DNA from: an uncultured Pseudomonadales bacterium
Lineage (GTDB): Bacteria > Pseudomonadota > Gammaproteobacteria > Pseudomonadales > UBA7434
Reading direction: 5' to 3'
NCBI GenBank assembly: GCA_943788835.1
Contig: CALSRU010000004.1
Span: 428,300 to 492,299 of the forward strand
Length of the DNA stretch: 64,000 bases
Position 1 is the first letter of the stretch; each line of letters starts with the position of its first letter. This document shows positions 1-64,000 of this stretch, piece after piece. The position numbers and the translations under genes were made by a program. The notes beneath the pieces were generated by a model that saw only the letters and a list, made by a program, of their open reading frames with translations, was not told the DNA's origin and did not search any database.

Positions 1-353
1 TTTTTGGCTAGGGCGTGTGCCAGATTGTTCATGCCCGGCACACCAACGTATCGGAGGGTTTGGTCGGGTGAGGGTAAAAGTGCTCCGTCAGCACTGAGGC
101 TGTAGGGAGTGAATGGCCATGGTTCAACTACCCCGGCTTCTTGCCAGCTCGTGACTTGTTGCACGAAACGGGGATCGCGCGCCGTAAAGTATTGTGCGCC
201 CGTGTCCATATGCGCCCAGTCTAGGCGCTTAGTGGCTAGTCGACCGCCTAGCCCACGAGACTTTTCAAAAACTTCTACCTCTAAGCCACGAGTGGTAAGG
301 TGGTGTGCTGCTGTCAAGCCGCTCACGCCGGCGCCAATAATAGCTATTTTCAT
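1..353 (-). CDS. FAD/NAD(P)-dependent oxidoreductase, renalase-like (N-terminal part only)
   Basis: The gene starts with ATG at 353 and runs off the left edge, so only about 117 residues are visible. The protein opens with a Rossmann dinucleotide-binding motif, IIGAGVSG, followed by the FEKSRGLGGRLATKR segment that binds FAD in flavin amine oxidase-like proteins. The MDTGAQYFTARDPRF segment is characteristic of the bacterial renalase-like group (COG3380 type). Proteins of this group are soluble FAD oxidoreductases, and most have no assigned substrate. The start lies 123 bp from the divergent small gene at 477, so the gap probably carries both promoters. The family call is fairly secure; the substrate is unknown. 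Confidence 0.8.
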   Translation of the reverse strand, partial: MKIAIIGAGVSGLTAAHHLTTRGLEVEVFEKSRGLGGRLATKRLDWAHMDTGAQYFTARDPRFVQQVTSWQEAGVVEPWPFTPYSLSADGALLPSPDQTLRYVGVPGMNNLAHALAK

Positions 354-476
354 GATGTGTCCTACAAAATGTACAAATGGGTGCCCCTGTGGCTTTTGAT
401 CCAACAAAATTAGATTACGTATAATTCAACAATTGCTATCACTCAATGGCTGCTCGATTAACTAAAGAGGCCCAGT

Positions 477-668
477 ATGTTTTCACTATTCAAGTCCGAC
501 CCTGTTAAGAAGCTCCGCAAAGCCTATGATATTAAGCTTGAGCAGGCAATGCTGCTGCAGCGCAATGGTGATATAAGAAATTACTCTACCAAGACCGCTG
601 AGGCTGAGGCTATTTGGGCGCAGATTGAGGCACTTGAGGCACTTGATAACAAACCAAAGGAACCGTAA
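477..668 (+). CDS. Small DUF6435/Lacal_2735-type protein
   Basis: A 63-residue protein that begins MFSLFKSDPVKKLRKAY and is rich in Lys, Glu and Ala, as expected for a short helical hairpin. The opening FxLFKxDPxKKL followed by a helix with AEAEAIWAQIEALE matches what I remember of the DUF6435 (Lacal_2735) family of tiny cytosolic proteins of unknown function. A purine-rich ribosome binding site, AAAGAGG, ends 6 nt before the ATG. The gene stands alone, divergent from the oxidoreductase. No function can be offered. Confidence 0.65.
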   Translation: MFSLFKSDPVKKLRKAYDIKLEQAMLLQRNGDIRNYSTKTAEAEAIWAQIEALEALDNKPKEP

Positions 669-1914
669 CACAGATTACAGTTGATAACATTTTGCTTAGT
701 CAGCGTGTAGATTTAAGTGGCTCAAAGATACGGTGCCTGGAGTACTAGAGGAGCAAAAAAAAACGCCGTTTGCAGTTCTAATCAATTCAAGCATGGCTAG
801 ATTACAGAGAAAGTATTCTAACTGTGAATATCATCTTGCCTAAATGCTCATGCTAAGCAGCACTAGCAATGAGTGGGGTCAGGTGGGGCCTTTCCAGTGC
901 AAACGCAAATGGCAGCTCCGTAACATTATCCGCCATCATGCAACAGTAACCGCCTGTTGCAGCTTCTTTTGCCATGACATCTTTGCAATCTCTGATGAAA
1001 AATCAGTTACCACAAGGTGGCATCGGCATGCTCTATGGCCGTAATTCGTATATGGTAGTTGTTGAGGTGGCTACCGGACGTGTACGGATGAGTCTCGAGC
1101 CGGCAAACCAGCGGGATTATAATTTGCTAGTAGCAGACCTGGACGATTCTTTGCACGGTGTAGGAGTGGGCGACGCAGCCATGAACGCTGCATTGTTTCG
1201 GTATTCCCCCTGTGGCGGAGGGGTATCGGTGCAAGAGCGTGACATCGCGGGGACACGGTTTATCCATGTTGCGATTCTCGGTAAACCAAAAGTTCATCCC
1301 GGTGGCATGATGCAGTCCAGCGCTAACAAGTCGCACGTAGTGGGTTTTGGAGCGGGCACGCATTGTGACCATCATGAGCTTGCCCGAGGGTGATTTCGTT
1401 GGAGTGGTGGGGAGCGCCGAGCATGACGAAGATATGCCCGGCGCGTTAAGGCTCGTTTGAGAGCCGTTGAGCCGCGAGCGCCGCGGATAGTCGCGTTGCC
1501 TTCGCCAACCGTTGCGTTTTTTCATTTTGGCTCAGGCATGCGCAGCGTTTAGGCGCCAGTAACGCTGCCCTAAAATCGGTGCAGCGCTCCCTGAAGAGGG
1601 TGATCTATCTTTTTCCGATGCCGACCCTCAGTCAGTGTCTTCACTTAAGCATGAATAATTGCTAGTCGATTGTGAGTGGCTAGGCACTTGTAGTAGGTTG
1701 AGCAATGTTAGGGGGTATTATATCCTTCCAAAGTGCCTCGGTGGCGGTATTAGGAAAGTGACGGTAAGCTACTCCATGTTTGTTAGGAGGGCGGAAGCCC
1801 TATAGAAACAACGCGCCATGACTGTGCTATCCCAAAACAGCTGCGTGGCGACCCTGGCGCTGAGCAAATAGACCACTTGAACGTTGAATCGGCATTCAGC
1901 ACGGAGGAGCCAAA
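669..1914. other. Long region with little coding evidence
   Basis: About 1.25 kb lies between two small genes. The only reading frame with protein-like composition is the doubtful one at 1028-1393. The rest holds overlapping short frames on both strands with no recognisable motif, no clear terminator and no RNA gene that I can identify. The 100 bp before 1915 are probably the promoter and leader of the next gene. The region may be a decayed gene or a fast-evolving stretch. Confidence 0.4.
1028..1393 (+). CDS. Doubtful hypothetical protein
   Basis: An open frame of 121 codons from ATG 1028; the same frame is open from an upstream ATG at 974. An AAGG sequence lies about 11 nt upstream of 1028. 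The translation has protein-like stretches, such as a beta-rich SYMVVVEVATGRVRMSLEP and a central DLDDSLHGVGVGDAAMN segment. It matches no family I recognise, and a 132-codon frame overlaps it on the other strand. Just after its end, in another frame, a short acidic protein-like stretch (about 1371-1458) follows, which could mean that a single longer gene has been broken by a frameshift. Treat as unproven. Confidence 0.25.
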   Translation: MLYGRNSYMVVVEVATGRVRMSLEPANQRDYNLLVADLDDSLHGVGVGDAAMNAALFRYSPCGGGVSVQERDIAGTRFIHVAILGKPKVHPGGMMQSSANKSHVVGFGAGTHCDHHELARG

Positions 1915-2145
1915 ATGGGCCGTATTAAAGATTTTTTCCGGCGTATTAATCGCGCCGTGACTGAAGTGGGGATAGAACACTTCAGTGATGACAAGGATTG
2001 GGATGAGCGTGTCAAGCTACCGGCGTGGCAAACCGCGCGTTTGCGAGAGCGTTACGAGCGAAAGAAAGCCGAACGGGCCGCAGACCACCAGAATCAACCA
2101 GCTGCAACCGCCCGAGTAAAGTCAGAGAAAGATGGCAACGCGTAG
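1915..2145 (+). CDS. Small charged hypothetical protein
   Basis: A 76-residue protein with a strong ribosome binding site (ACGGAGGAGCC) placed correctly before the ATG, which supports translation. It starts MGRIKDFFRRINRAV, a probable amphipathic helix. An acidic patch (HFSDDKDWDERVKLPAW) and a long basic/charged helix (RLRERYERKKAERAADHQ) follow. No membrane segment, signal peptide or known motif is visible. Its end overlaps the start of another short frame at 2132 by 14 nt, as in translationally coupled pairs. Function unknown. Confidence 0.55.
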   Translation: MGRIKDFFRRINRAVTEVGIEHFSDDKDWDERVKLPAWQTARLRERYERKKAERAADHQNQPAATARVKSEKDGNA

Positions 2146-2278
2146 AAAAAATAAGAAGGCGACCGTAAGTATATCTCCTAAGGGATACGAGTCATGTATA
2201 CGTGACTACTTATATACCGGGAACTTTAGTGGTCTGCCCCTTCGTCCACAGCAGAGTGTCTCACAGCGATATCGTTAG
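2132..2278 (+). CDS. Possible 48-residue basic protein, overlapping the previous gene
   Basis: This frame begins with ATG inside the last codons of the preceding gene (14-nt overlap, different frame) and ends with TAG at 2276. The product starts MATRRKNKKATVSIS and is strongly basic at its N terminus. The overlap and the purine-rich sequence before the ATG (AGAGAAAG) fit translational coupling, but there is no family match and the frame is short. It could be chance. Confidence 0.3.
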   Translation: MATRRKNKKATVSISPKGYESCIRDYLYTGNFSGLPLRPQQSVSQRYR

Positions 2279-2516
2279 AGTTTCAACGTTTCGAATTGAA
2301 GATGAAAACCTTTAAATAAGCGAGCGGGCGTAAGAAAAGGGCGCTCGTGAAAGATAATTTAGAAATTATGGCTCTGAACCTCTTAGACGAAGGGCTCTAA
2401 CGCCTAAGGTCATACGGTCATTAGCACCTGGCTCCATAAGTCGGGCAACGCGCGTTTGTTTCAGCCACATAGAGGGCTCGATGTGAAGCGCTCAAATAAG
2501 CACTGAGTTTTGTAAT

Positions 2517-2546
2517 AAAAAAACCGCCAAGCTTTCACCGGCGGTT
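2517..2546 (-). terminator. Rho-independent terminator of the secreted-repeat gene
   Basis: Read on the minus strand, a 7-bp stem AACCGCC / GGCGGTT with an 11-nt loop is followed by a run of T. It lies about 20 nt past the stop codon of the gene that ends at 2566. Confidence 0.85.
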
Positions 2547-2565
2547 CTTATACTAACTTTTTAAG

Positions 2566-4911
2566 CTATTTATTAGAGCCTTTCTTGCCTTTCTTGCCTT
2601 TCTTTGATTTTTTACTCTTTTTCTTGTCAGAACCTTTAGAGCTCTTGGCATCTTTAGAACCTTTAGAGCCCTTTGCATCTTTAGAGCCTTTAGAACCTTT
2701 AGAGCCCTTGGCATCTTTAGAACCTTTAGAGCCCTTAGCATCTTTAGAACCTTTAGAACCTTTAGAACCTTTAGAACCTTTAGAACCTTTAGAACCTTTA
2801 GAACCTTTAGAACCTTTAGAACCCTTAGAACCCTTAGAACTGCCAGCGAAGACCGATTTTGTGACGGTTACAGTAACGGCATCGTTAGCGGCTTCGCAGC
2901 TTTGGTTGCTGGCAAGAGAGCCGGTAGCCGATGCAATATTGGTGGTGGTCTCAGCAAGCATAGCCACTTGGCTGAGCACAGCGCTTTCACCATTGGCTAG
3001 TGAGCCAATATTACCAACGGTGCCCAATTTATCATCTGTTACTGCGATGTTGATTAGAGCGTCGCCATTGTTAGTTACTTCATAGCGATAGGTGACTTTG
3101 CCAGTACCGTCGTTATCGTCGAAACCGACAACCTCTAAGTTACCGAAAATATCTCCGGCAGCAAGAGGTGCTGAACAAGAAGTATGGAACGCATCTGATT
3201 CTGTACCACCGCCACCTTCAAGCATCACAACAGTGTTAGAGTTAAGATCGTCAATCACAAAAGTATCGCCTGGTGCAATGCCAACGATCTCAAGCAAAGC
3301 ACTGTCTTTGCTTTTGCGATCCATTATGGCCGTAACGACTGCATTGGCCGGTAGGTCGCCGCTACAAACAGGTGGTTTTACTCCCGCACGGCTAGCTTCG
3401 TTATCAAGGCATTCATTAACCACACCGTTACCTAAGTAGCGAAGCGTAATGGAAGCTGGCTTATGCAGTTTATTGCCATTCTCGTCAAAGCAACTTGAAA
3501 CGCGCGTTTCAAGATCACAATGATCACTAAAGCCCGCAGAGTCAGTCGGATCTGTTGGCTGCGCTGAAGGGCAGGTGAAGCCTGCATCATCAGCACCAAC
3601 TAGTCCTGACAAACTCCAGTTGTTCCGGTACGCGGTGCTATTCTTTTTGCCGTCGCCTAGCGCTTTGTCGCAATCATCCGGTGTGTTCATGCTTTCATCG
3701 GAACAAGACAAATGGAATACTGATTGGCCTGTGGCACCGCCGCTAAGTGCAACATAAACGTCATTGTCGCTGCTACCATTGCTTGAGAATACAACGGTGT
3801 CACCATTGTCGACGCTTGCCACTGAACTGGTTAGTGGTGAGAGAGGCGAGAGGTTTACGCCATCTGCGCCATTCCAAACCAGCGAGAATTCCTTAATTTT
3901 CCCGTCGCACTTTCCACCTAAGGGCGGCGTTGGCGGAGTTTCCACCCGGCAGCTCTTCTCAAGGGTCAAGTCACATGAGCCTTCATCTTTACAAAACAAG
4001 CCCGCGTCGATCGTTAAATCTTCTGCGCCCTGAGCAAGCGCTACTACGGCCGTCGTGCCGTTAGAAAAGGCATTACTGTCAACGGCTGTATCGTCGCCTA
4101 CTGTTGTGCTTGTATACACAGCTACACCGCGATTTCCGTCTTTTGATGAGCAGTCAAGCGCAGCCGCAGCTTCAGGAAACACCACGCAGTAATTAGCAGC
4201 ATTGAGGTTGTCGAATAGGTAGTAACCGTCTGAATCAGTGCTTGTAGTGTCTAGGAAGCTATCATCAGCATTTGTGCTATCGCAAACGCCGTTGGCCCCT
4301 GCGTCATATAAATCCACCACAACGCCAGAAATACCGGGTTCTCCCGCGTCCTGTATACCGTTGGCATTTAAGTCTTCCCACACGTAATCGCCAAGACGAC
4401 CGATGACTGGCTCTTCGCATTTAACGTAGGCTGAGTCGCTATACTCTTCGATAACTGCTTTGCCCGGCGTTTCAACTGTTAGGGCTGCGGTGTTAGGAAA
4501 AAAACCATCTTTATCGCAACTGGTAAGTGTCTGGCTCAGCACTCCAAAATTTACAGGTACGCCTCGATAGTTCACGGCAACAGTGTCTGAAGTGACGACT
4601 ATGGGAGCAGGGCCGAAGTCGACCCATGCGGACCAATCTGCTAGTCCTATTTTGACATCTCGAAATCTATAGTATTCATAATCAACCGCGTTGACCGAGC
4701 AGTCGGATACCGTAAATCGATATTGAAGGGTCTGACCAATAGTTTGCGTTGGTGCAGTTGCGCGATCATCTGCATCATGCCAGGTTAAACCCTCATCGAC
4801 ACTGACTTGCTTTTCAAACGGATCACACGCCGGGCCTGCTAATACATTACTAGACAAAATAAGCGCGATAGCTGCACTTGAGCCGCAGATGAATTTTTGG
4901 ATATTGTTCAT
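2566..4911 (-). CDS. Large secreted protein with SdrD B-like domain and Gly-Ser-Lys repeat tail
   Basis: A 781-residue exported protein. Residues 1-25 form a signal peptide (cleavage probably after SSNVLA). Around residues 171-257 is a collagen-binding-B/SdrD-like fold, recognised by GRLGDYVWEDLNANGIQDAGEPG and the later GYYLFDNLNAANYCVVFP. Residues 312-590 contain two related Cys-containing beta domains, opening KIKEFSLVWNG and ASITLRYLGNG. They are followed by a DUF11-like stretch (YEVTNNGDALINIAV). From about residue 690 the protein is a low-complexity tail of GSK and DAK units ending in a very basic KKSKKGKKGKKG run. Paired cysteines suggest disulfides in the periplasm or outside the cell. 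No LPXTG or C-terminal membrane anchor is present. An adhesin, matrix or surface-layer role is only a guess. It is monocistronic, with its own terminator. Confidence 0.7.
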   Translation of the reverse strand: MNNIQKFICGSSAAIALILSSNVLAGPACDPFEKQVSVDEGLTWHDADDRATAPTQTIGQTLQYRFTVSDCSVNAVDYEYYRFRDVKIGLADWSAWVDFGPAPIVVTSDTVAVNYRGVPVNFGVLSQTLTSCDKDGFFPNTAALTVETPGKAVIEEYSDSAYVKCEEPVIGRLGDYVWEDLNANGIQDAGEPGISGVVVDLYDAGANGVCDSTNADDSFLDTTSTDSDGYYLFDNLNAANYCVVFPEAAAALDCSSKDGNRGVAVYTSTTVGDDTAVDSNAFSNGTTAVVALAQGAEDLTIDAGLFCKDEGSCDLTLEKSCRVETPPTPPLGGKCDGKIKEFSLVWNGADGVNLSPLSPLTSSVASVDNGDTVVFSSNGSSDNDVYVALSGGATGQSVFHLSCSDESMNTPDDCDKALGDGKKNSTAYRNNWSLSGLVGADDAGFTCPSAQPTDPTDSAGFSDHCDLETRVSSCFDENGNKLHKPASITLRYLGNGVVNECLDNEASRAGVKPPVCSGDLPANAVVTAIMDRKSKDSALLEIVGIAPGDTFVIDDLNSNTVVMLEGGGGTESDAFHTSCSAPLAAGDIFGNLEVVGFDDNDGTGKVTYRYEVTNNGDALINIAVTDDKLGTVGNIGSLANGESAVLSQVAMLAETTTNIASATGSLASNQSCEAANDAVTVTVTKSVFAGSSKGSKGSKGSKGSKGSKGSKGSKGSKGSKGSKDAKGSKGSKDAKGSKGSKGSKDAKGSKGSKDAKSSKGSDKKKSKKSKKGKKGKKGSNK
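2743..2841 (-). repeat. 9-bp tandem repeat encoding (Gly-Ser-Lys)n
   Basis: Nine perfect head-to-tail copies of a 9-nt unit (coding strand GGTTCTAAA) occupy 2743-2823. Two more copies at 2824-2841 differ by one or two bases. Degenerate copies interrupted by Asp-Ala-Lys units continue down to about 2630. Each unit encodes GSK, so a gain or loss of units keeps the reading frame. Such a pure array is expected to vary in copy number by slipped-strand replication. Confidence 0.9.
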
Positions 4912-5615
4912 GGGGTTTTAACCTCGTTGGTCACCTTGTTTGCGATGTTTGATGAGTATTCTTGTTCGGCCATCACTACTCGCCTGCTGTTTCAATTAAA
5001 GGCTGTAAACCCATATGCGATGCTGTTGTTTGGTCTTTGACTCGTTAGCAGAACTAAGGCTGGTATAGCAATAGCTGTGCCGACAAATTAATTATTTCAA
5101 TTTTTCAATTGGTTGCGGGCCTGGAATTTTGCAAGCTTGTGGTGCCTGTAAGGTTTATCGACAAGTTGTCTTGGTTCCCAAGCTTAGGCGGGTTGTTGAT
5201 CCGATTTATCCATCGCGAATGATCGCCTCTATGCAAGCCGCCGACTTTCCTTTCATGGATGGTTCTAATTTTTTTTTGGCTGATGAATTAACTTATTTTA
5301 TTGGCTTAGGCGTTAGTCGCCGTGCACAAGTTGCAGGAGCTACGCGACACGGAGCTTGCCTGAGTGGTTTGATAATTGATTAATCGGTATTAACTAATCA
5401 TTTACTCGGCCGGGGTGTTCAATAGACACATCTCGCATTAGCTCGGTGCACCACCAATACACTTATGAATTTGGAATAAGTCGCTTACATTGATCAGGCT
5501 GGAGACTGCTTTCCAGCGATATAATAAAAGTGGAGAGAACTGTCCAATAATCCGCACCTCAAAAAACTCTGTGCTGTTACAGATAGCCGCTATGGATCAA
5601 TGAACAGGAAAGCTA
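4912..5615. other. Intergenic region between divergent genes
   Basis: This 704-bp region must hold the promoter of the secreted-repeat gene (minus strand) and that of the hydrolase gene at 5616. I see no convincing gene. An 84-codon frame at 5129-5383 lacks a normal start, ribosome binding site and family features. No strong hairpin or known regulatory motif was found. Confidence 0.5.
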
Positions 5616-6413
5616 ATGATAACCCTTATATGTAGCGCGTTATTGGTTGTCTTTTTAGCGTATATTTTATTTGCGATGGCCGTTTATTTATTTCAAGAGC
5701 GGTTGATATTTCCAGGGCGGAAGTTGAATTCTTCTCATCAGTTTATTGATTTATCAGGCCTTGAAGAAAAGTGGGTTAAGGTTGATGGTGCAATTCTGAG
5801 TACGTTACACTTTTCACAGCCAGGTGCCCGAGGGCTCATTTTCTTTTTGCATGGCAATGTAGGCAACCTTGACCGCTGGGTGCCTGATGTTGATTTTTAT
5901 CGTCGTGAAAAATACGATTTATTTATGCTCGACTACCGAGGTTATGGCAAGAGCAGTGGCCGTATACAAAGTCAGGTGCAACTTGAGGCGGATGTGCGGA
6001 CGGCTTGGGAGAGTATTGCTGCTACCTATTGTGATAAAAAATTCCCGGTGGTTATTTATGGGCGTTCGATTGGGACCTACTTAGCAGCTAAGCTCGCTCT
6101 TGAGGTCGAATCTCAGTTGCTAGTGTTAGTGTCGCCGTATACGAGTCTGCTGGCTATGGCTCGATTAAAATTTCCATGGCTGCCAGCGCGGTTATTGCGC
6201 TATCCATTGGCCACCGATGATATTATTGCTAAGGTGAAAGCGCCCGTACTCATAGTTCATGGTGAGGATGATCCATTGATTCCTGTAAGCCATGCACATA
6301 GGCTTGCCAACAAAAGCTATCGAGCGAAACTGGTCATTATTGATGGGGCGGTTCATAACGACATACATGAGCATGAAGCGTACACAGCAGCAGTCAGTAG
6401 CGCTCTGCCTTGA
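5616..6413 (+). CDS. Membrane-anchored alpha/beta hydrolase (BEM46/ABHD13-like)
   Basis: A 265-residue serine hydrolase. Residues 1-25 form one hydrophobic N-terminal segment, likely a membrane anchor. The HGNVGN motif at 79-84 supplies the oxyanion hole and GRSIG (nucleophile Ser151) the elbow. An aspartate in HGEDDPL (218/219) and His247 complete the triad. The LDYRGYGKSSG segment is typical of the BEM46/ABHD13 branch of the family. Members are esterases or thioesterases of mostly unknown substrate. The ATG has an AGGAAA sequence upstream. The gene lies 93 bp ahead of the MAPEG gene and may share a transcript with it. Confidence 0.8.
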   Translation: MITLICSALLVVFLAYILFAMAVYLFQERLIFPGRKLNSSHQFIDLSGLEEKWVKVDGAILSTLHFSQPGARGLIFFLHGNVGNLDRWVPDVDFYRREKYDLFMLDYRGYGKSSGRIQSQVQLEADVRTAWESIAATYCDKKFPVVIYGRSIGTYLAAKLALEVESQLLVLVSPYTSLLAMARLKFPWLPARLLRYPLATDDIIAKVKAPVLIVHGEDDPLIPVSHAHRLANKSYRAKLVIIDGAVHNDIHEHEAYTAAVSSALP

Positions 6414-6506
6414 TGCAAAGCAGGTCAGATCAATCTAATGAAAAATATTGTCTTAATCTCTTGGCTAATGCATTTATTATTTAGAACTTTTTAAGGGAGA
6501 AACATC

Positions 6507-6935
6507 GTGCTCGAATCAACCGTCATGTTAAAACCGCTTGTAGCTTTACTGGTACTGAATAGCGTAATGTTTTTTTGGATGTATGCGACACGTTTGCCGG
6601 CGATGTTTAAGTTAAAAATGGTTTCGGATCCTCGGTTACCCGCCGGCCAACAAATGTCAGAACTGCCACCCAGGGTTCGCTGGAAGGCCGATAATTATAA
6701 CCACTTGCTGGAGCAGCCTACTCTATTTTATGCAGTGGTTTTGGTTTTGGCGCTCGCAGGTGCTGCCAACGAAATGAATGTTATGTTAGCTTGGGGCTAT
6801 GTGGCTTTGCGTGTCGTGCATAGTCTAGTGCAGGTGCTGTGGAACAAGATTGAAGTAAGGTTTGTAATCTTTGCTCTATCCTCTCTAATATTGATCACGC
6901 TGATCGTTCGGGCAGCCATATTGCTGCTTTGGTAG
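6507..6935 (+). CDS. MAPEG family membrane protein
   Basis: A 142-residue integral membrane protein with about four hydrophobic helices. The pattern of RVRWKADNYNHLLEQPTLFYAVVLVL followed by RVVHSLVQVLWNKIEVRF is diagnostic of MAPEG proteins (membrane-associated proteins in eicosanoid and glutathione metabolism). Bacterial members are glutathione transferase-like trimers or of unknown activity. The start is GTG, supported by the ribosome binding site AAGGGAG about 8 nt upstream. The substrate cannot be deduced. Confidence 0.85.
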   Translation: MLESTVMLKPLVALLVLNSVMFFWMYATRLPAMFKLKMVSDPRLPAGQQMSELPPRVRWKADNYNHLLEQPTLFYAVVLVLALAGAANEMNVMLAWGYVALRVVHSLVQVLWNKIEVRFVIFALSSLILITLIVRAAILLLW

Positions 6936-7022
6936 CTTGGGGTTGATAGCGGCTACCAACGGGCTGATTTTTTTTGAGCGAGCGCGGCATAGTGTATTTT
7001 TCAATGATTGGAGTATCCTCTG

Positions 7023-7442
7023 ATGAGTAGTCAAACAGGTGAGAAGAACCGCGTTGCCCGAATGGATGCTTGGTATCGTGTTGCAAAAAACAAGGATAGT
7101 GCGGGCATTGAGAACATGCTCGCGCAAGACGTTGTGTTCTTTTCTCCGGTTGTGCACACACCTCAACGAGGAAAAAAGATTACGTCGATTTACTTATCGG
7201 CAGCCTTCAATGTTTTTTCTAACCAATCATTTCAGTACATTAGAGAGGTAAACGATGGGAATGATACTGTACTAGAATTTGAGGTGGAGATTGATGGCGT
7301 CCATATCAATGGGATTGATATGATCCGCTGGAATGCCGCAGGGCAAATCGTCGAATTTAAAGTGATGGTCCGGCCGCTACAGGGCGTGAATATGCTGCAC
7401 AAAAAAATGCAGGAGATGCTAGCTCAGGCTAAGTATTCGTGA
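7023..7442 (+). CDS. NTF2/SnoaL-like protein
   Basis: A 139-residue soluble protein with the cone-shaped alpha+beta barrel pattern of the NTF2/SnoaL superfamily: an N-terminal helix (ARMDAWYRVAKNKDSAGIENML), DVVFFSPVVHTPQRGKKI, then beta strands including VLEFEVEIDGVHINGIDMIRWNAAGQIVEFKVMVRP. I chose ATG 7023 because GGAG lies 9 nt upstream; the frame is also open from TTG 7008. This fold serves both enzymes and ligand-binding proteins, so no reaction is assigned. It converges on the sugar dehydrogenase gene. Confidence 0.7.
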   Translation: MSSQTGEKNRVARMDAWYRVAKNKDSAGIENMLAQDVVFFSPVVHTPQRGKKITSIYLSAAFNVFSNQSFQYIREVNDGNDTVLEFEVEIDGVHINGIDMIRWNAAGQIVEFKVMVRPLQGVNMLHKKMQEMLAQAKYS

Positions 7443-7459
7443 TGTACATGTTGTCGCTG

Positions 7460-8548
7460 TTATGGCAAAGGTAATACGCGTATAAGCTTACCCTGCGAGC
7501 TGTCCGTTAGAATATAAATCAAACCGTCCGGCCCAACCCGCACATCACGAATCCGTTCCTGAATTTCTGCAAAAAGCGTCTCTTCGGCGATAACTTGATT
7601 GTGGTCATCTAAGCTAAGCCTGCGTACTTCCTTGTTGATAAGTGCGCCAACAAATAAGCTGTTACGCCAATCTGGAAAAGCCTCGCCATCATAATAAGCG
7701 AGTCCTGACGGGGCGATGCTGGGAACCCAGTGTTTTATTGAGTCTTCCATGCCTGGGGCCGTGTTAAATGGTGATATTTGTGCACCCGAATAATTAATTC
7801 CGTGTGTCACGGCAGGCCAACCATAATTGAGCCCGGGCTTTACGATATTGACCTCATCGCCACCCCGTGGGCCATGTTCGTGCATAAAAACGGTGTTGGT
7901 TTTGGCGTTATAGGTGAGGCCCTGAGGGTTGCGGTGCCCATAACTCCAAACGGCTGGGTCGCCGTGTTGCCCGTCGCTGAATGGATTGTCAGTGGGGATA
8001 TCGCCATTGCGCTCAATTCGAACGATTTTGCCTAGCTGGCTATAGGTGTCTTGCGCGTCTTCGCGATATTCAAATCGATCCCCTGTGGTGAGGAGCAAGG
8101 TGCCGTCATTTAAAAATTGAAGCCTGCCGCCAAAATGGTTGGGGCCGTTTTTCATGGGGTATGCTGTGAAAATGGGCACTATATTTTCCAGACGGTTTTC
8201 CCGCAGTACCGCTTGTATGATGCTTGTTGAACTTGCTTTTTTTGTGCCAGAAGCAAAAGCGAGATAAACCGTTTGATTGGTAGTGAAATCGGGGTCGAGT
8301 GCAATATCAAAATAACCGGCTTGACCTTGTACATAGGTTGCGGGTGTTCCAGAGAGAGTGACCCCTTGCTTGTCATTCATACTGAATCGGCGTAGTTCTC
8401 CACCACGCATGGAAACTAAATATTCGTTGTTGGGTAAAAACGCGATACTCCATGGATGGTCGAGTCCACTGGCTAAGATTTCAAGCTTATAGTTTGCCTG
8501 TGCAGGCGTAGCAATAAACAGTAAGGCGAAGAAGATTGTGTAGAGCAT
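7460..8548 (-). CDS. PQQ-dependent sugar dehydrogenase family (YliI/Asd-like)
   Basis: A 362-residue periplasmic protein with a signal peptide (MLYTIFFALLFIATPAQA). The mature part is a six-bladed beta-propeller of the glucose/sorbosone dehydrogenase family. Signature segments are LDHPWSIAFLPNNEYLVSMR, HFGGRLQFLNDGTLLLTTGD, SYGHRNPQGLTYN, HEHGPRGGDEVN and the C-terminal RIRDVRVGPDGLIYILTD. Family members oxidise aldoses using PQQ and calcium. No PQQ synthesis genes are in the window. The substrate is unknown; the protein may be an aldose sugar dehydrogenase like E. coli YliI. Confidence 0.85.
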   Translation of the reverse strand: MLYTIFFALLFIATPAQANYKLEILASGLDHPWSIAFLPNNEYLVSMRGGELRRFSMNDKQGVTLSGTPATYVQGQAGYFDIALDPDFTTNQTVYLAFASGTKKASSTSIIQAVLRENRLENIVPIFTAYPMKNGPNHFGGRLQFLNDGTLLLTTGDRFEYREDAQDTYSQLGKIVRIERNGDIPTDNPFSDGQHGDPAVWSYGHRNPQGLTYNAKTNTVFMHEHGPRGGDEVNIVKPGLNYGWPAVTHGINYSGAQISPFNTAPGMEDSIKHWVPSIAPSGLAYYDGEAFPDWRNSLFVGALINKEVRRLSLDDHNQVIAEETLFAEIQERIRDVRVGPDGLIYILTDSSQGKLIRVLPLP

Positions 8549-8742
8549 AGGGTCGTTCCAAAATCGTGTGAGAATCAGGTAAGGCCTATTGGCATTGGAG
8601 GCGGTTAGGCCATTGAGTGTAAGTATACCGCGGGCGCGACAGGTTATGAGCTTTATAGTAATATGAGCGATTAGGAAATCAAGTCAGCTTCCAGTCTGAC
8701 TCACTCGAAAGTATATCGGGAAAATTTAATAGAGAAAACCGA

Positions 8743-9183
8743 ATGATTCGCACAGCCAGTGGTTTCTTCCTAGCAGTATTGGTGACTTATTCATCTGCAG
8801 TGATTTGTGTCAGCCAATGGAATATTGCAAGCGTTATGCAACTGGGGTTGCCTGTTAGTACGGGCGCACGCTTTGCAGCTGCCTTCCACGATTTGGCTAA
8901 TATGCTCGGTATTTATTTGCCGGTGATAAGCATTGGGTTATTGGTGGCATTTGGGGTTGCGTGGCTATTAATCAAATACTTATTTAAGCAGCCGGTTATT
9001 TTGTACCCGTTGGCAGGATTTGTAGCGCTCTTAACCGTGCATATCGCCCTAAAGCTCGTATTTGATGTTTCGGCGGTTGCTCCAACAAGGCACTTCGCGG
9101 GCCTACTGAGTCAGGCCTTGGCGGGTGGGTTGGGCGGTTATGTGTTCTATCGCGTGCTGCAATCCAGATATCCCCGCCAGTAA
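8743..9183 (+). CDS. Hypothetical four-helix membrane protein
   Basis: A 146-residue protein with about four hydrophobic segments (near residues 5-22, 50-78, 83-106 and 120-137) and a short polar C terminus (QSRYPRQ). Nothing beyond the membrane topology is recognisable. The gene ends 41 bp before the exonuclease/GIY-YIG gene, in the same direction, so the two probably share a transcript. Confidence 0.6.
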   Translation: MIRTASGFFLAVLVTYSSAVICVSQWNIASVMQLGLPVSTGARFAAAFHDLANMLGIYLPVISIGLLVAFGVAWLLIKYLFKQPVILYPLAGFVALLTVHIALKLVFDVSAVAPTRHFAGLLSQALAGGLGGYVFYRVLQSRYPRQ

Positions 9184-9224
9184 ATGCCTCCGAGTAAGCA
9201 ATCATTCTGCGTGGAGAGATCGCT

Positions 9225-10670
9225 ATGATACTCGGGCAACCCTGCGCTTTTGTTGATCTTGAAACAACCGGCGCTAGCGCGCAATCTGAGTGTATTACCG
9301 AAGTCGGTTTGCGTTTGTTCCACCCTGACGGTGATTCCCTCGATTTTCAACAATTGCTTAATCCTGGCAAATCTATTCCCGTTTTTATTAGCCAGCTCAC
9401 TGGAATCAGTAACGCCATGGTTGCAGAGCAGCCCTATTTTAATGAGTGTGCGGCTCAGCTGTTTGAGTTGCTCGATGGGGCAGTTCTCATTGCCCATAAC
9501 GCGAGGTTTGATTACAGTTTTTTAAAGACGGCGTTTGCTCATGCCGGCTATAGCTTTAAGCCAAAAATTGTTTGCACGGTAAAATTATCCAAGGCCTTAT
9601 ATCCTCAGTTCTCACGGCATAATCTCGATACTATTTGTGAGCGAATTGGGTATACGCGTACTGTGAGTCATCGTGCTATTGCCGATGTTAAGGCAATGAT
9701 CGCGTTTATGGAATATGCGATCACCGATCAAGGTCTTGATGCGGTGAATACTGCTGCGCGAGCACAATTCCACCGGCCCTCTCAGCCGGTGCATGTGTCT
9801 AACGAAACCATTAACGCAATGCCTAATGTGCCGGGGGTTTATCGCTTTTACGGTGAGGGCAATGCACTGCTGTATATCGGCAAAAGCGTACGCTTGCGCG
9901 AGCGAGTGATGTCGCATTTCAGCGCTGATCTGACCAGCAGTAAAGAGATGCGACTGTCTCAAGAAGTTCGCGATATCGATTGGACTTCGACTATCGGCGA
10001 ATTGGGCGCTCTGTTACTTGAAAATCATGAGATTAAAGTTCATAGCCCTATTTATAATAGGCGCCAGCGACGCTATAAGCGGTTGTGGTGTTTTCAATTG
10101 GTTGAAAACTCCCAAGGCGCATTACTACCTAATCTCGTATCACGGCCCTCCGAGGCGAGTGGCAATGAGAATGGACTGCCGTCGTTTGCCGAACATATTT
10201 ATGGGCTTTATCCAAGTAAAGCCGCTGCTAATAAATGGCTGATGGCTGTGGTAGACGATTTTCGACTGTGTAAAAAAATGTTGGGATTAGAAACTGGGGC
10301 AGGGCGTTGTTTCAACTATCAACTAAAAAAATGTGCGGGTGTATGCGCCGCAGAGGAGACTGTTGTTCAGCACAATATGCGCGTGAAGGCAGCTTTTATT
10401 GCTAGTAAGATTCAGTCTTGGCCTTTTGATGGTCCTGCAGTGATCGTTGAGTCAGCTGAAGATTGGCGCGACAGTGAGATTGTTAATCAGGCAATGCATA
10501 TTATTCATAACTGGGTCTACTTGGGTACGGTCAATGATGCCGGCGATATAGAGGCTCTGCTACATAAGCCGACGCAAGCATCGTTTGATAAAGAAAGTTA
10601 TCGATTAATTAATAAATATATTCACTTGGCGGTCTCTGTTGAGTCTGTCGTTGGTACAGCGTTTATTTGA
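9225..10670 (+). CDS. DnaQ-like exonuclease fused to a UvrC/Cho-type GIY-YIG nuclease
   Basis: A 481-residue two-nuclease protein. Residues 1-170 form a DEDDh 3'-5' exonuclease: Asp11 and Glu13 in FVDLETTG, Asp96 in AHNARFD, and His149 with Asp154 in HRAIAD. Residues 199-275 form a GIY-YIG endonuclease domain, with GVY at 204-206, YIG at 217-219, a downstream arginine and catalytic Glu266. Residues 361-374 carry a Cys motif (CFNYQLKKCAGVC) like that in the N-terminal half of UvrC and in Cho. Helicase-binding and C-terminal UvrC nuclease parts are missing. The likely role is damage-specific incision with end trimming in DNA repair. The start is supported by GGAG 9 nt before the ATG. Confidence 0.85.
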   Translation: MILGQPCAFVDLETTGASAQSECITEVGLRLFHPDGDSLDFQQLLNPGKSIPVFISQLTGISNAMVAEQPYFNECAAQLFELLDGAVLIAHNARFDYSFLKTAFAHAGYSFKPKIVCTVKLSKALYPQFSRHNLDTICERIGYTRTVSHRAIADVKAMIAFMEYAITDQGLDAVNTAARAQFHRPSQPVHVSNETINAMPNVPGVYRFYGEGNALLYIGKSVRLRERVMSHFSADLTSSKEMRLSQEVRDIDWTSTIGELGALLLENHEIKVHSPIYNRRQRRYKRLWCFQLVENSQGALLPNLVSRPSEASGNENGLPSFAEHIYGLYPSKAAANKWLMAVVDDFRLCKKMLGLETGAGRCFNYQLKKCAGVCAAEETVVQHNMRVKAAFIASKIQSWPFDGPAVIVESAEDWRDSEIVNQAMHIIHNWVYLGTVNDAGDIEALLHKPTQASFDKESYRLINKYIHLAVSVESVVGTAFI

Positions 10671-10850
10671 TCGAAACAAACGATCACGGCGCTTTGCTAT
10701 GTCGCCCTCAAGATAGTGAAAATAAATTTTGAAACGTGATGCTGGCGGGCGATAGGGCGAAACGATGCTACGAAAGGATAGGGCGAAAAGATAGTTGAGC
10801 CGACTCTTTCAGTATCGACCAACTTTTACGAGCGCTACATTCGAGCTGAT

Positions 10851-12170
10851 CTAATTCGACAGATGACAGAGCAACTCAATATGCGGCGTTTGGGGGAACT
10901 GATCGAGTGGTTGAATTTGTTGGACGGAAAATCCAGCCTCGATAAACGTTGCCAAATCACGACTGAATGTCGCAAGATTACAAGATATGTAAAGCACATC
11001 TTGATGCGGATTAGGCTTTGCTTCATGACTAAATAAACAGTCAATCGTTTTCAGGCCATCACGGGGTGGATCTAAGATCAGTACGTCGGCGTCGTGGTGG
11101 GTTTGCATCAGAGTTGTGAAGGCATTGTTATTGTACAAATCGCAGAGAGTGGGGCTAACATTGTGCAGTTGCTTTTTCTCTAAGGTTTGTAGCGCCTGAG
11201 CAATACACTCGACGGCAATGATGTTGTCAAACCCTGCCTTTGCAATTATTTCCGTAAAGTTACCACTGCCGCAAAATAGCTCTAAAACTTTTAGCGTCGA
11301 TTGCGAGGCGAGCCGAATAGTTTGCAGTCGCTCGGCGAGCCAGATTTGCATACGTTCATTTTGAGCACTGTTTGCTTGGCGGAAAGGAAGTCTACGATTA
11401 ATTTGCACGTTATTGGAGTCAGTATCTTCATCTATATCCAAGGTGGTCCAAGGTATTTTTCTCTTTTTATGATGACTATGCCCAGGCCTGGCGGGCGCAT
11501 TAAATCCGCGTATTTGAGTGCTGTTTCCAGTACTGTTGGACGATGTTTTGGCATGACGCCGCGAGTGCTTTGATGGCTCTCGTGGGCGCCATGCAGTGTT
11601 GGGGAGTTTTTCCCGCAGCGCGCTTAGCGTTTCTTGGTTGCTTGGCGACAAAATTAGGCATTGCTTGACATCTACTAGGTTGTTAGATTTAAGCCCGAGA
11701 TAGCCAAGCCTTTGCCCGTCGGTTTTGAGCTGCGCGCGATTGCGGTAGCCTAGTGAATTTGGCGAAGGCCAGATCGGCTCAATGCACTCAAGCCATTGTC
11801 TGATCCGTTTGGCAGGCTCGCTTGATGTAGTCTCGGTGAGTACGCGCTTGAGTGTCGCTTCGACCCGCTGCTGTTTGGCGCTGAGTTGAGCATCGTAGTC
11901 GACAAACATCCAACCACAGCCGCCGCAGTGGTTCGTGCCATATCCGTGGGAGGAGCATATTGGCGTCACTCGGTGGGGTGATCGCACGGTAAGAGTCACA
12001 ACATTAGCAAAGCCTACCCAGCCCTTAAGCCGCTGAATTTCAAATTGGCCTGACTCTCCTAGCCAAGCACCACTTACAAAAACGGTTCGGCCTGATGGAT
12101 GAGTACACACGCCCAGGCCGCCGCTCGAGAGGTTATGCACGGTACCCGTAAATGTCTCTCCAATGTTCAA
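10851..12170 (-). CDS. RNA m5U methyltransferase, TrmA/RlmC/RlmD family
   Basis: A 439-residue SAM-dependent RNA methyltransferase. Residues 1-60 are a TRAM RNA-binding domain. Cys72, Cys82, Cys85 and Cys171 fit the [4Fe-4S] ligands of the RlmD (RumA) group. SAM motif I is ELFCGSGNF (297-305), followed by DPPRDGL (367-373), and the catalytic cysteine is Cys397 in YISCNLATFSRDL. Length matches E. coli RlmD (433 aa), but residues 196-250 are a basic, low-complexity insert rich in His, Arg, Ser and Lys. The start is TTG; the TRAM domain would lose its first strand with any later start. The target is probably 23S rRNA, but the uridine position cannot be told. Confidence 0.85.
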   Translation of the reverse strand: MNIGETFTGTVHNLSSGGLGVCTHPSGRTVFVSGAWLGESGQFEIQRLKGWVGFANVVTLTVRSPHRVTPICSSHGYGTNHCGGCGWMFVDYDAQLSAKQQRVEATLKRVLTETTSSEPAKRIRQWLECIEPIWPSPNSLGYRNRAQLKTDGQRLGYLGLKSNNLVDVKQCLILSPSNQETLSALREKLPNTAWRPREPSKHSRRHAKTSSNSTGNSTQIRGFNAPARPGHSHHKKRKIPWTTLDIDEDTDSNNVQINRRLPFRQANSAQNERMQIWLAERLQTIRLASQSTLKVLELFCGSGNFTEIIAKAGFDNIIAVECIAQALQTLEKKQLHNVSPTLCDLYNNNAFTTLMQTHHDADVLILDPPRDGLKTIDCLFSHEAKPNPHQDVLYISCNLATFSRDLATFIEAGFSVQQIQPLDQFPQTPHIELLCHLSN

Positions 12171-12973
12171 AGGCTAGTCTCAATTTTGGCTAGGACACTC
12201 TCGCTGAAGGTAGCGAGCTTTTCATGCGAGTGGGGGGCAATAGGTCTTCCTGTATTTATGGTATTTTAACAGCGAAAGGCGCGAGTACAAACGTTTTGTT
12301 ATCAGTCCCCGCAGCCAACTTTTGGTGAGTGCACATAAGGGCGGCCGGTAAGGGCATACAAGGGCAGCCAAACATCGATCATGTCACACCGCTTTCAGGG
12401 CCAAGCGCAGGGTAATACTCGCGGTTATACAGGCTGCTATTTTATAGAGCAACGCTGCCGTCAGCGCTAGGGTTGGGCTAAAAGCAGGGTGTGGTCAAGA
12501 TCATAGATTCAAATCATTTTATGCGAATTTGACAATTCTTGGCGCTAGCCTAACGATTTTTATATGTTTTAGATCCGCGTTTGCTATTAATAGCGTCTTC
12601 GCTAGATATGTAGTTTTTGTAGATGCTCGTGCATGGGCGGACATAACTGTTAGTTGCATATGGTTTAACTGGCTAGCAGCTTGACTGCACCGTGATTTTC
12701 AGCCTGTTGTGATCTTTGATGCGAGGTACAGTGGGATGGGCGTCTTTAATCGAAGAATAGCTGTTTTATTTTACATTAGGAAAAAGTCCTAAACTGCTGT
12801 TAAATATGATAAAACGTTTTTTAACAATAATTGGGTTCAAGTTTCGCGTTTTTGGGCCGATACTAATATCAGGCATGTCGGTTTGAGTGCTGTTTAGATT
12901 TTCGACTTTACGGCTGGCTGTATAAAAAATATACTGCAGGTCTAGGCTCGATTAATTCAGTCATTTCGTTGGT
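12171..12973. other. Long non-coding interval
   Basis: About 800 bp lie between divergent genes with no credible reading frame. The interval contains three AAGGGC repeats within 12339-12368 and an inverted repeat at 12776-12792. No RNA gene or riboswitch is recognised. Its AT-rich right half probably contains the promoter of the gene at 12974. Confidence 0.5.
12776..12792. promoter_or_regulatory. Perfect inverted repeat, possible operator
   Basis: TTAGGA and TCCTAA are separated by 5 nt (AAAAG). The 17-bp palindrome lies about 180 bp before the small gene at 12974 in AT-rich DNA. It has the size of a binding site for a dimeric regulator. Which regulator is unknown, and short palindromes arise by chance. 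Confidence 0.25.
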
Positions 12974-13222
12974 ATGAGTATGGCTTCTATCCCAAATGTA
13001 GGCTCAAGCGTTTCGGCATCGCCCACTGAGATTAATCGTCAGGCGCCGGCGGCCCGCGCTCGCAATACCGCCAATCCTGATGCTATTGATCCAACTGCTC
13101 AGCCTAGGTTTGTCGATCGCAGGCGCAACAGAGATCGCCGGCTGCACCCTAAAAAGCCGCTGCTTGACACGCGTCGAAATACAGACCGACGTCGCACGGG
13201 TCGTTTCGAAGTCGAAATATAA
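12974..13222 (+). CDS. Small protein with duplicated RRxNxDRR motif
   Basis: An 82-residue protein. Residues 1-44 look disordered (Ser, Ala, Pro, Asn rich). The C-terminal half carries two copies of an Arg-rich motif, RRRNRDRR at 49-56 and TRRNTDRRR at 66-74, and ends GRFEVEI. Similar short proteins with RRxxxDRR motifs occur widely in gammaproteobacteria, but I know of no function. No good ribosome binding site is visible; MAS at 12980 is an alternative start. A nucleic-acid or polyanion contact is only suggested by charge. Confidence 0.5.
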   Translation: MSMASIPNVGSSVSASPTEINRQAPAARARNTANPDAIDPTAQPRFVDRRRNRDRRLHPKKPLLDTRRNTDRRRTGRFEVEI

Positions 13223-13501
13223 GTTTCGTTAGTTACCTTTTTCGACATTATCAAAAGCGAAGTTCTTGGTGTTGTCTCTTCAATTAGTGACAATGTTTGT
13301 GTCGTTAGCAACGTTGCCTTCATGGCGGCGTGGCCGACATAATTGTCTAGCGGCGGCCTTCAAAATCCCTAATAATACTCGGCCTTTCATAGCGACGTTT
13401 ATTTGCGCGGACTATCGAGCAAGTGTCCACTCGTTCGTTGGTGTTTTTTTGTTAGCCGCGCTAATTTGCCAAAGATAATCAATATACTACTGGGAGTACT
13501 A

Positions 13502-14860
13502 ATGTACGATTACGATCTATTTGTTATTGGTGCCGGTTCGGGTGGCGTTCGGGCTTCGCGTATGGCAGCGCAAGCGGGTGCCAAGGTTGCTGTTGCCGAG
13601 GAGCAATTTTTAGGAGGCACGTGTGTCAATGTCGGGTGCGTGCCCAAAAAACTTTTTTATTATGGAGCCAATTTTTCCAGTGATTTTAGCGACGCTCGCG
13701 GTTTTGGCTGGTCGTTACAAAAACCGGAGTTTGATTGGCCTACATTGCGTGACAACAAAGACCAAGAAATAAAACGTTTAAATACTATTTATGCTGGTTT
13801 GCTCGACGCTGCAGGTGTTGAATTGATCCGAGGGCGTGCGCGTATTCAAGATCCACACACTATCGAAGTCGATGGCAAATTCTATACAGCGGCTCGGATT
13901 CTCATTGCCACCGGTTGCAAGCCCTACGTACCCGATTTCCCAGGCAGTGATCTTGTTATCACCTCCGACGACGTGTTTTATTTGGATGAGTTGCCCAAAA
14001 GATTATTGATAGTCGGAGGCGGCTATATTGCCTTGGAGTTCGCGGGGATATTACACGGGCTAGGTGTCGAGGTTGAGGTGTCCTATCGAGGCGAGCAGCT
14101 TCTAAAGCATTTTGACCATGCTTTAGGTGAAAAATTATTGACGGAGATGCGGGGCCAAAATATCGAGGTGATGATGCAAAGCCATGTGGTCGCAATAGAA
14201 GAGCAGAGTGCTGGGCAGCTTGTGGTTAAATTTAATGAGTCAGTAGAGCAAAGCTATGATGCTGTGCTTTATGCGACGGGGCGTCTGCCGTATACGAGTG
14301 ATTTAGGTATAGGCAACACTGCGGCTCAATGTCGTGATAATGGCGAAATTATCGTAGACGACTATTTTCAAAGTAGCGAGCCGAGTATTTTCGCGTTAGG
14401 CGATATAATAGGGACCCCAGAGTTGACACCTGTTGCTATCGAGCAAGGCATGGCGTTCGTCGATACTTGGTTTAAGGGTACAGCGCGTACAGTTGATTAT
14501 ACGTCAATTGCCACGGCAGTATTTTCCCATCCCAATATTGGCAGCGTAGGCTTATCCGAACAGCAGGCCCGCGAGGAAGGCTTCGCTATTGAGCTCTATG
14601 AATCAGATTTTCGCCATCTCAAACATACGCTGAGCGGTCGACAGGAAAGAACTTACATGAAGCTCGTGGTTGATACTGCCAGCGATAAAGTGCTTGGTGC
14701 CCATATGATGGGGCAGGATGCAGGAGAGATTATTCAAGGCTTAGCAATTGCTCTAAAGGCGGGCGTGACAAAAGAAATCGTGGATAGCACTATTGGTGTG
14801 CATCCTACAGCCGCTGAAGAATTTGTAACTATGCGCATACCGGCCTCCGCTGCTGATTAG
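13502..14860 (+). CDS. gor: Glutathione-disulfide reductase
   Basis: A 452-residue flavoprotein that reduces glutathione disulfide with NADPH in the cytoplasm. FAD binding is shown by IGAGSGGVRASR (9-20), and the redox-active pair is Cys41/Cys46 in GGTCVNVGCVPKK. NADPH binding is in IVGGGYIALEFAGIL, and the C-terminal HPTAAEEFVTMR holds the catalytic His-Glu of the partner subunit. ATG 13502 has GGGAG upstream and gives the family length; the frame is open further upstream but without conserved sequence. The stop is followed by a small stem-loop (AGCACT/AGTGCT, 14864-14880) between this gene and the convergent prc; it lacks a T-run. Confidence 0.95.
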   Translation: MYDYDLFVIGAGSGGVRASRMAAQAGAKVAVAEEQFLGGTCVNVGCVPKKLFYYGANFSSDFSDARGFGWSLQKPEFDWPTLRDNKDQEIKRLNTIYAGLLDAAGVELIRGRARIQDPHTIEVDGKFYTAARILIATGCKPYVPDFPGSDLVITSDDVFYLDELPKRLLIVGGGYIALEFAGILHGLGVEVEVSYRGEQLLKHFDHALGEKLLTEMRGQNIEVMMQSHVVAIEEQSAGQLVVKFNESVEQSYDAVLYATGRLPYTSDLGIGNTAAQCRDNGEIIVDDYFQSSEPSIFALGDIIGTPELTPVAIEQGMAFVDTWFKGTARTVDYTSIATAVFSHPNIGSVGLSEQQAREEGFAIELYESDFRHLKHTLSGRQERTYMKLVVDTASDKVLGAHMMGQDAGEIIQGLAIALKAGVTKEIVDSTIGVHPTAAEEFVTMRIPASAAD

Positions 14861-14883
14861 TGGAGCACTTCGGCAGTGCTATA

Positions 14884-17145
14884 TTAGTCAGTAGCGGTCG
14901 ATGCTGGCATGTTCTTGGCTGGCGGCTTAGACAATGCATTGGCCGCTACTCGATCTTGTAGTGGCAAGTTGGGCTTGCTAGAGAGAGCGATTGCGTCGAG
15001 TAAGATGTTAGCGGCCTCAGTTAATAAAAAATCCGTGCGCGCGTCATTGCCTTCTTCGTCGGCATCTTCCTTATTCGTCGATGGAATGTGATTTTCTTGT
15101 GAAGCAATGGGGCTGGCCGAACCGTCGGATTGACTTACGTCATCAGCCGCAGCTTTGTCGCCTTCGTTATTGTCCTTGTTTAGCGGGGGTAACCCTTTAG
15201 CAATGCGTAACTCGTTTTCGATCGATTCACGTTCGCTTTCATCTTGCTCAATCATCGCCTGACGCGCCTCAAGATTCAGAGGCAGTGCACTCACCGCATT
15301 GTATTTGTCATTGAGTTTAATTTGCTCGATCAGGTAGCGATAGTCAGGATCATCTTTAATACGGGTCTCATGCTTCCGTTTGATCTGATCGGTAATGGGT
15401 GCGAAGTCACCATATCGCCGATGGCGCAGCGCTGGAACCTGATCCCAGTTGAGCGCATGGTCAAGCGTGTCCTCCCCAATCTCACTCGCATCATACAAGC
15501 TAGGCAGTGCAATATCTGGAATAACGCCACGGTGCTGCGTGCTGTCGCCGGACACACGATAGTATTTAGCTTCCGTCAGTTTGAGCGCTCCGTGATTGAG
15601 CGAGGTGACCTGCTGCACGGTTCCTTTGCCGAACGATTGGCTACCAATAATAAGGCCTCGTCTGTAATCCTGAATCGCGCCAGCAAAAATCTCCGACGCA
15701 GAAGCACTCAATCTATCAATCAGTACTACAATAGGCTTGTCATAGTACTTTGGATTGGGGTAGTTGGCCTCCGACTTTATTTTTCCGTTAGACATGCGAA
15801 TTTGCACCACTGGGCCTCGCTCTACAAATAGTCCAGTGAGGGTTCTAGCCTCTTCAAGATAACCTCCGCCATTGCCGCGTAAATCTATAACAACACCGTC
15901 GACGCCTTCCTCATCCAATTCGCTCAGTAGTGAGCGTACATCCCTCGTCGTGCTACGCACATTTTTTTCACCTCGCATAGCTGCTTCGTAGTCGTGATAA
16001 AAGGTGGGGACTTGCACAACGCCAATCTTCTTCAAATCTCCGTCGTGGTGGATATCAAGCACTTCTTTTTGCGCTGCCTGCTCCTCCAGCTTGACCTTAT
16101 TACGCACAATTTTTATGTACTTGCTCTCAAATTGATTGGCTGAATCTTTGTTTTGTACCTCAAGCTTTACCGTGGTATTTTTTCTGCCTCTTATGAGTTG
16201 GACCACTTCATCGAGACGCCAGCCAACTACGTCTTCAACGTCGCCATCATTGCCTTGTGCAACGCCGGTGATTCTGTCTTTGGGTTTTAAATCGCCCTGC
16301 AGTTCGGCCGGCCCGCCTTTTACTAGGCGTTCCACCACAGTATATTCGCCATCGCTACTCAAGACGGCACCGATACCTTCAAGCGAAAGACTCATGTTGA
16401 TTGAAAAGTTTTCACTGGTACGCGGAGACATATAGTTAGAGTGTGGGTCATAGAGGCCCACCAGCGAGTTCATATAAACCTGGAAAACGTCTTCAGCATT
16501 GAGTTGCTTGAGACGGTTGAGTTGATTTTTGTAGCGTTTTTCTAGTGCTTCCAGAATGGCCGCGTCATCTTTATCGGCGAGCCGTAAACTTAAGACTGAG
16601 TTCTTCAGCGATTTGCGGACTCTTTCGCCGCGCTCTTCGTCATTGCTAGCCCAGTTAAGTACCTCGCTATCAAGCTCAATGGTTTCATCGCGACTGAAAT
16701 TGAGTGCAGCAATACTGTTAGGTAGGTCTTCAATGATTCGCTCAAGGTGGTCGATGGCAATATCTCGATAACGATTAAATATAATATAGCTGGGCTTTAA
16801 ATTGCCCCGGCGCATACCATCGTCTAAAGCAAAGCGATACTGCTCGAATTGGGCGACGTCAGCAACGGTGAAGTAGCTTTTATTCGGGTCGAGGTTGTCT
16901 AGGTATGTGTCGAGTAGTAGTGATGAAATATGGTCATTGAAAGGCCGTTTTTCGTAATGCCGGCGCTGCAGTTTGCTAAGGATTTCCTCAGCCGTGCGGG
17001 CATGTCTAATTTCCGGCTTTAGATATGCCAGTCCAGTAGCTGAGGGGTCGGTTTCATCCTCCTGCGTAACCAAGGTCATAGCCGTGAGGCTGATTAGCAG
17101 CGGCGCCAATAGCAGTAAGGCTAGTTTTTTTTGCTTAAAAGACAT
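14884..17145 (-). CDS. prc: Tail-specific (C-terminal processing) periplasmic protease Prc
   Basis: A 753-residue protease that degrades periplasmic proteins with nonpolar C termini and trims envelope proteins such as peptidoglycan enzymes and lipoproteins. ATG 17145 gives a typical N terminus (MSFKQKKLALLLLAPLL, signal or anchor); the frame is open 18 codons further. A PDZ domain lies near residues 250-335. The S41 core has VVIDLRGNGGGYLEEA, the serine in SASASE (Ser482) and the lysine in FGKGT (Lys507), a Ser/Lys dyad 25 residues apart as in E. coli Prc. The C-terminal extension is acidic and Ser/Asp rich. Convergent with gor. Confidence 0.93.
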   Translation of the reverse strand: MSFKQKKLALLLLAPLLISLTAMTLVTQEDETDPSATGLAYLKPEIRHARTAEEILSKLQRRHYEKRPFNDHISSLLLDTYLDNLDPNKSYFTVADVAQFEQYRFALDDGMRRGNLKPSYIIFNRYRDIAIDHLERIIEDLPNSIAALNFSRDETIELDSEVLNWASNDEERGERVRKSLKNSVLSLRLADKDDAAILEALEKRYKNQLNRLKQLNAEDVFQVYMNSLVGLYDPHSNYMSPRTSENFSINMSLSLEGIGAVLSSDGEYTVVERLVKGGPAELQGDLKPKDRITGVAQGNDGDVEDVVGWRLDEVVQLIRGRKNTTVKLEVQNKDSANQFESKYIKIVRNKVKLEEQAAQKEVLDIHHDGDLKKIGVVQVPTFYHDYEAAMRGEKNVRSTTRDVRSLLSELDEEGVDGVVIDLRGNGGGYLEEARTLTGLFVERGPVVQIRMSNGKIKSEANYPNPKYYDKPIVVLIDRLSASASEIFAGAIQDYRRGLIIGSQSFGKGTVQQVTSLNHGALKLTEAKYYRVSGDSTQHRGVIPDIALPSLYDASEIGEDTLDHALNWDQVPALRHRRYGDFAPITDQIKRKHETRIKDDPDYRYLIEQIKLNDKYNAVSALPLNLEARQAMIEQDESERESIENELRIAKGLPPLNKDNNEGDKAAADDVSQSDGSASPIASQENHIPSTNKEDADEEGNDARTDFLLTEAANILLDAIALSSKPNLPLQDRVAANALSKPPAKNMPASTATD

Positions 17146-17441
17146 AAATAGAGCTCTATTGATTGGGATCAAGCAGAGTGACCTTTTTGTGCTAACCACA
17201 TGGTCAGTGTGCTTTGGCTGGAGGAATTTTGAGTTATACGTTCTACATTATTTAGAGCGCAACAAGTCGACTAGGTTCCTATGCCTTATTTGACTACAGG
17301 CTAGTGAGGCTATTCTATCCTATTCGCGCCCCCCATGCGCCATTTGCATCATGGTGATTGAGACTGAGGTATACTAGACGGAAGATTAATCGATCGTCGG
17401 GTCAGCTGGCCTGTCGAGCTTACATTTGACGCAAATATACT

Positions 17442-17918
17442 GTGTATCGCTACCTGTTCTTACTGTTTTTTCTTGTGCCGTTACTGGAGGTTTGGATATT
17501 AGTCCAGGTGGGCTCTGTAGTGGGCGCTCCAATGCTCATCGTTTCTATTATTCTAACGGCGGCAATCGGCGTGTATTTTCTGCGTGCACAGGGTTTGGCT
17601 ACACTTATGCGAGCTCAGCGGATGATGGCCGAAGGTCAAATCCCGGGTGTTGAGCTAGTGGAAGGGGCTCTGTTATTGGTGGCCGGAGCTCTGCTTTTGA
17701 CCCCAGGCTTTGCGACCGATGTGCTCGGGTTCGTATTTTTGATGCCCTTGAGTCGCCGATTCATTGCCGCTAGGTTAGTTATGCGCTCTGCCTTGTGGGG
17801 CGCTATGCCAGCTGCTTCTCACCAGTCGGCGCAGCAATCGGACGCAGGCCCTACCATCGTAGAGCGTTCTGAGTCTGGTGCTCGCACTATCGAAGGCGAG
17901 TATACCCGCGATGACTAG
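17442..17918 (+). CDS. fxsA: FxsA family membrane protein
   Basis: A 158-residue inner-membrane protein. The first 35 residues (YRYLFLLFFLVPLLEVWILVQVG), then SIILTAAIGVYFLRAQG and the hydrophobic VEGALLLVAGALLLTPGFATDVLGF, are diagnostic of FxsA, which in E. coli lessens exclusion of phage T7 by F-plasmid PifA. The C-terminal 40 residues are polar and variable. The start is GTG. As in many gammaproteobacteria, fxsA sits directly upstream of groES-groEL, but the promoter and CIRCE operator between them make groESL a separate unit. Confidence 0.88.
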   Translation: MYRYLFLLFFLVPLLEVWILVQVGSVVGAPMLIVSIILTAAIGVYFLRAQGLATLMRAQRMMAEGQIPGVELVEGALLLVAGALLLTPGFATDVLGFVFLMPLSRRFIAARLVMRSALWGAMPAASHQSAQQSDAGPTIVERSESGARTIEGEYTRDD

Positions 17919-18017
17919 TAAGGCCAGTTAGCACGCTTTTTTTGCACCACGCCTTGTTATTGGGCTATGTGCCCCCATATGTCCGTGGTGTGCAATTTAC
18001 CATTTAGTTCTAATCGG

Positions 18018-18045
18018 TTGCATTTAACGTGCGAGACGGTAAAGT
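18018..18045 (+). promoter_or_regulatory. Probable groESL promoter
   Basis: TTGCAT (18018-18023) and TAAAGT (18040-18045) are separated by 16 bp and resemble sigma-70 -35 and -10 boxes. A start site near 18052 would place the CIRCE palindrome at the very beginning of the transcript, its usual position. Confidence 0.5.
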
Positions 18046-18056
18046 GCGCCTCTTAG

Positions 18057-18083
18057 TTAGCACTCTCGAGTGGAGAGTGCTAA
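18057..18083 (+). promoter_or_regulatory. CIRCE operator (HrcA binding site) of groESL
   Basis: TTAGCACTC (18057-18065) and GAGTGCTAA (18075-18083) are separated by exactly 9 nt. This is a perfect match to the CIRCE consensus bound by the heat-shock repressor HrcA. It lies in the leader about 93 bp before groES. Confidence 0.95.
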
Positions 18084-18175
18084 CTGGGCAAGCTGTCAGT
18101 GTAGTTCTGGTTGTTTTTTGACCGGCTGACTGCCAGACAATTTATTCATAATGTCTTTTCAGGAGACCTCGAAAG

Positions 18176-18466
18176 ATGAAAATTCGTCCCTTACATGACC
18201 GAGTGGTCGTGCGTCGCAATGAGGAAGAATCTACCTCAGCTGGCGGTATCGTATTGCCTGGTTCTGCCAAAGAAAAGCCCAATCAGGGTGAAGTTATTGC
18301 TGTTGGAAATGGCAAGGTTCTCGACAACGGCGAAGTCCGTGCGCTTGATGTGAAAGTCGGTGATGTCATTGTATTTGGTAAATATGCCGGCAGCGATACG
18401 ATTGAAGTTGACGGTGAAGACCTTGTTATCTTGTCAGAATCTGACATTAAAGCAGTAATCGACTAG
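18176..18466 (+). CDS. groES: Co-chaperonin GroES
   Basis: A 96-residue subunit of the heptameric lid that caps GroEL during ATP-driven protein folding. The N terminus [18 protein letters not shown], the mobile loop [18 protein letters not shown] and the [10 protein letters not shown] / [13 protein letters not shown] segments are typical. It is the first gene of the groESL operon behind the CIRCE operator; groEL follows after 96 bp. Confidence 0.98.
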
Positions 18467-18559
18467 CTATACGCCGTCAACATCAATGTCAGCGTACTGC
18501 TGTTAAAGATTCGATGTTGAAGCGTTTATTTTTGTTTAACCAATAGATTAAGGTAATGA

Positions 18560-20218
<1,659 letters not shown>

Positions 20219-20236
20219 GCTCAGCTTGTTCAAAAA

Positions 20237-20265
20237 AACCCGGTGCGTGCACCGGGTTTTTTTTT
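20237..20265 (+). terminator. groESL terminator
   Basis: A 9-bp perfect stem, AACCCGGTG / CACCGGGTT, with a 4-nt loop runs into nine T residues, 20 nt past the groEL stop. Confidence 0.95.
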
Positions 20266-20492
20266 GTGATTCGAAAACTTCATGCAGCATGTTTTTTGTA
20301 CAGGTGCGGCGCGGTATTGCGTCGCATGAATTGTTTGTGCATTTGAACTAAACTAATCGTGCTATTTTTTTATTAAGGTATTGCGCTTGCTATGTTCGGT
20401 AACGAGCGCCAACCCTTAGGGATATCACTCTCGGCTAAGCACGTTTTATTTGTTATTCACTTATTAATCTTTTTCTATTTAGGAGCAATTGT

Positions 20493-21134
20493 ATGTTTAT
20501 CGCTGATTTCCTCTTCCGCTGGTTGCATGTGTTGGCTGGTATCACATGGATCGGTCTACTTTATTACTTTAACTTTATTCAGGGCGGCTACTTTAAAGCC
20601 GCATCGGCTGAGGGGCTGGCAGATGCGAAAGCTAAGCTCGCGCCCGAGGCTTTATGGTGGTTTCGCTGGGCTGCAATGTTGACCTTTCTCACCGGTGTAA
20701 TATTGCTAGGTAGCTTGCATGGCAAGCAGCTTATTAATGATTACATTGTGTTGGGTGCCTTGATGGGTACATTGATGTTCTTAAACGTTTGGCTGGTGAT
20801 CTGGCCTAATCAGCAGATCGCTTTGGGTATGAAAGATGGTGACGCAGCCGCCGCTGGCGCTAAAGCACTGCTGGCCTCACGGACCAATACGTTGTTCTCG
20901 GCACCGATGACATTCGGCATGTTGGCCGGCCCGCATTTTGGTGGCTATGGTCGTTTATTTATCGAGGGCGGAACGGCAGGCGGTCTTGGTTTTATTTTGG
21001 CAATAGGGTTGATACTGGCGCTGCAAGTGAATGCGATTGCCGGTAAATTAGGCCCATTGACCACGGTTAAAGGCGTTATTCATTGTTCACTAGCGCTAAC
21101 GGCGGTGATCTTTGGATTAGCCTATTATTTGTAG
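20493..21134 (+). CDS. PuuD-like (urate hydroxylase N-terminal family) membrane protein
   Basis: A 213-residue protein with about six membrane helices. It opens with FLFRWLHVLAGITWIGLLYYFNFIQGGYF, typical of the Urate_ox_N (DUF989) domain of membrane-bound urate hydroxylase PuuD. The LTFLTGVILLG and NVWLVIWPNQQIALG segments also fit, as do conserved histidines that could bind heme. The cytochrome c domain found at the C terminus of true PuuD is absent, and no purine-degradation genes are nearby. Urate oxidation is therefore uncertain; this may be an electron-transfer or unrelated membrane relative. The start is supported by AGGAG 8 nt upstream. Confidence 0.75.
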   Translation: MFIADFLFRWLHVLAGITWIGLLYYFNFIQGGYFKAASAEGLADAKAKLAPEALWWFRWAAMLTFLTGVILLGSLHGKQLINDYIVLGALMGTLMFLNVWLVIWPNQQIALGMKDGDAAAAGAKALLASRTNTLFSAPMTFGMLAGPHFGGYGRLFIEGGTAGGLGFILAIGLILALQVNAIAGKLGPLTTVKGVIHCSLALTAVIFGLAYYL

Positions 21135-21157
21135 CAAGTAGGTGGTGCATTGAGTTT

Positions 21158-21187
21158 AAAAAGGAGCCTTTAGGCTCCTTTTTTTAT
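21158..21187 (+). terminator. Terminator after the PuuD-like gene
   Basis: A hairpin AAAGGAGCC / GGCTCCTTT with a 4-nt loop is followed by a T-run. The remaining sequence up to 21475 shows no gene. Confidence 0.9.
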
Positions 21188-21475
21188 AGAAGTAATTGGG
21201 GACTGCACGATAAGCTGGGTCTTATTGACCGCGAGTGGTACTGGCGTTGCCAAAGTTGTCAAAGAGCTGGACAGACTTAGCCTCTTTAGCGTGAAGGAAT
21301 GCACAATGGCATTGAGTGCTACCGGCAGAGCTTTATAATCCTATTGCTGATACCTATTGATCAATAATCTGCTGTTAGGTCTGCGAGCCTTTGCTTGAAA
21401 TTTGCTTGCCCTTATGGAGCCGAGAACGATCGTAGCTAGAGTATCAATGCCCCTTGGTTAACTTGAGAGGTCACT

Positions 21476-22213
21476 GTGAACCGTCGCGATAATGATGATT
21501 TAGAAAACATGCCACGCATGGCACCTGCTCAGGACGAGGTGGCTGGCCGGCGATCACAGGCTGGGCAAAGTCAGACGCCCAAACGGTCTAAGTCGCATTC
21601 TCGCGGAGCATCGAGCGAGAATAGTGGTTTGCTCAGTATGATTTCTCTCTTAATTGCAATTACTGCAATGGGAGCGGCTTACTTTTTATGGGATCAAAGT
21701 CGATTAACCAATGCAAGCGCAAAAAGCGTAGAGCAGCGACTTATTGTGCTTGAGTCTCAGTTAGCCAGTACTGGTGATGAGCTTTCACAGTCCGATGCAG
21801 CCGTGCGCGTGCAACTGAAAACAGTCGATACTGAGGTGAGAAAGCTTTGGGATGCCCGCAAAAAAAGCCTTAAGCTATTGAATGAGCATGATGTCTCGAT
21901 TAGGAACCTAACCACGCGCACCAGCGGTCTTAAAAAACAATACAGTTCGGCTATGGTTCAGCTTACCGCACTGGCAGCGGAGTTAGATGAAGTGGTTGAA
22001 ACACTTGAAACGGCCCAAATTACGTCGCTTCAAAAAAACGTGGGCAGTACGAACCAGAAAGTACAGCAAATGAGTAAGAGCGTCGATAGTTTGAGCGGGC
22101 GTGTGCTGGCCAATGAAGAATGGCTCGAAGCGATTAATGCTTTTCGCCGGCAGGTCAATGATCGATTGAATGAATTGCAGAATCCAACCAATACCGCACC
22201 GGTTCTAGAGTAG
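21476..22213 (+). CDS. Hypothetical single-pass membrane protein with coiled coil
   Basis: A 245-residue protein. Residues 1-50 are polar and basic (cytoplasmic), a hydrophobic segment lies at about 54-72 (MISLLIAITAMGAAYFLW), and the rest is a long Ser/Leu/Glu-rich coiled coil facing the periplasm. The start is GTG, supported by a GAGAGG sequence 6 nt upstream. No known domain is seen; topology resembles envelope or septum scaffold proteins, but that is only a likeness. It lies 128 bp ahead of the fumarase gene on the same strand. Confidence 0.6.
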   Translation: MNRRDNDDLENMPRMAPAQDEVAGRRSQAGQSQTPKRSKSHSRGASSENSGLLSMISLLIAITAMGAAYFLWDQSRLTNASAKSVEQRLIVLESQLASTGDELSQSDAAVRVQLKTVDTEVRKLWDARKKSLKLLNEHDVSIRNLTTRTSGLKKQYSSAMVQLTALAAELDEVVETLETAQITSLQKNVGSTNQKVQQMSKSVDSLSGRVLANEEWLEAINAFRRQVNDRLNELQNPTNTAPVLE

Positions 22214-22341
22214 TTCGCTCAGTTTTTTATCGGTAGTTTTTACAGAGTTTTTTCCTACAGAGCTCCTCGACGTTGAGTCTGGAACAATTGATTAATCGCT
22301 AAAGCCATTGTGGCCTTTTTACAGTAAGGAGTATGTTTTTA

Positions 22342-23862
22342 ATGGCAGTTATCAAGCAAGCCGATTTAATCAACAGTGTGGCCGACGCGCTGCAATATAT
22401 TTCGTACTACCATCCACTGGATTTTATTGAGGCAATCAACGAAGCGTACGAAAAGGAGCAATCAAAAGCTGCCAAAGATGCGATGGCGCAAATATTGATT
22501 AACTCGCGTATGTGCGCCATGGGGCATCGACCCATCTGCCAAGACACGGGCATCGTGACCGTCATTGTTAAGGTAGGCATGGACGTTCGTTGGGATGACG
22601 CGACGATGGGCGTGACCGAAATGATTAATCAGGGTGTGCGGCAAGCCTATAACCTGCCTGATAACGTGTTGCGGGCTTCTATTTTGGCCGACCCGGATGG
22701 TGAGCGAAAAAACACCATGGACAATACGCCGGCAGTGATCCATTACGAAATTGTTCCGGGTGCTACCGTTGACGTGCAGTTAGCGGCTAAAGGTGGTGGC
22801 TCGGAGGCCAAAGCAAAATTTGCGATGCTCAATCCTTCAGATTCTGTTGTCGACTGGGTGCTTGAACAGCTGCCTAAAATGGGCGCTGGATGGTGTCCGC
22901 CTGGGATGCTGGGTATCGGTATTGGGGGTACTGCTGAAAAGGCTATGCTGCTGGCCAAAGAGGTGCTTATGGAGCCGGTCAGTATCAAACAGCTGCAAGA
23001 AAGAGGTGCATCAAATCGGTCTGAAGAGTTGCGACTAGAACTTTATGAAAAAGTGAATCAGCTAGGTATTGGCGCACAAGGTCTGGGTGGTCTGACCACG
23101 GTGGTCGATGTAAAGGTCAAAGATTTCCCTACACATGCGGCCAATAAAGCCGTGGCGATTATTCCTAATTGTGCAGCAACGCGACACGCCCATTTCGTTT
23201 TAGACGGCTCTGGCGCAGTTGCCTTGGAGCCACCCAAATTATCTGATTGGCCCGATATCAGTTGGGATGTGGGTGAAAACGTTCGACGGGTAAATTTAAA
23301 TACTGTTACGGCTGATGATGTTAAAGCATGGGCCACTGGCGAGACGCTATTGCTGTCGGGGAAAATGCTGACTGGTCGAGACGCTGCTCATAAAAAAATG
23401 ACCGATCTATTAGCGCGTGGTGAAGATTTGCCGGTTGATCTAAAAGGACGTTTTATTTATTACGTCGGTCCGGTTGACCCAGTACGCGACGAGGTGGTTG
23501 GCCCCGCAGGTCCAACGACCGCTACCCGCATGGACAAGTTTACTCGCACGATGCTGGAGCAAACCGGTTTGCTGGGTATGATTGGCAAGGCCGAGCGCGG
23601 GCCTGTGGCGATTGAAGCAATAAAAGATAATGAAGCAATTTATTTAATGGCAGTGGGTGGCGCTGCATATTTAGTTGCGCAAGCTATTAAGCATGCCGAG
23701 GTCGTCGCTTTTCCTGAATTAGGGATGGAAGCTATTTACGAATTTGACTTAGAAGACATGCCGGTAACTGTCGCCGTCGACAGCCGAGGCGAGTCGGTGC
23801 ATCAAACTGGGCCGGCTATTTGGGCAGCAAAAATTCAAGAGCAAGTGATCAAGGTAAACTAA
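22342..23862 (+). CDS. fumA: Fumarate hydratase class I (iron-sulfur)
   Basis: A 506-residue [4Fe-4S] fumarase converting fumarate to malate in the citric acid cycle. The N-terminal (alpha) domain contains CAMGHRPICQDTGIVTVIVKVG, including Fe-S ligand cysteines, and GGSEAKAKFAMLNPSD. The C-terminal (beta) domain contains DAAHKKM and the GPVDPVRDEVVGPAGPTTATRMD active-site loop. The second ATG (22342) is preferred because AAGGAG lies 10 nt before it; the first ATG at 22333 is too close to that site. Single-polypeptide architecture as in FumA/FumB. Pyruvate kinase follows after 34 bp. Confidence 0.93.
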   Translation: MAVIKQADLINSVADALQYISYYHPLDFIEAINEAYEKEQSKAAKDAMAQILINSRMCAMGHRPICQDTGIVTVIVKVGMDVRWDDATMGVTEMINQGVRQAYNLPDNVLRASILADPDGERKNTMDNTPAVIHYEIVPGATVDVQLAAKGGGSEAKAKFAMLNPSDSVVDWVLEQLPKMGAGWCPPGMLGIGIGGTAEKAMLLAKEVLMEPVSIKQLQERGASNRSEELRLELYEKVNQLGIGAQGLGGLTTVVDVKVKDFPTHAANKAVAIIPNCAATRHAHFVLDGSGAVALEPPKLSDWPDISWDVGENVRRVNLNTVTADDVKAWATGETLLLSGKMLTGRDAAHKKMTDLLARGEDLPVDLKGRFIYYVGPVDPVRDEVVGPAGPTTATRMDKFTRTMLEQTGLLGMIGKAERGPVAIEAIKDNEAIYLMAVGGAAYLVAQAIKHAEVVAFPELGMEAIYEFDLEDMPVTVAVDSRGESVHQTGPAIWAAKIQEQVIKVN

Positions 23863-23896
23863 CTTTTTATTACAGTAATCAGGCAGCGGATAATTC

Positions 23897-25351
23897 ATGC
23901 AAAAAGTATTGAGTAGTATTGAACGACGTACAAAAATCGTGGCAACTTTGGGGCCTGCATCGAGTTGCGTCGAGGTTTTGAGTGATTTAATTGAAGCAGG
24001 GGTGGATGTATTTCGATTGAACTTTTCACATGGCTGCCACGCCGATCATAGCAAAGCGATAAAGATTGTGAGAGAGCAGGCGACTTTAAAAAATCGTCAT
24101 GTTGGGATCATGGGCGACTTGCAAGGGCCTAAAATACGTATTGGGCAATTGCAGCAAGATTCGATGGAGCTGGCTAACGGTCAAGAAATTGTTTTGACCA
24201 TTGATGCTAGCAGTGCTGACAGTCTAAAAAATCGCGTCCACGTTACCTACGAGCCGTTGCCCACATCGGTCCACGCTGAGGACATCTTGCTCCTTGATGA
24301 TGGTCGAATTCGTCTGTTAGTAAAAAGCACTAGCAGTACTGATGTAGTTTGTGAGGTGACACAGGCCGGACCGTTGAGCTCTCGCAAAGGTATTAATCGA
24401 CTCGGTGGCGGTTTAGCTGCAGATGCGATTACTGAAAAGGATTTGGAAGATTTGCAGTGCATTATTGAAAACAATCTTGAGTTTGTTGCGGTTTCTTTTC
24501 CTTGCCGGGGCTCCGATTTACTACCCGTGCGCGATGCGTTGACTAAGGCAGGTAGTGAAGCCAAAATCATTGCTAAAATTGAGCGCGCCGAAGTGGTGGC
24601 TAACGATGCCAATCTACAGGAGCTTATTGACGCGGCCGATGGCGTTATGGTCGCGCGGGGTGATTTAGGCGTTGAAATTGGCGATCCGCAGCTGATTGGC
24701 ATTCAGAAAAAAATCATCAAAATGGCACGCAAATCTAACAAACCCGTGATTACAGCGACGCAGATGATGGAATCCATGATCACGCAGCCCGTACCCACGC
24801 GCGCCGAAGTATTTGATGTGGCGAATGCGGTGTTGGATTGCACCGATGCGGTGATGCTTTCGGGTGAAACTGCCACTGGGGCTTTTCCGGTTAAGGTGGT
24901 AGAGGCTATGTCGGAGACAGCCATTGGCGCTGAAAAACATCCTACCATGGTGCAGTCAGGTTATCGTCTCGAACGAATATTTACTGAAAGCAACGAATGT
25001 ATTGCGTTATCAGCGATGTATGCGGCCAATCATCTCGAGGGCATTTCAGCTATTGTTTGTTTGTCGGAATCGGGTAATACACCTTTGATCGCTTCCCGAA
25101 TACGTTCGGGTTTGCCTATTTATGGAGTATCACGAAATCTTATGGCGTGTCGGCGCATGGCCTTGATGCGCGGAGTCATCCCCTTGTATTTTGATCCCAC
25201 TCAAAGCGGCGATGTCGGCGAAGCTATTATGTCGTTGATAGCCGAGCGCGGTGAGTTATTGTCAGGGCAACGTATAGCCTTCACATGCGGCGATTCGCCT
25301 GGTGAGGGAGGATCATCTAACACCTTGAAGCTGCTGACTTACCGTGCTTAG
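23897..25351 (+). CDS. pyk: Pyruvate kinase
   Basis: A 484-residue glycolytic enzyme transferring phosphate from phosphoenolpyruvate to ADP. RRTKIVATLGPAS, GVDVFRLNFSHG, GDLQGPKIRIG, the active-site lysine in KIIAKIERAE and the metal/substrate loop GVMVARGDLGVEI are intact. MMESMITQPVPTRAEVFDVANAVLDCTDAVMLS completes the family signature. C-terminal allosteric domain present. It probably shares a transcript with fumarase and ends at a bidirectional terminator. Confidence 0.97.
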   Translation: MQKVLSSIERRTKIVATLGPASSCVEVLSDLIEAGVDVFRLNFSHGCHADHSKAIKIVREQATLKNRHVGIMGDLQGPKIRIGQLQQDSMELANGQEIVLTIDASSADSLKNRVHVTYEPLPTSVHAEDILLLDDGRIRLLVKSTSSTDVVCEVTQAGPLSSRKGINRLGGGLAADAITEKDLEDLQCIIENNLEFVAVSFPCRGSDLLPVRDALTKAGSEAKIIAKIERAEVVANDANLQELIDAADGVMVARGDLGVEIGDPQLIGIQKKIIKMARKSNKPVITATQMMESMITQPVPTRAEVFDVANAVLDCTDAVMLSGETATGAFPVKVVEAMSETAIGAEKHPTMVQSGYRLERIFTESNECIALSAMYAANHLEGISAIVCLSESGNTPLIASRIRSGLPIYGVSRNLMACRRMALMRGVIPLYFDPTQSGDVGEAIMSLIAERGELLSGQRIAFTCGDSPGEGGSSNTLKLLTYRA

Positions 25352-25437
25352 CTGCGTTAATCATTGAAAAGTTGATGCTCCGAGCCTTCGGGCAAAGGTA
25401 AGTTGAATGACCGTAGGCTATTTCATCATTACTAAAA

Positions 25438-25470
25438 AACCCACACTGGCAACCAGTGTGGGTTTTTTTT
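25438..25470. terminator. Bidirectional terminator between pyk and the secreted protein gene
   Basis: A 12-bp perfect stem, AACCCACACTGG / CCAGTGTGGGTT, with a 3-nt loop is flanked by A-run and T-run. It can therefore end transcription from both converging genes. Confidence 0.95.
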
Positions 25471-25524
25471 GAGCCGAGCAAAAGAGGAACTCTTAGTAAC
25501 TCAGATCCATCTCAATGACCTGGC

Positions 25525-26988
25525 TTACTTCACTTTACGGCTTGCTCTAACGATACTGGCAAACCCTGCAAATAATGCCAACATGCCTGCTACGCCCATG
25601 ATCGGAACATTAACCGACTCTACACACTGCGCTTGATCTACCGCTGGTAAAGTGCCGGGGATAACCCATCCCTGCGTCCAATCGTTCTCACAGTCACGTA
25701 CAGCACCGATAAACTCGACTGAATCAAAGAAAGTATCGCCAGTAATCAATGCATCAGAAGTGGGCTGTTGAATCGCTTCGTTAAAGCCGTTGATATAACC
25801 GTTGAATGATGCTGTGTAGGCGACTGGGGCGTCACCAGCACTAAACGCTGAACCTAGATTTGGGCAGTCACCTACGGCTGAGAGTAAAGTCGATGTTTCA
25901 GTATCAGGGTCAAAACAATCGTGGCTTCCAGCCGTCATTTGAATAGCAACGTTAGCATAAGTTAATGCGTTGTTTTCGCGACTTTTAATGCCGTCCGATT
26001 TGTTACCGTCTTTATTCGAAGAACTGTTTGAGATGATCGAAATGTTGGCAACCTTGCCTGCTGCTGGCTCAAATGTTCCTTTACCATCCACTTCGAAGCC
26101 ACGATCGTGTGGCAAGCTTGCATCTTGGTAAACTAGAACATACTGGGCTTTACCGTCCCAGCCGCCAGTTACATCAAATGAGTCGTCCCGGTTGCTGGTA
26201 AGCACTAGGTTTTTAACGTTAACCGTACCACCGAAAAATTCGACGCCGTCATCTTGGTTGGCGTGCACTTGAATGTGGTTAACGTCCGTGCCGCTACCCA
26301 CACCTTGAAAGGCAATACCGTTAAACTCAGACACCGCAGAGAAATCGAATCCGGCATAAGCTAAAGTGGTGTACTGCAAAGTACCACTGCTGTCAGTATC
26401 ATTATCACCACCATACGTGCCGGTGCCGGCTTCTCCATATTTAACACACGTTCCAACCGAGCCGCAGTTATTAATACTCGCATAACCGTTTATGTAGAGG
26501 CCTCCCCATTGCGCACGTTGACCGCCGGTACCGTCCAGATCTTCCATCGAAGTCATACGAATGGGATTGTTGGCCGTACCAACCGCATTGATGTCTGAGC
26601 CACGATGAATGACGAGCAGGTCGGTTGAGCCGCCGCCGCCAGTACCAGCAATAGTAACGCCAGCGTTGATATTCAACGCCGAAGCATTGGCATCTGCAGT
26701 GACCGAGGCCACGATGGACTGGGCGTCTTCAGACTGAACATCAGTTTCGTTACCAATCTCAACTTTTCCATCAAGAACCCATAAAATGCCGCCGTTGGTG
26801 GCAGTTAGCGTAGGTGCTGGTCTCGCCAAATCGTAAACACCCGACAGTGCGCAAGCCTCGGTGGCCCCAGTAGCCGTGAGAGCTGCGGAAGCTGCTGCGA
26901 AGGTAGCAGTGTTTGTTGGGCAAGCAGCGTTGGCTGCACCCGCAGATATTGTCAGTATTGAAGCAGTTAAAATTGATAGATTACGCAT
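25525..26988 (-). CDS. Secreted beta-helix-like protein, probable partner of the TonB-dependent receptor
   Basis: A 487-residue exported protein. I chose ATG 26988, which has GGAG 8 nt upstream and starts the signal peptide (MRNLSILTASILTISAGAANA). The body is rich in Gly, Asn and Asp with short repeating strands. It includes GTANNPIRMTS, QWGGLYINGYASI, HANQDDGVEFFGGTVNVKNL and TSNRDDSFDVTGGW, a pattern typical of right-handed parallel beta helices. The C terminus has VPIMG, about 16 hydrophobic residues and a basic RASRKVK end, like the sorting tails of PEP-CTERM/IPTL-type proteins. It may therefore be anchored or sorted to the surface. A Pho-box promoter precedes it and the receptor gene lies just upstream. 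No enzymatic motif is seen. Binding of a phosphorus compound is inferred from context only. Confidence 0.65.
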   Translation of the reverse strand: MRNLSILTASILTISAGAANAACPTNTATFAAASAALTATGATEACALSGVYDLARPAPTLTATNGGILWVLDGKVEIGNETDVQSEDAQSIVASVTADANASALNINAGVTIAGTGGGGSTDLLVIHRGSDINAVGTANNPIRMTSMEDLDGTGGQRAQWGGLYINGYASINNCGSVGTCVKYGEAGTGTYGGDNDTDSSGTLQYTTLAYAGFDFSAVSEFNGIAFQGVGSGTDVNHIQVHANQDDGVEFFGGTVNVKNLVLTSNRDDSFDVTGGWDGKAQYVLVYQDASLPHDRGFEVDGKGTFEPAAGKVANISIISNSSSNKDGNKSDGIKSRENNALTYANVAIQMTAGSHDCFDPDTETSTLLSAVGDCPNLGSAFSAGDAPVAYTASFNGYINGFNEAIQQPTSDALITGDTFFDSVEFIGAVRDCENDWTQGWVIPGTLPAVDQAQCVESVNVPIMGVAGMLALFAGFASIVRASRKVK

Positions 26989-27231
26989 AAGAGTACTCCG
27001 GTAATTTAGGTTAATGTAAGCTCTTGCTCCTAACATTTTCATGCCGATAGCAATGAGCCCAAATTCTTTTTTGATAACATGAGTCGCTGGTTTCGACTGC
27101 GCAAAAGTGCACTTTTCATAATTGTGCTGATCACTCCGCTTCCTGTGAAAAACGCCATAAGATTCATTGACATTAAACGGAGAAGTTGTGATGCGTGGGC
27201 ACTCGCGCCTGCGAACCTTAACTCGGAGAGA

Positions 27232-27287
27232 ATATTAGGCAGTGGCGATGACAGTTAAGCGAGTATTTGATTTCAGAATTGTGACGG
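27232..27287 (-). promoter_or_regulatory. Pho box and -10 of the secreted protein gene
   Basis: On the minus strand, four 7-mers start every 11 bp: CCGTCAC (27281-27287), CTGAAAT (27270-27276), TACTCGC (27259-27265, weak) and CTGTCAT (27248-27254, perfect). The spacers are AATT, CAAA and TTAA. TAATAT (27232-27237) lies 10 bp after the last unit, as in PhoB-activated promoters where the box replaces the -35. Confidence 0.7.
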
Positions 27288-27356
27288 CTAAGGGGACTTG
27301 AGAACCCCTTAGGTAAAATAGGCATATCAGCCTGAGTCGGTATTTCCTAATGACTG

Positions 27357-30128
27357 TTAGTATTGTTTCCAGGTGATGCTGAGGCCATAGGTTACACCCA
27401 CTTCATAATCGTCGTAAGGCAACCGAATATCAGCTAAGCTCGGATCACGAGCCGATTCGATCGACGGCGCCAAAAGAGCGGCCTTGCGTTCGACTCTTTC
27501 ATTCAGAATGTTTGTGACTTTAAATCCGAATTCGAAGACGGAATCCTCGATATAGAGTGAGCTCTTATAGTTGAAGTTTAGGCTGTTAAACGGTTGCTCA
27601 TAAACGGCATGCTTGTTTTTTCCATCGGCACTACGCGTGCTAATTAATCGTTCGGAAAAATGGTTATAGGCTAGGGAAACGGTATGTACATCACTTTCAT
27701 ACGTGAGTTGCAAATTATAGAGTTCATTGGATAACCCCTGCATGGGGCGCTCATCATTAAAGATAGGCGCTGTGAGTCGCGAGTCGATAACCTCCGAATC
27801 AATCAGCGTGGTATTAGCCGAGAGCATTATCCTAGACGATAAATAGTGTTTGATTTCAAATTCTAAGCCGCGATTTTTCGCACTATCTAAATTGACCCAG
27901 ACCAACTTAGGATCTTCGCCATCCGTCTCTTCGATTTCAACAGGGTCACGAATCGATTTTTTAAAATAAGTTAACCCAAAATAATTGCCTTCACCGTAAT
28001 ACCATTCATAACGAATATCAAAATTGGCTATGCGGGCGATTTTAAGTTTGGTATTACCAATGTACGTTTCGTCTTCATCAGGATTATAGAAAGATAATGG
28101 TGAAAGCTCGCGTAGGATGGGTCGGTTAACGGATTCACTATAGGCTGAGCGGAGAATCATGTTGTCGTAAAAATCCCATGATATCGATGTAGAGTTGAGT
28201 CTAAATGTTTCGGATGGGGCCGAAATGAGTTCTGCTAGCGTTGCTCTGCCTCTATCCAATGCGTTCTGATCGGCCTCACTCAAGAGCACCCCATCGGTAA
28301 GTGGATTAATGAGCGATTTACTTGAGCGCTCATGGCGGGTGCCAAGAGTGAAACGGAAGTTGTCAGTTAGCTGGGCATCCCAAAGCACATAAAAAGCTTC
28401 AGTCTCAAATGTCCCTACAAACCCCTCAGGAGTGTCGGGGTCACGAAAAAAACCTTCGTCTAAATCAATATGGCCAGTCGCTTGAATGGATGTAGCGGAT
28501 GCGCCGGTAAATAAATAGCAGCTATCATCAGTAGCGGCTGCCTGGCCAATTGCGCAAGCTGAAGTATCAGTCAGTTGCGTCAGTGGCAGGAGTGCAGCGT
28601 TCGCATCAAGGGCCAGCAAATCAGTATTGAAGGTATATTGGAAACTATCGAAAACCCGTTGTTGCTCCATGCGAGCATAGCCCATCTTTAACTTGAGGGC
28701 GGAGAGAAAGCTAGCATTGCTAGAGAGCGGTAGCGAAAGGTCAAATCCATATTCGGTGGTTTTATCATCAAGCTCAGTCCAGGAACGGCTTGGGTCCGAA
28801 GTCGAAACGAACACCGGCGCTCCATTACGAATATTCTGTTCAATGACGCGCGAGTCAGGGGTATCCCTGCTCGAATTAATTTGACTATAGCGCCAATTCA
28901 GCTCACCCACCGCAAGATAATGTTGACCGGCTAGCTGGCGTAACATGATTTCGTTTTCAGTCCAGACGAGTTGCTCTTGTTGCACCAATAGCTCTTCGAA
29001 TGGATTGGCTTCGAGCCCGCTTGAGGCCAAATCAGAGCTTTTTCTTACCTGCATTAAAGTCAAATTAATTAAATGCGTGCTGTCAATGTCGGCGCCGGCC
29101 GAGAAAAGTAGATTACTGTTGATCGTCCTCTGTGTCAGATTTCGATCGCTGACACGAGCAATGCCGTTGGCTTCATCTGCGCTCACCAAGATTTCATTGC
29201 GAATCGATTCAATACTATCAACAAACACTCGCCTTTCGCTGGCGGTCTGATTGGCGAGATCGAGATAATCGTAGCGTGTTATCTTGCGCATGCGATTGCG
29301 CCATTTGTTGCTCAGTGAGCCCGAAGCAATGAACCCCAACTCTAACCGATCGCTGAATTGGTAACGTGCGCCACCGGCCATTGCATACGACCAGTCGTAG
29401 GGGTTTGAGTCACTCTGGAGCTGCCAATTGTTATTAAAGCTCAGCGTAATTGCGTCTTGCTTCGCTCCACTAAGCGGGGAGTTTCTAACAAAAGTTCGCT
29501 TGTAATTTTTATCGTTTGCTTTAACGATGGCGGGGCGGCTACGTTCACCATCGTCATAACCTAACCAGTCGCGGCCGCTCCCTGCGTAAGTCAGTCCTGA
29601 TTGACTTGTACTGATATCGTTGTAGCTAGTTGATGTTTTTATTTTAAAAAATGGCTCATTGGGTACGGCGGCGGTGCGAATGTCGACTATACCGCCAGAG
29701 AACTCAATACCGTAATTAGCTGAATGGGTTTTTTGGACCAGTACATTTTTCACAACCGAAGTATCAAAAAGATCGAGAGGTACGGCGCGTTGCAGTGGCT
29801 CAGGGCTAGGCATCGATGTACCGTTGACATAGGTTGAAGAATACCGTTCGCCTAATCCCCGCACATAAATAAACCGACCACCGACCAAACTTAAGCCTGG
29901 TAAGCGCTTGAGCGCCGCACCGATATCGCTATCACCTGCTATGGACATGTCATCGGCGTCGAGTAATTCGGAGACTTCAGAAGTTTGAAGTTTCTCATCC
30001 GGAGTAAACGCCTTGATCACAACTACTTCCTCCATTTGTTGTCCAGCAACCGAGGTGCTCAGAGGCATGGCCAATAAAATGGCGACAGTGTTTGATCGCC
30101 AACTTTTTAATAAATTAGAAACGGGCAT
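27357..30128 (-). CDS. TonB-dependent outer-membrane receptor
   Basis: A 923-residue outer-membrane active transporter. It has a signal peptide (about residues 1-29) and a TonB-box-like MEEVVVIKAF. The plug domain shows GAALKRLPGLSLVGGRFIYVRGLGERYSSTYVNGT, then PLDLFDTSVVKNVLVQKT and GGIVDIRT. The long C-terminal beta-barrel ends in a strand finishing LSITWKQY with an aromatic residue. ATG 30128 is preferred to the TTG two codons upstream. Receptors of this family take up ligands too large or scarce for porins. Here a Pho-box candidate upstream, the PhoB-PhoR genes on the other side and a Pho-boxed secreted protein downstream point to a phosphorus-containing ligand. That is inference, since the sequence itself does not reveal the ligand. 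Confidence 0.9.
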   Translation of the reverse strand: MPVSNLLKSWRSNTVAILLAMPLSTSVAGQQMEEVVVIKAFTPDEKLQTSEVSELLDADDMSIAGDSDIGAALKRLPGLSLVGGRFIYVRGLGERYSSTYVNGTSMPSPEPLQRAVPLDLFDTSVVKNVLVQKTHSANYGIEFSGGIVDIRTAAVPNEPFFKIKTSTSYNDISTSQSGLTYAGSGRDWLGYDDGERSRPAIVKANDKNYKRTFVRNSPLSGAKQDAITLSFNNNWQLQSDSNPYDWSYAMAGGARYQFSDRLELGFIASGSLSNKWRNRMRKITRYDYLDLANQTASERRVFVDSIESIRNEILVSADEANGIARVSDRNLTQRTINSNLLFSAGADIDSTHLINLTLMQVRKSSDLASSGLEANPFEELLVQQEQLVWTENEIMLRQLAGQHYLAVGELNWRYSQINSSRDTPDSRVIEQNIRNGAPVFVSTSDPSRSWTELDDKTTEYGFDLSLPLSSNASFLSALKLKMGYARMEQQRVFDSFQYTFNTDLLALDANAALLPLTQLTDTSACAIGQAAATDDSCYLFTGASATSIQATGHIDLDEGFFRDPDTPEGFVGTFETEAFYVLWDAQLTDNFRFTLGTRHERSSKSLINPLTDGVLLSEADQNALDRGRATLAELISAPSETFRLNSTSISWDFYDNMILRSAYSESVNRPILRELSPLSFYNPDEDETYIGNTKLKIARIANFDIRYEWYYGEGNYFGLTYFKKSIRDPVEIEETDGEDPKLVWVNLDSAKNRGLEFEIKHYLSSRIMLSANTTLIDSEVIDSRLTAPIFNDERPMQGLSNELYNLQLTYESDVHTVSLAYNHFSERLISTRSADGKNKHAVYEQPFNSLNFNYKSSLYIEDSVFEFGFKVTNILNERVERKAALLAPSIESARDPSLADIRLPYDDYEVGVTYGLSITWKQY

Positions 30129-30323
30129 AGTCAATTAGATAGTTTTAAAAAATGATAAGGTATCGCCAAAAATAACTTTAACTAGCATCGTTTAGCGCTG
30201 GCCTGGTGCGCTAGCGCATGACCGATGCTAATTTGAAAAAACTGGATTTGCTTTTGGTGATAGTGAATGTTCGTTGGCAGCGCAATGTTCGTTGGAGAGG
30301 CGCTTAGTTTTCTAACGCAACCT

Positions 30324-30368
30324 ATCGTAGATACGGTATGTTACGATCGCATGACAGTTTGATTAACG
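30324..30368 (-). promoter_or_regulatory. Candidate Pho box and -10 of the TonB-dependent receptor gene
   Basis: Minus-strand 7-mers spaced by 11 bp are CGTTAAT (30362-30368, weak), CTGTCAT (30351-30357, perfect) and TCGTAAC (30340-30346, partial). TACGAT (30324-30329) follows after 10 bp as a possible -10. One unit is perfect and two match about 4 of 7, so this is weaker than the sites at pstS and 27248. Confidence 0.45.
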
Positions 30369-30448
30369 AGTCGGTGTTGGCTTAGGCTTTTATTAGTTAG
30401 GGTATAGATGACCTTGATACTATTTTTAGTTGGTGCAGATGCTTGCAT

Positions 30449-30482
30449 TGGTAACGATAATGTCACATTAATATATTAGGTT
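30449..30482 (+). promoter_or_regulatory. Candidate Pho box of phoB
   Basis: TGGTAAC (30449-30455), spacer GATA, then ATGTCAC (30460-30466) give two units 11 bp apart. TAGGTT (30477-30482) is a possible -10 placed 10 bp later. It fits the known autoregulation of phoBR by PhoB. Confidence 0.5.
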
Positions 30483-30575
30483 GCTCAGACATTGTTTTGT
30501 CGGATTGCAATCTAGGTTCCGCAAGATTGTTTTTCACAAGCAGATTTTGTAATTTATCGGATTGGTGTTGGATCT

Positions 30576-31289
30576 ATGTCTTTTCAGAAAGTTTTAATTG
30601 TTGATGATGAAGCTCCTATTCGGGAAATGATCAAACTGGCTTTGGAGCTTGAGGGATTTACTTGCCTGCAGGCACAGTCCGCTTCTGAAGCGTTGCCCAT
30701 CATTGTCGATCAGCGGCCCGATCTGGTCGTGCTCGATTGGATGATGCCTGATGTCAGCGGCCTGGATTTTTTGCGCCGGCTAAAGCGGGATGACAACACG
30801 CGTGAAATTCCGGTGATTATGTTGACCGCTAAAACCGAAGAAAACAGCGTAGTGAATGGCTTGGACGCTGGTGCCGACGATTATATTAGTAAGCCTTTTA
30901 GGCCGCGTGAACTGATTTCACGTATTCAGGCCATTATGCGCAGGATCAGCAAAATGACGGGTGATGGTCTTTTGGTGGTTGGGGAATTGTGCCTAGATAT
31001 GAAGGGGCATTGTGTGTTCGTCGATGACCAGTTAGTGACCATGGGGCCAACCGAATACAATCTACTCAAATTCTTTATGGGTCATCCCGACCGGGCTTAT
31101 TCACGAGCACAGCTACTTGATCAGGTTTGGGGCAGCAATGTGTATGTGGAAGAGCGCACCGTCGATGTACATATTCGTCGTTTGCGCAAAGCTCTAAAGC
31201 CCGCCGCAGATGGAGTTGACTGCGGGCGCTTTATTCAGACAGTGCGCGGTGCTGGCTATCGGTTCTCGGCGCGTCTAGCGTCTCTCTAG
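30576..31289 (+). CDS. phoB: Phosphate regulon response regulator PhoB
   Basis: A 237-residue OmpR-class regulator. The receiver domain has acidic residues Asp10/Asp11, the phosphorylation site Asp54 in VVLDWMMPD and Lys in MLTAKTEE. The C-terminal winged helix (LDMKGHCVFVDDQLVTMGPTEYNLLKFFM to YVEERTVDVHIRRLRKAL) binds Pho boxes. Phosphorylated PhoB recruits RNA polymerase to promoters lacking a good -35. phoR follows after 123 bp and pst genes lie downstream, which confirms the assignment. Confidence 0.96.
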   Translation: MSFQKVLIVDDEAPIREMIKLALELEGFTCLQAQSASEALPIIVDQRPDLVVLDWMMPDVSGLDFLRRLKRDDNTREIPVIMLTAKTEENSVVNGLDAGADDYISKPFRPRELISRIQAIMRRISKMTGDGLLVVGELCLDMKGHCVFVDDQLVTMGPTEYNLLKFFMGHPDRAYSRAQLLDQVWGSNVYVEERTVDVHIRRLRKALKPAADGVDCGRFIQTVRGAGYRFSARLASL

Positions 31290-31412
31290 GCATTCTACTA
31301 TGATGTCGCCCGCCGCCGCGGTTGGCCCGTGCTGGCGTTCGCGCTTATAGCGGTTCAGATCCATAGGGTGGCGCCATTCTATTAGTCTTCTCATCGTGAT
31401 CAGTGGTGGAAA

Positions 31413-32771
31413 ATGCGTTCATTGTTTCAAAGTACACTTTTGCAGCTCGCTTTGTTCGCAAGCTTGGGGCTAGTGGTTGGCTACGAATTATCGAGCATTT
31501 GGGCAGGGTTGGCGCTTGCGGCTGTTATTTACATTGCGATTATGTTGCTGAATTTTCGGCGGGTTTCCGATTGGTTGTTGTTGGATGCGCGGGTCGAGAT
31601 ACCCGTGGCGAATACTTTTTGGACCACCATTATGGACCAGATATCGCGAATCATTCGGAAGTTAGAGGTTGAAAATTCCGCACTGAAAGCCGACGTAGAT
31701 TTTTTTAAAGACTCTTTTGAGGCGTTGGATAGTGCTGTGGTCGTGATTGATGAGCGTGGCGAAATTGATTGGGCAAATGTGGCAGCCCAAGCCTTGCTAG
31801 GTGTCGCAATAGCTCGTGATAAAGGCGAACTGCTGGTTAATTTGATACGTGCCCCCGAATTTATTAACTATCTCGATAGCGGGGACTTTTCCAAACCGCT
31901 CAAGTTGCATTCTCCCGTTGATCCGCAGTTGAGTTTAGAGATCCAAGCGACACCCTTTCGGCATGAATATGTATTAATTTTTGTTCGTGACGTCAGTGAG
32001 CTTGCTCACTTAGAGAGTATCCGTCAAGATTTTATTGCTAACGTGTCGCATGAGCTACGCACACCATTGACTGTGATTACAGGCTATCTTGATATTATTA
32101 AGGGGCGCGATGATCAGATGCCTCCGGCGATGCTGCGAGTAGTGGACCAAATGCTCGAGCAGTCACAGCGAATGGATAGCATGGTCAATGATCTCATTTG
32201 GTTGTCGCGCCTCGAGACTTTACCTGAGGGGCAAAAAACGGAGCTGATTCCATTAGCGGGCTTAGTTTTTGGTTTGATAGAGGAGGCGCGGATCAGTGCT
32301 CCTGATAAAGCGGTCAGTTTTAAGCTTGACCAATCAACTGAAGGAGCTTCGTCAGGCTCCGTGGTTGTATCTAGCGAAGGCCTCGCGCTTGCAGCCGTTG
32401 ATAATCGTGTTGCGATCCGAGGTAACTACGACGAGCTGCGCGCTGCTTTTTCCAATTTACTCCAAAATGCAATTAAGTATACGGCCGTTGATGGTTGTAT
32501 AGAAATTATTGGCTCTTGGCACCGGGATGGCTTCCAGTTGAAATTTAAAGACAACGGCATTGGTATCGACCCTGTTCATCTACCGCGTCTGACCGAGCGC
32601 TTTTACCGGGTTGATGATAGTCGAACATCAAGTACAGGAGGCACCGGCTTGGGGCTCGCTATCGTTAAGCATGTGTTAATTCGGCATCAAGCGGAGTTAC
32701 ATGTGTCGAGTACGGAGGGGCATGGCTCTTCTTTTACCTGTGTTTTTCCCGCCCACCTCGTGACCAAGTGA
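31413..32771 (+). CDS. phoR: Phosphate regulon sensor kinase PhoR
   Basis: A 452-residue histidine kinase. Two N-terminal hydrophobic segments (about residues 5-46) anchor it with almost no periplasmic loop, as in E. coli PhoR, which senses phosphate through Pst and PhoU. A PAS domain (about 95-190) is followed by the HisKA helix with His213 in VSHELRTPLTVITGYLD. The ATPase domain has N (AFSNLLQNAIKYT), G1 (FKDNGIGID) and G2 (STGGTGLGLAIVKHV) boxes. It phosphorylates PhoB when phosphate is scarce. Confidence 0.96.
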   Translation: MRSLFQSTLLQLALFASLGLVVGYELSSIWAGLALAAVIYIAIMLLNFRRVSDWLLLDARVEIPVANTFWTTIMDQISRIIRKLEVENSALKADVDFFKDSFEALDSAVVVIDERGEIDWANVAAQALLGVAIARDKGELLVNLIRAPEFINYLDSGDFSKPLKLHSPVDPQLSLEIQATPFRHEYVLIFVRDVSELAHLESIRQDFIANVSHELRTPLTVITGYLDIIKGRDDQMPPAMLRVVDQMLEQSQRMDSMVNDLIWLSRLETLPEGQKTELIPLAGLVFGLIEEARISAPDKAVSFKLDQSTEGASSGSVVVSSEGLALAAVDNRVAIRGNYDELRAAFSNLLQNAIKYTAVDGCIEIIGSWHRDGFQLKFKDNGIGIDPVHLPRLTERFYRVDDSRTSSTGGTGLGLAIVKHVLIRHQAELHVSSTEGHGSSFTCVFPAHLVTK

Positions 32772-32840
32772 TCTACCCGCTTGAGCCGCTTTTTGGCCTG
32801 TTGAAACTCGTCTTGATGCTGACAAGATGAAATTTTTTGA

Positions 32841-32887
32841 TGGTCATCAAAGTGTCACAATTCGGTCGTATTATTCTTTCTAGTTAT
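32841..32887 (+). promoter_or_regulatory. Pho box and -10 of pstS
   Basis: Three 7-mers lie exactly 11 bp apart: TGGTCAT (32841-32847), GTGTCAC (32852-32858) and CGGTCGT (32863-32869), with AT-rich spacers CAAA and AATT. TAGTTAT at 32881-32887 is a suitable -10, 11 bp after the last unit. Confidence 0.75.
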
Positions 32888-32970
32888 CAACAAGAGGCGA
32901 ATGGCGGCAGTCACTAAGCTTATTTCGCTCCAGTTATTTATCTGAAGTCCATATCCTTGAGGGTTTGTTT

Positions 32971-34014
32971 ATGAAAAGAGTCATTTTTCTTGGTGCGATT
33001 GCAGTCGCGATGTCTAATTGGGCGACTGCCAATTCAGAGCGGGATTACATCGAAGTGGTAGGTTCCTCGACGGTCTATCCATTTGCTACAGCAGTAGCCG
33101 AAAAATTCGGTAAGGGCACGAGCTTCAAAACGCCCAAAATTGAGTCAACCGGGTCGGGCGGTGGCATGAAACTGTTTTGCAAAGGAATTGGCACAGGCCA
33201 CCCTGACATCACCAATGCGTCGCGACGTATCAAAATCAATGAATACAACATGTGCCATGAGAACGGCGTGAAGGACATTGTAGAGGTGCTAATTGGCTAC
33301 GACGGGATTGCATTCGCCAACTCCAAAGATTCGCCACAGTACTCATTGACGCGACAGGACATCTATCTGGCACTCGCCGCAGACATACCGAATCCTGATG
33401 GTAGCGAGACCTTTGTGAAAAACTCCAGTATTACCTGGCAAGATGTGAACGATGCGCTGCCTGCCGTAAAAATTGAGGTTTTAGGCCCGCCACCAACCTC
33501 TGGCACAAGAGATGCTTTTGTTGAATTGGCTTTAGAGGGGGGTTGTAAGGCATATCCATGGGTAAAAGCGTTGAAAAAAGTCAATAAATCCGAGTACAAA
33601 AGTCGCTGCCATACCATTCGTGAAGATGGAGCCTATATTGAGGCAGGCGAAAACGACAATCTTATTGTGAGCAAACTTGAAGCAAATCCATCGGCTTTCG
33701 GTATTTTTGGATTTAGTTTCTTAGATCAAAATGCTGAAAAAGTTCAGGGTTCACTGGTAGACGGCTTCGCACCCACCTTCGAATCGATCGCTGATGGCGA
33801 CTACAGCGTATCCCGCCCACTTTACTTTTATGTTAAAAAAGCGCATGTCGGCGTGGTCCCTGGGATAGAGCAATTTTTGCGTGAATTCACTAGTGAGGGC
33901 GCTTGGGGGGAAGACGGATATTTGGCCGATAAAGGGATGATCCCACTGAGTTTTGAATTGCGCACCAATATGGCAAAATCAGTCAAGTCACTTAATAATC
34001 TTGTGCTGAATTAG
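32971..34014 (+). CDS. pstS: Phosphate ABC transporter substrate-binding protein PstS
   Basis: A 347-residue periplasmic phosphate-binding protein with a signal peptide (MKRVIFLGAIAVAMSNWATA). The binding loops are visible as EVVGSSTVYPFATAVAEKF, ESTGSGGGMKLFCKGIG, DITNASRRI and PPTSGTRDAFVEL. ATG 32971 has GAGGG 7 nt upstream; the frame is also open from a TTG two codons earlier. It is the first gene of the pst operon, controlled by the Pho box, and is separated from pstC by a terminator that should raise pstS transcript relative to the rest. Confidence 0.95.
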   Translation: MKRVIFLGAIAVAMSNWATANSERDYIEVVGSSTVYPFATAVAEKFGKGTSFKTPKIESTGSGGGMKLFCKGIGTGHPDITNASRRIKINEYNMCHENGVKDIVEVLIGYDGIAFANSKDSPQYSLTRQDIYLALAADIPNPDGSETFVKNSSITWQDVNDALPAVKIEVLGPPPTSGTRDAFVELALEGGCKAYPWVKALKKVNKSEYKSRCHTIREDGAYIEAGENDNLIVSKLEANPSAFGIFGFSFLDQNAEKVQGSLVDGFAPTFESIADGDYSVSRPLYFYVKKAHVGVVPGIEQFLREFTSEGAWGEDGYLADKGMIPLSFELRTNMAKSVKSLNNLVLN

Positions 34015-34044
34015 CAACTGTTTAATCACGGAAAAGAGTAGACC

Positions 34045-34074
34045 AAAAGCCAGCTCAAAATGCTGGCTTTTGTT
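34045..34074 (+). terminator. Partial terminator between pstS and pstC
   Basis: A 10-bp stem, AAAAGCCAGC / GCTGGCTTTT, with a 7-nt loop and a short T-rich tail follows the pstS stop. It likely lets only part of transcription pass to pstC. Confidence 0.75.
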
Positions 34075-34184
34075 ATTCTCTACGGGTATAAAGAGCGCCG
34101 AGTTGTATGCACGCAGGTTAAAAATAGTCGTCTTTGTATTAGCGACTGTTCAACCTTAATTTTCAAAAGCATTGATAGATATCT

Positions 34185-35561
34185 ATGTCACTCAGCACAC
34201 TATTTACCATAGCTCTTATCGTCGTCATTCTGGCGTTCTATACCGGTCAACGTAAGGCCTTGGGCTTTCGTATGAGTGGGGGTGCCCCCCACTCATTACC
34301 GTTTTACCACGGGTCTTGGTTTGCTGTGTGCGTTCTACTACCAGCAGCGCTCTTCTTATTGGTTTGGTCAGTGGGCGATGGCGCAGTCATCAAATCTATT
34401 ATTTTAGCGGACCTACCCGAGCCTTTTGCTAGTCAGTCTACCCAAGAGATTCAGCTGGTCTACAGCGAAATCACTCAGCTCGGCCAGTCATCATTTGTCT
34501 CCAACAACGCTGCCGCATTAGCCGCGAGTGGTAAAGAATTTCAGGCTTTGCATAGCCTGAGCGCCCAGTTGAAATACAGTTTTGCCAGCGTTCTCGTATT
34601 TATAGGCGCAATTTATGGCTGGACGCGTTTACAACCCCACTTTAACGCGAGGGTCAAGTTCGAAGGGACTGTGCGTAAGGTCTTATTCTTGTCGGCTAGC
34701 GTCGCCATACTGACAACGCTAGGCATCATTTTTTCTGTGCTGTTTGAGGCTTTACGATTTTTCGACTCGGTTTCGATTGTAGACTTTATTTTTGGGACTC
34801 ACTGGAGTCCGCAAATGTCTATTCGGGAAGATCAAGTAGGCTCTTCGGGTGCTTTTGGTGCTGTGCCATTGTTTGTCGGAACGCTACTCATATCGGCGAT
34901 AGCCATGTTAGTTGCCGTACCGGTTGGCTTGATGTCAGCAATTTATTTATCGGAATACGCCAGTCGCCGTTTTCGTGCATGGGCAAAACCTTTGCTAGAG
35001 GTTTTGGCGGGCATTCCAACCGTAGTGTATGGGTTTTTTGCGGCCATAACGGTCGCGCCATTGCTGCGTAATTTAGGAGAGACGTTGGGCCTAAGCGTTG
35101 CCTCAGAGAGTGCCCTAGCGGTAGGACTCGTTATGGGTGTGATGATTATTCCCTTCGTTTCGTCATTGTCAGACGATGTGATTAACGCAGTCCCTCAGAC
35201 GATGCGCGACGGCTCTTATGGCCTAGGTGCTACGCGCTCTGAAACAATTCGTCAGGTGATTATTCCAGCTGCGTTACCGGGTATTGTTGGTAGTGTATTG
35301 CTAGCGGTTTCAAGAGCCATCGGTGAAACTATGATCGTGGTGATGGCTGCAGGGCTGTCTGCTCGATTAACCGTCAATCCACTGGAAGCGGTCACCACCG
35401 TTACGGTGCAAATTGTGACGTTGCTGGTGGGTGATCAAGAGTTTGATTCTCCTAAAACCTTAGCAGCGTTTGCGCTGGGGTTGATGTTGTTCATTACCAC
35501 GCTTTGCTTAAATATTATTGCTTTACATATCGTTCGCAGGTACCGCGAGCAATATGATTAG
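34185..35561 (+). CDS. pstC: Phosphate ABC transporter permease PstC
   Basis: A 458-residue inner-membrane permease, longer than E. coli PstC (319 aa). An N-terminal hydrophobic helix, an extra periplasmic-type segment (about residues 60-125) and a second helix precede the standard core. The core has FGTHWSPQ, GAVPLFVGTLLISAIAMLVAVPVGLMSAIYLSEYA and the ATPase-contact loop (EAA motif) YGLGATRSETIRQVIIPAALPG. With PstA it forms the channel energised by PstB. Confidence 0.93.
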   Translation: MSLSTLFTIALIVVILAFYTGQRKALGFRMSGGAPHSLPFYHGSWFAVCVLLPAALFLLVWSVGDGAVIKSIILADLPEPFASQSTQEIQLVYSEITQLGQSSFVSNNAAALAASGKEFQALHSLSAQLKYSFASVLVFIGAIYGWTRLQPHFNARVKFEGTVRKVLFLSASVAILTTLGIIFSVLFEALRFFDSVSIVDFIFGTHWSPQMSIREDQVGSSGAFGAVPLFVGTLLISAIAMLVAVPVGLMSAIYLSEYASRRFRAWAKPLLEVLAGIPTVVYGFFAAITVAPLLRNLGETLGLSVASESALAVGLVMGVMIIPFVSSLSDDVINAVPQTMRDGSYGLGATRSETIRQVIIPAALPGIVGSVLLAVSRAIGETMIVVMAAGLSARLTVNPLEAVTTVTVQIVTLLVGDQEFDSPKTLAAFALGLMLFITTLCLNIIALHIVRRYREQYD

Positions 35562-35616
35562 CCCCTCCATGGGGGTATCCTTTCGGCCAATATTTTTTTG
35601 AATTGAATGATTCGTT

Positions 35617-36897
35617 ATGTCACAAACTACCATTGATATCGTTAACAAAAATCTCGCTAAACGCTATGCGCGCGAGAAGCGCTTCAGGCTTTTAGGTTTT
35701 GGGTCGGTGATGATTGGTTTCGCCGCACTGGTGTTTCTGCTTGTAACTATTGTTGGTGACGGCTGGGGCGCATTTAAGCAATCATCAGTGCGCTTGCAGC
35801 TCAACTTCGATCAGTCCGTTCTCAGCATAGAGGATGTGGCAGACGAGGAGCAGTGGCAATATGGAAATTATATTGGCGTGATTAAAGCGGCATTGCGACA
35901 ACGCTTTCCTGAGATGACTTCGCGAGCGCAAAAAAAATTGATATACCGTATGGTGAGCCCTGGAGCTGACCATCAAGTGCGCCAATTATTGAAAAAAAAT
36001 CCCGACTGGCTTGGCTCGATACAAGAAGTATGGCTGCCAGCGGATGACGATATAGACTCTTTTGTTAAAGGGCATGTCGACCGGAGCTTGCCCGAGAGCG
36101 ATCGGCGAATTAAAGATACTCAAATCGCACTAGTTGATGCGCTGCAAGAATCCGGCGACTTAAAATTGAAATTCAATACGCTGCTTTTCACAGCCGGAGA
36201 TTCTCGTGAACCAGAGCAGGCCGGTATTCGCGGCGCTTTAGTGGGCTCATTTCTAACGTTATTAGTGACCCTTGGCTTGTCCTTTCCTATTGGTGTTGCG
36301 GCAGCCTTGTACTTGGAAGAGTTTGCACCAAAAAACCGCTTTACTGACATGATTGAAGTGAATATCAATAATTTGGCGGCTGTTCCTTCCATCGTCTTTG
36401 GTTTGTTGGGGCTTGCGGTGTTTCTGAATGTATTTGGTTTACCGCGCTCCGTGCCTTTATTGGGTGGTATCGTGCTGACGTTAATGACGTTACCGACGAT
36501 TATAATCTCCAGTCGTGCAGCTCTGAAAGCCGTGCCTCCCTCTATCAAAGAAGCCGCGTTGGGTTTAGGCGCCTCAAAGATGCAAGTTATTTTTCATCAT
36601 GTATTACCCTTAGCTTTGCCGGGTATGCTCACAGGAGCTATTATCGGCATGGCGCAAGCGCTTGGCGAAACAGCACCCCTGTTGATGATCGGTATGGTAG
36701 CGTTTATTGTTGATGTGCCAGGATCATTTACTGATCCGGCTACCGTCTTACCGGTGCAGATATTCTTGTGGTCGGACAGTCCCGAAAGAGCATTTATTGA
36801 GCGCACATCAGGCGCAATTATGGTGTTGTTAACGTTCTTAATCACAATGAATGCTGTTGCGGTATTGTTACGTAAGCGTTTTGAGCGACGGTGGTAG
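35617..36897 (+). CDS. pstA: Phosphate ABC transporter permease PstA, N-terminally extended
   Basis: A 426-residue permease, longer than E. coli PstA (296 aa). Residues 1-50 hold a helix (FGSVMIGFAALVFLLVTIVGDGWGAF). Residues 60-190 are a soluble domain resembling the DUF3333 extension seen in many proteobacterial PstA proteins. The core has RGALVGSFLTLLVTLGLSFPIGVAAALYLEEFAP, NLAAVPSIVFGLLGLAVF and the EAA loop AALGLGASKMQVIFHHVLPLALPG. Lies 55 bp after pstC. Confidence 0.93.
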   Translation: MSQTTIDIVNKNLAKRYAREKRFRLLGFGSVMIGFAALVFLLVTIVGDGWGAFKQSSVRLQLNFDQSVLSIEDVADEEQWQYGNYIGVIKAALRQRFPEMTSRAQKKLIYRMVSPGADHQVRQLLKKNPDWLGSIQEVWLPADDDIDSFVKGHVDRSLPESDRRIKDTQIALVDALQESGDLKLKFNTLLFTAGDSREPEQAGIRGALVGSFLTLLVTLGLSFPIGVAAALYLEEFAPKNRFTDMIEVNINNLAAVPSIVFGLLGLAVFLNVFGLPRSVPLLGGIVLTLMTLPTIIISSRAALKAVPPSIKEAALGLGASKMQVIFHHVLPLALPGMLTGAIIGMAQALGETAPLLMIGMVAFIVDVPGSFTDPATVLPVQIFLWSDSPERAFIERTSGAIMVLLTFLITMNAVAVLLRKRFERRW

Positions 36898-36991
36898 CGC
36901 TCAACAATTTGATGAGATGGCTTTATATTTGAGTCATCGTGGATGGAACGCAATACATTTTTGCTTTCACCATTTAATATTTAACTAGATT

Positions 36992-37879
36992 ATGCCAAGT
37001 GGGAAGATAACTTCTGTGACAGAGCCAACTAACCAACTCCATGCTGCGTCGTCGAGCAATGATGCGAGTTTAGCCAATCGTGCCAATGACTATTCCGAAA
37101 CAGTGGGTAACATCCGCGTTGATAGTCCTAAAATGTCGATGAGTAATGTCGATGTTTTTTATGGAGAGAAACAAGCGATTTTTGATGTGAGTCTTGATAT
37201 TGCCAAGAATGAAGTGATCGCCATGATCGGCCCATCGGGCTGTGGTAAATCAACTTTCTTGCGCTGCTTGAATCGCATGAACGATACCATAGATATTTGT
37301 CGAGTGAGCGGCAAGATATTGTTAGAGCATGAAGACATATACGACCCAAAGTTAGATGTCGTTCCGCTGCGTGCTCGTGTGGGTATTGTTTTTCAAAAGC
37401 CCAACCCGTTTCCCAAGTCGATTTACGACAACGTGGCTTACGGACCCAGAATACATGGCCTTGCCACAAGTAAGGTTGAGCTTGATGAAATTGTAGAGAC
37501 GAGCCTGAGACGAGCGGGGCTTTGGAGTGAGGCTAAAGATAGATTGGATCAGCCTGGTACTGGGTTGTCGGGTGGCCAGCAGCAACGTTTGTGTATTGCT
37601 CGCACGATTGCGGTAAGTCCAGAGGTGATCTTAATGGATGAGCCATGCTCGGCATTAGATCCCATCGCTACCGCGCGCATTGAAGAGTTGATTGATGAGC
37701 TGCGCAGCAACTACACCATTGCTATAGTTACTCACTCGATGCAGCAGGCTGCGCGTGTGTCTAACCGCACAGCATACTTCCATCTGGGCTACTTGGTTGA
37801 AGTTGGGGAAACGAACGACATTTTTACTAACCCAAACCATAAGCTGACAGAAGACTATATAACGGGTCGTTTTGGTTAA
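36992..37879 (+). CDS. pstB: Phosphate ABC transporter ATPase PstB
   Basis: A 295-residue ATPase. Walker A is GPSGCGKST (80-88), followed by the PstB-typical [10 protein letters not shown], signature [14 protein letters not shown], Walker [14 protein letters not shown] and the switch His in VTHSMQQA. The N-terminal 47 residues are an unconserved Ser/Asn/Ala-rich extension relative to E. coli PstB (257 aa). Translation might really begin nearer the conserved [19 protein letters not shown], for example at ATG 37133. phoU follows after 19 bp. Confidence 0.95.
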
Positions 37880-37898
37880 TTGCAAATAGGACGAAATA

Positions 37899-38615
37899 AT
37901 GATTTCTGATAATAGTACCGGCCATATCTCGCAGCGTTTTGACAATGAATTAGATGCGGTGAAAAGTCAGCTGACTGAAATGGGTGGCATAGTCGAGAAG
38001 CAAGTCAGTGATGCTATTACATCATTGCTTGATGCAGATGCGTTGCTGGCTGAAAAAGTAGTTAAAAAAGATAAGTCGATTAACACTTTAGAAGTATCAA
38101 TTGACGAAGATTGCGCATTAATTCTTGCACGTCGCCAGCCGGCCGCGCGAGACCTCCGCTTAGTTTTATCGATCATTAAAACCACCACTGACCTTGAGCG
38201 TATTGGCGATGAAGCTGATAAGATGGCGACGCAGGCCATTAATCTTGCTGAAGAGGGCAAAGCACCGCATGGTTATGTTGAAATCCGGCATATTGGCCAG
38301 CATGTGTCTAAAATGTTGTCGCAGGCGCTTGACTGTTTTGTTAGGCAAGATGTTGAGCTAGCACTAAGAGTAGCGCAGGAAGATAAGGCGGTGGATCTTG
38401 AATACGGCACTGCCTTACGCGCTATGATGACCTACATGATTGAGGATCCGCGCAGCATTACCCGCGTAATGAGCATTATGTGGTCGTTGCGAGCGCTTGA
38501 GCGCATAGGTGATCATGCGCGCAATATCGCCGAACATGTGATTTATCTTGTTAAGGGTGATGATGTACGGCACTTAGGCCTGAAAAAAATGGCCGAGAAA
38601 GTGCACGAGACATAA
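37899..38615 (+). CDS. phoU: Phosphate signalling protein PhoU
   Basis: A 238-residue all-helical protein made of two PhoU repeats. Each carries a metal-binding E/DxxxD-type motif (LERIGDEADKMATQA in repeat 1, LERIGDHARNIAEHV in repeat 2). PhoU links Pst to PhoR and holds the kinase off when phosphate is plentiful. It is the last gene of pstSCAB-phoU and is followed by a terminator. Confidence 0.96.
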   Translation: MISDNSTGHISQRFDNELDAVKSQLTEMGGIVEKQVSDAITSLLDADALLAEKVVKKDKSINTLEVSIDEDCALILARRQPAARDLRLVLSIIKTTTDLERIGDEADKMATQAINLAEEGKAPHGYVEIRHIGQHVSKMLSQALDCFVRQDVELALRVAQEDKAVDLEYGTALRAMMTYMIEDPRSITRVMSIMWSLRALERIGDHARNIAEHVIYLVKGDDVRHLGLKKMAEKVHET

Positions 38616-38697
38616 TAGCTGCTTGTAGAGCACAGTGCGGGTCGTGAGGTAGGGCTGTGTGAGAGCTTTGTTGTAGCGGCCCCCGCAAAACTACGTG

Positions 38698-38725
38698 AAG
38701 AGCCCCTCGATTAGGGGCTCTTTTT
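38698..38725 (+). terminator. pst-phoU operon terminator
   Basis: A 10-bp stem, AAGAGCCCCT / AGGGGCTCTT, with a 5-nt loop is followed by a T-run. It lies between phoU and the convergent pit gene. Confidence 0.92.
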
Positions 38726-38765
38726 GTTTGCGCTATTTTTATTTAAGATCAATTTCTTTATGCTT

Positions 38766-40049
38766 TTATCCAAATATCCCTTTAAAGAAAAAGAAGAATA
38801 AGATGGCTAGGGCAGCGCCGGCCGGTAATGTAATTACCCAAGACATAAAGATGGTGCCAACAACCCGTAAGTTTAACGCGCCAATACCCCGTGCCATGCC
38901 AACGCCTAGTACCGCACCAACTAAAGTATGGGTAGTTGAAATTGGTAGGCCCGTTGCGGATGCAAAAACAACAGTGGTGGCTGCACCTAGCTCGGCCGCG
39001 AAGCCACGGCTTGGTGTAAGCTCTGTAATTTTTCGTCCAATGGTGGCCATTACTTTAAAGCCGTAAGTCGCAAGACCAATGGCAATGCCGGAAGCCCCCA
39101 GGAGTAAAACCCAGCTGGGCAGCGCGGATTTGGCAACAATAACCCCTTCGTTTGTAATGACACCAACTACCGCGGCTAACGGACCAATGGCATTCGCTAC
39201 GTCGTTAGATCCATGGGCAAATGCCATTGCACACGCAGTGAATATCATTAAGACGCTAAATACTTTTTCTACATTAACAAATCGGTTTTGAGAGGGGTCA
39301 ACCGGCTCCACTTTAATGTTACGAAGCAGTAAAATACCCAGCCCAGCGACAACAAGTCCCACCAATGCAGCCGTGGGCAGTGCATTGGCAAATTTACTCT
39401 CGAAACCATAGTCCACTGCAACGCCAATATGCTTAAAGCCCTTCAGCAGAGTGACCATTGCAATCATAAAGCCGACGGCAAAAATATAATACGGAACGTA
39501 TTTTTTTGCATTTTCAAATGGCGTGGCAGTATTAATTATCAGCCGCTGCACGCTCATAAATAACCCGAATGAAATGACGCCGGCAAGAACGGGCGACACA
39601 ACCCAACTGGCGACAATTTGCGATACTTTCCCCCAATTTACAGCATCAACCGAAATGCCCACTGCCGCAAAACCAACGAGGGCGCCTACGATAGAGTGCG
39701 TGGTTGAGACCGGCCAGCCGGCCATGCTCGCTATCAAAAGCCAAATGCCCGCAGCTAAAAGCGCAGAAATCATGCCATAGACTAATAGCTCTGGTGAGCC
39801 GTCTAGGGCGGTTGGATCGAGTATACCCTTGCGAATTGTGGCGGTGACTTCGCCGCCTGCAAGGTAGGCACCGGCGAACTCGAAAACCATCGCGATTGCG
39901 ATGGCTTGTTTAACCGTTAGTGCTCGTGCGCCAACTGACGTGCCCATAGCGTTGGCAACGTCATTGGCTCCAACTCCCCAGGCCATAAAAAAGCCAAAAA
40001 CGCAGGCGAGTATTAACAGTATGTGGCCATGCTGAGCTATGACTTCCAT
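38766..40049 (-). CDS. pit: Low-affinity inorganic phosphate transporter, Pit family
   Basis: A 427-residue permease with about ten membrane helices. The duplicated PHO-4 signature is present as WGVGANDVANAMGTSVGARALT near the N terminus and MAFAHGSNDVANAIGPLAAVVG in the second half. WPVSTTHSIVGALVG and LPISTTHTLVGAVLGVGMARG are the paired loops. Pit proteins import metal-phosphate with protons or sodium. The gene is downstream of the DUF47 gene on the same strand (127-bp gap). Confidence 0.93.
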   Translation of the reverse strand: MEVIAQHGHILLILACVFGFFMAWGVGANDVANAMGTSVGARALTVKQAIAIAMVFEFAGAYLAGGEVTATIRKGILDPTALDGSPELLVYGMISALLAAGIWLLIASMAGWPVSTTHSIVGALVGFAAVGISVDAVNWGKVSQIVASWVVSPVLAGVISFGLFMSVQRLIINTATPFENAKKYVPYYIFAVGFMIAMVTLLKGFKHIGVAVDYGFESKFANALPTAALVGLVVAGLGILLLRNIKVEPVDPSQNRFVNVEKVFSVLMIFTACAMAFAHGSNDVANAIGPLAAVVGVITNEGVIVAKSALPSWVLLLGASGIAIGLATYGFKVMATIGRKITELTPSRGFAAELGAATTVVFASATGLPISTTHTLVGAVLGVGMARGIGALNLRVVGTIFMSWVITLPAGAALAILFFFFFKGIFG

Positions 40050-40176
40050 CGTAATTCCTTACACTTAATATGCGGGCCGTTGCCGCAACGACTTACTCAT
40101 AATTTGAGCAAGGTTGAGTGTTATTAGTAAAAGTATGCATCGCTCAGAGCTGCTGCACAGTTTATTGGTTGTTCGG

Positions 40177-40854
40177 TTATTTTGAGATAAGTAGTTGCAT
40201 TAACGAACCTACCTTTTGAGCTCGGTCGGCAAGATCACCGATCCATTCGATGACTTGGTATAAAAACATCGCTTCAATAGGGGGTAATTGATCCTCTATT
40301 TTGAACAGCTCCGCTCGCACTTGTACTTGCAATCGGTCGTTTTCATTTTCTAAGTTGTCAAGCTCCGTTATTAAGCCCTGAACTAGGTCAAGTACATTGC
40401 CTTTGAAACCAGCTTCTACAAGCTCATCCATTTCTTGTATAGCTCTTAGCGCCTGAGCGGATGTTGCAACGGCCGTCTTACTGTATTCAAGCATGATCGA
40501 GGCAATGCTGTTGGGTATAACTATTTTTCTACCTAGCATCAAGCCACTAATGTCTTTGGCTCGATTGGCAATCTTATCTTGTCGTGTAATCAGATTCAGT
40601 AAGTCGGAGCGATTCACCGGCAGCCAAAGACTTTTAGGAAGGTGCAGGCGAATATCCTTTTTAATTCGGTCAGCGTCACTTTCCAAATCGCTAATGGTTT
40701 GCTGGATAGTTGTCGCTAGCTCCCAATCATTATTTATACTGGCTTCGATGAAAGGGATGAGCTGTTCGGCACATTCTTGCGCTTTTACAATATGATCTTG
40801 AATTGGGCTAAAAGGCGATTGTGCAAAGAGATTGCCGAATAGATTGCGTGCCAT
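40177..40854 (-). CDS. DUF47/TIGR00153 phosphate transport regulator
   Basis: A 225-residue helical PhoU-like protein. It starts with LFGNLFAQSPFSPIQDHIVKAQECAEQL and has SDADRIKKDIRLHLPKSLWLPVNRSDLLNLITRQDKIANRAKDIS, the hallmark of the DUF47 (YkaA-like) family that is almost always coupled to pit. It is thought to control Pit activity. GGGAG lies 6 nt before the ATG. It probably forms an operon with pit. Confidence 0.92.
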   Translation of the reverse strand: MARNLFGNLFAQSPFSPIQDHIVKAQECAEQLIPFIEASINNDWELATTIQQTISDLESDADRIKKDIRLHLPKSLWLPVNRSDLLNLITRQDKIANRAKDISGLMLGRKIVIPNSIASIMLEYSKTAVATSAQALRAIQEMDELVEAGFKGNVLDLVQGLITELDNLENENDRLQVQVRAELFKIEDQLPPIEAMFLYQVIEWIGDLADRAQKVGSLMQLLISK

Positions 40855-41076
40855 GTTCAGCTCCCGAGAGGTGAGTAAGCAGAGGCCGAATCATATGACT
40901 ATTTTCAGCCTTAGGCTAGTACAGTTGTTGGCTACACAATAGCCTAAAATGGTTCAGCAAAGCCGCTTAAGTTTTATTGAATGTTAAACCAAAATGTTTG
41001 CAGGTGCAGCCAGTGCTGAAATTCTTTCTACGTTGCGGTACGCTGCGTTCTTTGTTCAACGAGTTGGCATAGCCCT

Positions 41077-42531
41077 ATGACTAAAACAACCTCAAAACCA
41101 TTCGGCTTGATGATCGCCGGGCCTACCCAATGCGCTGGTGAGCTTGAGGTGTATTCGCCGTTTAGCGGTGAAACGCTTGCAAAGGTTGCGCGTTGCGGTG
41201 AGGGTCACGTTGAAGCGGCTCTAGAGCTAGCTCAGGCTACTTTCAATGATAAATCGGGTTGGCTGACTGTTTCCAAGCGCATTGAAATCCTGCGGCTAGC
41301 AGCTACAACAATGAAAGGTATGGAAGATACGCTGGCGATGGCCGCTGCGAGTGAGGGAGGCAAGCCCCTTATGGACAGCCGTGTAGAGGTTAAGCGCGCC
41401 ATTGCGGGGCTGGGCATGTGTGCTGAGCATGTGGCGCAGCATGCGGGTGAAGTGGTGCCACTCACCCCTGATAACGCTCACACCAAACGAATGGGTTTTA
41501 CTCAAAAGGAGCCGATCGGTGTGGTTGTAGCGGTGAGTGCCTTTAATCATCCGTTGAACCTGATCGTTCATCAGGTTGGCGCGGCAGTGGCAGCAGGTTG
41601 TCCGGTGATTGTTAAGCCAGCCAGAGATACTCCGCTGTCGTGCTTGCGCTTTGTGCAAATATTACGGGACTCTGGCCTGCCTGAGGCGTGGTGTCAGGTT
41701 GCTGTTCCAGAGTCAACGGCACTAGCAACGAAGCTAGTGGTTGATAAACGCGTCGGCTTTTTTTCGTTTATTGGCAGTGCCAGCGTTGGCTGGATGTTAC
41801 GTGGCAAACTGGCCCCCGGCACCCGTTGCGCACTTGAGCACGGCGGCGTTGCGCCAGTCATTATTGATCGCAGCGGCGATATTGAAAAAGCGTTGCCGGC
41901 TATTTTAAAGGGCGGCTTTTATCATGCCGGACAAGTTTGCGTGTCTGTCCAGCGGGTTTATATTCCTGATGAGATGATGGAGGTATTTTCCAAACGACTC
42001 GCCGATGCAGCGCAGCGGTTAAAGGTCGGTGACCCCCTCGACGCCCAGGTTGAAGTGGGCCCGCTTATTACAGCGCACGAGGCGGTGAGGGTGCATGAAT
42101 GGGTCAGTAGTGCAGTGGCCAAAGGTGCCAAACTGATGTGCGGCGGCGAGCCACTGACTAATAACTGTTATAAGCCTACAGTCTTAGTCAACCCTCCGCT
42201 GGATGCAGAAGTGAGCCAGCAAGAAGTGTTTGGACCAGTAGTTTGTCTTTATAGCTATACAGATGTTAAAGAAGCCATAGCCATGGCCAACGGGCTCGAT
42301 GTGGCTTTTCAAGCGGCCGTTTTTGCGCAAGATCTAGATCGCGCGTTTCAATTATATGGTCAGCTGAATGCTTCGGCGGTGATGCTCAATGACCACACGG
42401 CCTTTCGGCAAGACAATATGCCGTTTGCGGGCCTGCGGCACTCTGGCTTGGGCGTGGGCGGCATAAAACACACCATCGAAGATATGCAGATAGACAAGCT
42501 GATGGTCGTAAAAGTCAGCGACTCGCTGTAA
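41077..42531 (+). CDS. Aldehyde dehydrogenase family protein
   Basis: A 484-residue NAD(P)-dependent aldehyde dehydrogenase with an intact active site: Asn157 in SAFNHPLN, Glu254 in ALEHGG (the usual ELGG is changed to EHGG) and catalytic Cys288 in GQVCVSVQR. The cofactor loop is SFIGSASVG. The sequence is nearer to the phosphonoacetaldehyde / non-phosphorylating glyceraldehyde phosphate dehydrogenase side of the family than to betaine aldehyde dehydrogenases, but I cannot fix the substrate. It is divergent from the DUF47-pit pair and converges with panD. Confidence 0.82.
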   Translation: MTKTTSKPFGLMIAGPTQCAGELEVYSPFSGETLAKVARCGEGHVEAALELAQATFNDKSGWLTVSKRIEILRLAATTMKGMEDTLAMAAASEGGKPLMDSRVEVKRAIAGLGMCAEHVAQHAGEVVPLTPDNAHTKRMGFTQKEPIGVVVAVSAFNHPLNLIVHQVGAAVAAGCPVIVKPARDTPLSCLRFVQILRDSGLPEAWCQVAVPESTALATKLVVDKRVGFFSFIGSASVGWMLRGKLAPGTRCALEHGGVAPVIIDRSGDIEKALPAILKGGFYHAGQVCVSVQRVYIPDEMMEVFSKRLADAAQRLKVGDPLDAQVEVGPLITAHEAVRVHEWVSSAVAKGAKLMCGGEPLTNNCYKPTVLVNPPLDAEVSQQEVFGPVVCLYSYTDVKEAIAMANGLDVAFQAAVFAQDLDRAFQLYGQLNASAVMLNDHTAFRQDNMPFAGLRHSGLGVGGIKHTIEDMQIDKLMVVKVSDSL

Positions 42532-42551
42532 CGTTGAGCACCTAATAAAAA

Positions 42552-42929
42552 TTAATCGTTGACGGTTTGGCCCTGTTTTTCGTTCAGGTGGCGCACAAAT
42601 TTATTGTTTTCATCAACCAAAATAGTGGTGGGTTCGAACGGCTCGCTAGCTAGCGTGAAGGCCATGATGATGACTTCATCGCCGGGGTGTATCATGTGTG
42701 CAGCCGCACCATTCATCTCTATACAGCCGCTGGCGTACTCGCCTTCAATAATGTAAGTCTCGAGTCGAGACCCTGACGTGTTGTTTACCACAAGAACGCG
42801 TTCATTTTTTTGCATTCCCGTAATTTCTAGCAATTTTTTATCGATGGTGATGCTGCCCACATAATGTAGATCCGACCGAGTGACGGTAGCATTATGAATT
42901 TTGGCAGACATGTAATTGCGTAATCGCAT
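42552..42929 (-). CDS. panD: Aspartate 1-decarboxylase proenzyme
   Basis: A 125-residue pyruvoyl enzyme that makes beta-alanine for pantothenate and coenzyme A. The self-cleavage site is Gly25-Ser26 in LHYVGSITID; cleavage makes the pyruvoyl group at Ser26. MSAKIHNATVTRSDLHY, ETYIIEGEYASGCIEMNGAAAHMIHPGDEVIIMAF are family landmarks. The start at 42929 leaves a slightly longer N terminus than an alternative at residue 7. No other pan genes are in the window. Confidence 0.95.
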   Translation of the reverse strand: MRLRNYMSAKIHNATVTRSDLHYVGSITIDKKLLEITGMQKNERVLVVNNTSGSRLETYIIEGEYASGCIEMNGAAAHMIHPGDEVIIMAFTLASEPFEPTTILVDENNKFVRHLNEKQGQTVND

Positions 42930-43009
42930 GGTTGAAACCTTTAAAAACTTTAGGGGCTGGCGGTTAATCGAATCCGCGCTAAACAGTAACTAAAATACCA
43001 ATCGGCCTA

Positions 43010-44053
43010 TCAGTTATTGGCGTGCAGTGCTTCGTTTAGCTCTACTTTTGACTGATGAGTTTTGCATTCTACTGCACCGGTTTGTGAATTTCTTCGAAAT
43101 AGAAGGTCAGACTGTCCGCTGAGGTCTCTGGCCTTGGTGTGCCGAACTAGCTCGCCTTGATCGTCTAATAACGCGACTTTAGTGCCCGCCGTAACATAGA
43201 GCCCTGCCTCAACAATACAGCGATCGCCAAGCCCAATGCCAATGCCTGCATTAGCCCCGATAAGGCAGTTTTTACCAACCGATATTACTACGGCGCCACC
43301 GCCAGACAAGGTTCCCATCGTTGAGCTACCACCGCCTAAGTCAGAGCCTTCGTCAACAAATACGCCAGCTGAAATACGGCCCTCAATCATGCTAGTGCCT
43401 GCAGTACCTGCATTAAAATTAACAAAACCTTCATGCATGATAGTGGTTCCAGCCCCGATGTAGGCGCCGAGCCTAACGCGTGAAGTGGCCGCAATTCTTA
43501 CGCCCGAGGGCACAACGTAGTCAGTCATTTGTGGAAACTTATCGACGCTTTTTACATCAATCCAGCGGCCTTCACAGCGTGCTCGAAGTTGTCGCTCGGC
43601 CAGTTCATCGGTGTCAATAGGGCCTTCAGACGTCCAAGCAACGTTGGGTAAACAAGCAAAAATTCCGCCAAGGTTTTGTTGGTGTGGTTTTATCAGACGA
43701 TGAGACAGTAATTGCAGTTTTAAATAGGCTTCTGCAACGCTTGCAGGTTCGCTATCGGTGGCTAAGACAACCACTACAGGCTGACGCTCTGTATCACTGA
43801 GGTGGTTGGCGATGGCCGCTTGATCGGGCTGCCCTGCGAGTGCCTGTGCAAGTGCTTGGCACTCTTGTATGTTGATGCGGATTGCCGCATTGCCACCATT
43901 ATAGTCAATCTTAGCTTCCTTCAAAGCCGCCAAGAGCTGTGCGCTTTGTTCGGCACTCACGTGGGCAAGGGGTGCTGGAAACAAGGTGTCAAGCATCTGC
44001 TCTTGCTGGTTAAGTGAGGCAATACCAATACCAAAGCCAAATAATGTAGACAT
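43010..44053 (-). CDS. dapD: Tetrahydrodipicolinate N-succinyltransferase, long form
   Basis: A 347-residue enzyme of lysine and diaminopimelate synthesis that transfers succinyl from succinyl-CoA to tetrahydrodipicolinate. The C-terminal left-handed beta helix has hexapeptide repeats (TSRVRLGAYIGAGTTIMHEGFVNFNAGTAGTSMIEGRIS, and on to ISVGKNCLIGANAGIGIGLGDRCIVEAGLYV). This is the about 340-residue DapD type found in Pseudomonas, not the 274-residue E. coli type. AAAGG lies 7 nt before the ATG. The ArsC-like gene is upstream on the same strand, an arrangement also common in Pseudomonas. Confidence 0.93.
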   Translation of the reverse strand: MSTLFGFGIGIASLNQQEQMLDTLFPAPLAHVSAEQSAQLLAALKEAKIDYNGGNAAIRINIQECQALAQALAGQPDQAAIANHLSDTERQPVVVVLATDSEPASVAEAYLKLQLLSHRLIKPHQQNLGGIFACLPNVAWTSEGPIDTDELAERQLRARCEGRWIDVKSVDKFPQMTDYVVPSGVRIAATSRVRLGAYIGAGTTIMHEGFVNFNAGTAGTSMIEGRISAGVFVDEGSDLGGGSSTMGTLSGGGAVVISVGKNCLIGANAGIGIGLGDRCIVEAGLYVTAGTKVALLDDQGELVRHTKARDLSGQSDLLFRRNSQTGAVECKTHQSKVELNEALHANN

Positions 44054-44143
44054 AAAAAAACCTTTCGGATGTTTAAAGTAAAAAAGTGTGTGTAAGCCGA
44101 CGCTCGACTAGCGGCGTGCATAGTTGATGAAAGTCGGTGGTAC

Positions 44144-44527
44144 TTAAGCGTTAGCTAGCTGTCGATAAGAAGATTCGCAAAAGCCAATAATGGGTTCACC
44201 ATTGCGCGACACCAATACTGGACGCTTAACCAGCGTGGGCTGAGCGACGATAATTTTAATAGCTAACTGATTCGCTTCGGAGGAATCGTCATTTACCGTG
44301 CTATCGATCAAGCTCGCTTGGTCGGCCTTGGTGAGGCCCTTCCATGTAGTGCTACGCCGATTGATAAGTTTATCTGCGGCCATCTGTTTTAGCCAGCTGC
44401 TAACAAGCTCAGGGCTTAAGCCGTCTTTGCGAAAATCGTGGTAATGAAAATCGATGCTCTGTGCGGTTAAATACTGTTTAGCTTTGCGCACCGCGTCGCA
44501 GTTGCTAATGCCATATAGAGTTATCAA
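44144..44527 (-). CDS. ArsC/Spx-family thioredoxin-fold protein (YffB-like)
   Basis: A 127-residue protein with the ArsC fold: ITLYGISNCDAVRKAKQYL near the start (single redox Cys, as in YffB), FHYHDFRKDGL, INRRSTTWKGL and VKRPVLVSRNGEPIIGF. YffB-like proteins are thought to be glutathione-dependent thiol reductases; arsenate reduction is not established for them. The only start available at the conserved N terminus is TTG 44527, with an AGG 8 nt upstream. Upstream of dapD and likely co-transcribed. Confidence 0.85.
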   Translation of the reverse strand: MITLYGISNCDAVRKAKQYLTAQSIDFHYHDFRKDGLSPELVSSWLKQMAADKLINRRSTTWKGLTKADQASLIDSTVNDDSSEANQLAIKIIVAQPTLVKRPVLVSRNGEPIIGFCESSYRQLANA

Positions 44528-44781
44528 ACTAGTGCCTGTTGTGTATCAATCTTGGTCAAGCGTTGTGTTAAAGCGTTTTTGCCAGCTTGTCGTTGGGCTC
44601 ATTTTGAGCTAGCTGCCTAGGCAGCTCCGCAGCGGCGCAAATTCTACCAGTTTCCGCCAAGATTATGCAGTTCCTTTTAGCGATGTATTACACTGGCTTG
44701 GAGTACAACTTCAAAAGTACGTTTAGTTGGGCCCGTGGTTGGGTCTAAATTGTTTACAAGTCAAATAACCGGTTGAACGCA

Positions 44782-45804
44782 ATGAGTGAAGGCGTGAGTG
44801 TCAAGCAGCAACAATTAATGGCGGAGAACACTTTTGCGGTCCTCGTTGAAGAGGCCGCCGACGGTAGTGTCGGGTCAGCGGTGGATATACTGGCCCATGC
44901 ATCAAAGCTGTCCAAAGGCAAAATTAAGGACGCTATGCAAAAAGGGGCGGTTTGGCGCGAAGAGCGACTCGCCCGGAGCTGTAAGTTGGTATCGGAACCA
45001 TCGGACAGTGAGTCAGGAGCAGCTAGTGCTGGCTTGTATGGTCACGGCCGGCGCGGCAAGCCGCGTCGTCTGCGTCGCGCAACCGCCGCGCTCAACAGTG
45101 GTGACAGGCTGCTAATGTACTACAACGCGCGGGTGCTATCGGCCAACTGTCCTGAAGCTAAATTGATTGCCGATCAAGGCGCGTATTCGATTTGGGACAA
45201 GCCGGCCGGCATGTTATGTCAGGGCTCAAAGTGGGGTGACCACTTGACCTTAAATCGATGGGTGGAAACACGGCTGGAGCCACGCCGGCCGGTCTTTGTG
45301 GTGCACCGACTCGACAGGATGGCTTCCGGACTTGTGGTATTGGCCCACACTAAAAAAGCGGCTGCTGCGCTGTCTACTCAGTTTGCTGAAAGGCAAGTTA
45401 GCAAAAGGTATGAATGTATTGTGCACGGGGTTGTTCAAGGGCAGCCACCAATAGTCCTTGAGGAGCCGCTCTATGGCAAGTGGGCCTTAACGCGAATAGA
45501 ATCAATCAATGGCGGCTCAGACGACCAGTTGACTTTGGAGGTTATCGGGATGGGAGCGAAGTTGGCGCCCTTGCCAAAAAACCAATTTAGCAAGCTGCTG
45601 GTCAGCATTGAGACCGGCCGTAAGCATCAAATTCGGCGCCATTTAGCTGATTACGGCTTTCCTATCGCAGGCGACCGGCAATATGGCCCTGATGCAGTCA
45701 GACTCAAGTCTCCTGATTGCGCGCTGCTGGATCTACAATTGCGTGCTGTCCAGCTTGCATTCAGTGATCCGCAGAAAGGTGAGCGAGTTCAGTGGAATAT
45801 ATAG
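44782..45804 (+). CDS. RNA pseudouridine synthase, RluA family
   Basis: A 340-residue enzyme that isomerises uridine in RNA. Residues 20-110 contain a divergent S4-like region (ASKLSKGKIKDAMQKGAVW) with a Gly/Arg-rich insertion (YGHGRRGKPRRLRRAT). The catalytic aspartate lies in VHRLDRMASGLVVLA, followed by KRYECIVHG and RKHQIRRHLADYGFPIAGDRQYG. ATG 44782 is preferred to TTG 44773. The RNA target is not predictable; other RluA-type enzymes act on rRNA or tRNA. Confidence 0.87.
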   Translation: MSEGVSVKQQQLMAENTFAVLVEEAADGSVGSAVDILAHASKLSKGKIKDAMQKGAVWREERLARSCKLVSEPSDSESGAASAGLYGHGRRGKPRRLRRATAALNSGDRLLMYYNARVLSANCPEAKLIADQGAYSIWDKPAGMLCQGSKWGDHLTLNRWVETRLEPRRPVFVVHRLDRMASGLVVLAHTKKAAAALSTQFAERQVSKRYECIVHGVVQGQPPIVLEEPLYGKWALTRIESINGGSDDQLTLEVIGMGAKLAPLPKNQFSKLLVSIETGRKHQIRRHLADYGFPIAGDRQYGPDAVRLKSPDCALLDLQLRAVQLAFSDPQKGERVQWNI

Positions 45805-45962
45805 TTTATTGACAATAACTTAGCTGCTTTAGGTAAAGCTGATTCTAGATTGTCCGCTCTTTGCGTATTGGCCTGAATCGTGACAATGTAGCGGTTTAAC
45901 TTCTGGAAATTGACGTTTGTATCACGTATAGTGCGCGGCTAACTTATAGCGGAGTGACCACT

Positions 45963-46859
45963 ATGGCTAAAGCAGCCAAAAAAGCTGCTTCGAGGGCGTC
46001 TGCCGGCAAGGCGGCTACAACGAAAAGCAAGGCAACTGGTAAAGCGCCTGCTAAAAAAGCGGCAGTTAAAAAACCAGCAGTTAAAAAACAATCGGCGAAT
46101 AAAGTGGCCTCAAAGAAAGCTCCTGCTGCGAAAAAGTCTGTTTCGAAGAAAGCGTCGGTGGCTAAGAAGCCCGCTGCCAAAAAGACAGCTGTGAAGAAGG
46201 CCGCTGTGAAAAAGCTCGCTGCTAAAAAGACAACTGCTAAAAAGACAGCTGTGAAGAAAGGCGCAGTGAAAAAGGCTGTTGTGAAGAAAGCAGCCGTTAA
46301 GAAATCTCCGGTAAAGAAATCGGCAGAAAAAAAGGCCCCGCCAAAGAAACCTGCAGTTAAAAAGGCAGCCGCTTCAAAAGCAGCCAGTAAAAAGATAGCG
46401 GCCAAAGCAGCGCTCGCGAAGAAGCCCGCTGCAAAAAAAGCAACGCTCGCAAAAACTAAGTCTGTCGCCGCGAAGAAAGAATCAGCGACAGCCAAAAATA
46501 AGGTCGTGGTGAAAAAAGCCAATGCGCATGCGATTACTGAGCAAGGCGCTGCTTCCAAAGCAAAGGAACCGGTAGGCAAGAAAACCAAGTCTGCGCCTCA
46601 CCGCCAGCGCAGAGCGCGCTCTGATAAAAACGCCAGTGCTGCCCCAATTGATATTGCTAAGCGGCAAGCCGAACTGGATGCTAATCAAAAGGTCGACGAG
46701 AATAGCAGTGCTGGCATCGCGAGCCAAATTGAGGCTTTTCTATCCAAGGGGAAAGAAATTAACGAAATCCCTGTGGGTGTGAGCGGTATAACTCACACCG
46801 GTGGAACGAAGCACATTACTATCAGCCGTAACAAGCCGCAAAATCAAACTTCGAGCTGA
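45963..46859 (+). CDS. Histone H1-like lysine/alanine repeat protein (AlgP-like)
   Basis: A 298-residue protein. Residues 1-200 consist almost entirely of imperfect KKxAxKKPAxKK-type pentapeptide repeats, as in Pseudomonas AlgP (AlgR3) and the C-terminal tail of eukaryotic histone H1. Residues 200-298 are less repetitive and contain KRQAELDANQKVDENSSAGIASQIEAFLSKGKEINEIP. ATG 45963 is chosen because GGAG lies 8 nt before it. It probably binds and condenses DNA without specificity; a regulatory role is known for AlgP but not shown here. Ends at a terminator. Confidence 0.82.
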   Translation: MAKAAKKAASRASAGKAATTKSKATGKAPAKKAAVKKPAVKKQSANKVASKKAPAAKKSVSKKASVAKKPAAKKTAVKKAAVKKLAAKKTTAKKTAVKKGAVKKAVVKKAAVKKSPVKKSAEKKAPPKKPAVKKAAASKAASKKIAAKAALAKKPAAKKATLAKTKSVAAKKESATAKNKVVVKKANAHAITEQGAASKAKEPVGKKTKSAPHRQRRARSDKNASAAPIDIAKRQAELDANQKVDENSSAGIASQIEAFLSKGKEINEIPVGVSGITHTGGTKHITISRNKPQNQTSS

Positions 46860-46883
46860 CTCTATCGCCAACGGAAACTAAGG

Positions 46884-46909
46884 AACCTCTCTTATGAGAG
46901 GTTTTTTTT
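46884..46909 (+). terminator. Terminator of the histone-like gene
   Basis: Stem AACCTCTC / GAGAGGTT with a 4-nt loop is followed by eight T. Confidence 0.92.
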
Positions 46910-47135
46910 GCTTAAAACGCCGCTGAAAAATAACTCAATAGCCCCGGAAGGATTCAGCTTTTGCCCCGCTTAAGCTCGCAATGTAACCAGTTCGAACCGC
47001 ATTTGATTTATTATTATACGATTGACGGCCAAAGCTTAATTTAAGCTCTGAGTTTTCGTGTAATTGCTTGAAACATCAAGCCGTAGGCGATTTAATGCCT
47101 TCGTTACTTCAATCACAACTTACGGAGTGTTTTGT

Positions 47136-47567
47136 ATGTTTAAAGAATTTAAAGATTTTGCCCTGAAAGGGAACTTTGTGGATATGGCTGTTGGTATTGT
47201 TATCGGCGCTGCTTTTAGCACCATTGTTAAGTCTTTTGTCAGCGATATTATTATGCCTGTTGTTGGTGTCGTAACCGGTGGAGTTGACTTTTCAAATTTA
47301 TTTGTAGTTATAAAAAGCCCTATTGAGGGGGCCGTTTACACAACCCTTGATGCGGCTAAAGAGGCTGGAGCTGTGACAATTAATTACGGCATCTTTGTCA
47401 ATGCATTGATCACCTTCGTGATCGTCGCTTTTGTATTGTTCATGGTGATCAAGGGAATGAATAATGCCAAGAAAGCTCTTGAGGAAGAGCAGGCGGCCGC
47501 GCCACCTCCAGGACCTTCGGCAGAGGTTGAGCTTCTGACCGAAATTAGAGATTCGCTGGCTAAGTAG
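47136..47567 (+). CDS. mscL: Large-conductance mechanosensitive channel MscL
   Basis: A 143-residue inner-membrane channel that opens under hypo-osmotic shock. [37 protein letters not shown] is the pore helix region. The second helix ([25 protein letters not shown]) and the C-terminal TEIRDSL bundle also fit. ATG 47136 has GGAG 9 nt upstream and gives normal length (E. coli 136 aa); the longer open frame upstream is not conserved. Confidence 0.97.
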
Positions 47568-47583
47568 CATCGCAGCTAAAAAA

Positions 47584-47608
47584 AACCGCCTTTTGGGGCG
47601 GTTTTTTA
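47584..47608. terminator. Bidirectional terminator between mscL and uup
   Basis: Stem AACCGCC / GGCGGTT with A-run on the left and T-run on the right. It serves both convergent genes and abuts the uup stop. Confidence 0.9.
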
Positions 47609-49561
47609 CTTGTTTTCTTGGCTACTGAGCTCCTCAAGTTCTACCCAGCGGACTGTTCTTTCGTCTAACTGCTTTTGCAGCGAACCTAATTCATCTAACA
47701 TTGGCTGAGTTTCATGAAAGCTTGCCTCATAAAACTCAGGATTCGCGACTTTTGTTTCAAGATCACTGATAGCGATCTCAAGCTTATCAATTTCGTTGGG
47801 TAGCTGGTCCAATTCACGCTGTATTTTATAACTCAATTTTTTTTTCTTCGCTGCCGGTTGCGCAGCCGGGCTAACGCTATCATTGATGACCGATGTGGCG
47901 CTGTTAGTGGCTGCGGGAAGAGTGTCGCTAATTTTCAGTGCTTTACCTCTAGTGGCCCAGTCGCTAAAGCCCCCTACATATTCATGCACATTGCCATCAT
48001 CTTCAAATACCAAAATACTGGTTACTACATTGTCGAGAAATTCTCGGTCATGACTGACGATGAGGAGGGTACCCTCATAGGCCACTAAGCGTTCTTCTAA
48101 TACTTCGAGCATCTCAATGTCGAGGTCGTTAGTCGGTTCATCGAGCACCAACAGGTTGCTCGGCTTGCTAAATAATTTAGCCAACGACACACGATTACGT
48201 TCGCCACCTGATAGCGCTTTCACCGGTGTCATGGCGCGCTTAGGCGCGAACAGGAAGTTTTGCAAGTAGCTTATAATATGCCGGTCTTTGCCGTTTATTT
48301 GAATGAAGTCGCGCCCCATGCCGACGTTTTCAGCGATCGATTTGTCGGGGTCAAGTTGGCGTTTAACTTGATCAAAATATCCCATTTCTAAATTGGTGCC
48401 TAGTTTCACTGAGCCCTGATCAGGTTCAACCATGCCAAGCAGAATTTTAAGAAGCGTACTTTTACCTACGCCATTGTTACCAATTAAGCCAATTCGATCC
48501 CCTCGCATTATTTTTAACTTGAGGTTTCTAAGCAGTGATTCATTGTTGTAGCCATGAGTAACGGCTCGCATTTCGCAAACTTTACGGCCTGATTGCTCTG
48601 CGGTTTCAACATGGATACTTGCTTTGCCTTGCCGTTTGAGTCGTTCTGCTCGTTCGCGGCGCATCTTCTCAAGTGCGCGTACACGACCTTCATTACGTGT
48701 TCTACGAGCTTTAATACCTTGGCGTATCCAAGTTTCTTCGAGAGCGAGTTTTTTATCGAATAATGCATTATGTTGGCTTTCGTCTTTCAAAGACTGCTCT
48801 TTTAATTTTAAAAAGTTATTGTAGCTGCCCGGCCAATCAATAATCTTGCCACGGTCAATTTCGATGATGCGAGTGGCAAGGCTTTGTAGAAAATTTCGGT
48901 CGTGAGTAATAAAAACTACGCTACCTCGGTAACCGCGCACTACATGCTCAAGCCACTCGATAGTAGATATATCGAGGTGGTTAGTCGGCTCATCGAGTAA
49001 AAGTAAATTGGGCTCGCTCACTAAAGCTTTACCTAGGGCTACTCTGCGCCGCCAGCCCCCAGAAAGTTCTGAAAGTTTTTTATTGGCCGGTAAATCGAGC
49101 TGGCTGATAAATTTCTCCACTTGTTTATCGAGATTCCAGCCGCCGCCAGCCTCTATTGCCGCTTGCAGTTCAGACATTTCCTCGAGCGGATCTGCGTAAC
49201 GTCGTGCACCATCACTGTTAATACCTGGAGGCTGTTCCTTACCCGAAGCTAACGCCTCATAGCGCTGTATGAGGGCGCTTTGATCAGCAAGACCCTCGCG
49301 GACGACGTCAAAGACAAGATCATCGCGGCTTACCGGCAAATTTTGATCCAATTGACTGATACGCAGCATTTGTTGGCGATGGACACTACCACTATCGGCC
49401 TCAATGGCACCGGCTAATATTTTTAATAGCGTCGTTTTGCCGGCTCCGTTGCGACCAATCAGGCAAATGCGCTCATTTGGCTCAATCGCAAATCCAGTGT
49501 TCGACAGGAGTGGCGTGTCGCCAAATTCAATAGATATTTCGTTCAGTCGTATTAATGTCAC
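47606..49561 (-). CDS. uup: ABC-F ATPase Uup
   Basis: A 651-residue cytosolic ATPase with two ABC domains and no membrane part. Walker A motifs are GRNGAGKTT (36-44) and GNNGVGKST; signatures are LSGGWRRR and LSGGERNR; Walker B motifs are LLLLDEPTNHLD and LLVLDEPTNDLD. The C-terminal coiled coil (KIQRELDQLPNEIDKLEIAISDLE) distinguishes Uup from other ABC-F proteins. Uup acts on ribosomes or branched DNA intermediates and lowers transposon excision in E. coli. The start is GTG at 49561. Confidence 0.93.
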   Translation of the reverse strand: MTLIRLNEISIEFGDTPLLSNTGFAIEPNERICLIGRNGAGKTTLLKILAGAIEADSGSVHRQQMLRISQLDQNLPVSRDDLVFDVVREGLADQSALIQRYEALASGKEQPPGINSDGARRYADPLEEMSELQAAIEAGGGWNLDKQVEKFISQLDLPANKKLSELSGGWRRRVALGKALVSEPNLLLLDEPTNHLDISTIEWLEHVVRGYRGSVVFITHDRNFLQSLATRIIEIDRGKIIDWPGSYNNFLKLKEQSLKDESQHNALFDKKLALEETWIRQGIKARRTRNEGRVRALEKMRRERAERLKRQGKASIHVETAEQSGRKVCEMRAVTHGYNNESLLRNLKLKIMRGDRIGLIGNNGVGKSTLLKILLGMVEPDQGSVKLGTNLEMGYFDQVKRQLDPDKSIAENVGMGRDFIQINGKDRHIISYLQNFLFAPKRAMTPVKALSGGERNRVSLAKLFSKPSNLLVLDEPTNDLDIEMLEVLEERLVAYEGTLLIVSHDREFLDNVVTSILVFEDDGNVHEYVGGFSDWATRGKALKISDTLPAATNSATSVINDSVSPAAQPAAKKKKLSYKIQRELDQLPNEIDKLEIAISDLETKVANPEFYEASFHETQPMLDELGSLQKQLDERTVRWVELEELSSQENK

Positions 49562-49651
49562 AAGGTGTTTCGCGGTGGTTGAATGAAGTCAAGGTAAAGC
49601 CAGCGGGCCAAATGATACGGCTTCGCTGAATATTACTAACAGTTGTAAGGT

Positions 49652-50815
49652 TTACTCAGAATAAATGCGCGCCACCCTAGGAGAAACGCCGGTGAGTAGT
49701 TGGTAGCTGATGGTCAGTGCGTGTTTGGCAATGGTTTCGACTGGAAGGCCTTTGCCCCACAAGATGGCCTCGTCACCAACCTGCACGGTAACATCATTAG
49801 CAATCAGGGTGGTAACGTCCACGCCAATCATATCCATAGAAACTCGCCCAGCAAGGCCAGCAAGCCTGCCGTTGATTAAAATCGGTGTGCCATTTTCAGC
49901 ATGGCGTGGATAGCCGTCGCCGTAACCGATGGCAATCGTAGCAATCATGCTATCTCTGGGCGCAGTCCATGCACCAGCATAACCAATGGTTGCGCCTTGC
50001 TGCACCTGCCTTAGATCAATGATGGGTGCCTTCAGCGTCATGACCGGCTGAAGTTGCTGACTAATGCTATTCGGACTCTGCAGTGGATTGGCGCCGTAAA
50101 GCATTATGCCGGGACGAATTATTTCACGGTTAGGGGCGTAGTTGCCCAGCTGGTGTCGCAACCAATTTGCGCGTGCAACGGCCGTTGCATGCCGCAATAA
50201 ACCGGCTGAGTTCGTTATCGAAAATTGTCTGCGCTCGTGGTGATTAAGGTCCGGCCTGATCATTTTTTGAAAGACCGCTAGTTGCTTATCGGTGGCGTCT
50301 ACCGCGTCGTTGTCAGCACTGTGTAAATGCGTAATGACAGCCTCACAGTGGTCATGGGCTGCAGTTAACGAAAACGTGCTGGGAAGAGCCTCAAGTCCGA
50401 GACGATGCATACCCGTATCTAGCTTTAACCAATAGCGGAGCTTGGCAGCCTCACATGTGGCAATGTGATCATTAATATTATGCTGAGCAAATAGTGCTGG
50501 GGTAAGCGAGTATTGCTTAGCTATTGCAAAGTCGTCATTGTTGAAATGATGACTAAAGATAACAATCTTCTGCTGGCAGCCGTTTTCACGGAGAGCGACT
50601 GCTTCGTGCAGTCGGGCCACGCCATAGGCATCCACCGAAGCGCTTAGCGCGCTGGCTACTTTGATCATGCCGTGTCCGTAGGCATCCGCCTTCACCATAC
50701 ACAAAAGCTGGCTCTGAGGAGCTAATGATTGCGCTAGCACAGCGTTGGCACGCAGCGCGTCTAAATCAATCGATGCAGTGGCGTGCTGTAGTGAGTGACT
50801 GAGGTTTTTAGGCAT
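49652..50815 (-). CDS. alr: Alanine racemase
   Basis: A 387-residue PLP enzyme making D-alanine for peptidoglycan. The PLP lysine is in LLCMVKADAYGHGM, the second catalytic residue (Tyr) in ATIGYAGAWTAP, and the MDMIGVDVT segment closes the active site of the dimer. It overlaps the end of the fructosamine kinase gene by 8 nt, so translation is probably coupled. Confidence 0.95.
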   Translation of the reverse strand: MPKNLSHSLQHATASIDLDALRANAVLAQSLAPQSQLLCMVKADAYGHGMIKVASALSASVDAYGVARLHEAVALRENGCQQKIVIFSHHFNNDDFAIAKQYSLTPALFAQHNINDHIATCEAAKLRYWLKLDTGMHRLGLEALPSTFSLTAAHDHCEAVITHLHSADNDAVDATDKQLAVFQKMIRPDLNHHERRQFSITNSAGLLRHATAVARANWLRHQLGNYAPNREIIRPGIMLYGANPLQSPNSISQQLQPVMTLKAPIIDLRQVQQGATIGYAGAWTAPRDSMIATIAIGYGDGYPRHAENGTPILINGRLAGLAGRVSMDMIGVDVTTLIANDVTVQVGDEAILWGKGLPVETIAKHALTISYQLLTGVSPRVARIYSE

Positions 50816-51701
50816 ATTTAGCGATAGTTTGATGAACTTGCTCTAGATAGCTTTCGCCAAAAATATTCAAATGGTTGAGCAAATGATAGAGATTGTATAA
50901 CGACATTCTAGACCGCCAGCCGGCTTCCATTGGCCAGTGCTCATCATAGCTTAAATAAAAATCGTGCGGTAAGCCGCCAAACAATAGTGACATAGCAATA
51001 TCAGTTTCGCGCCAGCCATAATAAACCGCAGGATCAATTAAGGCGGGTTGCCCCTGTTCATCTATCAGTATGTTGCCAGGCCATAAATCGCCATGCAACA
51101 ACGAGGCTGGCTGCCAAGGTACGAGTTCAGTCAGACGTTCGCAGATCGATTCAATACTAATGACCCATGGCGTCTCTAAATAGCCGTTGTCAAAGGCGAG
51201 TCGAGTTTGATGCATTAAGCGTTGCTGTGAAAAGAAATCATGGCCATCTTCAAACCAGCCATTTTTTTGCTGTTGTGCGCCGCAATAGTTATCCTCGGCT
51301 AGCCCATAAGGCGTCGTTAAATTACTCGCGCTGGCAGTACTAAAGCGATGCAGGTCAGCCAATTGGCCGGCTAGCCTCTGCCAGTAATCCGAACATTGGG
51401 CGGTCTCGGCAATATGCTCAATTAAAAGGCATTGCTTGCAGATGTAGAGTACTTCAGGAATACGTAAAGTGCCGGTGTTGGAGAGCAGCTCTAAGCCGGA
51501 GGCCTCAGACTTTAGTGCTTCACCTGAGTTGTCCCGACAAACTTTTGCGACAATTTTTCGATCCTGCGAATTAGCCAGTAGATAGCACTCATGGTGCCCG
51601 CTACCCAAAACTTCGCAGCGCTCTAGCTGCTCGAAGCCATGGCCGGCCAACCATTCGCCCGTCTTATCAGACACTAGGAAAGGAAATTCCACGCTATTCA
51701 T
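50808..51701 (-). CDS. Fructosamine kinase family protein
   Basis: A 297-residue kinase that phosphorylates sugar adducts on proteins or free amines so that they fall off (deglycation). It shows VLGSGHHECYLL, SEASGLELLS, the catalytic LLHGDLWPGNILID and the metal-binding DPAVYYGWRETDIAMSLLFGG, all typical of the family. I prefer ATG 51701; the frame is open to a TTG 7 codons upstream, and neither has a good ribosome binding site. First gene of a pair with alr. Confidence 0.88.
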   Translation of the reverse strand: MNSVEFPFLVSDKTGEWLAGHGFEQLERCEVLGSGHHECYLLANSQDRKIVAKVCRDNSGEALKSEASGLELLSNTGTLRIPEVLYICKQCLLIEHIAETAQCSDYWQRLAGQLADLHRFSTASASNLTTPYGLAEDNYCGAQQQKNGWFEDGHDFFSQQRLMHQTRLAFDNGYLETPWVISIESICERLTELVPWQPASLLHGDLWPGNILIDEQGQPALIDPAVYYGWRETDIAMSLLFGGLPHDFYLSYDEHWPMEAGWRSRMSLYNLYHLLNHLNIFGESYLEQVHQTIAKYA

Positions 51702-52175
51702 TAAAAATGTGTTGCCATACAAAATAGTGCTGAGATACTTTGGATTAGAATCTCCCTACGGTGAACCTTGAGAAGCAATTGTCAACGCTTGCAAGCAAAC
51801 TTTGCCTGATAATAGAGGCAATATCCTATCACGTATTGCGTTCTTGTTTTCAAAGATCAGTGGGACAGACGTTCCAAGCTTAAGGGCGAGTCTTTGATGC
51901 CGAAGCCGTGCTGGCACAGCATTGAGAAGATTGGCAGTAGAGCGCCTTGCATACAGCTTTTGCCAGATAGCAGCTTTGTTACTGTTATAAATTTTTAATC
52001 AGGCTTAGTCATGCTATGTTAGCGGCTGTGATATGGTTTAAGAGTCCATGATAGATGCTTAGAACCTTGACCGAGTTAGGTTTAAGGAGAGCTTAGATGA
52101 TGCGTCTGTCACTGACTCGCCATGAAATGGGCAGGTTGAATATGCGGGCCAAACAATCTACGGAGCTTTTTTAGC
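51702..52175. other. Intergenic region between divergent genes, holding a leader ORF
   Basis: This 474-bp interval contains both divergent promoters. The only notable element is the 25-codon ORF at 52097-52174. No RNA gene or strong hairpin is recognised in the rest. Confidence 0.5.
52097..52174 (+). CDS. Possible 25-residue leader peptide
   Basis: ATG at 52097 has a strong ribosome binding site (AAGGAG, ending about 8 nt upstream). The ORF ends TAG one base before the ATG of the 5'-nucleotidase gene. The product is Met/Arg-rich and has no known motif. The nucleotidase's own ribosome binding site (ACGGAG) lies inside the ORF, so ribosomes finishing here could reinitiate or control access to that site. 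Coding status is not proven. Confidence 0.4.
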   Translation: MMRLSLTRHEMGRLNMRAKQSTELF

Positions 52176-53093
52176 ATGGCTACACTGGGCGATAGGTTAG
52201 TGATCGCAATCTCATCACGCGCATTATTTGATATGCGTGAGAGTCACGAGGTTTATCAGCGAGAGGGTTTATCCGCCTATTCTCAGTATCAGATCGATCA
52301 TGAGGAAGAGCCTTTGGCTCCTGGCGATGCGTTTCCACTGGTTCAAAAACTATTGGCCATTAACGATAAATTTGAAGGTGATACACGGGTCGAAATTATT
52401 TTGCTCTCGCGTAATAGCGCCGATACTGGCTTGCGGGTGTTCAATTCTATTGCCCACTATGGCTTGGCGATTCAACGAGCTGCTTTTAGTGGAGGCGAAA
52501 GCCCTTACCGTTATGTGAAGGCCTTCGGTTCGCATCTGTTTCTATCAACTGATGCTGACGATGTCCGTTCAGCATTGGATAATGGCGTTGCAGCGGCTAC
52601 TTTTTTACCCGCAGGTGGGGCGCGCAACGATAAAGAGCAGCTACGCTTTGCGTTTGATGGGGACGCCGTCTTATTTTCTGACGAAGCTGAGCAAGTGTTT
52701 AAATCGGATGGATTGCAGGCTTTCACAGACTCTGAGCAAGCCTCTGCTAAAGAACCCTTATCGGGCGGGCCCTTTAAGAACTTTTTAGCCGCATTGCAAA
52801 AGCTTCAGGCTGAGTTTACTGAAGCTGATTCGCCGATTCGTACAGCCCTAGTCACAGCGCGATCGGCGCCAGCACATGAGCGCGTTATTCGAACGCTGCG
52901 CGCTTGGCATATCCGTATCGATGAATCCCTGTTCTTGGGAGGTCTGCCAAAAGTGGATTTTCTAAAGGCCTATGGAGCCGATGTTTTTTTTGACGATCAG
53001 CGTGGCCATTGTGAGCTCGCAGCCGGTCATATTGCTACGGGTCATGTGCCGCATGGGGTGGCAAATGCGATGGCTAAAGGTATTGATGAGTGA
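52176..53093 (+). CDS. Cytosolic 5'-nucleotidase (NT5C1-like family)
   Basis: A 305-residue protein of the 5'-nucleotidase family related to animal cytosolic nucleotidase IA (PF06189 type). Landmarks are LVIAISSRALFDMRESHEVYQREGLSAY, VEIILLSRNSADTGLRVFNSI and GGLPKVDFLKAYGADVFFDDQRGH, which contain the HAD-like Asp motifs. It should dephosphorylate nucleoside monophosphates. It is alone upstream of cysB, with the leader ORF in front. Confidence 0.85.
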   Translation: MATLGDRLVIAISSRALFDMRESHEVYQREGLSAYSQYQIDHEEEPLAPGDAFPLVQKLLAINDKFEGDTRVEIILLSRNSADTGLRVFNSIAHYGLAIQRAAFSGGESPYRYVKAFGSHLFLSTDADDVRSALDNGVAAATFLPAGGARNDKEQLRFAFDGDAVLFSDEAEQVFKSDGLQAFTDSEQASAKEPLSGGPFKNFLAALQKLQAEFTEADSPIRTALVTARSAPAHERVIRTLRAWHIRIDESLFLGGLPKVDFLKAYGADVFFDDQRGHCELAAGHIATGHVPHGVANAMAKGIDE

Positions 53094-53291
53094 CGATCGT
53101 CTCGGTTCAAATTACGCCGATATTTGCGTTAGTGTAGTGTTAAGATTATCGTTAATTTGACGAGCTACCGGTTCTTTTGAGTCGATTACTGGCCACAAGA
53201 TATTGCAGTGAAGTTCAGTGGTACGCAGGGTGCTGCTAAAATATTCAGGTGTCGTCCTGGCGCGCGATCAAAGAGCCCCAGAGACGATTAA

Positions 53292-54305
<1,014 letters not shown>

Positions 54306-54452
54306 ATTGCTTCGCGAAGATTCTCGCTTATTTAGTGCGACTAATTAGTTGGCTAAACGCAAAGGGTTGGTTAATATGCCGCTGCCTTCAAGCAGTATTT
54401 TATACAGCGGCGTTTTATTTTTTATTAGAAGATGAAAGTTAAGGAGAAATGT

Positions 54453-55070
54453 GTGGAGCTGGCGTGTCTTGATTTAGAGGGAGTGTTAATTCCTGAAATT
54501 TGGATTGATTTTGCGGAGCGTACTGGAATTGACGGCTTGAAAGCGACTACTCGAGACATCCCTGATTACAATGTTTTGATGCAGCAGCGTCTTCGTTTAC
54601 TAGACGAAAACAATTTAAAGCTGGCAGACATCCAAAATGTTATTGCGGATATGGCACCCTTGGAGGGTGCTCAGGAGTTTCTCAACTGGCTGCGGGAGAG
54701 GTTTCAGGTAATTATTTTGTCAGATACCTTTTACGAATTCTCAGCGCCACTAATGAAACAGTTGGATTGGCCAGCCTTGTTCTGTCACAAGCTTGAAGTG
54801 GATGACCAAGGGCGAGTTAGTAATTATTTGTTACGCCAATCCAATCCCAAACAAAAGTCTGTGGAGGCCTTTCAGTCGCTAAACTTTCGAGTGATTGCGG
54901 CCGGTGATTCTTACAACGATACGACTATGCTGGGGGCTGCTGAAGTAGGGATTCTTTTTCATGCGCCGAAAAATGTGATCGATGAATTTCCACAGTTTCA
55001 GGCAGTTGATACCTTCCTAGATTTAAAGCATGCTTTCATCGCTGCTAGTGAGCGAGAGCTCACTTTATAA
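54453..55070 (+). CDS. thrH: Phosphoserine phosphatase / homoserine phosphotransferase ThrH
   Basis: A 205-residue HAD enzyme. The nucleophile is Asp7 in ACLDLEGVLIPEIW, followed by ILSDTFYEFS, QSNPKQKSVEAF and the metal-binding AAGDSYNDTTMLGAA. ThrH of Pseudomonas hydrolyses phosphoserine and can move the phosphate to homoserine. I place the start at GTG 54453 because AAGGAG lies 6 nt before it and the length then equals that of P. aeruginosa ThrH; ATG 54432 lies upstream of that site. It follows cysB, as in Pseudomonas. Confidence 0.93.
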   Translation: MELACLDLEGVLIPEIWIDFAERTGIDGLKATTRDIPDYNVLMQQRLRLLDENNLKLADIQNVIADMAPLEGAQEFLNWLRERFQVIILSDTFYEFSAPLMKQLDWPALFCHKLEVDDQGRVSNYLLRQSNPKQKSVEAFQSLNFRVIAAGDSYNDTTMLGAAEVGILFHAPKNVIDEFPQFQAVDTFLDLKHAFIAASERELTL

Positions 55071-55172
55071 CCGGTATATAACTAGGTTTCAGCCTTTTTT
55101 GGCTGGCCCTTGAGGAAAATTGCGTTCGGTGTTATGTGCTCATTCGTGGAAATTTGGCACGATCATGGTTGC

Positions 55173-56609
55173 TCAAAGTTCGCTGTTCATCGCGTTCAGT
55201 GTCCTGAGTATATGGGCTATCTTGTAGTCGCTCTCAGCAAATTCCTCTTCGCAGTTTGAATCGGCCACAATGCCACCGCCGCCCCAACAGTAAACTGATT
55301 TATTACCGCTGCTGCTTTCAGTGCCTGTAAATAACAAGCTTCTTATCAATATATTGGAATCCATTTCTCCGTCCCGATTGATGTAAAAGAGCGAGCCGCA
55401 GTAAATTGACCGGCCGTGTGGCTCGAGTTCGTTAATGATTTCCATGGCTCGCTTTTTGGGTGCGCCTGTTACTGAGCCACCCGGCATGCACGCGCTGAGG
55501 AGGTCAAGCGCAGTTGCAGGGTTTTGCAAAGGCAGATGACCACTCACTGTGCTCAAAAGATGGTGGACGTTGCTGTAGGACTTAATTCTGAATAACTCCG
55601 GCACTGATACTGTGCCCGTGGTACAGACCTTGCCAAAATCGTTCCTCATTAAATCAACAATCATTAGGTTCTCGGCCCGATCTTTTTCGGAGGCCGATAG
55701 CTCACTAATCAATTTGGCATCGTGTGCTGCGTCTTCTCCCCGAGGCTTGGTGCCCTTAATAGGTTGCGTAATCGCGCGGCTATCGTGCAAAGCAATAAAC
55801 CTTTCTGGTGAGCAGCTTATGACAGTGGCATTGGGTCGCTTAAGAAAACCGGAAAAAGGCGCTGGGGCAGTGAGTTGAAGCTGTTTAAATGCTTGCCACG
55901 GTTCGCCCTTGTACTGGGCAGTAAACTCGCGAGTTAAGTTGACTTGGTAGCAATCGCCACTGCGTATGTACGCTTGAAGAAACTGAAATTGATCATTGTA
56001 TTGGTGCCAGGCCAGTGAGCTTGTCCATTCAGATGTAAGCCCAAAGCAATCTCTCGCACCCGCATTTTGTTCTTTAGTTTGATCTTGTGTAGCTGTCGCA
56101 GTTGCTAATTGAGTGGTGTCTAATGTGGATGCACTGAACTGGTCGCGCAACGCTTGCCAGGCACTTTTTTCAAGCTTGGCATCAGCGACGAGCCAGCTGC
56201 GCAGAGCGGTGTGATCCTGAATAATTGCCCATTGATAGATGCCCGCATGAGTTGCGGGCCATCGAGCATCCAGCTGGTGCTCAACAGCGGTGAGGTCTTC
56301 TCCTGCATGATAGCTTAGAAGGCCGATAGCACCTGACACAAATGGTAGCCCTATATTCAGGTAGTCTGCGCGCTCAACGGGCGAGGTATATTGCTCAATC
56401 GCCGCTCTGACTCTTGCGAGAGTCGCAGCCGCAGATTCATCTGAATCAGTTTCAATAACGGTGGCGGGGTTTGCCGCAAGAATATCGTAGCGTCCAGCAC
56501 AGCTAGGGACAGAGCTACTTAAAAGTACTGCGTACTGTGAAGTAATAAACTGCTCAAAATAATTAAAGCTAGATGAATCGTATTGAAGCTCAAGTATTCT
56601 AGTAGGCAA
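55173..56609 (-). CDS. pabB: Aminodeoxychorismate synthase component I
   Basis: A 478-residue enzyme that with PabA makes 4-amino-4-deoxychorismate for folate. It has GDCYQVNLTREF, SPERFIAL, the catalytic lysine in QPIKGTKPRG, DLMRNDFGKVCTTGTVSVPELFRIKSYSNVHHLLSTV and MPGGSVTGAPKKRAMEIINELEPHGRSIYCGSLFY, which carries metal-binding glutamate. PabB is preferred to TrpE by the overall sequence and the lack of trp genes nearby. The first possible start is TTG 56609; no ATG is near. Convergent with thrH. Confidence 0.9.
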   Translation of the reverse strand: MPTRILELQYDSSSFNYFEQFITSQYAVLLSSSVPSCAGRYDILAANPATVIETDSDESAAATLARVRAAIEQYTSPVERADYLNIGLPFVSGAIGLLSYHAGEDLTAVEHQLDARWPATHAGIYQWAIIQDHTALRSWLVADAKLEKSAWQALRDQFSASTLDTTQLATATATQDQTKEQNAGARDCFGLTSEWTSSLAWHQYNDQFQFLQAYIRSGDCYQVNLTREFTAQYKGEPWQAFKQLQLTAPAPFSGFLKRPNATVISCSPERFIALHDSRAITQPIKGTKPRGEDAAHDAKLISELSASEKDRAENLMIVDLMRNDFGKVCTTGTVSVPELFRIKSYSNVHHLLSTVSGHLPLQNPATALDLLSACMPGGSVTGAPKKRAMEIINELEPHGRSIYCGSLFYINRDGEMDSNILIRSLLFTGTESSSGNKSVYCWGGGGIVADSNCEEEFAESDYKIAHILRTLNAMNSEL

Positions 56610-57335
56610 AGCGGAAGTACTTCCTGTTCTAGCGTGGGTACTGATGCTGAAATTTTAAATAGGATTAGCTTGGGCGCTGCCGTTCACGATTTACCTGTGT
56701 TGCAAAGGCTGCATCATTCTACCCGCAGTCGACGGTTAGCTTGTAGCCCGACGCGAAGAAATGCAAGTCTGGATTGCGTTAATGCTGCCTCCTCAAATTC
56801 AGACAATCATGCAAATGGTCTATTTGATCAGCTGCATGGTATGCATCGAGTTGGGAGTAAGCCACTGAAAAATATGGCTTTTCAATGCGTTAGCTGTCTT
56901 TCTGCGGCCTCTTTTGGTTTGACATAAGTCGCTAATTCCTATAAGGTTTTCCGGTTTTTTGGCGAGCACCTTGTGCTGGGTTGGCAATGCAGGCGTTATT
57001 GTATTTTTTCCTCGACGGATAAGTTTGGCCTGCGAACAGTGCGCGCTGCGTTTGGCCCACAGCTCGCCTAAATTGTGGCGTCAATTAAAGCTGTAACCGG
57101 AATTGATACAACGTCGAAATCCCTGTAAATAGCACACTGATATCAATCGTTAGTTTTTTTTAAGGTTTAATTTTTAATTGCTAGGAAGGCGCTGAATAGC
57201 GTCTCGTGTGAGTTTCCCGCCAATACTAAACTCTTATTCATTGATTAGCGAAAGGCGTCAAAAGCTACTCGCGCGGTCAATCGTGTACTAACTAAGGTCT
57301 TAAAAACATCCATTCTTTTTGCGAGCTTTTCAAGT
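56610..57335. other. Intergenic region before the carboxylase module
   Basis: About 725 bp lie between divergent genes. A 114-codon frame (56583-56927, plus strand) starts inside pabB on the opposite strand and lacks a ribosome binding site or protein-like composition. The AT-rich part around 57140-57180 is the likely promoter area of the carboxylase operon. No known motif was found. Confidence 0.45.
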
Positions 57336-59060
57336 ATGAAAAAAAATGTTCAGACAGCTTCATTAGATAACCCCTTCGAAGAGGTGACTGATTTAACTTT
57401 TTCGACTCCGGGTCAAGCCACCTATGAACCGGGTATCTATGAAGAGAAGCTCGAAGAGGGCTTTGAGCTGAGGCAGAGACCCTTTACAGCTGCAGGTGAA
57501 CGTAATATTCAAAAGCAGCATTTGAAAGGCCGCATGACGATTTGGGAAAGAATCCGCGTTTTGACCCAAGAAGAGCCAACCATTCTCTACCAAAATTGGG
57601 GGGAAAATCTCGATGGGGCGTCACTGGTTACGGCGATAGTTTCTATTGAAGGGCGCGAGGTGGCTCTCTATGGACACGACTTCACGGTTCGTGCCGGATC
57701 TATGGATGCCACCAATGGCAGTAAGCTAGCCCGACTGTTTGAACTTGCCGGGAAAAGAAGAATTCCGCTAGTTGGCTTAAACGATAGCGCGGGAGCTTAT
57801 ATTCCAGCAGGGGTAGGCGGGCTCGATGGTTATTCGGCAGCCTTCACGGCATTGCGTAAAATCAATGGCGTGGTGCCCAGCATCATGTGTATGTTTGGTT
57901 ATAACGCCGGCGGCGGCGCTTATTTACCACGTCAGGGTAGCTTTCTAATTCAGCCGAAAAATACGTTTTTTGGTCTGACCGGTCCTGGCGTTGTTAAATC
58001 AGTGCTGGGCGAAGACGTAACGGCCGATGAGCTGGGCGGCCCGAATGTGCATAGCCAAACGGGCGTTACCGATTTTGTCGTTGAAGATGAAGTGGCGGCC
58101 TTGTTAAAGGTAAAAGAATTACTGAAGTATTTGCCCAACAATAACGCCCAACTCGCTCCTTACCAAGCCACATCAGATTCGCTCTCGCGCGCTACTTGGG
58201 ATATCGACATCCAATTGAAAAAGGCCTTTAACTCTCCCTCAGGTATGAACACACCCCTGGATATTGGCATTTTGGTTCAGCAAATCTGCGATCATGGCGA
58301 CTATTTAGAGGTGCAAGAAACCCGTGCTCGCAACACGGTAACGGCGTTGGGTCGCCTGGGTGGCAATGTGGTTGGTTTTGTGGCCAACAACAGTGCCGTT
58401 TCGTCGGGCCAGATTGATATTCAAGCGGCCTATAAAAATGCGCGTTTTGTTAGATTTTGTAACCTCTACAATATTCCGATGATCTTTATCGAAGATACCA
58501 CGGGCTTTTTGCCTGGTAGTGAGCAGGAGTCAGGGGGTATTGTTCAAGCGGGCCGGGCTATGCTCGATGCAATTATTGATGTTCGCACGCCGCGATTCTT
58601 GCTTATCGTACGTAACGCTTTTGGAGGCGCTTATGCCGCCTTTAATAGTTACGAAACCGGTGCCGATTTTGTTGTGGCCCTGCCTACCACTCGGCTAGCA
58701 GTCATGGGGCCAGCTGGGGTTCAATTCGTTTATAAGGACGAGCTACGGCGAATTACGAAAGAGGCTCGGCAGATGCGTGAGGTGCAACAGGAAAAACTCG
58801 TGTCCGAAGGCGTTGCACAAGATGATGCGTTGTTGCAGGCCAAAGTGGTGGCCGCGAACTGGATCAAAGAGCAAGAGTCGCTGCTCCAAAAGCGCTATGA
58901 AGATGAAATCATGAATCCTAAAGAAGCATTAAGCTTGGGTTCCGTGTCACAAATTGCTATGCCGCATGAGCTGAGAAGTTTGCTGGGGCGGCAGTTAGAG
59001 TCCTATTTGAAAACCTACCAACCCGGCCCCTTAACCAGTGTGCAAAGGGAGTTCCATTAA
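57336..59060 (+). CDS. Acyl-CoA carboxylase carboxyltransferase (beta) subunit, probably propionyl-CoA
   Basis: A 574-residue crotonase-fold carboxyltransferase. The N-terminal half has [49 protein letters not shown] and the oxyanion loop [15 protein letters not shown]. The C-terminal half has [55 protein letters not shown] and [16 protein letters not shown]. It moves carboxyl from biotin to the acyl-CoA. The biotin carboxylase gene and methylmalonyl-CoA mutase downstream suggest propionyl-CoA as substrate, giving methylmalonyl-CoA; this is from context. Confidence 0.88.
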
Positions 59061-59062
59061 TA

Positions 59063-59164
59063 GTGCTCAATCGTCGTGCACTGGTCACAGGCGCAACAGC
59101 ACTAAAGGCTTTAAAGAACGACGAGTCATTGATCAGTATCAAGCCTGTATCGAAAAAATTATGA
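59063..59164 (+). CDS. Possible 33-residue ORF between carboxylase genes
   Basis: Starts with GTG two bases after the preceding stop, ends TGA at 59162, and fills nearly the whole gap before the biotin carboxylase. The product is basic (ends KPVSKKL). GGGAG lies 11 nt before the start. The stop overlaps the next gene's ribosome binding site (GAGGA), a layout seen in coupled operons. No family match; may be chance. Confidence 0.25.
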   Translation: MLNRRALVTGATALKALKNDESLISIKPVSKKL

Positions 59165-59174
59165 GGATGTTACG

Positions 59175-62054
59175 TTGAGTTTGAATAGCTACGGTAAAAA
59201 TCCACTGGTTCACAGTGATAGAACGCTCGGTGACCACCGCGTTGATTGGGTGGCAAGTTTTTGTGTGCGCGCTATGCGCCCCTTGATTATTTGTCGAGGG
59301 CCCATCCGCAAAGAGGCAATGGATGTTTTTTGTGAAATGGGAATTGAAGATTACGGTATTTTACTGTCTGAGAAAGACTCTATCACCTATCCCAACGCGC
59401 TGTCACCGGAACTGCGAATTATAAAAAATTCAAGCCGTATCCATCGGGTACCCGACTACAGCGGAGCCAGCAAAGAAGAGCGCGTGCAGCGGATTGAGCA
59501 GATTATTAAGATCGCTCATGAAAACAATTATGATTCGATTTTTGCCGGCTATGGTTTCATGGCCGAAGACGAAGGCATGGTAGCTAGCATGGAAGCCGCA
59601 GGGCTGATGTTTATCGGCCCTTGTTCTCAAACCGTTCACTCGGCTGGCCTAAAAGATGAAGCGAAAAGAACGGCATTGAAAGTCGGTGTGAGCGTCACCC
59701 CAGGCATTGATAATGCTACGGCTTTGGCACTGCTGCGTAAACACCCCTCCCAAGAAGCATTAGAGGCTTTGGTGGACAAGCATAAGCTAGTGGTCGACCG
59801 GGCCGCTCTGACTGATCAAAGTATTAACCTGACTGCTAAGGCTGATGCCATTTTGGCTGCGGGTTATAGTGCAGGCGTTGATCTTTATACGATCGCCGAG
59901 CTGCAAACAGAAATCGAGCAAGCCGTTATCGACATGTACGATAGCTACCCCGATAACCGTATCCGACTCAAGGCCATCGGCGGCGGTGGTGGCAAGGGGC
60001 AGCGTATACTTGCGGCGCCTTCTTCATTCGACGGCGACCGGGCAGCACAAATAAAATCCGCTGCTGCACAAGCACCGAGCTGCGTACTAGAAATTCTTAA
60101 TGAAGTAAAAACTACGGGAGTGGGCGATAACAAAAACGTTCTCGTGGAGCTTAATATTGAAACGACACGCCACCAAGAAATTCAAGTGGTCGGCAACGGC
60201 AGTTGGTGTGTCACGATGGGTGCGAGAGATTGCAGTTTGCAAATGCACGAGCAGAAACTTTTGGAAGTTTCATCCACTCACGAATCAATCGTGGCCTCCA
60301 TTCAAACTGAAAAGAATTCATTAGCAAACGGGGCCGGGAGTAAGGCCGCGCTTGCTACGTTAGAGCAAGATCTAATCACCCTCGATGCGATGGAGGACGA
60401 GGCGGCTCGTTTTGGCGCCGCGGTAGGGCTTGACTCGGTTTCTACCTTCGAATGCATTGTCGATCGGGGCAACCATTTTTTCATGGAAATGAATACCCGT
60501 ATTCAGGTTGAGCATCGAGTTACGGAGCTGTGTTACGAGCTTGAATTCGTCAACCCTGACAATGCCAACGAGAGTTTCGTGGTAAGTTCGCTCGTTGAGT
60601 TAATGGTTTTGTTAGCAAAGCACGGTAAACGCTTGCCCAAGCCGACACGATTGGTCCGTAAGAATAGCTCGGTCGAGGCGCGTTTAAACGCCACTAACGC
60701 TGCACTGCAGCCACATGCCGGCGGTATGATCGAGTGGTGGTCTGGATCCCACCCACATGAAATACGAGATGATCAAGGTATTTCATTGCCTAACCCTGAT
60801 ACGGGCGTATTCATGAAGTATAAGCTAGCTGGAGCCTATGACAGTAATATTGCGCTGTTGTTAACGCATGGCGACGACAGGCTCAATAGCTACGAGCGCT
60901 TGGCTGAAATTATTCGGCAAACGAGCATTACGGGTGAAGACCTCAGCACCAATATCGATTTTCATTACGGTCTAGTGAATTGGTTTATCGGCACGAACAT
61001 TGAGGCCCGCCCAACCACTAAATTTATCGTGCCTTACCTGACAGCAGTGGGCCTACTCAAACAGGCAGCTGCAAATATTGATCTGAGCTATATTTTTCAC
61101 GCTACGGGTGAAAAGTTTGCCGCTCAAGGTGAGTCAGCTGAGGATCAGTTGGTATTGCGAAAAATTGTTGAGCGAAAAACATCCCTTATTTTGCGACCCA
61201 TCGAAATTTTATTCGACAGTCCTCATTTACTAGCTGGCTGGCTTAGCGTGCATCATGAGGCATTTAGTATCGGTTTAGATAAAAGCGTGACGTGGAATTC
61301 AAATCCGGTTGAATTGCTCGCTGATCTGTATCACTTTTTAAATATGGACTTTGAACCGAGTCGTTTCGCTCAAAATCTTATCTGGGATCATGATCAAGCG
61401 ATATTGAGTAGCGCACTAGATTTTTACCAAGAGCTTAATGAGCGCTTAGGTACAAATGAGTTTGCTGAAATAAACGCGCTGCTGCACAATCAAAAAGTTC
61501 CAGCAAATTCTGCAATGAGTGACAAACAATGGCAGGAAGTACAAGCTGCTCATCGTGGCTTCCAAGCTGGCCTCAATGTGCTAAAACTACTGCCTTATTT
61601 AGCGGCTAGTACTGAGTTTTATGGTCTGTCGGTAGCCGATGATTTGAGCATTTCAATTCCTCCGCATTTACTCGATGAGTCATTGCAAACTGAAATGCAG
61701 AAAGTTTTGGCACCGCCACCTACCGCAAAGTCCGATGAGATAATAGCGGTTTCTGGCGGTATGTTTTATGCCCGAGAAGCGCCAGGTATGGATGCCTACG
61801 TTAATGCAGGCGACCATTTTGAAGCAGGGGATGTTTTATATATTGTTGAGGTCATGAAAATGTTCAACAAGGTCACGGCGCCGTTCTCAGGCACTGTCGT
61901 CAAAAGCTTAATAGAGGGGGACGGCATGATCATTTCAAAAGGCCAAGCGTTGTTTAATGTTAAGCCCGATGAGGAATTCGTTATAGACGACCCCGGTAAA
62001 TTGGCGGCGCTGCGAAAAAGTAATGCCAACTTATTCTTAGGCAGCAATTCATAA
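59175..62054 (+). CDS. Biotin carboxylase-biotin carboxyl carrier fusion, divergent
   Basis: A 959-residue enzyme that carboxylates its own biotin using ATP and bicarbonate. The biotin carboxylase part begins MRPLIICRGPIRKEAMDVF. It shows AGYGFMAEDEGMV, an ATP-grasp glycine loop GGGGKGQR (about 268-275), RDCSLQMHEQKLLEVSS and MNTRIQVEHR (439-448, where the usual proline after His is Arg). About 90 residues separate the N-terminal Rossmann part from the glycine loop, much more than usual. Residues 600-870 are a long region without a clear domain. The C terminus is a biotinyl domain with Lys895 in VEVMKMFNKV. The start is TTG, with GAGGA 7 nt upstream. It acts with the upstream beta subunit. 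Confidence 0.85.
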   Translation: MSLNSYGKNPLVHSDRTLGDHRVDWVASFCVRAMRPLIICRGPIRKEAMDVFCEMGIEDYGILLSEKDSITYPNALSPELRIIKNSSRIHRVPDYSGASKEERVQRIEQIIKIAHENNYDSIFAGYGFMAEDEGMVASMEAAGLMFIGPCSQTVHSAGLKDEAKRTALKVGVSVTPGIDNATALALLRKHPSQEALEALVDKHKLVVDRAALTDQSINLTAKADAILAAGYSAGVDLYTIAELQTEIEQAVIDMYDSYPDNRIRLKAIGGGGGKGQRILAAPSSFDGDRAAQIKSAAAQAPSCVLEILNEVKTTGVGDNKNVLVELNIETTRHQEIQVVGNGSWCVTMGARDCSLQMHEQKLLEVSSTHESIVASIQTEKNSLANGAGSKAALATLEQDLITLDAMEDEAARFGAAVGLDSVSTFECIVDRGNHFFMEMNTRIQVEHRVTELCYELEFVNPDNANESFVVSSLVELMVLLAKHGKRLPKPTRLVRKNSSVEARLNATNAALQPHAGGMIEWWSGSHPHEIRDDQGISLPNPDTGVFMKYKLAGAYDSNIALLLTHGDDRLNSYERLAEIIRQTSITGEDLSTNIDFHYGLVNWFIGTNIEARPTTKFIVPYLTAVGLLKQAAANIDLSYIFHATGEKFAAQGESAEDQLVLRKIVERKTSLILRPIEILFDSPHLLAGWLSVHHEAFSIGLDKSVTWNSNPVELLADLYHFLNMDFEPSRFAQNLIWDHDQAILSSALDFYQELNERLGTNEFAEINALLHNQKVPANSAMSDKQWQEVQAAHRGFQAGLNVLKLLPYLAASTEFYGLSVADDLSISIPPHLLDESLQTEMQKVLAPPPTAKSDEIIAVSGGMFYAREAPGMDAYVNAGDHFEAGDVLYIVEVMKMFNKVTAPFSGTVVKSLIEGDGMIISKGQALFNVKPDEEFVIDDPGKLAALRKSNANLFLGSNS

Positions 62055-62115
62055 ATGGCCCTGCACATTTAGCGCATGTTAATAAGCCTATTAATCAACG
62101 TTCATTAAAGGTCCT

Positions 62116-64000
62116 ATGTCGAAAAAAACGTATTCTCCCAAAGCGGTCAATAAAAAAACGTGGCGTATTGCGGCCGAAAAATCACTCAAGGGGAAGTCTC
62201 TGGATGAGCTGACTTGGCATACACCTGAAGGCATTGACGTAAAGCCCCTTTATACCCAAGAGGATGTTGCGGGCCTTGAATTTGCTGACACTATGCCTGG
62301 GTTTGAACCCTTTGTTCGAGGCCCTCAAGCCACTATGTATGCCGGTCGGCCTTGGACTATTCGGCAGTATGCAGGTTTTTCAACGGCGACTGAATCGAAC
62401 GCTTTTTATCGTCAGGCGCTGGCAGCAGGCGGTCAGGGCGTTTCGGTGGCATTCGATCTAGCGACCCACCGCGGTTATGATTCAGATCATGCGAGGGTAG
62501 CCGGTGATGTTGGCAAAGCTGGTGTGGCTATTGACTCCGTTGAGGATATGAAGATTTTGTTTGATGGCATTCCTTTGGATGGTGTGTCGGTATCCATGAC
62601 GATGAATGGGGCGGTGCTGCCTATTTTAGCAGGGTACATTGTAGCTGCTGAAGAGCAGGGAGTAAGTCCAGCACAACTGACCGGCACCATCCAGAATGAT
62701 ATTCTTAAAGAATTCATGGTGCGTAACACCTACATTTATCCACCATTGCCTTCAATGCGCATTATTGGCGACATCATCGCGTATTGCTCTGAGCACATGC
62801 CGCGTTTCAACACGATTTCAATTTCAGGCTATCACATCCAAGAAGCTGGGGCTGATGCGTCGCTCGAACTGGCTTATACGCTGGCTGATGGAAAAGAATA
62901 CATTCGCACGGCTCTTGCCGCAGGTCTAGATATAGACGACTTCGCCCCACGCCTCTCGTTTTTTTGGGGCATTGGCATGAACTTTTATATGGAGGTGGCA
63001 AAGCTTCGCGCCGCGCGACTATTGTGGTCAAAAATCGTCGAGGAGTTTTCGCCTAAAAATGAGCGCTCTAAAATGTTGCGCACTCATAGTCAGACGTCGG
63101 GCTGGTCATTGACCGAGCAAGATCCCTATAACAACGTCGTACGCACGACCATTGAAGCGATGGCAGCCGTGTTTGGCGGAACGCAAAGTCTGCATACCAA
63201 TGCTTTAGACGAAGCTATTGCTTTGCCGACGAAATTCTCTTCGCGAATTGCACGTAATACCCAGTTAGTTATTCAGGAAGAGTCCGGCATAACGAATGTG
63301 GTTGACCCCTGGGGCGGCTCGTATTTCATGGAAAATCTAACACATGAGCTAGGCGAAAAGGCGTGGGCATTAATTGAAGAGATCGAAGCGCAAGGCGGAA
63401 TGGCTAAAGCAGTCGAGTCCGGCTTGCCTAAACTGCGCATTGAAGAAGCAGCGGCTAAAAAACAAGCTCGGATTGATCGCGGCGAAGATGTTATTGTTGG
63501 GGTCAACAAATACAAGCTTGCCGAAGAGGAAGAAGTCGATATATTGGATATCGACAATGTTGCGGTGCGCGATGAGCAAATAGAGCGCTTGCAAAAAATT
63601 CGCGGCACGCGTGATACTAAAGCGGTTAATGCAGCACTCGCTCAGATCACACAAGCTGCTGAATCGGGGCAAGGTAATCTGCTGGAGCTGTCGGTGTCCG
63701 CTGTACGTGCACGCGCTACCGTCGGTGAAATTTCGGATGCGATGGAACAAAGCTTCGGCCGCTTTAAGGCCAGCAGCCAAACCGTAGCGGGCGTTTATGG
63801 TGCCGCATATAAAGAGGATCGGGAGTGGATGGATATTAGCCAGGATATCGACGCGTTTAGCCAAGAGTATGGCCGAAGGCCCCGCATACTCGTTTGTAAA
63901 ATGGGGCAAGATGGACATGATCGAGGCGCTAAGGTAGTGGCTACTGCATTTGCTGATGTGGGTTTTGATGTTGATCTGTCCCCGATGTTTGCGACCCCCG
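62116..64000 (+). CDS. mcm: Methylmalonyl-CoA mutase large subunit (truncated by window end)
   Basis: At least 628 residues; the stop lies beyond the window. An adenosylcobalamin enzyme that converts methylmalonyl-CoA to succinyl-CoA. The TIM-barrel half shows [58 protein letters not shown] and [12 protein letters not shown]-type [16 protein letters not shown]. The C-terminal cobalamin domain begins at [19 protein letters not shown], with the cobalt-ligand His601 in DGHDRG. ATG 62116 begins [16 protein letters not shown]. It completes the propionyl-CoA to succinyl-CoA route with the two carboxylase genes. Confidence 0.95.

Follow-up and report, generated by a model that had tools for sequence, protein, structure and literature searches.

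The stretch of DNA analysed here (the window; 64,000 nt from an uncultured Pseudomonadales bacterium) contains a pho locus in which phoB and phoR are divergent from a gene for a TonB-dependent receptor (TBDR) and are followed by pstS, further pst genes and phoU, the pst and phoU genes being named by eye. After phoU come two genes on the other strand (38766-40854), also named by eye, one for a Pit-type phosphate transporter and one of DUF47/PhoU-like type. The TBDR gene is succeeded on its own strand by the gene for a 487-aa secreted protein, here called ElpS-like, and the 368-nt gap between the two holds a hairpin and an array of Pho half-sites with a -10 element. The features are listed in Table 1.

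Table 1. Features of the pho locus and of the receptor/ElpS-like gene pair, in window coordinates.
Feature	Position	Strand	Remarks
ElpS-like secreted protein gene, 487 aa	25525-26988	minus	signal peptide by eye; predicted right-handed beta-helix
Predicted leader	26989-27230	minus	about 242 nt, to ATG at 26988
-10 element TAATAT	27232-27237	minus	10 bp past half-site 4; 4.6 bits
Pho half-site 4, CTGTCAT, proximal	27248-27254	minus	10.7 bits, reached by 0.005% of window positions
Half-site 3 position, TACTCGC, degenerate	27259-27265	minus	-6.3 bits, equalled by 20% of window positions
Pho half-site 2, CTGAAAT	27270-27276	minus	3.4 bits, reached by 0.87% of window positions
Pho half-site 1, CCGTCAC	27281-27287	minus	6.9 bits, reached by 0.12% of window positions
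Hairpin CTAAGGGG-N9-CCCCTTAG	27288-27312	minus	between TBDR stop and Pho box; no U run
TBDR gene, partner of the ElpS-like gene	27357-30128	minus	Pfam Plug and TonB_dep_Rec_b-barrel
TBDR Pho box CGTTAAT, CTGTCAT, TCGTAAC	30324-30368	minus	11-bp period; TACGAT 10 bp on
phoB Pho box	30449-30466	plus	14.7 bits, rank 2
phoB	30576-31289	plus	NCBIfam TIGR02154, 317 bits, above cut-off
phoR	31413-32771	plus	NCBIfam TIGR02966, 364.9 bits, above cut-off
pstS Pho box and -10	32841-32874	plus	rank 1 both alone (17.4 bits) and with the -10 (28.6 bits)
pstS	32965-34014		named by eye from translation

On the minus strand the four heptamers of the array start exactly 11 bp apart (27287, 27276, 27265 and 27254) and TAATAT follows the last of them after a 10-bp spacer, both as the initial annotation of this DNA had read them. 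Its description of a four-unit Pho box is accurate for the register and wrong for the third unit. Since one window position in five scores as well, TACTCGC is no real half-site, and because it fails the motif the array is better described as a register of four units of which three are good half-sites.

The Pho box consensus is a direct repeat, CTGTCAT-N4-CTGTCAT. An 18-bp PhoB matrix seeded with this consensus was trained by expectation-maximisation on 41 phoB and pstS upstream regions from genomes of the same order, members of the genus among them; this genome and the congeners G007 and G008, which have a close copy of the gene, were kept out of the training set. The direct repeat was retained, and one of the 41 regions (phoB of G009) lacked a good site, its best reaching 6.0 bits. 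The -10 columns, by which TAATAT was scored, came from 40 training promoters. Scoring of this kind had been proposed in the initial annotation, and it favours the array: the dimer of units 1 and 2 reached 14.2 bits, rank 4 of 127,966 on both strands of the window and outscored only by the sites of pstS, phoB and the TBDR gene, and all four units scored together took rank 1 of 127,890, whether or not the -10 element was included. The TBDR box stood at 14.5 bits (rank 3) and, with its -10 element, at 18.0 bits (rank 3). Units 3 and 4 form a dimer that is weak alone (5.6 bits, rank 48 in the window). A 34-bp model comprising the dimer, 10 bp and the -10 element gave 11.7 bits for units 1-2 (rank 4) and 2.4 bits for units 3-4 (rank 31), values for which the -10 spacing, exact though it is at 10 bp, cannot be called "ideal" for either dimer. 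The array thus resembles the canonical PhoB promoters of pstS and phoB in its 11-bp CTGTCAT-like direct repeat, in the -10 element at 10 bp and in the adjacency of phoBR-pst, and differs from them in its degenerate third unit and in a strongest dimer that is distal rather than beside the -10 element.

CTGTCAT-like words with an 11-bp period might also occur by chance, without any function for PhoB. One unit of the four is degenerate, the score of the units 1-2 dimer is attained in 8 of 3,000 dinucleotide shuffles of the intergenic region, and sites of 12-13.6 bits are present elsewhere in the window (24023, 49544 and 60838), that of 12.1 bits (60838-60855) falling within an open reading frame of the opposite strand. 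Against these points stand the first rank of the array in the window, its setting within the pho locus, its conservation in G008 and the recurrence of such boxes before homologous genes, and a chance resemblance is considered extremely improbable.

A protein match at E≤0.001 was found in 15 of the 57 genomes searched, this genome counted. In G007, where the protein is 98% identical, the Pho box is nearly the same and half-site 1 reads GCGTCAC. The G008 protein is 48% identical to that of the window, and there half-site 4 reads CTGTCAC (six of seven positions identical) and the -10 element TAAGAT (five of six), with the 10-bp spacing kept. Units 1-3 share 12 of 33 positions with G008, in which the register of half-site 3 holds CCTTCAT and the good dimer is that of units 3 and 4 (12.2 bits, shuffle p 0.015). 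As judged from the two sequences, the strong dimer is shifted between the window and G008, with the register and the -10 element retained. The intergenic DNA as a whole is identical at 143 of 368 positions. The receptor/ElpS-like pair of G008 is not divergent from phoB but is placed between that gene, which the contig end truncates, and phoR, indicating that the pair has moved within the pho locus. The matrix score, the pho-locus setting and the conservation of the proximal unit and -10 element support a PhoB-type promoter.

The hairpin abuts half-site 1 on its upstream side, has a fold z of -3.42 and is identical to its G008 counterpart at 20 of 24 positions. The pattern AAGGGG-N7..10-CCCCTT was found at the hairpin site in G000, G007 and G008, the three genomes with a close copy of the gene, and at three other places in these genomes. 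It had no match in the four other congeners searched (G002, G003, G004 and G009, the third-numbered of them, G003, being only 78% complete); in these four the ElpS-like gene has no close copy, and two of them have weak partial matches. Because it has no U run, the hairpin is not a standard terminator, and its identity as an intrinsic terminator is doubtful. A promoter/terminator scan of 26900-27420 listed one site resembling a terminator and two weakly resembling promoters; since the scan required loops of 3-8 and a T run, it could not have listed this hairpin, which has a loop of 9 and no T run. The hairpin may mark or protect the 3′ end of the receptor message, and a message started at the Pho promoter would not include it.

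The leader had been put at about 240 nt and called unusually long for such a promoter, leaving room for RNA-level control. Its predicted length is close to that figure, yet falls inside the range of homologs: for the 39 with a matrix hit at p≤0.01 upstream of the start, the median distance from dimer end to the start of the longest frame was 93 nt and the longest was 234, and the same rule gives about 227 nt for the window (27270 to the ATG at 27042), at the long end of that range. Leader length by itself is therefore no argument for RNA control. A riboswitch, attenuator or sRNA target in the leader, which that length might suggest, is unsupported by the remaining evidence: Rfam had no match in the 64-kb window, leader folding is unremarkable (z = -1.28, a stability equalled or exceeded by 26 of 200 shuffles) and conservation is low, only 87 of 243 positions being shared with G008. 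Such an element is judged very unlikely.

The downstream gene had been described as one of unknown function, a description that no longer fits, since it is recognisably ElpS-like by similarity to ElpS-type proteins and by its TBDR partner. Pfam and NCBIfam gave no match at E≤0.1 for the window protein, Pfam gave none above cut-off for four homologs, and no solved structure matched profile A3 by sequence at E≤1. A structure model built from 45 aligned sequences had a mean pLDDT of 85.1 and a pTM of 0.87. Foldseek returned no match against the PDB at E≤0.001, and alignment of the Foldseek chains with VIA-align placed NosD, tailspikes, alginate epimerases and pectate-lyase-like proteins best, with Z up to 21.4. 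From this model the protein looks like a right-handed parallel beta-helix; since VIA-align gave only the beta-helix class, across many unrelated families, no enzyme activity is claimed. Identity is about 34-35% to the ElpS-type proteins of two Phenylobacterium MAGs with an ElpS-type locus setting; both loci contain a T2SSC-cluster gene, which in one of them (L092) is Pfam T2SSC and comes after the TBDR gene. The likeness to ElpS rests on these two copies, Caulobacter ElpS being compared by description only.

The window protein reads N-A-A-C rather than a lipobox, and the G007 and G008 proteins have no lipobox either; for want of it the protein is named ElpS-like and not ElpS. A simple lipobox pattern, which gives some false and some missed calls, was matched by 67 of 92 homologs. 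At the C-terminus is a tail of VPxMG-hydrophobic-basic form (25525-25640), reading VPIMG in the window and G007 and VPVMG in G008. NCBIfam had no match for the tail of the window protein, the G008 tail gave a sub-threshold MYXO-CTERM match, and the genome has two exosortase-family genes; since the tail matches no sorting-signal model above cut-off, a link to a sortase is a guess. Elsewhere in the family, a locus of G014 (L035, 7672-10503) has a single 943-aa reading frame with two tandem ElpS-like domains, and in many alteromonad relatives the frame is 880-1370 aa long, which by length only points to two or three copies.

Caulobacter ElpS is reported to be induced by phosphate starvation, to co-occur with a TBDR and to be bound to the cell surface; extracellular alkaline phosphatase activity rose when ElpS was overproduced but did not fall when it was deleted, and the TBDR CC0171 is reported as constitutive and not phosphate-regulated (PMC2996285). 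As in the ElpS/CC0170-CC0171 pair of Caulobacter crescentus, the secreted-protein gene of the window adjoins a TBDR gene, and the Phenylobacterium loci with a T2SSC gene match the order given for Caulobacter (PMC2996285). The window differs from the Caulobacter system as reported there in its order, TBDR then elpS, in its place beside phoBR-pst and not type II secretion genes (one T2SSC gene is found elsewhere in the genome), in a C-terminal tail instead of a lipobox, and in a TBDR gene with a Pho box where CC0171 is reported constitutive. A second comparison is offered by Flavobacterium FII, which according to PMC8115612 shares a phoBR cluster with a TBDT induced at low Pi, resembles ElpS and has weak pectate-lyase/polygalacturonase homology. 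The pair Fjoh_0546/Fjoh_0545 of Flavobacterium johnsoniae, both members of which are induced at low Pi, parallels the window in combining a TBDT and an ElpS-related surface protein in a phoBR cluster, and the homology noted for FII fits the beta-helix model; the difference is that the FII lipoprotein Fjoh_0546 is a Bacteroidetes lipoprotein (PMC8115612). The term "Pho box" is absent from the searched text of PMC8115612, and no description of Pho boxes before elpS-like genes was found in the literature searched, which largely comprised sources other than subscription journals.

Homologous loci were surveyed with the PhoB matrix. The 94 loci comprise 80 kept of 567 tblastn relatives and 14 stretches from a genome search, the latter including G007 and G008; the window itself is uncounted. 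Genes were excluded if they lacked a matching frame or offered fewer than 150 nt for scoring, leaving 92 elpS and 77 TBDR rows (L110 and L117 gave no elpS row). Since frames begin at the first possible start codon, some starts are too far upstream. Relatedness among many of the loci means that the rows cannot be treated as independent, and the counts, which include misses, are descriptive. An upstream hit at a shuffle p≤0.01 was present for 47 of 92 elpS-like genes (62 at p≤0.05) and lacking for 45; before receptors the figures were 11 of 77 and, at p≤0.05, 20 of 77. Among the 47 hits, which comprise 45 distinct 18-mers, 42 score at least 12 bits and five less, down to the 3.7 bits of L091, whose frame is probably not the true gene start. 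Sites of at least 14 bits lie upstream of 37 of the 92 elpS-like genes, compared with 12 on the reverse strand and one when the matrix is read backwards; 50 column-permuted matrices gave 0.38 on average and 3 at most. Of 230 other genes of the surveyed loci used as controls, 17 reached 14 bits, a set that is not clean, several high scorers being phoB-cluster, DUF3450-cluster or T2SSC-cluster neighbours. The survey turned up a phoB-cluster gene in 17 of the 94 loci.

A same-strand receptor gene adjoins the elpS-like gene in 75 of 92 rows, with elpS first in 61 and the receptor first in 14. Where elpS comes first, boxes at p≤0.01 precede it in 37 of 61 loci and precede the receptor in four. Where the receptor comes first, as in the window, the receptor has a box in seven loci at p≤0.01 (11 at p≤0.05) and elpS in six at p≤0.05 and only 4 of 14 at p≤0.01, the last count speaking against a PhoB promoter for the second gene. 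Expression of the ElpS-like gene might instead depend mainly on transcription reading through from the promoter of the TBDR gene, the internal box being a relic or auxiliary: the TBDR gene is directly upstream on the same strand and has its own Pho box, and three loci with short gaps (L034, L035 and L105) have a box at p≤0.01 before the TBDR gene only. The gap in the window, however, is 368 nt long and contains a conserved hairpin, the proximal Pho unit and -10 element are conserved in G008, and in two loci (L036 and L108) boxes at p≤0.01 precede both genes. Expression mainly by read-through is thus regarded as unlikely.

Taken together, these data suggest, with a probability of roughly 0.85, that 27232-27287 on the minus strand is a PhoB-activated promoter of the ElpS-like gene, and that it would serve as a phosphate-starvation switch for a surface phosphorus-scavenging protein. 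At low phosphate, phospho-PhoB supplied by the neighbouring phoBR genes would occupy the half-sites at their 11-bp spacing, of which 1, 2 and 4 are good, and, once bound, would replace a -35 element and bring RNA polymerase to TAATAT. Transcription would start about 7 nt past TAATAT and read through the leader of some 240 nt into the ElpS-like gene; the TBDR gene would use its own Pho box, with the conserved hairpin separating the two units. The products, a TonB-driven channel and its surface beta-helix partner, may then cooperate in gathering or releasing phosphorus compounds at the outer membrane. The putative promoter is a well-formed one of a known kind and in itself ordinary; the variation, as far as the sequence indicates, is in its internal position after a conserved hairpin and in the C-terminal tail that stands in for a lipobox. 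Its interest is that it ties, by sequence evidence, direct PhoB control to a surface protein unmatched in Pfam and NCBIfam and to its TonB-dependent partner.

The pair and its apparent PhoB control recur in many marine and other aquatic Proteobacteria. A tentative reading, given somewhat less than even odds, is that the ElpS-like/TBDR pair is a widespread system, directly PhoB-controlled, for outer-membrane phosphorus uptake in Proteobacteria, a counterpart of the Bacteroidetes PusCD, and that it has been rebuilt in this genus; if this joint reading held, a sorting tail at the C-terminus would have replaced an N-terminal lipid as the surface anchor, and the partner genes would have come under two separate PhoB promoters with a hairpin between the units. 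What the pair imports or releases under phosphate stress could be tested in culturable genera, among them Alteromonas, Idiomarina and Pseudoalteromonas, in which the matrix gave hits at p≤0.015 before the elpS-like genes. Among the surveyed loci, L064 (9197-11152) has a DUF3450 gene and then a MotA/ExbB-type gene downstream of its elpS-TBDR pair, and a gene of the same cluster as this DUF3450 gene lies downstream of the pair in L063, L065, L079, L080, L084, L089 and L111. A hit of at least 15 bits precedes the gene at the DUF3450 place in seven of these eight loci (none is listed for L063), and the DUF3450-cluster gene is perhaps a dedicated energiser.
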